Translations under genes and position numbers: made by a program
The notes under the pieces: generated by a model
What the model was told of the DNA's origin: nothing
The model's database searches: none
The model's input: the letters and a program-made list of their open reading frames with translations, nothing else
Assembly (NCBI RefSeq): GCF_024347075.1
Contig: NZ_AP024902.1
Coordinates: 1 to 22,852, forward strand
DNA from: Vibrio rarus
GTDB taxonomy: Bacteria > Pseudomonadota > Gammaproteobacteria > Enterobacterales > Vibrionaceae
Reading direction: 5' to 3'
DNA length: 22,852 bases
Part shown: positions 1 through 22,852 of the stretch, piece after piece
Numbering within the stretch: position 1 is the stretch's first letter
How the letters are laid out: each line of letters opens with the position of its first letter

Positions 1-1368
1 TTCACAGTCAGGACTAGTAATGAAAAAATAGTTATTTGGTCTATTAATAGGCCTACTAGCATTACCTCCTCCAAAAGACTTAACACTGAAGTCTCTCCAT
101 TCTTGAGCTTCCACTTTATAATTCATGTTTGTAAACGAATCTAAGATCATAACTAGACAACTAAACTCATATATAGTAGTTAAGCTTCTCAACCCGTAGA
201 ATACTTCGGTATCGGTAAACACTACATCTCCAAGCTTATACCAATCAAAAATAGCCGTATATATACGTCTATACTGAGCATTCCTCGAAATAAAAGGAGT
301 CATTATTGGTGGTTCAAAACTGGGTTTCCCTGCTTCTTTCATTATGAACGAAAGTTTTTTGTATAGGTTTACAGCCCTTTTCTCTAAGTTTACTACTCTC
401 CGAATAAGATCTTTAACTACTGGCTCTCTATATTGAGAGATAATATTATCAAGGCTAACGTAGTCTAAGTATTCATTGCTGACGGATTCATTTTTGTCAT
501 TATCAACATCAATACTTCTCTTAATAAACTTTAATTTCTGTTGTAGCTGGAACAAATAACTTAAAATAACTCTGTTTTCTTTAATGTTTGCATTTTGGTT
601 AACAACCTCAACAGCACCATCAATCAACTTAGCTGAAAAGTTGTTAATTTTTAGCGTTTGCTCGCTAGAGTCACAAAGAACTATATTACTTTGATTTTGA
701 CTTAGCCAAGTAACACCCTCAGGGGAGTCCGGTACGCCACCTCGTTGTACACTCATCATACGTTCGGGAGTTGTTCTAATTGTCCTTGAAAATATAGGCC
801 AAGACCTCTCAACCGTAGATATACCTTTTTCTGCTTCCTTAATTAGCCTTGATATGTTGCATTCCGTGAGTGCATCCGTATGACTAGCAGCAACCATTGT
901 TCTAGAAAAGCATAAATTAACAACATCACTAAACCTTAGAGATAAATAATCTAACATCTCTCGACTTAATTGCTCATTTTCTTTTGTAGCAAGGACATCA
1001 ACAGTAACTCTAAACACTTTTTTAGCATTGCTAAACTGAACTAGGAACTCCGAAAACCCTGCATTGTTTCTAAAGGGCTGCCCTGTATTAGTCTTGTGAT
1101 TTGTAAATGGGTTTATAAATACTGACTCCCATTTAGTTATACTATGATTAGTATCACTAATACTTTTCAACTCTACAGGAATGTCTCCAATGAAAAGTAG
1201 TGGAATTCCTTGTGTCGTGGAACTGCCAGTCAGAACAAGTTCAAAACTAATATGTGCATCTTCTGGGATTTTGCACGTCCCAGTGACAGGAATGCTTGAC
1301 TCAATCACCAGTATTTCATTGGCATCATAATTCCTATTCTTTTCTATATGGCATATAAGATCAAACAT
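1..1368 (-). CDS. McrC/DUF2357-like nuclease, N-terminal 456 codons (continues at 22852)
   Basis: This is the first part of a restriction-type nuclease subunit, read leftwards from ATG at 1366-1368. The frame stays open for exactly 456 codons to base 1 and continues without a shift at 22852-22376, giving about 614 residues. A Shine-Dalgarno AAGGA overlaps the stop codon of the mcrB-like gene, and only 11 bases separate the two genes, so they are co-transcribed and probably translationally coupled. The N-terminal part is mostly beta-rich and carries no catalytic motif; the PD-(D/E)XK nuclease residues lie in the part beyond the window edge. In McrBC-type systems McrC both cleaves DNA and stimulates the McrB motor; that role is inferred here from the partner gene and the C-terminal motif. 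The family is fairly secure. The substrate, and dependence on methylated DNA, are not shown by the sequence. Confidence 0.85.
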   Translation of the reverse strand, partial: MFDLICHIEKNRNYDANEILVIESSIPVTGTCKIPEDAHISFELVLTGSSTTQGIPLLFIGDIPVELKSISDTNHSITKWESVFINPFTNHKTNTGQPFRNNAGFSEFLVQFSNAKKVFRVTVDVLATKENEQLSREMLDYLSLRFSDVVNLCFSRTMVAASHTDALTECNISRLIKEAEKGISTVERSWPIFSRTIRTTPERMMSVQRGGVPDSPEGVTWLSQNQSNIVLCDSSEQTLKINNFSAKLIDGAVEVVNQNANIKENRVILSYLFQLQQKLKFIKRSIDVDNDKNESVSNEYLDYVSLDNIISQYREPVVKDLIRRVVNLEKRAVNLYKKLSFIMKEAGKPSFEPPIMTPFISRNAQYRRIYTAIFDWYKLGDVVFTDTEVFYGLRSLTTIYEFSCLVMILDSFTNMNYKVEAQEWRDFSVKSFGGGNASRPINRPNNYFFITSPDCE

Positions 1369-1379
1369 ATATAGTTCCT

Positions 1380-3947
1380 TTACACTAAGTATCTATAGCT
1401 ATATAAGTTCTGTTCACCATTACAAATTATATCCTTTAGGATATTTGAACTAATCGGCATGCTATATGACTGTAATATATCTAGAAGGTTTTTTAGGCGA
1501 GTGCCATAACCATCACCATAACCAGAAATCATAGGTAGAATATATTGAGCTATTGCATAATCAAGCGATATGAAATCGTCAAAGTCAATTAGGAGGCTAC
1601 TTGCAACCTCAATATAAGCGTGTATCTGCTTAATTTTACGATGACTGATTATATGACGTTGACCCAACTCTGAGCTATTAATTGAAATGCAGTCAGAAAT
1701 AGCCTTTAAAGCAGAGTTTATATTGCCTGGTAAGTTCGCACCTTTTGCTGAAAACAGATCTAACCAATCCTTCGCTGGGTGTTTTGGCAATAGCAAATCA
1801 ATCTCTTTGCTCAACTTACTATCTGTATTGAATCCGTCAAATAAAATAACAGCAGCTCTATCTAGCATTCTAGGTGATAATGATTGCACTGTTTCGTCTT
1901 GGTTTATTGTACCAATAAATTTGAAATGTTCAGGAACATGTAAGTGCTGTTGTTCTGGGTGACCAGTATAAATAACACGATCCGACTCATTGTCCGCCAA
2001 ATCTAAAAAAGAACTGAAGTAATGTTCCGGTGAACTCAAATTCATTTCGTCCAATAGCAATAATACAGGTAATGAGTTCTCAGGCTGTTCACCTTGTACG
2101 CTATTGAGTAGCCCCCATAATCCAGTAGGGGCTGGGTGGTATGAGCCGCTCAAGCCATTATAGTAACCAAGAATATCTTTCGTGGAAGTCCAAGCCTTAG
2201 CAACTGGTATAGTATGTTGTCGATTCCCTAGTTGCATTGCTTTACCAATGATTTTCACAAGACTTGTTTTCCCACTACCAGGCAACCCTGCAAATATCGT
2301 GAACTGCGACTGTGCCAGAGTAACAACAAGATTAACCACCTGCTCTCTAGATAGGTTTCTATTATATTTGCTTAGCGTAGACTCCATCGCGTCAATGTAG
2401 TCACGACGGGCTGCGTGAGGTGTATCTAGCATACTAATTGGAACAATATTCTTGATATTTGCATCAGGAAAGACATTGTAGGTTTCGTTCTTTGATGATG
2501 GGGTAGTCATTGCTTTAAACAAAGAATGAACTCGAATATATTCATCTGTTAGCTGCTTTGAAGCCGCCGCAATTGAGTTCTCAAGATCTTCCTTTGTTTG
2601 TTCTAACCCGATATTTAACGAGGTCAAACCTGCATGTTCTGATTTGAGTTGAGTATTTTTTGCTTCAAGATCGCTAATTGTTTTGTGTAGTGAATGCTCT
2701 GCTTGGTATCCTTCTAGTTCACTCTTTATCTCTGAGACCTTCTGCTGAAGTTCAGCTTTCTCTTGCTCCAGTTCTTTTCTAACTTTATCTTCGGCTTTCG
2801 CTCGATATTCAGTCTCCATATCAGCTTGTTCTTTGCGCTTTGCGTCGGCATCCAATCCGAGATCTCGGATTGTTGACCTCAATGATTTTTCTTTAAGTGT
2901 AAGCTTAGTTAATTCATCTGATATATTTCGTTCGATGTTTTCAAACGTTTCTTTACGAAACGTCCTAAAATACTCTTCCTCATGTGATGCAATATAGTTC
3001 TCGACCTGCGATTGCCCCTCGACTGATGAAAGGAGGTCTACAAATAATGTTTTCCTATCTTGTTGCCAATCATTAGCTTTTTGTAGCAGTTGAAGCGCTC
3101 GAAACAACCTCGGTTTGTTTTTCTTCGATTTAGAGGCCATGTTGATATTTGCTTTTAGAATCTCAAGACTTTTGGCTGTAAGTCCATTAAAGGGCTTAGC
3201 CTTTAGCAGTTCTGATGCGTACTCTTTTAAAACCTTGGAGTCATCCATAACATCAATACGTTTACCGTGTTTACTAAACTCGTTATGAATGCTTTTAGAA
3301 TTGACCAGAAAAGAATGTGTGTTGCTATGAATATTAGCTTCGACAATATATTTACTTAGACTATGCAGAGGTATCTGATAAGAGTAATAATCAGATAAGT
3401 TTATTCCGGTAATAGGAGTACGTGAAGGTGAAGTAAATACAACATTGACTTGGTGTTCAAATTCGTTCTCTTCAAATTTCCATAAGAACGGCCCAATTAA
3501 TTGAGCTTCTGAGTTATTATCCATGTAAGCCAGCATTACATAGTCTGTAGATGGAGCGTTGTTTAGTGTGGCTTTATAATTGTAGTCATCTGGTATAATT
3601 GGTATATTGATTACTTCCAATAATTGATTTGAAGGCAGTTTTTGGACTCGTAAATAGTCAACTACATTACCTTGTTCCCTGTTTGGATTGTTACTTTTTT
3701 CAGATTCTATTAGAAGCATTTGGCCGTAACTAAATTGTTCCTTTAGGCTTTTGAAGTTACGCGTTACAAACGCTTTTTTGCTATCACAATAATGCCTTTT
3801 AACATTAATTGGAAAAAACTCTGATTCTCCTAAGTCATTCTCAAACTTCTCAAAAGCAACCTCTAATAGCCCGTACCAATCTTCCTCATCATTGCCAGCC
3901 CAAGAATCTCCCAGCACACCAACAACTAACCTAACCTCGTTATCCAT
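1380..3947 (-). CDS. McrB-like AAA+ NTPase with internal coiled coil
   Basis: This is the motor subunit of a McrBC-like defence system. Numbering from an upstream in-frame codon at 3977, residues 1-330 are an unrecognised, probably target-sensing region. Residues 335-480 are rich in Glu, Lys and Gln and read as a long coiled coil. The AAA+ domain follows with Walker A GLPGSGKT (564-571), Walker B LLLLDEMNL (638-646), a sensor stretch GTINQDET (689-696) and SPRMLDR (701-707). The Walker B form with DEMNL is typical of McrB relatives. The MNxxDR signature of classical GTP-using McrB is replaced by INQDET, so the nucleotide may be ATP. I chose the ATG at 3947 because GAGGA stands about nine bases upstream; the codon at 3977 would add ten residues but has no clear ribosome site. 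It is followed at once by the DUF2357-like nuclease gene. The coiled coil next to the motor resembles the coiled-coil branch of McrBC systems, but membership is inference. Confidence 0.87.
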   Translation of the reverse strand: MDNEVRLVVGVLGDSWAGNDEEDWYGLLEVAFEKFENDLGESEFFPINVKRHYCDSKKAFVTRNFKSLKEQFSYGQMLLIESEKSNNPNREQGNVVDYLRVQKLPSNQLLEVINIPIIPDDYNYKATLNNAPSTDYVMLAYMDNNSEAQLIGPFLWKFEENEFEHQVNVVFTSPSRTPITGINLSDYYSYQIPLHSLSKYIVEANIHSNTHSFLVNSKSIHNEFSKHGKRIDVMDDSKVLKEYASELLKAKPFNGLTAKSLEILKANINMASKSKKNKPRLFRALQLLQKANDWQQDRKTLFVDLLSSVEGQSQVENYIASHEEEYFRTFRKETFENIERNISDELTKLTLKEKSLRSTIRDLGLDADAKRKEQADMETEYRAKAEDKVRKELEQEKAELQQKVSEIKSELEGYQAEHSLHKTISDLEAKNTQLKSEHAGLTSLNIGLEQTKEDLENSIAAASKQLTDEYIRVHSLFKAMTTPSSKNETYNVFPDANIKNIVPISMLDTPHAARRDYIDAMESTLSKYNRNLSREQVVNLVVTLAQSQFTIFAGLPGSGKTSLVKIIGKAMQLGNRQHTIPVAKAWTSTKDILGYYNGLSGSYHPAPTGLWGLLNSVQGEQPENSLPVLLLLDEMNLSSPEHYFSSFLDLADNESDRVIYTGHPEQQHLHVPEHFKFIGTINQDETVQSLSPRMLDRAAVILFDGFNTDSKLSKEIDLLLPKHPAKDWLDLFSAKGANLPGNINSALKAISDCISINSSELGQRHIISHRKIKQIHAYIEVASSLLIDFDDFISLDYAIAQYILPMISGYGDGYGTRLKNLLDILQSYSMPISSNILKDIICNGEQNLYSYRYLV

Positions 3948-4202
3948 TGTAAATTTTCCTCGTTTGTTATATGCCATGTAGCTTATAGGAAATAGATGAC
4001 CATAATTACTTAATTACATTACATTTGTGAAAAAACACACAAATAATTTTGGCTCTGGTATAGGCTTTGGATGAAGTATAAGTCTGGGAATAACTCTGAA
4101 GGGGCATTTGTAGTGGATTAGCTAATTAGGTCACATACTCAGATACATATAATAAAGTGATATTGTTAAATTAAATTGAAGAAGGGTGACCTTAAAAGAT
4201 AG
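3948..4202. other. Intergenic region upstream of mcrB-like gene
   Basis: AT-rich stretch between the leftward mcrB-like gene and the methyltransferase remnant. It must hold the leftward promoter, but I see no convincing -35/-10 pair. No gene or strong repeat is visible. Confidence 0.5.
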
Positions 4203-4793
4203 TGGTTGATAAGAGTGGTGCGAATGCGTTAACGCTGCATAATATCAACGTCCAATATTATCAAATCATGATTTTAGGAATAATAGTGATTTAGTGAGAC
4301 GCAGCTTTAAATTGTACCAAGTATTACAGTCTATTGATGATCGAACTATTACTAAGGTTATTTTGCTGTTCTTAAAGGTGGGTCAGATGAACTTAGTGAT
4401 GATGTCTGGGCTATTTGTCGTCCTTTTTCCTATCTTTAACTTGATGGTGCATTGGCTCAGTTCTTAAGTAAACAAGCATTCATTGATTACCTTCTTAGTC
4501 ACCCAACTAAAAAGCAAACTCAAAAGGCCTTAATTGCCGGGTTACCAGCACCAGCCGCTCTTTCTATTCCTGATGATGCTTGTCATTATGATGAGCATGA
4601 ATTTCGCGTTCTGACTGTTAGAGAAATGGCAAGAATTCAATCGTTCCCTGATAACTTTGTATTTAGATCTAAGATAACTACAGGGGGTAAAATGAGAAAG
4701 TTTGAAGTGTCGCAATATACTCAGGTTGGTAATGCTGTTCCTCCGTTACTTGGTATGAAGTTAGGTCGCGTTATTGCTTTTCTGCTCGATTAA
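4203..4793 (+). pseudogene. Broken C5-cytosine DNA methyltransferase (C-terminal remnant)
   Basis: Only the C-terminal end of a Dcm-type DNA (cytosine-5) methyltransferase is left. The intact stretch 4452-4793 carries the family motif IX region REMARIQSFPDNF and the motif X form QVGNAVPPLL. The catalytic PCQ motif, the ENV motif and the AdoMet-binding FxG motif are absent. Upstream the code is damaged: 4261-4370 reads as plausible protein in one frame (SNHDFRNNSDLVRRSFKLYQ and on), then sense continues in another frame as GGSDELSDDVWAICRPFSYL, followed by an in-frame TAA at 4437-4439 and then the intact tail. So there is at least one frameshift, one nonsense codon and a large 5' deletion. It cannot methylate DNA. 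The TTG at 4452 is unlikely to be a real start. The identification of the tail is strong; the upstream limit is approximate. Confidence 0.8.
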
Positions 4794-4813
4794 TCACTAT
4801 CGATCCTTTGGTC

Positions 4814-4847
4814 ATGTTCTCAGTTAAACATGTTTAACTGAGAACAT
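4814..4847. promoter_or_regulatory. 34-bp perfect palindrome upstream of parA (parS or ParA operator candidate)
   Basis: The bases from ATGTTCTCAGTTAAACA to its exact complement form an uninterrupted 34-bp palindrome with no loop. It ends 138 bases before the chosen parA start. Type Ia partition operons are usually autoregulated by ParA at such an inverted repeat, and ParB binds palindromic parS sites, so either role fits. It could also act as a terminator, but it lacks a T-run. Confidence 0.6.
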
Positions 4848-4985
4848 TTGATCATCAACTCTGTCAGGAAAACCTATCTATATTTTAGTCTGACGCTTGA
4901 ACAGCAAACACCAATCCGTTATTTTTTGATGGATAACCCAAAATATAATGGATATACTATTTCTCATCCCAACACGGAGGCAGAA

Positions 4986-6185
4986 ATGGATCACTCGCAA
5001 ACAACCGCTAGTTTTCAGAACCTAAAACAAGGGGCTGACGAATACATTAAACGTCGTAATTTACGTTTACTGGCTAATAATCGAAAAGAACTACGTAACT
5101 TTACCCGCGCTGAAGCTTCTGCTTATTTAGGTATCGATGCAAAGACGTTGGACAAGTACGTTGTGGCGGCTGAAATCGATCCGCGTCGCCATGAAGACTC
5201 TCAATGGTCTATCGATTTAGAAGAAATGTATGTTGTACGTGGCTTGCTGCCTGAAACTCTGCGTAAAGAGTTGAAGTTTGAACGTTCTGAGAAGCAAAAA
5301 ACGCAAGTGATTGTTATCCAAAACCAAAAAGGTGGTGTTGGTAAAACCGTTTCAGCTGCGACTATTGCCTCTGGTTTAGCGACTGAGTTTCATCAAGAAT
5401 ACCGTGTTGGCTTAATTGATATGGACGGGCAAGCGACTCTTTCCATGTATTACGCCCCTGAAGCTGAGCAAGAAGGCGAGCTTTCGGTTGGTGATTTGAT
5501 GATGGGTAGCTTTGATCTTGATGAAGGTGAAACTCTTCAACAAGTGACTTCTGATGCTTTTCTGCCTACGACGATCCCAAACCTTCGCATTCTTCCTGCT
5601 GCGCAAAGTGATCGTGCAATGGAGGGTTGGTTTCATGAGAGGGTATTTAGCCACAAACTTGCTTCCCCTTACTCGTTATTGAGTGACATCATTGCAAACG
5701 TTCAAGATGAATTTGATATTATTCTTATCGATACGCCCCCTTCCCTTGGTTATGCAACATTCAATGCTTACTTTGCAGCAACTAGCGTTGTGTTTCCGCT
5801 TTCAATCACTGAAAACGATATTGATGCGACTTGTTCTTACTTTAGTTATATTCCGCAAGTATGGGCCTTGCTAGAGAATGCTAATCATGAAGGTTACGAC
5901 TTCATGAAAATCTTGCTCACGAATCATCGTGATAGCTCAACAACTACCGAGCTAATGAACAGTTTGTATGATTACTTTGCCCCATATCTTTACTCTAAAG
6001 AATTTAAGCACAGCGAAGCTATTCGCCAAGCATCTTCCCTACTCTCAACTGTATTTGATATGTCAAAGAGTGAGTACCCAAAGAGCAAAGCAACTTTCCA
6101 AAATGCTCAACAAAATAGCTATGAAGTAACCAGTCAAATTCAGCGCGACATCTTAAATGTGTGGCGTGAGCAGGAGAATAAATAA
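4986..6185 (+). CDS. parA: ParA partition ATPase (type Ia)
   Basis: This is the Walker-type ATPase that positions plasmid copies on the nucleoid together with ParB. From the ATG at 4986 it is 399 residues, the length of P1/F-type ParA. The N-terminal 105 residues carry a helix-turn-helix-like region (RAEASAYLGIDAKTLDKYVV, 41-60) expected to bind the operator. The deviant Walker A is KGGVGKT (115-121), the Walker A' is LIDMDGQATLS (about 143-153) and the Walker B is DIILIDTPPS (244-253). I chose this start because GGAGG lies five bases upstream and the length then matches the family; the frame is open further up to 4848 but only with weak starts. Its stop overlaps the parB start in TAATG. The palindrome at 4814-4847 is the probable control or centromere site. 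Confidence 0.93.
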   Translation: MDHSQTTASFQNLKQGADEYIKRRNLRLLANNRKELRNFTRAEASAYLGIDAKTLDKYVVAAEIDPRRHEDSQWSIDLEEMYVVRGLLPETLRKELKFERSEKQKTQVIVIQNQKGGVGKTVSAATIASGLATEFHQEYRVGLIDMDGQATLSMYYAPEAEQEGELSVGDLMMGSFDLDEGETLQQVTSDAFLPTTIPNLRILPAAQSDRAMEGWFHERVFSHKLASPYSLLSDIIANVQDEFDIILIDTPPSLGYATFNAYFAATSVVFPLSITENDIDATCSYFSYIPQVWALLENANHEGYDFMKILLTNHRDSSTTTELMNSLYDYFAPYLYSKEFKHSEAIRQASSLLSTVFDMSKSEYPKSKATFQNAQQNSYEVTSQIQRDILNVWREQENK

Positions 6186-7255
6186 TGGCTAAAAAACGTG
6201 GCGGTAGCCCTTTAGGAAATGCACCAGGTTCTCAAAATGCTCAGCGTTCCGCAGCTCAAGCAACGGTATCAACCTTAACTCGTCAATTAACTTCTGAACT
6301 TGAAAAATCAGGTCAGAATGCAGCTGAGTTTCTAGCAGAGCAATTTGGTTTAGAGAATGTTGGTCAAACGATGTCATGGAAATTAGCGTCAGGCCAAACG
6401 GCAACGTTTAATGAAGTGACACTGTCATTTGAACATGTTCGTGATAGCACTGTTGTGACCTTTGATATTAACGGTCGTGATCAATCGCTATTAACTAAAG
6501 AATCTCTTGAAGATTTAAGTTCTCTTGAGTTTCAGCAGTTCTACCCCGCTGTTGGCCGTGATGTGAATGGCAAGATTGATGTTCTTGATGGTTCTCGTCG
6601 TCGCGCTTGGTTCTTACTTCAGGAAGGACGTATAAAAGAGTTTCGTATTCTTGTCACTAAAGATGATATTTCAACGGCTGATGCTAAAGCGTTAGCTAAG
6701 CAACTACAGACGGCTAAAGAACATAACCTGCGTGAAATAGGTCTTCAATGCCTATCTATTCAGAGATCAGACGACAAGTTGACTCAAGTTGAAGTAGCAA
6801 AAATTGTTGGGCTAAGCCAAGCAGCTGTTAGCAAAGCAATTAAAGCTGCGTGTGTTGATGAGCGTTTAGTTAATCTTTATCCTGATTCAAATACACTGTC
6901 TCATCCAGATTACACCTTACTTGCAAAAGTAATGAAGGCTTGTAGTGATAAATCTTCAATGAAGAAATTTATTGATAAAATTCAGCGTAATCTTGTCAAT
7001 ATTCAGGCTGAATATTCATTAAAAGAACAGAAGGTTGCCATCTCTTCAGTTATCAAATCTGAATTGAAAATAGCTGAATCTAAACAAGTTTCTGACAAAG
7101 TTGAAGTCACTCCCCTAGCCCAGTTTGACAGCAAAGGGATGTTTGCTCGCAAGAAGGTGAAAGGTCGTAATTTCTCGTATGAATTTGGCCGGTTATCGAA
7201 AGAGGTTCAGACTGAGTTGGATGAGGCTATTAAGAAGGTTCTTGAGAGGCAGTAA
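6185..7255 (+). CDS. parB: ParB partition protein (DNA-binding, SopB/P1-like group)
   Basis: This is the centromere-binding partner of ParA, 356 residues. The order is a flexible N-terminus with a basic start (MAKKRGGS), then the ParB box-II-like stretch VLDGSRRRAW (133-142). A helix-turn-helix follows at about 200-221 (TQVEVAKIVGLSQAAVSKAI), which should recognise parS, and then a helical and basic C-terminal part (KKVKGRNFSYEF) that is probably the dimerisation domain. The start overlaps the last base of parA, so translation is coupled. A hairpin terminator begins 16 bases after the stop. The DGSRRRAW form and the length place it with type Ia plasmid ParBs. The cognate parS cannot be assigned from sequence alone; the palindrome before parA is the best candidate in the window. 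Confidence 0.92.
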   Translation: MAKKRGGSPLGNAPGSQNAQRSAAQATVSTLTRQLTSELEKSGQNAAEFLAEQFGLENVGQTMSWKLASGQTATFNEVTLSFEHVRDSTVVTFDINGRDQSLLTKESLEDLSSLEFQQFYPAVGRDVNGKIDVLDGSRRRAWFLLQEGRIKEFRILVTKDDISTADAKALAKQLQTAKEHNLREIGLQCLSIQRSDDKLTQVEVAKIVGLSQAAVSKAIKAACVDERLVNLYPDSNTLSHPDYTLLAKVMKACSDKSSMKKFIDKIQRNLVNIQAEYSLKEQKVAISSVIKSELKIAESKQVSDKVEVTPLAQFDSKGMFARKKVKGRNFSYEFGRLSKEVQTELDEAIKKVLERQ

Positions 7256-7271
7256 AGGTTACTCAAAAAAT

Positions 7272-7291
7272 GCCAACCTGATTAGGTTGGC
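7272..7291 (+). terminator. Hairpin terminator after parB
   Basis: A perfect 8-bp stem GCCAACCT/AGGTTGGC with loop GATT is followed by GTTTGT and preceded by an A-run (CAAAAAAT). It lies just behind the parB stop and may work in both directions. Confidence 0.8.
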
Positions 7292-7641
7292 GTTTGTAAA
7301 AATATAATAAAGTTATTTATGTCAGTTGGTAGCAGGGGAACTGCCTAGGAACAACTTTATCCGCTCGCAGCCCAATTGTATTTGGAAATTAGTAAGTGTG
7401 TAGTTAGTCTAAATTTTGCGACAAGACCGTATGGTTATATTACTGCAAACCAATTACACTACGGATAAGCAAATACAATCACTGATGAATTACTTATTTC
7501 TGGTTGCTTTTTACTAGCGCTCCTAGGGTATAGCTAAATGTCATACCGTTCTAACTGATTGATTTAATTCTTAACGTACGAAACCGTACTGTGGTGCTTC
7601 TCCCCTAGAAAAGCAAATTGATTTGGCCTTAGGTAGCAGTA
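7292..7641. other. Intergenic leader of the ATPase/STAS operon
   Basis: About 350 bases without a supported gene. It must contain the rightward promoter of the three-gene operon that begins at 7642. A short inverted repeat GTACG-AAAC-CGTAC lies at 7576-7589 and could be an operator, but it is short enough to be chance. I see no clear -35/-10 pair, RNA gene or repeat. Confidence 0.5.
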
Positions 7642-9051
7642 ATGAAGAAAAAAACTATCGTCACCGAATTTCATCGGGTTATCCGATGGAAAAAGCATCT
7701 AAAAGCGTACAATAAGAAACGAAAAGCCAAGAAAGATAGGTTACGTAGGATATTCAAGCAAGATGAGTTATCCTCAGATCGACTAAAGTCCGAGCAGTTT
7801 AAGTTTGAGGGTGCCCGATTACTCAACGAACTAAAGGTGTTAAACCCTCATACTCGACATGCTACAAAACGCGAGATAAAAAAAAGGAAAGTAAATTTTC
7901 CAATAAAAGGCTCATTCGACATTTATGAAGATCCTAACTCCGTATTTAGAACTATTTCGACCTTTAGGCAACTTGCTTTAAACCCCAATATTGATGTCAT
8001 TTATACGATACATGACAGGGCTAATACATGTATGTCTAGTGAAGCTCTTCTTGGAATTGTTGCAGCTGAAGTCAGCGAGTACCGTGGTCAAGTAAAGTGT
8101 CCCGTGAAAATGCATGGGCATATGAAGCAAAGCACTTCGGATAAAGTACTCATTGGAGAAGTAGGTATTGTCGGAGAACTGAATAATGCTGAAATCCATG
8201 GTGGTGTCGGAATCATTAAGCAAAACGTATTTTTGTTCAAAAGTGATAATAAACTTTTTGAATCAGCTAGTTTAAGTGCGGAAGACTATAAAAATGAAAC
8301 AGCAATAGGTTGTATAAAGCAACTTTCAAAAGGCCTCGCACGTTTCGAACTAAGATTAATGGACGGCGTTGAAGATGAGCTTGCAATGTCTCTAGGTGAA
8401 ATTTTAGATAATGCTCAAGAGCATTGCCATCGTACATCACCTAGTTGGTATGTAAGAAGCTTTCTTAATACCGATGATAGTTGTTTACGTTACTTTGAAC
8501 TAATGGTAATGAACTTAGGTCACTCTATAGCTCAGACATTTGAAATGCTCCCAGATACAAGTGCAGCTAAGGCAGATGCTATGAGCTATGCTCGCCGGCA
8601 CTCAAACCTTTTTACAACTGAAGAGCTACTTACTGTTGCAGCTTTACAAGGTAACGTTAGCTCTAAAAAAGATGAAGATATGACTCGTGGGCAAGGAACA
8701 ATCCGTCTCATTGAAACTTTTGAAACTATTTCAAAAGAATTTGTAGAGCTTAGAGGTAGTGGGGACACTAAGAAAAACTGCACGCCAATCATGAACATTA
8801 TTTCTGGTAAAACAGTTATAACATTTAATGGTAAATATAAGTCTAAAATTGTGATTAACGAAGATGGAAGTGAAGATGTTCATATTCCATTTAATCAAGA
8901 AGAGACTCTAAAATTACCACCTGATAGCACTAGCATATCTAGCATGGCTAATACATACTTTCCTGGTGTGATGATTAATATCCGCATTCCTTTAAATGGA
9001 AGAACTAAGACGCTTAAAGGGAACTCACAAGGTATAAATAAATATGTCTAA
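7642..9051 (+). CDS. Bergerat-fold (GHKL) ATPase with basic N-terminus
   Basis: This 469-residue protein has no name I recognise. Residues 1-40 are very rich in Lys and Arg and could bind nucleic acid or membrane. Residues 90-145 (FDIYEDPNSVFRTISTFRQL and on, to MSSEALLGIVAAEV) have the layout of a STAS-like or receiver-type alpha/beta stretch. The C-terminal half has the signs of a GHKL ATPase: N-box LGEILDNAQEH with E253, N257 and H261; a degenerate D-box NLGHSI (291-296); a G2-like RGQGTIRLIETF (349-360); and a closing strand TYFPGVMINIRIPL (438-451). The canonical DxGxG is reduced to NLG, so ATP hydrolysis may be weak or absent. The stop overlaps the next gene by eight bases. GHKL proteins paired with STAS proteins commonly act as partner-switching regulators (anti-sigma/anti-anti-sigma style). 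A role in defence is inference from the plasmid context. Confidence 0.75.
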   Translation: MKKKTIVTEFHRVIRWKKHLKAYNKKRKAKKDRLRRIFKQDELSSDRLKSEQFKFEGARLLNELKVLNPHTRHATKREIKKRKVNFPIKGSFDIYEDPNSVFRTISTFRQLALNPNIDVIYTIHDRANTCMSSEALLGIVAAEVSEYRGQVKCPVKMHGHMKQSTSDKVLIGEVGIVGELNNAEIHGGVGIIKQNVFLFKSDNKLFESASLSAEDYKNETAIGCIKQLSKGLARFELRLMDGVEDELAMSLGEILDNAQEHCHRTSPSWYVRSFLNTDDSCLRYFELMVMNLGHSIAQTFEMLPDTSAAKADAMSYARRHSNLFTTEELLTVAALQGNVSSKKDEDMTRGQGTIRLIETFETISKEFVELRGSGDTKKNCTPIMNIISGKTVITFNGKYKSKIVINEDGSEDVHIPFNQEETLKLPPDSTSISSMANTYFPGVMINIRIPLNGRTKTLKGNSQGINKYV

Positions 9052-9367
9052 TACTCAAAAAATCAATTTGACAAAATTAAATAGCACCCTTTTATCAGGA
9101 AGAAAGAATGGCGAAAGGGCACATGAAAGTATGGCAATTCAATTCAAAGATGCTTATGAGATCATTGCTCGTGATGATCAACTTATCACTAGCTCTTACT
9201 TTCTAGGCCTCATTGGTAAAGAGTTAGTTAAACTTGCCGAACAGCAAGGTTCTATTGATGAGATCATTTCTAAGTTAAACCTAGATAAGCTCAATAAAAA
9301 AAGCCGAGATGAATGTATTCGAGCAGTCAGAAGGAGTATATCTAGTCCAAGAGCTCTAATTGGTTGA
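9044..9367 (+). CDS. Small STAS-like (DUF4325-like) protein
   Basis: This 107-residue cytoplasmic protein starts inside the stop region of the GHKL ATPase gene (ATGTCTAA overlap), so the two are coupled. It follows the pattern of STAS-like DUF4325 proteins: an N-terminal LLSGRKNGERAHE (16-28), a central LITSSYFLGLIGKELVKL (47-64) at the place of the family's SF-E-L-G helix, and a C-terminal LNKKSRDECIRAVRRSI (83-99). Such proteins are often found beside GHKL ATPases and are thought to be their binding partner or substrate. The usual VDF strand before the SF motif is weak here (EIIARDDQL), so assignment by eye is moderate. The likely partner is the upstream ATPase. The downstream membrane protein starts after six bases. 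Confidence 0.6.
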   Translation: MSNTQKINLTKLNSTLLSGRKNGERAHESMAIQFKDAYEIIARDDQLITSSYFLGLIGKELVKLAEQQGSIDEIISKLNLDKLNKKSRDECIRAVRRSISSPRALIG

Positions 9368-9373
9368 TTAATT

Positions 9374-10021
9374 ATGAGATTATTTTTATTCATTCTCACT
9401 TTAGTTCATTCTAATGTATTTGCTAGTCCTGCTGAAAAACCTTTAACACCAGATAGTGAGCTATCTAGAGCAAAGAGTACACAGGTAGAAGATACAACAA
9501 GTCAAAAATCTAAAAACGATATCAGTTCTCAAGTAGAAGATAAAAATCCGTCTTCTAAAGAAAAAAAAGAGACAGAAGGCTTTATTAGTTTTTCAGATAT
9601 GATCGCAATTCTCGCTGTGATACTGTCAAGTGGTTCTATGCTCTATACCTATAGTATAGACTCTATCAACCGTAAAGCTTCTATTCATGATGAATACTGG
9701 ATGAGGGAAGTTATCTATCCAATCTTTATGCAATCATTCATTGAGTTTATCAAGAGATCTCCGAACGAATTTAGAGCATCGCAAGGGGATATGCCTCTTT
9801 TTGTTGAGTGTTATGCGTTAGATGAACTAAACAAGATTCGTGATAATACAATTTTTCTTTACACAATCGATAAAAGTTTCCCAGAAAAAGCTGAAAAATT
9901 CATTGATGACTTCGAAGATGCTTTGGGTGAAGTATCTGATTACCTAGGATTTAAGGAAGCTTTAGCTATGGTTTCAAGAGATATAATTACTCTCCTTAAG
10001 TCCGCACAAGAAAAAGTCTAA
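9374..10021 (+). CDS. Single-pass membrane protein, third gene of the ATPase/STAS operon
   Basis: This 215-residue protein is of no family I recognise. It begins with a signal-peptide-like segment (MRLFLFILTLVHSNVFA, 1-17). A polar, low-complexity Ser/Lys/Glu/Thr linker runs to about residue 73. One membrane helix follows at about 76-96 (DMIAILAVILSSGSMLYTY), and then a C-terminal domain of about 115 residues starting INRKASIHDEYWMREVIYPI. If the signal is cleaved, the linker lies in the periplasm and the C-terminal domain in the cytoplasm, where it could meet the ATPase and STAS protein. It starts six bases after the STAS gene and a hairpin follows its stop, so it closes the operon. By layout it could be the membrane effector of the group; that is inference. 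Confidence 0.65.
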   Translation: MRLFLFILTLVHSNVFASPAEKPLTPDSELSRAKSTQVEDTTSQKSKNDISSQVEDKNPSSKEKKETEGFISFSDMIAILAVILSSGSMLYTYSIDSINRKASIHDEYWMREVIYPIFMQSFIEFIKRSPNEFRASQGDMPLFVECYALDELNKIRDNTIFLYTIDKSFPEKAEKFIDDFEDALGEVSDYLGFKEALAMVSRDIITLLKSAQEKV

Positions 10022-10041
10022 TCTTTTGATGGTTGTTTATG

Positions 10042-10071
10042 TGTAGTGGCTGAATGAATTTGGCCACTACA
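10042..10071 (+). terminator. Hairpin after the three-gene operon
   Basis: A perfect 9-bp stem TGTAGTGGC/GCCACTACA with a 12-base loop, 20 bases behind the stop at 10021. The T-run is poor (ATTAG), so it may be a weak or Rho-assisted terminator. Confidence 0.6.
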
Positions 10072-10284
10072 TTAGAGATTTGCAACACCTCGGCTAATCC
10101 GTTAACTGCTAATTTAGCGAACGCTGTAGCTCATTTCTGTCCAGAGACGTGTACACCCCTAAATTTTGTAGCATTGTAACCTAGCTTAAAACAAAAGTAA
10201 TCTGGACTATTTTTCAGGCATAACACACCCAGTTATTATGAGATATTATTCAAACTGAAAATATTACTCATAGTGGATATGTAA

Positions 10285-11001
10285 ATGATGACAAAGACGG
10301 CTTTACTCGCTCTTACTATATTTTGTATTGCTACCCCTACTTCCTTTGCCGGTGATCTTATCAAGATGTCATCAAGCAAAATTTGTCACGACACTAATTC
10401 GCCATCGTACAACCGCACGAAGAACTTCATACCTTACAATTCAATGGAAGAGTGTTTAGATTCAGGTGGGCATTTACCCAAAAATGCTAATAACACAAGC
10501 AAGGGGCAATCTACCTCTAATTCAAAATACAGTCGTAGTCAGTTTGGTTCTGGCTGGGCTGATACTGACAAAGATTGCCAGAACTCACGTATGGAAGCCT
10601 TAATCGCTCAATCTGTATCACCGGTTAAATTTAAGTCTAACAAAGGCTGCCGTGTCATATCTGGACGCTGGAACTCACCTTACTCTGGTAAAACAATATA
10701 TAAAGCCTCTGAAATCGATATTGATCATGTCGTACCGCTTAAATGGGCCTGGGACCATGGCGCAGATCAGTGGTCAAAAAAGAAAAGAATTGAAATTGCT
10801 AATAATCCTGCGAATTTACTGAGCGTTGAGGCTTCTTTAAACCGCCAGAAAGGTGCTAAAGGTCTTGATGAGTGGCTGCCACCAAAGAACCAGTGCCAAT
10901 ACATTGCTAGATTTGAGCGTGTGCGTAAAACCTATGGCTTAAAGTTAAGTACTTCTGAAAAGAGTAAGTTTGCGGCCATTAAGCAAAAGCATTGCAGATA
11001 G
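10285..11001 (+). CDS. Secreted HNH endonuclease (DUF1524-type)
   Basis: This 238-residue exported nuclease has a signal peptide at 1-22, with cleavage expected after TSFA. A small Cys-containing N-terminal segment (C34, C57) precedes the nuclease domain. The catalytic core is IDIDHVVPLKWAW (144-156) with D147-H148. It is followed by NNPANLLSVEASLNRQKGAK (173-192), with the N177 and N186 positions of HNH nucleases, and then DEWLPP (195-200). These are hallmarks of the DUF1524/GmrSD-C-terminal-like HNH family. Six Cys in the mature part (34, 57, 98, 122, 204, 237) fit disulfides in the periplasm or outside. It stands alone between two hairpins, with its own upstream region of about 260 bases. 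It could degrade extracellular or incoming DNA, for nutrition, entry exclusion or competition; the sequence does not decide which. Two ATGs stand side by side at the start. Confidence 0.85.
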   Translation: MMTKTALLALTIFCIATPTSFAGDLIKMSSSKICHDTNSPSYNRTKNFIPYNSMEECLDSGGHLPKNANNTSKGQSTSNSKYSRSQFGSGWADTDKDCQNSRMEALIAQSVSPVKFKSNKGCRVISGRWNSPYSGKTIYKASEIDIDHVVPLKWAWDHGADQWSKKKRIEIANNPANLLSVEASLNRQKGAKGLDEWLPPKNQCQYIARFERVRKTYGLKLSTSEKSKFAAIKQKHCR

Positions 11002-11013
11002 ATTTTAGAGCCA

Positions 11014-11052
11014 AAAAGTTGTCATTATTCAGGCTGAATATTGACAACTTTT
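11014..11052. terminator. Bidirectional hairpin terminator
   Basis: A 39-base near-perfect palindrome (arms AAAAGTTGTCA and TGACAACTTTT, inner ATTCAG-G-CTGAAT, one mismatched pair) between two convergent genes. It has an A-run on the left and a T-run on the right, so it can stop transcription from both sides. Confidence 0.85.
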
Positions 11053-11060
11053 AACGTCCT

Positions 11061-11579
11061 TTATAACAGTCGAAACCGGTTTGTTTTCCATTCTTTCGCA
11101 TCGATAAGTCCGCTCTCATACATACCACTCCAATCAAACATAAAGGGAATAAAATCGGTATTACCTACAGCATGAGAAAATCCAATACATAGAACCACAA
11201 CACCGGCAGCGATTGCGTATTCAACTGGGTCACCGGTTCTAAACCTGCCGCCGAACAAATGAAAACGTCGGTCACTGTACGGGGAGAAAGGAACGCCGGA
11301 AACGGTCATTGCATCAGTCAAAATATGACTGACGCCGCCCCAACAAAAAGCGGTACCTATTCCATGAAAGTCCCATATAAAAGTGAAAGCTAACGCAGCT
11401 ACAAGCCAATGCGTTAGTACATGGGTTGGCCCTCTGTGCTTAACGTGTTTATTAACTACTTTTAAAATGTATTCAAACCAATCTGGCGCTGTAGCTCCAG
11501 CTAAACAAACGGCAACGTGCGGCGGCGATACGACAGCACAAATAGCGCCAGCAATTAAGCTATGGTTGAGCCACTTCAT
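11061..11579 (-). CDS. YdjM-like membrane-bound metal-dependent hydrolase (DUF457)
   Basis: This 172-residue inner-membrane protein belongs to the YdjM/DUF457 group, counted from the ATG at 11579. The conserved metal-site pattern is present: H6 in LNHSLIAG, ATAPDWFEY with D33, VKHRGPTH (46-53), and GGVSHILTDAMTVSG (81-95) with H85 and D89. Several hydrophobic helices (9-30, 55-72, 120-136) agree with membrane location. The family is linked to phospholipase-like or unknown membrane hydrolysis and in E. coli is LexA-regulated; no LexA box was found here. I chose the internal ATG because the frame upstream (to 11624) would run deeper into the neighbouring gene; even so it overlaps that gene's end by 20 bases. 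It is the last gene of a leftward set of three, closed by the hairpin at 11014-11052. Confidence 0.82.
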   Translation of the reverse strand: MKWLNHSLIAGAICAVVSPPHVAVCLAGATAPDWFEYILKVVNKHVKHRGPTHVLTHWLVAALAFTFIWDFHGIGTAFCWGGVSHILTDAMTVSGVPFSPYSDRRFHLFGGRFRTGDPVEYAIAAGVVVLCIGFSHAVGNTDFIPFMFDWSGMYESGLIDAKEWKTNRFRLL

Positions 11580-12351
11580 TTGTCTCATTCTTTGTTGGTT
11601 TTGGCAGGTAGGATAGTTGTTCAAGATAACTATTTACTTGTTGGCTGTATTGAACTTCACACATAGCGACTAAAGCCAACCTCTGCTCTACAATTTTAGC
11701 CTCACTGGCAAGTACATCCCTATGGGCGGCAGCTGTCTTCTCAAGTAATCCTACTTGCTCATCAATCCCAGCAATTCCTTTTATAACTCTTTGCTGTGAA
11801 CGCGCTTCTAAAGCCAAATACAAGCCCATCAGTCGATAAGCGTAGTTCCTGTTAACTAAGGCCTGTGTAAACCCTGCAACTAACGTAGCGGTCGCCGTTC
11901 TTCGTTGATACTCCCATTGCCGCTCTCTTGATTGTTCACTTGATGAGTACAATGGCATTTTTCCCACAATACCCACGTAATGCTCTGAGATCTCAGGCCA
12001 ATCACCTGTATCATATTCATCTAATGTCGTGCGCATCCCTGCAACTAGACTTAACTCTAAATTAAATTTACTTTTCTCTGGATAGCAATTCAGAACCACA
12101 TTAAAAATTGCATCGGGATCAATTTTAGGGGCAGGGCGTAAAGCAGGAAGGTTGGTATTATAATGTGGTGAACTACCCTGAAGCGTTGGCAATTCAAAAG
12201 GTTTAATATCTGGAGGCGCTACACTCTCTTCTTTAGCCCAAGGATTCTTTATCCCCCAATCTTCTGTATGAGCAAAAAAAGGGAACAACGTTAAACTTAA
12301 TAAAGTAACCCAATGCTTAATCAGCACGAGCTGATCGACGTCCTGTACCAA
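11560..12351 (-). CDS. Exported coiled-coil protein of unknown function
   Basis: I do not recognise this 263-residue protein. A hydrophobic signal-like segment spans about 10-28 (VLIKHWVTLLSLTLFPFFAH), followed by a Pro-rich linker (KPFELPTLQGSSPHYN, LPALRPAPKI). A mostly helical region then covers about 150-250, with long Ala/Glu/Gln-rich stretches that read as a coiled coil (GIDEQVGLLEKTAAAHRDVL). It is therefore probably periplasmic or anchored at the inner membrane. The start is uncertain: TTG at 12351 has AGGAGG eleven bases upstream but overlaps the previous gene by 35 bases; a GTG at 12327 would shorten the overlap. Overlaps on both sides place it firmly in one operon with the P-loop NTPase and the YdjM-like hydrolase. 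VirB5/TrbJ-like pilus-associated proteins have a similar exported helical layout, but no other conjugation gene is present. Confidence 0.6.
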   Translation of the reverse strand: MVQDVDQLVLIKHWVTLLSLTLFPFFAHTEDWGIKNPWAKEESVAPPDIKPFELPTLQGSSPHYNTNLPALRPAPKIDPDAIFNVVLNCYPEKSKFNLELSLVAGMRTTLDEYDTGDWPEISEHYVGIVGKMPLYSSSEQSRERQWEYQRRTATATLVAGFTQALVNRNYAYRLMGLYLALEARSQQRVIKGIAGIDEQVGLLEKTAAAHRDVLASEAKIVEQRLALVAMCEVQYSQQVNSYLEQLSYLPKPTKNETNEVAQP

Positions 12352-13039
12352 GCATTTGTAGTCCTCCTAAAACAATACCTATTTCCCATGCACCGGCAAC
12401 CATGAACATAACCACTAAAAGCCAAATTACTACTTTTGTCACATCATAACTAACATCACTTTCAAGGTTTGTACGCTGTGGATCTCTACGCTCTAGAATA
12501 GGTCTAATCGACGGTGGAAGTCGGCCTTCTTCGCTACAACACATCACCCATATCTTTGAAGAAAGTAGGCACTTGCGAGCTATTTGCGCTTTTCTGCCTG
12601 TCAGCTTATGTGCGTCATCAATAAATAATAATGCTTGCGTATCTAAAAGATAATCTGCAAGTAAATCAGCTTTTTGTTGTAAGTTAAGACGACTCCAAGG
12701 TAGTTCATTCGGTGAGTCACCTTGTGATTTCTCATACCAAGTATTGATATCTTTAATTTCAACCCAACTTGAGAGTGGCATAAGACCTTCTAGTAAAACA
12801 GGGGCTTTAGCTACCCCCCAAATCTCATGTTGCTGTTCATATAAGCGACTTAACCAACGGCTCTTTCCTGAATCATGCGCCCCAGTAATAAACTGACATT
12901 TCTTACGTTTAAGTGCTGTCTCAACTCTAGTATCACTGGCAGCAAATCGACGTGGTGCATCAACAATTAATGGAGTGACATACTTAGTTCCATCTTTTCT
13001 CACTCGTTTATGATCGGTTCTTAGTTTTAAAAATCTCAT
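12317..13039 (-). CDS. P-loop NTPase with C-terminal membrane segment
   Basis: This 240-residue protein starts at ATG 13039, with AGGG nine bases upstream; a TTG at 13048 is the alternative. It has a Lys/Arg-rich N-terminus, Walker A TGAHDSGKS (52-60), Walker B ALLFIDDAH (136-144), an Arg-rich stretch (RPILERRDPQR) and one C-terminal membrane helix at about 202-226 (VVIWLLVVMFMVAGAWEIG). The NTPase domain therefore faces the cytoplasm, tethered by its C-terminus. The layout recalls small AAA-like ATPases of the Zot or ExeA type, which power export or assembly, but I cannot place it in a family. It is the first gene of the leftward set and overlaps the next gene by up to 35 bases. Its promoter should lie in the long non-coding stretch to the right. 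Confidence 0.68.
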   Translation of the reverse strand: MRFLKLRTDHKRVRKDGTKYVTPLIVDAPRRFAASDTRVETALKRKKCQFITGAHDSGKSRWLSRLYEQQHEIWGVAKAPVLLEGLMPLSSWVEIKDINTWYEKSQGDSPNELPWSRLNLQQKADLLADYLLDTQALLFIDDAHKLTGRKAQIARKCLLSSKIWVMCCSEEGRLPPSIRPILERRDPQRTNLESDVSYDVTKVVIWLLVVMFMVAGAWEIGIVLGGLQMLGTGRRSARAD

Positions 13040-13332
13040 ATCAAACAACCCTAAATTAATAAAAAATTAGTTGATAGATTTTGAAATATAGAATGAGGAA
13101 AGTGAAAATGAGAACGTCGTAGTAAAACATCAAACTAATATCATTCTTTTGTAGCTTGAAGTGCATAATTGCCGTCCAATGAACACTTGTTTTCTTCGAA
13201 CAGAAAAAAGAAATTTGAACTGGGGGTTAGGGGTAAACATTTAAAGTAATGATCACGTTGCTACATACACAAAGATACATACGAATAAAACGGTCATTTT
13301 ATCCGTACAAAAATAAAAGCATAAGGAGTCTT

Positions 13333-13359
13333 ATGACGGGGCTGGGTGATGCACCATAG
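13333..13359 (+). CDS. Eight-codon reading frame with strong ribosome site
   Basis: The sequence AAGGAG-TCTT-ATG opens a frame that encodes only MTGLGDAP before a TAG. The ribosome site is better than that of the rep gene downstream, so this may be a leader peptide or the start of a deleted gene. Being so short, it could also be chance. Confidence 0.25.
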   Translation: MTGLGDAP

Positions 13360-13400
13360 ATGCGTTAACCTTCTGTATCCGTCAAAAAAAGAATGTTGAT

Positions 13401-13409
13401 TTATTCACA
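13401..13409 (+). promoter_or_regulatory. DnaA box
   Basis: TTATTCACA fits the DnaA consensus TTATNCACA exactly. It lies about 550 bases before the iterons, within the proposed origin region. A 9-mer can occur by chance, so its use is inferred from position. Confidence 0.5.
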
Positions 13410-13835
13410 ATGACATTTTATCAGGCATGATATTTTGTGACAGATTAATAGGCTGGGCATAGTCACTTGGTTCATCAATCCAATGCAGGCAAGTGCGTCT
13501 CTACTTACCTTTTCTACATAGCTAAATTTTTATGATCAATCTTCTATGTAGCATCACCTTAATACCTGTTTATCAGTAAGTCATACAGCATCATAATTGA
13601 CTTGCAACGTCCCCCGTCCTTGACGATGTCATAGTGTCACATTGTTCTCTTTGTTTGATCATGCAAGCATAATCACCACCCATTTTTTTAAATTCGCTGG
13701 CGTAAGTGATCCGCAACGAAACAGTGAACAAGAACTGCATCGTTGGATTTAGATCATAAAATGATCCTTTGTTAAATCGAAGATAAAAAATAGGTAGCAG
13801 ATCAGTATTTATAAGCTCTTTAATCATACTTTGAG

Positions 13836-13871
13836 CCTATGTAAAAAGCTGACTACAGCTTTTTGCATAGG
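13836..13871. terminator. 36-base hairpin beside the origin
   Basis: The arms are CCTATG-T-AAAAAGCTG and CAGCTTTTT-G-CATAGG, loop ACTA, with one mismatched pair. The A-run and T-run inside the arms make it terminator-like in either direction. It may insulate the origin from outside transcription. Confidence 0.6.
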
Positions 13872-13908
13872 GTTAAAGTTACGCATTGAACCTAAGTGAA
13901 ATGTGTAA

Positions 13909-13939
13909 TAGAAACTAGATCCTAAGGTTCTAGTTTCTA
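13909..13939. repeat. 31-base palindrome next to the iterons
   Basis: The arms TAGAAACTAGA and TCTAGTTTCTA flank TCCTAAGGT, itself nearly symmetric; the only mismatch is a T/T pair. It ends 17 bases before the first iteron. Palindromes beside iterons are often bound by Rep dimers or form part of the melting region. Confidence 0.7.
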
Positions 13940-13955
13940 GATGTGTGTGTGAAAA

Positions 13956-14088
13956 TATAATCATTTACCGAAATAGTATAATCATTTACCGAATTCATAT
14001 AATCATTTACCGATAAAATATAATCATTTACCGACATAGCATATGATCATTTACCGAAACACGTGTTTTTAATATAGTTATTTACCGA
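13956..14088 (+). repeat. oriV: Six iterons: plasmid replication origin
   Basis: The 16-base unit TATAATCATTTACCGA is repeated in direct orientation. Four exact copies start at 13956, 13977, 13998 and 14019, 21 bases apart (two helical turns). A fifth copy with one change starts at 14042 and a sixth, more divergent copy starts at 14073. The array lies directly upstream of the initiator gene. Regular direct repeats in front of a rep gene are the mark of an iteron-controlled origin, where Rep binding both starts and limits replication. The last two copies overlap the region where the rep promoter should be, so autorepression is likely. Confidence 0.9.
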
Positions 14089-14137
14089 TCTAAAGCACAA
14101 GTTTCAATTCTTATGATATCCTTAGATTAGTTTCAAT

Positions 14138-14147
14138 AAGCCGGCTT
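14138..14147. promoter_or_regulatory. Short palindrome just before the rep start
   Basis: AAGCCGGCTT is a perfect 10-bp palindrome ending five bases before the ATG at 14153, where the ribosome site should be. No good Shine-Dalgarno is visible, so initiation may be weak or controlled here. Confidence 0.35.
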
Positions 14148-14152
14148 TAGCG

Positions 14153-15169
14153 ATGACTGACAGTATCAATCTTACAGTAACAAATGAAGAAGATAGGAAG
14201 AATCGATTTATATCATCGATCCTTTTTTCACGAGCTACGATCTTTCATCCTGCGTCACGTTTAACTTCAACAATGAAAAATAAGCTCATTGAAGTTGCTC
14301 AAAATGGTGGTACCGACCAAAACAACCCTCTAGAAAGTGTCACCATTAAGAGTTACGGCAAAAACTTTCAAGTAGACCTGCATGTTGATTACCTACTCCA
14401 ATCTCATCGAGATATATTAGAAACAATGTTAGCTTATGCGCAAACGATTCAATTAGATGATGAGTCTTATGAAGCTGGATCTCGTTTGAGCTGGTCAAAT
14501 ATTTATAAAACTGTAAAAAATGGTGATATCTCATCAAGTCAGTCAGATAATTTTGATTCATTTATAGATAGAGACGCTACCGTTTTATCTATGAGTATGT
14601 ATGAGCTTGCTACTCGAATGGGTATGACGACAACACGAGCTAACTATAATCAAATAGAGAGAAAAATCATTCAGTTATCTACTGCTCACTTGATCGTAAA
14701 TGAACTCGATGATCAACAAAATATTGTAGGTAAAAAATCTCTCAAGTTTGTTCAAGATTATCGATTTTATTGTGATCGAAGCAAGTTTAAACGTAAAACA
14801 AAAGACACTGGTAATTTAACTAACCATGTCTTTTTAGTACCAGATATGCGTTTATTACAAGCTATCCGTGACCATGGTTACTACTATCGCTTAGAACAAC
14901 ATAAAATGACCCACTATAGTAAACCATCAGTGCGCTCATTCTTAAAATACATAATGACTCATAAGCCATCGTTCTTGCATCAAAAAATGTTTGAGTGGGC
15001 TCTTGATTCTTATATTCATTCCATAGCATCACCGGTAAGTCACAGTTTTAGAAGTGATTTACGCAAAGACTTATTAAACCAGGCAGTGCAAATAGAAATG
15101 GATTTTCAAATTCAAATTAGGGAAGGGGACAACGGTTTGCAACTCATCTATGTTGGGGATGATAACTGA
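14153..15169 (+). CDS. rep: Iteron-type replication initiator
   Basis: This 338-residue protein should bind the iterons immediately upstream and open the origin. I identify it mainly by context: iterons, DnaA box and a coupled helicase-like gene. Inside, RDATVLSMSMYELATRMGMT (about 144-163) and the helices that follow, to IERKIIQLSTAHLIVNEL, look like a winged helix. A second winged-helix-like region, rich in basic residues, runs through about 230-300 (RLEQHKMTHYSKPSVRSFLK). Two such domains are the layout of Rep_3 and TrfA-type initiators; TrfA-like is my preferred comparison, without certainty. The ribosome site is poor and lies in a palindrome. The stop overlaps the next start in TGATG, so initiator and helicase-like protein are made together. 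Confidence 0.78.
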   Translation: MTDSINLTVTNEEDRKNRFISSILFSRATIFHPASRLTSTMKNKLIEVAQNGGTDQNNPLESVTIKSYGKNFQVDLHVDYLLQSHRDILETMLAYAQTIQLDDESYEAGSRLSWSNIYKTVKNGDISSSQSDNFDSFIDRDATVLSMSMYELATRMGMTTTRANYNQIERKIIQLSTAHLIVNELDDQQNIVGKKSLKFVQDYRFYCDRSKFKRKTKDTGNLTNHVFLVPDMRLLQAIRDHGYYYRLEQHKMTHYSKPSVRSFLKYIMTHKPSFLHQKMFEWALDSYIHSIASPVSHSFRSDLRKDLLNQAVQIEMDFQIQIREGDNGLQLIYVGDDN

Positions 15170-16077
15170 TGCTTATTCAATCATTAGATAATTTATTAAA
15201 CCAAGAGAAACAGCCGTTAGACTTTACTCTTAATGGCTTATTAAAAAGCCATGTAGGGATGTTGATTGCAGCCCCAAACATTGGTAAATCTCATTTAGCT
15301 ATGTGTTTGGCTATGGAACATTCTTCTTCAATGGTTTTACTAGGGATGTGCGCCAACAAAAAGCCCGCAAAAACATTGATTGTGAGTTCAGAAGACAGTG
15401 CTCAAATCTTACAAAATCGTATGGAAGAGAAGCTAGTAAACTGTTCAGTAGCATTAAAGAATGAATTAAAACAAAATTTACATTTCATGACCGATGTCGA
15501 GCCATTGGTGATTCCACCTGAAGGATCAATGCAAGAGCAAGAAGCACATAAGCTTTATGTGCAAAAGGTAATGGACACCTTTAGTCAGTTTGATTTAGTG
15601 ATTATAGATACGGTGACAGAATCGATTGGCCGGTGTGATGAAGTAAAGCATGATCGCCATATAAAAAATGTTTTTCAACAAATGGCTCAGAAATCAGGAG
15701 CTAGTCTTTTACTTGTACACCATGTCAATAAAGATGAGATCCGTGGCAATCAAGAAATCACCATGGCTTCTGGTGCCGGGTTAACTTCTGTTATGCGATT
15801 GACAAAATGCCTATTCACATTGAAGTCAAAAGACAACCAACTCTCTATTAAATACTTAAAATGTAACTACTTACCAAGTCATGAAAATAAAGAGTTTAAC
15901 GTTGAAATCAAAAATGGTTTGACGATTAACCCTGAAAGAGTTGAATTAAAAATATCGAAATCACGCTCGATAAAAAATGAAGCAATACTTAATACTCCAA
16001 AAAGCATTACATTAGGTGGTTCATTATCAACAAATGAAACCCCTAAAAATAATAGAAATTTACGCGAAGTTCTTTAA
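15169..16077 (+). CDS. RecA-fold ATPase, RepA-helicase-like
   Basis: This 302-residue ATPase is of the RecA/DnaB fold, in the group of the RSF1010 RepA helicase and AAA_25 proteins. The motifs are Walker A IAAPNIGKSH (33-42), a SSEDS stretch (73-77), Walker B FDLVIIDTVTE (141-151) and LLLVHHVNKDE (180-190), with the paired His of the family. The Walker A first Gly is replaced by Ala (A-A-P-N-I-G-K-S), which is unusual though the GKS core remains. The C-terminal 60 residues are polar and probably flexible. It starts in the stop codon of rep, so the plasmid may bring its own helicase or helicase loader to the origin. A role as a regulator of Rep cannot be excluded. Confidence 0.8.
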   Translation: MLIQSLDNLLNQEKQPLDFTLNGLLKSHVGMLIAAPNIGKSHLAMCLAMEHSSSMVLLGMCANKKPAKTLIVSSEDSAQILQNRMEEKLVNCSVALKNELKQNLHFMTDVEPLVIPPEGSMQEQEAHKLYVQKVMDTFSQFDLVIIDTVTESIGRCDEVKHDRHIKNVFQQMAQKSGASLLLVHHVNKDEIRGNQEITMASGAGLTSVMRLTKCLFTLKSKDNQLSIKYLKCNYLPSHENKEFNVEIKNGLTINPERVELKISKSRSIKNEAILNTPKSITLGGSLSTNETPKNNRNLREVL

Positions 16078-16112
16078 TGCTTATCTAGGTAGGCATAACA
16101 AAGGAGACTTTC

Positions 16113-16721
16113 ATGAGTCATTATGCTTATCTACGAGTGTCATCTGATAGCCAAGATGTTGCCAACCAAAAACATGGTATTTATGAATACTGCAATATGA
16201 TTGGTATTGGTGACATTTGTTTTATCGAAGACGTTGTTACCGGTAAGAAGAAATGGAAGGACCGTAAATTAGGTGCCTTGCTCAGTACCTTACAAAAAGA
16301 CGATAAATTGGTCTTTGCGGAAGTGAGTCGTATTGCGCGTTCAACTCTTCAGGTTCTTGAAGTCCTAGAGTTCTGCATGGAACATGGGATTAATGTTTAT
16401 ATAGCGAAACAAAATATGCAGCTCGATGGCTCTATGCAGTCACGAATCACGGCGACTATTCTTGGTCTTGCTGCTGAAATTGAACGTGAATTTATTTCAA
16501 TGCGAACAAAAGAAGCATTAGCCGCTCGTCGTAAGAACGGTGTCACCCTGGGTAGACCTAAAGGGCAATCCCAATCTTTGAAGCTTGACTCTAAACGTGA
16601 CCAAATTGAAAAATACCTGGCAATAGGGTTAGGTGTCAGACCAATCGCAAAGCTCATCGAAGAATCTCCTAGCACACTTTATGATTATGTTAAGCGCAAA
16701 GAACTGTCCAAAAAGGTGTAA
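16113..16721 (+). CDS. Serine recombinase (resolvase/invertase family), first copy
   Basis: This 202-residue small serine recombinase has its nucleophile S10 in YLRVSSDSQD and arginines R8, R73 and R76 (EVSRIARS). The long E-helix region is LAAEIEREFISMRTKEALAAR, and GVTLGRPKG leads to a C-terminal helix-turn-helix (VRPIAKLIEESPSTLYDYVK). A good AAGGAG stands before the ATG. It lies 35 bases behind the helicase-like gene and may be partly co-transcribed with it. Such enzymes resolve plasmid multimers or invert DNA. It is clearly different from the second copy downstream, so the pair did not arise by recent duplication. The target site may be the inverted repeats at 16722-16835. Confidence 0.9.
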   Translation: MSHYAYLRVSSDSQDVANQKHGIYEYCNMIGIGDICFIEDVVTGKKKWKDRKLGALLSTLQKDDKLVFAEVSRIARSTLQVLEVLEFCMEHGINVYIAKQNMQLDGSMQSRITATILGLAAEIEREFISMRTKEALAARRKNGVTLGRPKGQSQSLKLDSKRDQIEKYLAIGLGVRPIAKLIEESPSTLYDYVKRKELSKKV

Positions 16722-16835
16722 CTTTATGGACACCTATTAGTGTGACACAAGTAAGTGCACATAAAGTCCATTAATTGCAATTATGTACATGACCATATAT
16801 TGTTTATAACTTAATGTACGATTTTGGTGTAAATA
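16722..16835. promoter_or_regulatory. Candidate res (recombination) site and promoter between the two recombinase genes
   Basis: This 114-base gap carries several symmetric pieces: ACACCTATTAGTGT, the 12-bp palindrome TAATTGCAATTA (16772-16783), and GTACAT at 16785-16790 facing ATGTAC at 16814-16819 across 23 bases. Resolvase res sites usually lie directly upstream of the recombinase gene and consist of such imperfect inverted subsites. The assignment is by position and symmetry only. Confidence 0.45.
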
Positions 16836-17384
16836 ATGAAGATTGGCTATGCTCGCGTCAGTTCCGACGAACAAACTCTTGATGTTCAAGTTGAGCAGCT
16901 GGCTAAAGTCGGCTGTGAGAAAATATTTAAAGAGAAAGCCAGTGGTAAGTCTGCCGAACGTGAAGAACTTGAGCGGTTAATTGAGTTTGCACGAGAAGGC
17001 GACATTGTTCATATCACCAAAGTTGATCGTATTGCACGTAATACAATCGATGCACTTCAAATCGCAGATAAACTCTCAGAGAAAAAAGCCGGCTTAGTCT
17101 TTCATGATCTAGGTGAGCTAGACATTAACAGTGATGTTGGCCGGGTTATCTATACAACCATTTCTGCTTTTGCAGAAATGGAAAGGAAACGAATATTACA
17201 ACGCTGCAATGAGGGTCGGGAACGCGCGAAAGAGCAGGGGAGGCATCTCGGACGATTTCCTGATCAGCAGCTTCACAATCGCATACGTGAGTTGTCAAAG
17301 CAGGGTTTAAATAAGAATGCCATCAGTAAAGAAGTAGGGTGTAGCCGGACGACTGTTTATAAGGTTTTGGCTCAAGATAAATAG
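16836..17384 (+). CDS. Serine recombinase (Tn3-type resolvase family), second copy
   Basis: This 182-residue resolvase has its catalytic Ser S9 in GYARVSSDEQTLD, R7, and R65/R68 in KVDRIARNT. The E-helix is ISAFAEMERKRILQRCNEGR, and the C-terminal helix-turn-helix NKNAISKEVGCSRTTVYKVL matches Tn3/gamma-delta resolvases in length and order. It probably resolves plasmid dimers at the sites just upstream. The next gene starts about ten bases behind its stop, an operon-like spacing that ties the ADP-ribosyltransferase-like protein to it. No transposase or terminal repeats of a Tn3 element are visible, so it is not obviously part of a transposon. Confidence 0.92.
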   Translation: MKIGYARVSSDEQTLDVQVEQLAKVGCEKIFKEKASGKSAEREELERLIEFAREGDIVHITKVDRIARNTIDALQIADKLSEKKAGLVFHDLGELDINSDVGRVIYTTISAFAEMERKRILQRCNEGRERAKEQGRHLGRFPDQQLHNRIRELSKQGLNKNAISKEVGCSRTTVYKVLAQDK

Positions 17385-17395
17385 ATAAGGTTATG

Positions 17396-17908
17396 ATGAT
17401 TTTATATCACGGTAGAGTTGGAAATGATTCACTCGCATTGTCATGTGAGAATGCTTATTCGTCTAGTTTGTTGGGTGATAAGGCTATTTATTTGGCAGAC
17501 ACACGAAGAGCAGCATTACAATATTCAGATCCAATGATGTTAGAGAATCGGCAGAAAGACCGAAAAGGAACTTCATACTTGTTTGAGGTTGAAGTTGAAT
17601 TTTCGAGGTTGGCCTTTTTAACAGAGGAAGTATGTTCTGACTTATCGAGTGAGGACTTATCACGATTAAGTAAGATTGTTGATGAAGACTGCATGGCATA
17701 TATCAGCAAAAACCCGCATTTAATGGCTGTAATGGAAATGGTCGGAACACAGTTACTTCCGTTATTGAAAGCGTGTGGATTTGATGGTTTAAAGCATGAT
17801 TCGACTTTAGATCCAATATTAGCAGCAACAATGAGTGATGATGAGACTTCGTTTGCTGTATTCAATGATAATGCAATAAAATCAATACGTAGACTTGCTT
17901 TAACATAG
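17396..17908 (+). CDS. ADP-ribosyltransferase-like (ART fold) protein
   Basis: This protein of about 170 residues resembles the small ART-like domains found in phage and plasmid polyvalent proteins. The pattern (numbered from the ATG at 17393) is: LYHGRVGNDS near the N-terminus with H6; GDKAIYLADTRRAALQYS (28-45), the usual Y...A..YA block; a strand YLFEVEVEF (62-70); GFDGLKHDS (129-137); and a closing SFAVFNDNAIKSIR (153-166), like the YVVFNPNQIKSI end of these domains. The family is read from this pattern only, and catalytic activity is unproven because the final acidic position is not clear. I chose the second ATG, which has TAAGG at correct spacing; the first is two bases from it. It may be co-transcribed with the resolvase. 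It could act as a toxin, an anti-defence protein or a modifier of a host target. No antitoxin-like gene is adjacent. Confidence 0.6.
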   Translation: MILYHGRVGNDSLALSCENAYSSSLLGDKAIYLADTRRAALQYSDPMMLENRQKDRKGTSYLFEVEVEFSRLAFLTEEVCSDLSSEDLSRLSKIVDEDCMAYISKNPHLMAVMEMVGTQLLPLLKACGFDGLKHDSTLDPILAATMSDDETSFAVFNDNAIKSIRRLALT

Positions 17909-17916
17909 CTGCAATT

Positions 17917-17952
17917 AGCATGAAATTGACGAGCCTTGGTTAATTTCATGCT
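17917..17952 (+). terminator. Hairpin behind the ART-like gene
   Basis: A perfect 11-bp inverted repeat AGCATGAAATT/AATTTCATGCT with a 14-base loop, starting eight bases after the stop. There is no T-run, so it may be an RNA-stabilising hairpin or a weak terminator. Confidence 0.6.
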
Positions 17953-18060
17953 GTTACCTCTCTACAATTTTCAACTCTCTAACCTTTCACATTAGGGATC
18001 TTCTTTTCCCCAATTCACTATTTAGATGATTTATTGACAGTATTTGTTTATTTATGACTT

Positions 18061-18095
18061 AAATCAACGAACGAACACTGTTCGTTCGTTGATTT
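18061..18095. promoter_or_regulatory. 35-bp perfect palindrome: KfrA operator candidate
   Basis: The arms AAATCAACGAACGAACA and TGTTCGTTCGTTGATTT meet around a single C. The arms contain CGAA/TTCG tandem repeats, and a further partial copy TTGTTCGTTTGTG follows at 18095-18107. KfrA-type proteins bind such repeats in front of their own gene. It overlaps the -35 box, so binding would repress. Confidence 0.7.
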
Positions 18096-18116
18096 TGTTC
18101 GTTTGTGTTATATAAT
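18089..18116 (+). promoter_or_regulatory. Promoter of the kfrA-like gene
   Basis: A -35 TTGATT (18089-18094), a 16-base spacer and an exact -10 TATAAT (18111-18116). The right arm of the 35-bp palindrome covers the -35 box. The expected transcript start near 18123 supports the ATG at 18151 over earlier ones. Confidence 0.65.
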
Positions 18117-18150
18117 AGAGACAGACTCTATGACTCAAATGGACATTATT

Positions 18151-19119
18151 ATGACTACGGCATTAACGAGTAATCAGCTTCAAGATAAAGTGACAGAAAT
18201 TTGTAATGAGCTTTATTCGAAAGGGCAGAAGACAAGTGTACGTATTGTCTTATCAATGCTTCCTGAAGTTAACAGTACAAGTACGATCCATAAGTACTAT
18301 AAAACCTGGAAAGATGAATTAGAGGCAAATCAAAAGTCATTGCTAGAAAAGATGGGGTTCTCAGAAGAGTTTACTCGTGTTTTCATGTCTGAAATTACAC
18401 GTCATGCAACTGAAGCTGAGCGTCGCTATCGTGACATTGCTGAAGATGCAAAAGACCAAAGTATGCGAGCAATTGAAGATTTAGAGCGTGCAGAAGAACG
18501 TTTACATAAGCAAACGGCGTTACTTGAACAGAGAGAGCTACAGATAAAAACGCTTCAAGCGGAAAATAGCCAAAACAATAAGGCTCAAGAAGCGGTTGTT
18601 CAAGAGCTGCGTCAACAGATTGAGTTATCGAATCAAGAAGTGTCAGATCTTAGTGATAGTAATGAACGCCTACGTACCGATTTAGCTAAAAATGAATTAC
18701 TGCTGGATGGTAATAAAGATTTGGTGGCAACAACTAAGGCTCATAATGATCAATTAGCTGAAGAACTAAAACAACTAAACATAGAGCTAGTATCGAATGC
18801 TAAGGAAATAACTAAACTTGAGTCCAAGCAAGAAATTCAAGAAGCGTTAATCATTGAATTGAAAGAGACGAAAAGCTCGTTATCAGATCAAAATAAAGTA
18901 CTCGATTCTGATCTACGCAGTGTTAACCAAGATCGTCACGGGTTACAAGTATCGCTTTCTTCGCTTCAAAATATAGAGCAAAAGCTATCAGGTGAATTGA
19001 CGAGTAAGAGCGATGAACTATCACAATGTAAAGCTACGATAGTTCAACAGAATGAAACAATAAAACGTCATGAAAGATCACTGTTAGAAAAAGATGAGCA
19101 ATTAGCACAGCATAAATAG
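18151..19119 (+). CDS. kfrA: KfrA-like coiled-coil DNA-binding protein
   Basis: This 322-residue protein has an N-terminal DNA-binding domain (QDKVTEICNELYSKGQKTSV, RIVLSMLPEVNSTSTIHKYY) like the KfrA_N domain, followed by an almost unbroken coiled coil from about residue 80 to the end, rich in Glu, Gln, Lys, Leu and Ser (LRQQIELSNQEVSDLSD and similar). In RK2-type plasmids KfrA is a self-regulated protein that helps plasmid stability, possibly as a filament near the partition complex. The start at 18151 fits the promoter; in-frame starts at 18130 and further up would leave almost no leader. The palindrome over the -35 box argues for autorepression. A hairpin follows the stop. Family assignment is good; the exact role here is inferred. 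Confidence 0.83.
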   Translation: MTTALTSNQLQDKVTEICNELYSKGQKTSVRIVLSMLPEVNSTSTIHKYYKTWKDELEANQKSLLEKMGFSEEFTRVFMSEITRHATEAERRYRDIAEDAKDQSMRAIEDLERAEERLHKQTALLEQRELQIKTLQAENSQNNKAQEAVVQELRQQIELSNQEVSDLSDSNERLRTDLAKNELLLDGNKDLVATTKAHNDQLAEELKQLNIELVSNAKEITKLESKQEIQEALIIELKETKSSLSDQNKVLDSDLRSVNQDRHGLQVSLSSLQNIEQKLSGELTSKSDELSQCKATIVQQNETIKRHERSLLEKDEQLAQHK

Positions 19120-19136
19120 TTGTTTTATGATGCCAA

Positions 19137-19165
19137 AGTTAGACATAATGATGTTATGTCTAACT
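19137..19165 (+). terminator. Hairpin after kfrA-like gene
   Basis: A perfect 12-bp stem AGTTAGACATAA/TTATGTCTAACT with loop TGATG, 18 bases after the kfrA-like stop and 17 bases before the next gene. There is no T-run, so it could instead limit or regulate read-through into the small gene. Confidence 0.6.
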
Positions 19166-19181
19166 CATATGGTCGTTATGT

Positions 19182-19439
19182 ATGTCAATAGCGTTTCATC
19201 AAGTTACAGAAGGGGAGTTTCGCCGCCTGGCAGAAACGAACACAATGACAAAGATTCTTGCTCAAGAGTCTAGTGAAATATCGAACAAATTCCACCTAAT
19301 TGGTATAGATCAAGTCAATGGTATTGGTTACGCCGTTCGACATGGCCGGGTCGCCGAGTTAAGAGTGTGGCGGCTAGACAACTTAATCAATCAAGCCAGG
19401 GCGATGGGGTTTATCAAGGTTGATGTTCAGTTAACTTGA
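19182..19439 (+). CDS. Small hypothetical plasmid protein
   Basis: This 85-residue protein is of no family I recognise. It is soluble, with no signal or membrane segment. The second half (KFHLIGIDQVNGIGYAVRHG, then RVAELRVWRLDNLINQARAM) has a beta-strand then helix pattern and looks like a true folded domain. The ribosome site is weak (GGTC). It lies directly behind the kfrA-like gene and its hairpin, so it may be part of the same stability group, as KfrB/KfrC are in other plasmids, but I see no resemblance to those. The reading frame is credible because of ordered composition and position. Confidence 0.5.
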   Translation: MSIAFHQVTEGEFRRLAETNTMTKILAQESSEISNKFHLIGIDQVNGIGYAVRHGRVAELRVWRLDNLINQARAMGFIKVDVQLT

Positions 19440-19462
19440 CCTGGGCCCCACAAATAAGGATA

Positions 19463-19611
19463 AACCCGCTTCGTCTCTTTGGAATGACAAATGCTCCCAT
19501 TACTTTGCAAAACAGTTGTCGTCCGCTTTTCTTATAAGGTGTGTACGAAAACTGTTTTGTAAAGCAATGGGGCTGTTTATGTTGTGTCATTCCAAAGAGA
19601 CGAAGCGGGTT
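19463..19611. repeat. 149-bp nested inverted-repeat element
   Basis: Perfect 27-bp outer arms lie at 19463-19489 and 19585-19611 (outer ends AACCCGCTTCGTCTC / GAGACGAAGCGGGTT). Inside are 22-bp arms at 19496-19517 and 19550-19571 with two mismatches, around a centre with CTTATAAG. No protein is encoded and no clear target duplication flanks it. It could be a miniature inverted-repeat element, or a site that works as folded single-stranded DNA. The integron attC core form GTTRRRY is not visible at its ends. Confidence 0.75.
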
Positions 19612-20243
19612 CCTATTTTTACCAGCCCCTTCCCCAAGCTTGGGGCGCTAATGCTCCGCATAAGCTATTAGAGCGTCGCAGACAATTTTCTCGCCGAAAA
19701 TTCACTGCGCATACCCCTGTGCTCCAAAGTCAAAACTTTCCGCTCATCAACCAAAGCAAGCCGGCGCCTAATACCGACTTGCAATATTGTTATCTAATAT
19801 ACTCACTTTGGACATTACAAAGCTCAGCCACACCAACCCCAGCGTAGTTAATTGACACTTAATTATGACGGCTATGCCTATATTACCTATTAGGAAGACT
19901 TTGTATTTGGAGCGGAAACCATGCTTTATTTCGCGAGCCAGCGATTCGTACCTCATCCCTGACGGCTCAACTAAGCCGTTCTACTGTCACAAAGAGACGT
20001 GACAGCATAACGTCTTAGCCCTACGGGTCACAATCAGGGCTAAACAGCAAGATCAAAAGCAATAAGGCCGCCTAAAAGGCATTCCAGTCAACCCAGAGTG
20101 TTTTGCCAGCTTTATCGCATAAATGTTATGACAGAGAAGCTAACGCTACACTGCCATAACAGCGAAAACCGAGGACACTCAGGGCCGACTTCCATATTAG
20201 GCTCTCAAGCTTACCTTCCCCCAACCCCCAAGCATGGGGGCTT

Positions 20244-20355
20244 AGAGCAATTCAACATAATGTCGCATAATGCGAAATTGCTACGCCCTATTCTCCAGCG
20301 TAGCTGTCGGGGCTGGGCAACTACGCATTATGGGACATTATGTCTAAATTGCTAA
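20244..20355. promoter_or_regulatory. Two head-to-head XerC/XerD (dif-like) sites
   Basis: Left site on the minus strand (20250-20278): XerC-like arm ATTTCGCATTA, 7-base centre TGCGACA, XerD-like arm TTATGTTGAAT, which differs from the common TTATGTTAAAT at one base. Right site on the plus strand (20320-20349): XerC-like arm ACTACGCATTA, centre TGGGACA, then TTATGTCTAAAT, which has an extra base. The two are mirror images, and an inner hairpin GCTACGC/GCGTAGC (20280-20304) lies between them. Xer arms of this kind end in CGCATTA in Vibrio dif. A 7-base centre is off the usual 6 or 8, so activity is uncertain. Confidence 0.5.
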
Positions 20356-20363
20356 CCGCCTTT

Positions 20364-20412
20364 GGCTCTAAGGCAGCCTGTAAACAGGCGCATTTATAAT
20401 GGAACTAGAGCC
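20364..20412. repeat. Nested hairpin next to the dif-like pair
   Basis: Outer arms GGCTCTA (20364-20370) and TAGAGCC (20406-20412) enclose a perfect inner hairpin GCCTGT-AA-ACAGGC (20376-20389). It follows the dif-like pair directly and looks like part of the same structured region. Confidence 0.55.
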
Positions 20413-20487
20413 TTCAGCTTCTGATCTCCCTTTCAGTAAATAGTGTGCCGCAAACTCTGTGCGTCACCTGTTGCCCGTGCCGGCCAA

Positions 20488-20657
20488 TCCATAAAAAACG
20501 CAAGCTGTTTTATGGACTTCCCACCGCGTCCCCCGCCCACCAATGCTGCGCCCCGCCCTTAAAGTTCAAGTTTTGCGCTCGCCAAAAGTGTCGTGGCCTG
20601 TTTACATGTATTCATCGTCGCATAGGCGGCGCAGCGTGGGCGTGTCGCGGTGGGAAG
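20488..20657. repeat. Large imperfect inverted-repeat element
   Basis: A hairpin TCCATAAAA/TTTTATGGA (20488-20496, 20508-20516) adjoins a second structure. That structure has exact 12-bp arms CTTCCCACCGCG (20517-20528) and CGCGGTGGGAAG (20646-20657), continued inward with gaps by GCCCAC/GTGGGC and GCTGCGCC/GGCGCAGC. The loop holds about 70 bases. It is the third big palindrome of the region. Confidence 0.65.
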
Positions 20658-20712
20658 AAAAATAAAATCTAATTATCTAATTATCTAAATATTTAAATAT
20701 CTGATAAATATT

Positions 20713-20736
20713 TATAATACCCATTTTTCAAAATGG
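20713..20736 (+). promoter_or_regulatory. -10 box and operator-like palindrome before the Sel1 gene
   Basis: An exact TATAAT (20713-20718) stands in very AT-rich sequence; no good -35 is visible. It is followed by CCATTTT-TC-AAAATGG (20721-20736), a perfect 7-bp inverted repeat that would lie in the 5' leader just before the ribosome site. Confidence 0.45.
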
Positions 20737-20743
20737 TGGTTTA

Positions 20744-21634
20744 GTGAAAAAATTCATACTAATTCTTGTTTTATTTACATCTACAGCTTTTGCTGATGAT
20801 GATCAAAAAGGCGTGGATGCAGATAAAGTTGCTTATAACGTATTTTTAGCTTCTGCAGAGCAGGGGGATGCTATAGCTCAATACAAGCTTGCTACACTGT
20901 ATATTAGCGGAGAAGGCGTACAGCAAGATTATAAGCAAGCCGCTAAGTGGTTTACCAAGTCAGCAGAGCAGGGGGATAAGATATCTCAATATAATCTTTC
21001 ATTAATGTACGTTAAAGGAGAAGGCGTACAGCAAGATTATAAGCAAGCCGTTAAGTGGTATACTAAGTCAGCAGCGCAGGGGTATAGTCTAGCTCAATAC
21101 AATCTTGCATTTATGTACTATAAAGGAGAAGGCGTACAGCAAGATTATAAGCAAGCCGCTAAGTGGTATACCAAGGCTGCAGAGCAGGGGGATAGCCTAG
21201 CTCAATACAATCTTGCATTAATGTACGCTAATGGTAAAGGCGTACAGCAAGATTATAAGCAAGCTGCTAAGTGGCATACCAAGTCAGCAGAGCAGGGATA
21301 TAGTCTAGCTCAAAACTATCTTGCATTTATGTATAATACCGGTGAAGGTGTACTGCAAGATTATAAGCTAGCCGTGAAGTGGTACACCAAAGCGGCGGAG
21401 CAGGGGGTGGCCGAAGCTCAATACAATCTTGCATTAATGTACTATAACGGTCAAGGTGTACTGCAAGATTATAAGCTGATGTATATGTGGTTGAACCTAT
21501 CTAGATATAATGGATACAAGGGCACTAAAACAACCTTTGATCTAATTACTAAAAGAATAACATCTAATGATATAAGTAAAGCCCAAGAAGCGTCGAAAGT
21601 ATGTTTGGCGTCTAATTATACAAAATGTGGTTAA
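20744..21634 (+). CDS. Exported Sel1-repeat protein
   Basis: This 296-residue protein starts at GTG, with GGTGG upstream. A signal peptide covers 1-17 (MKKFILILVLFTSTAFA) and is followed by an acidic mature start. Six Sel1-like repeats of 36 residues begin at 38, 74, 110, 146, 182 and 218, each of the form AEQGxxxAQYNLAxMYxxGEGVQQDYKQAxKWYTKA (shown split: AEQGDSLAQYNLALMY and GKGVQQDYKQAAKWHTKS). A capping C-terminal part holds two Cys (C287, C295). Sel1 repeats make alpha-solenoid scaffolds that bind other proteins; exported ones are often linked to envelope or host interaction. No neighbour tells its partner. The first four repeats are close to identical in the QQDYKQA half, which suggests recent expansion. 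Confidence 0.9.
   Translation: MKKFILILVLFTSTAFADDDQKGVDADKVAYNVFLASAEQGDAIAQYKLATLYISGEGVQQDYKQAAKWFTKSAEQGDKISQYNLSLMYVKGEGVQQDYKQAVKWYTKSAAQGYSLAQYNLAFMYYKGEGVQQDYKQAAKWYTKAAEQGDSLAQYNLALMYANGKGVQQDYKQAAKWHTKSAEQGYSLAQNYLAFMYNTGEGVLQDYKLAVKWYTKAAEQGVAEAQYNLALMYYNGQGVLQDYKLMYMWLNLSRYNGYKGTKTTFDLITKRITSNDISKAQEASKVCLASNYTKCG
20855..21502 (+). repeat. 108-bp tandem repeats within the Sel1 gene
   Basis: Six tandem 108-base units encode the Sel1 repeats. Blocks such as GGCGTACAGCAAGATTATAA recur unchanged in the first four units, and GGTGTACTGCAAGATTATAA in the last two, so the array has grown by duplication and can change length by slippage or recombination. Confidence 0.85.
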
Positions 21635-21701
21635 TCATTATCATAGTTCGCAAGTATCTATTTTATGTACATTACTTTATGCGAACCAGTTTTTAGAAAC
21701 T

Positions 21702-21728
21702 AGAATGGCTCCTTTTGGGGGCCATTCT
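21702..21728. terminator. Bidirectional hairpin terminator
   Basis: Stem AGAATGGCTCC/GGGGGCCATTCT region with 8 exact pairs (AGAATGGC/GCCATTCT) plus C-G pairs, T-rich loop. It sits between the Sel1 gene and a leftward small gene and probably serves both. Confidence 0.75.
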
Positions 21729-21740
21729 TCGCTTTACTAG

Positions 21741-21923
21741 TTAATGTTCTACCTGCCCTATCATGTAGAATATTAATGAGATCCGGGCCTCTCTAAACCG
21801 AGGCGATTCTTTGTTTTGTTCAATATGCTGCTCAACAATCTCAGATGCATCCCACTCGAAAGCATTCGCTAATATCACATCAAGCTTATCTAGGCTTATA
21901 AATTCTTCAATACTATTGTCCAT
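21741..21923 (-). CDS. Small acidic hypothetical protein
   Basis: This 60-residue, acidic protein (MDNSIEEFISLDKLDVILAN and on) shows no recognised domain. The reasons to believe it are a strong AAGGA seven bases before the ATG, a terminator directly behind the stop, and a protein-like mix of helices. Its negative charge would fit a small regulator, an antitoxin or a DNA-mimic antirestriction protein; none is shown by sequence. The leftward mcrC-like gene does not join it, as it ends farther right at 22376. Confidence 0.5.
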   Translation of the reverse strand: MDNSIEEFISLDKLDVILANAFEWDASEIVEQHIEQNKESPRFREARISLIFYMIGQVEH

Positions 21924-22375
21924 AACAACATCCTTAATTCATCATGTTCCCTTTACTATATGACACCTGATAGGTTGCAAAGTATGATCTTATGCGGGAT
22001 GACTTCAGGAATGTTACTGATACTTAGTGTTCTACAATGTACCCCCCATGATTTTTGGCTGGTTGTCTGATGCTTGTAGTGCTGCTATCTGTTAGCTCTC
22101 TATTAATGGGAACAAAGTGCAAAAGAGTGTTTTACTAGTAATTAAGGTCAATATCGTTTTTATACCCCATGCCAAAGAAGAAAGATCCAATATCAAGGCT
22201 ACTCGCACCTGAAAGCAGAAGCTTGTCAGTGCCACTGCTAAATTAGCATCTAACGGATTATTTGGAATATTGCAAATAGCTTTATTCTAACAACCAGTTT
22301 TAGTAATCCAATACAACTGTCTGCTGATAGAAAAATTCAAAAGGGGCTATCAACCCCTCCCTCGTTAACCCAAAA
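21924..22375. other. Non-coding stretch between small gene and mcrC-like end
   Basis: About 450 bases with no intact gene. A short frame from ATG 22169 (MPKKKDPISRLLAPES) appears to continue, after a frame change near 22222, as KLVSATAKLASNGLFGILQI to a stop near 22290, so a broken gene of about 40 codons may lie here. No clear terminator was found directly behind the mcrC-like stop. Confidence 0.35.
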
Positions 22376-22852
22376 TCAAAGCGCTAATTTATCCATCAGC
22401 AATTGAAGTTGCCCTTGAAACATGACCTGCTTAGAAGGTCTTAAGTTAATCCCTCCAAGTGAGGGGAGCAACGGTGTTTGGCCTGATAGACAATGCTCTT
22501 CAGCATAGAAACTAGAATTTACAAGCTGTTTTCCTCGCTTGGGATACAACGCCCACACTGCTTGGGTTGGAAGCCGACCAAGGCTCCCATCTTGACCGAT
22601 TTGATGTATACCAAAAAAATAACGACTGATTAATTTATCCAAAGAGTAATTCTGCACTGAAGATGCAGGTGAGTACTTAGCATCAAAGATCAATAAATCA
22701 GAGTTTTTCTTATTCCTCCACTTCACTTTCAACAGAAAGTCCGGAGACAAGTGGTGCTCATCGAAGTGTTGATGTTCTGCTAAAACAACAACTGGATCTC
22801 CTATATTTGAATAGCATTTTCGCCAAATCTTAGGCTCGTAGTACATTTCAAT
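22376..22852 (-). CDS. McrC/DUF2357-like nuclease, C-terminal 158 residues (continued from base 1)
   Basis: This is the end of the nuclease gene that begins at 1368. Base 22852 takes up the frame left at base 1 (codons GAA, then ATT GAA ATG), so the ATG at 22846 is an internal Met (residue 459) and not a start. This part has the PD-(D/E)XK core: SPDFLL with P493-D494, then LLIFDAKYS with D513 and K515, and an upstream Glu in YYEPKIW (E462). That spacing is the pattern of DUF2357/McrC-type nucleases, so the enzyme looks catalytically complete. The tail is LQLLMDKLAL. It forms one system with the mcrB-like gene. Confidence 0.87.
   Translation of the reverse strand: MEMYYEPKIWRKCYSNIGDPVVVLAEHQHFDEHHLSPDFLLKVKWRNKKNSDLLIFDAKYSPASSVQNYSLDKLISRYFFGIHQIGQDGSLGRLPTQAVWALYPKRGKQLVNSSFYAEEHCLSGQTPLLPSLGGINLRPSKQVMFQGQLQLLMDKLAL

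Follow-up and report, generated by a model that had tools for sequence, protein, structure and literature searches.

A three-gene operon on mobile elements of Vibrio rarus and other Gammaproteobacteria: a GHKL kinase-like protein, a STAS-like partner and a candidate membrane effector in a possible CapKS/VapKSC-type switch

The stretch of DNA analysed here (the window) comprises positions 1 to 22,852 of contig NZ_AP024902.1 of Vibrio rarus, a plasmid on which three open reading frames of the + strand could be confirmed between positions 7642 and 10021. Gene 1 (7642..9051, +, 469 aa) encodes a STAS-like N-terminal domain followed by a GHKL kinase-like domain, with a basic N-terminus; gene 2 (9044..9367, +, 107 aa) encodes a DUF4325-like (STAS-like) partner with an invariant Ser50-Ser51; and gene 3 (9374..10021, +, 215 aa) a candidate membrane effector composed of a signal-like N-terminus, a variable linker, one predicted transmembrane helix and a helical cytosolic domain. 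Genes 1 and 2 share an 8-base overlap and genes 2 and 3 are separated by 6 bases. Two hairpins, neither assigned to a strand, flank the operon: an inverted repeat with 12-nt arms and 4 nt between them (7268..7295), located between parB and the operon, and a stem 3' of gene 3 (10042..10071) with 14-nt arms, 2 nt between them and 86% complementarity. The stem at 7268..7295 is also listed as terminator-like on the - strand. The contig also carries a McrBC-like gene (1380-3977, -) and a second one spanning the contig ends (1368..1 and 22852..22376, -). An earlier note on this DNA had described the operon with its overlap, gap and hairpins, as well as the McrBC-like genes, and the coordinates confirm that description.

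The trio was found in the same order and on the same strand in all 14 distinct loci, with intergenic distances from -17 to +12 bases, that is, with overlaps or short gaps. Prior to this count, L011, L017 and L021 were merged with L005, L019 and L023 with L012, L022 with L018, L020 with L009 (same proteins) and L016 with the window, and the Pantoea records H3 and H4, whose match is identical to that of H2, were left aside. The hosts are plasmids, prophages and large contigs from several Gammaproteobacteria; the trio is scarce, being present in one of 394 genomes of the order and two of 369 genomes of the class (own genome included in both). Searches with gene 2 only (four viral loci) and with gene 3 only (four viral loci and five plasmid records) returned exclusively loci which had been found via gene 1 or which carry the whole trio, and the INPHARED phage records contained no match to gene 1 or gene 2. 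Far from being rarely adjacent, the three genes form a genuine unit beyond chance, as the earlier note had suspected.

In two prophages, L005 and L018, a CI repressor gene borders the trio on one side and an integrase gene on the other (Pfam Phage_CI_repr, Phage_CI_C, Phage_integrase). This position is described as an antiviral hotspot in Vibrionaceae, in K139-like prophages, where RM, Septu, Helicase+DUF2290 and PARIS are the systems named (PMC9122126); the trio shares their genomic position, and neither 'GHKL' nor 'STAS' occurs in the main text of that paper. The flanks of L018 show 94% and 97% DNA identity to Vibrio phage 10N.286.54.F4_PE002, which harbours other cargo at the equivalent site, a p47-like and a DUF3427 gene. 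Other copies reside on small mobilisable plasmids (L004, L007), between recombinases or at a prophage edge, and the contigs that carry L006 and L010 measure 1.5-2.1 Mb; parAB adjoins the trio on the window plasmid and in L003. The window plasmid matches 36 records; the best 10 of the 36 match in parAB only, and two of these, when inspected, had no trio annotated 3' of parB.

Gene 1 is, by profile comparison, homologous to the VapK-type STAS-GHKL kinases. Its alignment with four VapK-type GHKL proteins (L027, L029, L068, L069; hhalign E 3.7e-7, probability 92.9) covers residues 82-363, including the N-terminal STAS-like domain, it aligns with 19 GHKL relatives at E 1.1e-10 (hhalign, probability 97.0), and it matches phrog_3364 (E 2.5e-10). 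The N-terminus is highly basic, as had been noted, with 18 K/R among residues 1-45 and a net charge of +14; across those trio kinases that are complete, 13 in number (the L004 record starts within gene 1, which could be read only in part), the net charge of the N-terminal 45 residues ranges from +7 to +22, in contrast to -6 to +6 in the four VapK-type proteins. An HTH scan of 11 gene 1 members (Pfam, E 1) gave one weak HTH_56 match (E 0.13) and none to other HTH families. In the N box (residues 249-261, 8386..8424, +), E253 and N257 are invariant across the 11-row gene 1 alignment, and the pattern E-x3-N-x2-H, here E253, N257 and H261, is retained together with a G2-type GxG in all 14 trio kinases. 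In the G1 box (DxGxG; residues 287-298, 8500..8535, +), however, the usual Asp is replaced by Asn (N291) in 14 of 14 trio kinases, whereas 24 of 24 relatives (22 GHKL+DUF4325 pairs, L035 and L036) keep the Asp. The designation of gene 1 simply as a Bergerat-fold ATPase in the earlier note overlooks this replacement. Hsp90 possesses an Asp, D79, which we take to match the G1-box residue. According to a published description, Hsp90 with the D79N exchange no longer binds ATP (PMC12280139), and ordinary ATP kinase activity should consequently not be assumed for the trio kinases.

The model of gene 2 (AlphaFold2, pLDDT 90.9, pTM 0.84) points to a DUF4325 STAS-like fold, in agreement with the small STAS-like partner proposed previously: a Foldseek search of BFVD gave six matches at E <= 0.001 (best E 2.7e-6, TM 0.74), including matches named DUF4325 (E 3.8e-4 and 8.5e-4, probability 1.00). 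In the PDB the best Foldseek match has E 0.34. At the level of profiles the match is weak. At E 1, Pfam DUF4325 (PF14213) matched neither gene 2 nor the 10 relatives in its alignment, and at E 0.001 it had no match in the own genome; the gene 2 profile aligned weakly with a mixed DUF4325/STAS set (probability 14.2, E 0.0019) and more weakly still with a VapS-type (probability 2.1) and a membrane-type subset (0.3). A motif SS[YF]F is found in all 14 gene 2 proteins, and in the model Ser50-Ser51 begin the helix 50-68; CapS S54 and VapS S48 are described as occupying similar sites in their STAS domains (PMC13373217). The model contains STAS-like elements alone, a DNA-binding domain being absent.

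Gene 3 combines a signal-like N-terminus with one further hydrophobic segment and is predicted to span the membrane once and to expose a helical domain to the cytosol, which is consistent with the signal-bearing membrane protein of the earlier reading. The model leaves the part preceding the transmembrane segment disordered (pLDDT below 50 at residues 13-68) and the protein varies from 161 to 280 aa across loci; in L008 the transmembrane segment already lies at 23-41. W109, R111 and P116 are invariant, all of them in the predicted cytosolic part. Because of the disorder and the length variation, we argue that the conserved transmembrane and cytosolic part would be the working end of gene 3. 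Searches of gene 3 against Pfam and NCBIfam gave no family with a usable score, and the protein showed no toxin signature. PIN was found in none of 11 gene 3 proteins (Pfam, E 1), while the same library does recognise this domain in four of the five third genes of VapC type.

In the partner switches SpoIIAB/SpoIIAA and RsbW/RsbV, the target of the GHKL kinase is a serine in a STAS protein. The third partner there is a sigma factor, whereas in the trio it would be a membrane protein encoded by the operon itself. These switches are also cited in PMC13373217. The nearest named system is VapKSC, described alongside CapKS in one report (PMC13373217, EMBO J 2026). CapK and CapS, like genes 1 and 2, consist of a STAS-GHKL kinase and a STAS substrate with a conserved serine, and the pair controls transcription; CapK, however, bears an HTH at its N-terminus, and CapS includes a wHTH and represses transcription, whereas gene 2 is predicted to be a lone STAS-like domain and is followed by a membrane gene. 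The STAS partner of the CapKS-like pair L036 gave a MarR_2 match below the Pfam cut-off. VapKSC shares with the trio a three-gene operon of identical order with the effector in third place, a STAS-GHKL kinase, a small STAS protein in which a Ser/Thr is conserved, and linkage to defence genes; it differs in having a PIN nuclease, VapC, where the trio has a helical membrane protein, and in its kinase, since gene 1 carries the basic N-terminus and the G1-box Asn. In VapKSC the serine is buried at the STAS-toxin interface, the effector is released once the STAS protein is phosphorylated, S48E frees the toxin, the kinase is activated by ssDNA and the operon confers about 2-log protection against phage Bas42 (PMC13373217). 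In PADLOC-DB 2.0.0 (2023), genes 1 and 2 had no match at E 1 and gene 3 matched Csn2 only (E 0.0047). The trio, which had been put forward as a candidate new system, is thus without a match as such in this database, but its novelty has to be tempered: a switch working on this principle had already been reported in 2026 under the names CapKS/VapKSC (PMC13373217), and a second type of GHKL-DUF4325-membrane operon is widespread.

Pairs of GHKL and DUF4325 genes were surveyed for their third gene. The DUF4325 places with loci numbered 6, 29 (plus L027 again) and 30; left out were 30 places with an open frame above 300 aa, taken as GHKL-STAS fusions (L025 being the one among them that was read), the contig-edge fragment L030 and the GHKL-STAS single chains L098, L103 and L105; 15 further places had no locus and lie outside these numbers. 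Among the 31 places read, 22 have a GHKL gene directly upstream. The third gene is membrane-helical in 11 of the 22 (L026, L028, L064, L067, L070, L078, L081, L083, L085, L101, L117; by hydropathy scan, L026 by reading), helical without a transmembrane segment in one (L079) and PIN-like in five (L027, L029, L068, L069, L111; Pfam PIN above cut-off in three, below cut-off in L069, L029 by eye), and no third gene was recognised in five (L062, L075, L077, L087, L115). A second type of operon, GHKL-DUF4325-membrane, therefore outnumbers the VapC type among the sampled pairs by 11 to 5. In architecture and order this second type (for example L064, L067, L101, L117 and L121, the latter on a Vibrio alfacsensis plasmid) equals the trio, and its third protein, like gene 3, is membrane-anchored with a helical cytosolic part. 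It differs from the trio in its clear Pfam DUF4325, in keeping the G1-box Asp and in the transmembrane segment of its third protein, which starts within residues 1-9 in seven of ten measured; its kinases have a basic N-terminus in L064, L067 and L083 (net +12 to +15) but not in L028 and L070, and no homology was detected between gene 3 and the second-type membrane proteins. No name for these operons was found in the literature searched, and the plasmid records inspected annotate such genes only as hypothetical, 'STAS-like' or DUF4325. Some second-type relatives adjoin MazEF-type and RelE-type genes.

Taken together, we consider it somewhat probable that the trio works as a mobile CapKS/VapKSC-type switch which responds to stress or phage and has a membrane effector, and the survey, in which the third gene of GHKL+DUF4325 pairs appears swappable, supports this explanation. 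Against it count the G1-box Asn, the weak profile matches of gene 2 and its PDB result, the absence in gene 3 of a toxin signature and of homology to the second-type membrane proteins, and the lack of matches in PADLOC (Csn2 aside) and, for genes 1 and 2, in INPHARED. At rest, gene 2 would bind gene 3 at its helical cytosolic domain, so that gene 3 stays inactive in the inner membrane. A trigger, by analogy ssDNA or something else that arises from phage infection or DNA damage, would activate gene 1. The kinase-like protein would then act on gene 2 at Ser50/Ser51, most probably by phosphorylating it; gene 2 would release gene 3, and gene 3 would harm or shut down the membrane, such that growth stops before phage is made. 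We infer that gene 2 is phosphorylated and forms a complex with gene 3, that gene 3 is toxic and that the operon acts against phage, and we likewise infer the trigger. An ATPase/STAS pair controlling a membrane effector had been suggested before from this DNA; the suggestion fits the kinase homology, the STAS-like fold and the conserved unit on mobile elements and at a defence hotspot, but had missed the Asn of the G1 box.

It is this Asn, set against the Asp of the 24 relatives and read together with the Hsp90 mutant (PMC12280139), that could turn gene 1 into a pseudokinase or a user of another nucleotide; binding, rather than ATP-driven phosphorylation, would then attach gene 2 to gene 3 or detach it. 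We regard this as rather unlikely, given that the N box, the G2-type GxG and the serine pair are all invariant in the trio, as one would expect were phosphotransfer, or the site for it, still important. Gene 3 might also stand at the input: its N-terminus is signal-like and the stretch preceding the transmembrane segment should be periplasmic, so that it could sense an envelope event such as phage entry or membrane stress and signal to the pair of genes 1 and 2, which would pass the signal to another target, for instance transcription, as CapKS-type GHKL/STAS pairs do (PMC13373217). That stretch, however, is disordered and very variable in length, the transmembrane segment of L008 already lies at 23-41, the invariant W109, R111 and P116 lie on the cytosolic side and the gene 2 model lacks a DNA-binding domain, which makes a sensor unlikely in our view. 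These readings, like the following one, overlap with the preferred explanation and with each other, and their likelihoods need not add up to certainty.

A stabilisation or toxin-antitoxin cassette, with gene 2 as antitoxin, gene 3 as membrane toxin, death of the cell upon loss and phage protection as an incidental effect, would suit the position beside parAB, the small mobilisable plasmids and the MazEF-type and RelE-type neighbours of the second-type relatives. Yet a plain addiction module could do without a kinase-like gene whose basic N-terminus is conserved, copies also occur in the prophage swap site and on the megabase-sized contigs, and the best 10 of the 36 plasmid matches share parAB only, so that we deem such a cassette improbable. 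A bolder version of the kinase-STAS switch we offer only as a long shot: the trio would be the founding example of a membrane-effector branch of kinase-STAS immunity without an ordinary ATP kinase, in which the G1-box Asn retunes the pocket for a guanine base or an infection-altered nucleotide, and gene 1 would act as a sensor of the nucleotide pool that frees the effector via gene 2.

Should the operon indeed be a switch with a membrane effector, the kinase-STAS module of VapKSC would represent a general platform with interchangeable outputs, of which membrane proteins would be the commonest among the sampled pairs, in two families without detectable kinship. Operons hitherto annotated only as hypothetical, 'STAS-like' or DUF4325 would thereby gain a testable mechanism, and the question would be raised which nucleotide a GHKL kinase with a G1-box Asn uses, and what this kinase senses.

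The three genes were called as open reading frames on the forward strand at 7642-9051 (gene 1, kinase-like), 9044-9367 (gene 2, STAS-like) and 9374-10021 (gene 3, membrane protein), in agreement with the earlier note, whose account of their surroundings also holds: genes 1 and 2 overlap by 8 bases, 6 bases separate genes 2 and 3, the trio lies between two inverted repeats (7268-7295 and 10042-10071), and a McrBC-like pair is present on the same contig. This pair lies on the reverse strand (1380-3977; second gene 1368..1 / 22852..22376), the second gene crossing the contig ends as a circular plasmid would give, and its AAA protein matches the PADLOC candidate PDC-M26A (E 8.8e-36). The parAB genes (4848-7255; ORF call and Pfam) resemble those of Vibrio and Shewanella plasmids; 36 plasmid records match the window, and among the 10 matches listed the match is parAB. 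Just 3' of the operon, a signal-bearing protein with a GmrSD_C domain (10285-11001, +; Pfam E 5.4e-13) probably is a secreted nuclease separate from the trio. A 113-aa ORF (4452-4793, +), whose Pfam match to C-5 cytosine DNA methylases is confined to their C-terminal end, appears from its sequence to be either a remnant or a gene with a wrongly placed start, and neighbouring resolvase genes (Pfam Resolvase) lie at 16113-16721 and 16836-17384 (+).

That the trio is conserved as a unit is borne out by its neighbourhoods. Tblastn with gene 1 yielded 5 plasmid records, 5 genome contigs and, among viral contigs, one locus and then two loci (one of these new), while its genome searches gave one further trio locus besides the own genome; genes 2 and 3 were each used separately as queries too. 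Merging of repeats left 14 distinct loci, the window included, and all 14 keep the three genes in the same order and strand, with no internal stops in the parts read. The plasmid search with gene 3 returned the same 5 records as that with gene 1, and the viral loci found with gene 2 (4) and gene 3 (4) come from 5 contigs, all carrying the complete trio. Identity to the window falls as low as 25% (gene 1), 29% (gene 2) and 19% (gene 3) among 10 aligned relatives. The unit is rare, occurring in 1/394 order-sampled genomes (the own genome only) and in 2/369 class-sampled ones (the own genome and G819).

Two of the loci, L005 and L018, are prophages with the trio between CI repressor (Pfam Phage_CI_repr, E 3e-20 and 9e-20) and integrase (Phage_integrase, E 2e-19 and 9e-25). 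K139-like P2 phages of Vibrionaceae have an antiviral hotspot between cI and integrase, according to Rousset and colleagues (PMC9122126); the best matches of both integrases and of the L018 repressor are Vibrio phages, and the likeness to the hotspot rests on the cI-integrase position. On both sides of the trio, L018 shares DNA with Vibrio phage 10N.286.54.F4_PE002 (94% identity at 5888-6558, 97% at 9000-10724); between these flanks L018 carries the trio (6615-8889) whereas the phage carries p47-like and DUF3427 genes, a clean cargo swap. This alternative cargo (L127, PQ189357.1 29900-36100, at 667-3595) is itself a candidate defence cargo. In Vibrio phage L9-1 the genes between cI and integrase include one for a cytosine methyltransferase. 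Elsewhere the trio lies between integrase and tail-tip genes (L009), upstream of a terminase (L012), between tyrosine recombinases adjoining parAB (L003), on small plasmids or contigs with MobA (L004, L007) or near transposase-like ORFs recognised by eye (L002). Defence-flavoured neighbours are a KAP NTPase (L008, E 2.8e-43) and, below threshold, an Abi_alpha match (L010, E 0.0014). The trio is a real, conserved and mobile three-gene unit.

Pfam gave no family at useful score for gene 1 itself, and a weak HATPase_c_2 match in 3 of the 11 aligned members (best E 0.0098); the GHKL assignment made earlier is upheld by profile comparison with 19 GHKL proteins, 18 from GHKL-DUF4325 loci and one phrog_3364 match (E 1.1e-10, probability 97.0, residues 81-456). 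The VapK-type subset alone still matched, N-terminal STAS-like domain included (E 3.7e-7, probability 92.9). The GHKL G1 box normally starts with an Asp that reads adenine. This Asp is Asn in all 14 trio kinases, where Ser or Thr also replaces the second Gly of the box; the Asp is kept in 24/24 relatives, L083 alone of these being noted with Thr in place of the second Gly. Both the N box and a GxG of G2 type are retained. As the substitution D79N is reported to block ATP binding in Hsp90 (PMC12280139), ATP use by the trio kinases possibly is non-standard: judged from sequence, they may show altered ATP binding, use a different nucleotide or act without phosphotransfer. This Asn is the most interesting feature of the trio.

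For gene 2, the proposed DUF4325 relationship stands on structure and fails in Pfam, whose DUF4325 model gives no match: the confident predicted model (pLDDT 90.9) matches viral structure predictions including proteins named DUF4325, and PDB entries weakly. In it, the invariant Ser50-Ser51 sits at the start of helix 50-68. The gene 3 model begins with a signal-like helix (2-16) and a low-confidence stretch, followed by a long helix starting at residue 73, which contains the membrane segment, and three further helices. All 14 gene 3 proteins have one membrane segment apart from the N-terminus; that of L008 is without a clear signal, and that of L024 was read starting one codon past its likely start.

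DUF4325 was found in 6/148, 28/398 and 39/274 genomes of three samples, and the 22 GHKL-DUF4325 pairs read have varying third genes: small membrane-helical in 11, helical without TM in 1, PIN-like in 5 and none recognised in 5. The membrane-helical operons (L026, L064, L067, L101, L117, L121 and others) form a class for which we found no name. Of four membrane-type relatives examined on plasmids, one adjoins MazEF-type genes, one a RelE-type pair and one an IS element, and the fourth directly follows an XRE regulator amid phage-type genes. The third proteins of these four begin with a hydrophobic segment, by hydropathy in L121 (1.65), L124 (2.31) and, more weakly, L126 (1.47), and by eye in L125. 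DUF4325/STAS and GHKL also occur as one chain (read in L025, L098, L103 and L105), perhaps the same switch within one protein, to judge by domain content; about 29 further DUF4325 places, with open frames of >300 aa, are taken to be such fusions as well.

The make-up of the PIN-like operons matches the published VapKSC. As described in PMC13373217, VapS is the inhibitory binding partner of VapC, from which a phosphomimic at VapS S48 releases VapC, and the operon gives about 2-log protection against phage Bas42; the census described there covered loci with vapC, and the word 'transmembrane' is absent from the main text. It is the sole abstract found treating GHKL-STAS pairs in immunity, and none of the titles and abstracts retrieved names a GHKL-STAS-membrane operon; most subscription papers lie outside this coverage, so absence is unproven. 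The G1-box Asn is the main evidence against the trio being a plain copy of VapKSC.

The best reading is a switch with gene 2 as restraint. Gene 2 would hold the membrane protein in check; gene 1, once activated, possibly by ssDNA in analogy, would act on Ser50/51 of gene 2. Thereby set free, gene 3 would stop growth. Anatomy, homology, fold and setting are observed; trigger, chemistry, complex and outcome we infer. Phages encode DUF4325-fold proteins too (BFVD A0A223LC21 of Bacillus phage PBS1, A0A8D9CC01, A0A2D2W734); these might act as mimics of the restraining protein and defeat a switch of this kind. The trio is a variant of the VapKSC kind, novel in its putative effector, which differs, and in its kinase pocket, which is unusual.
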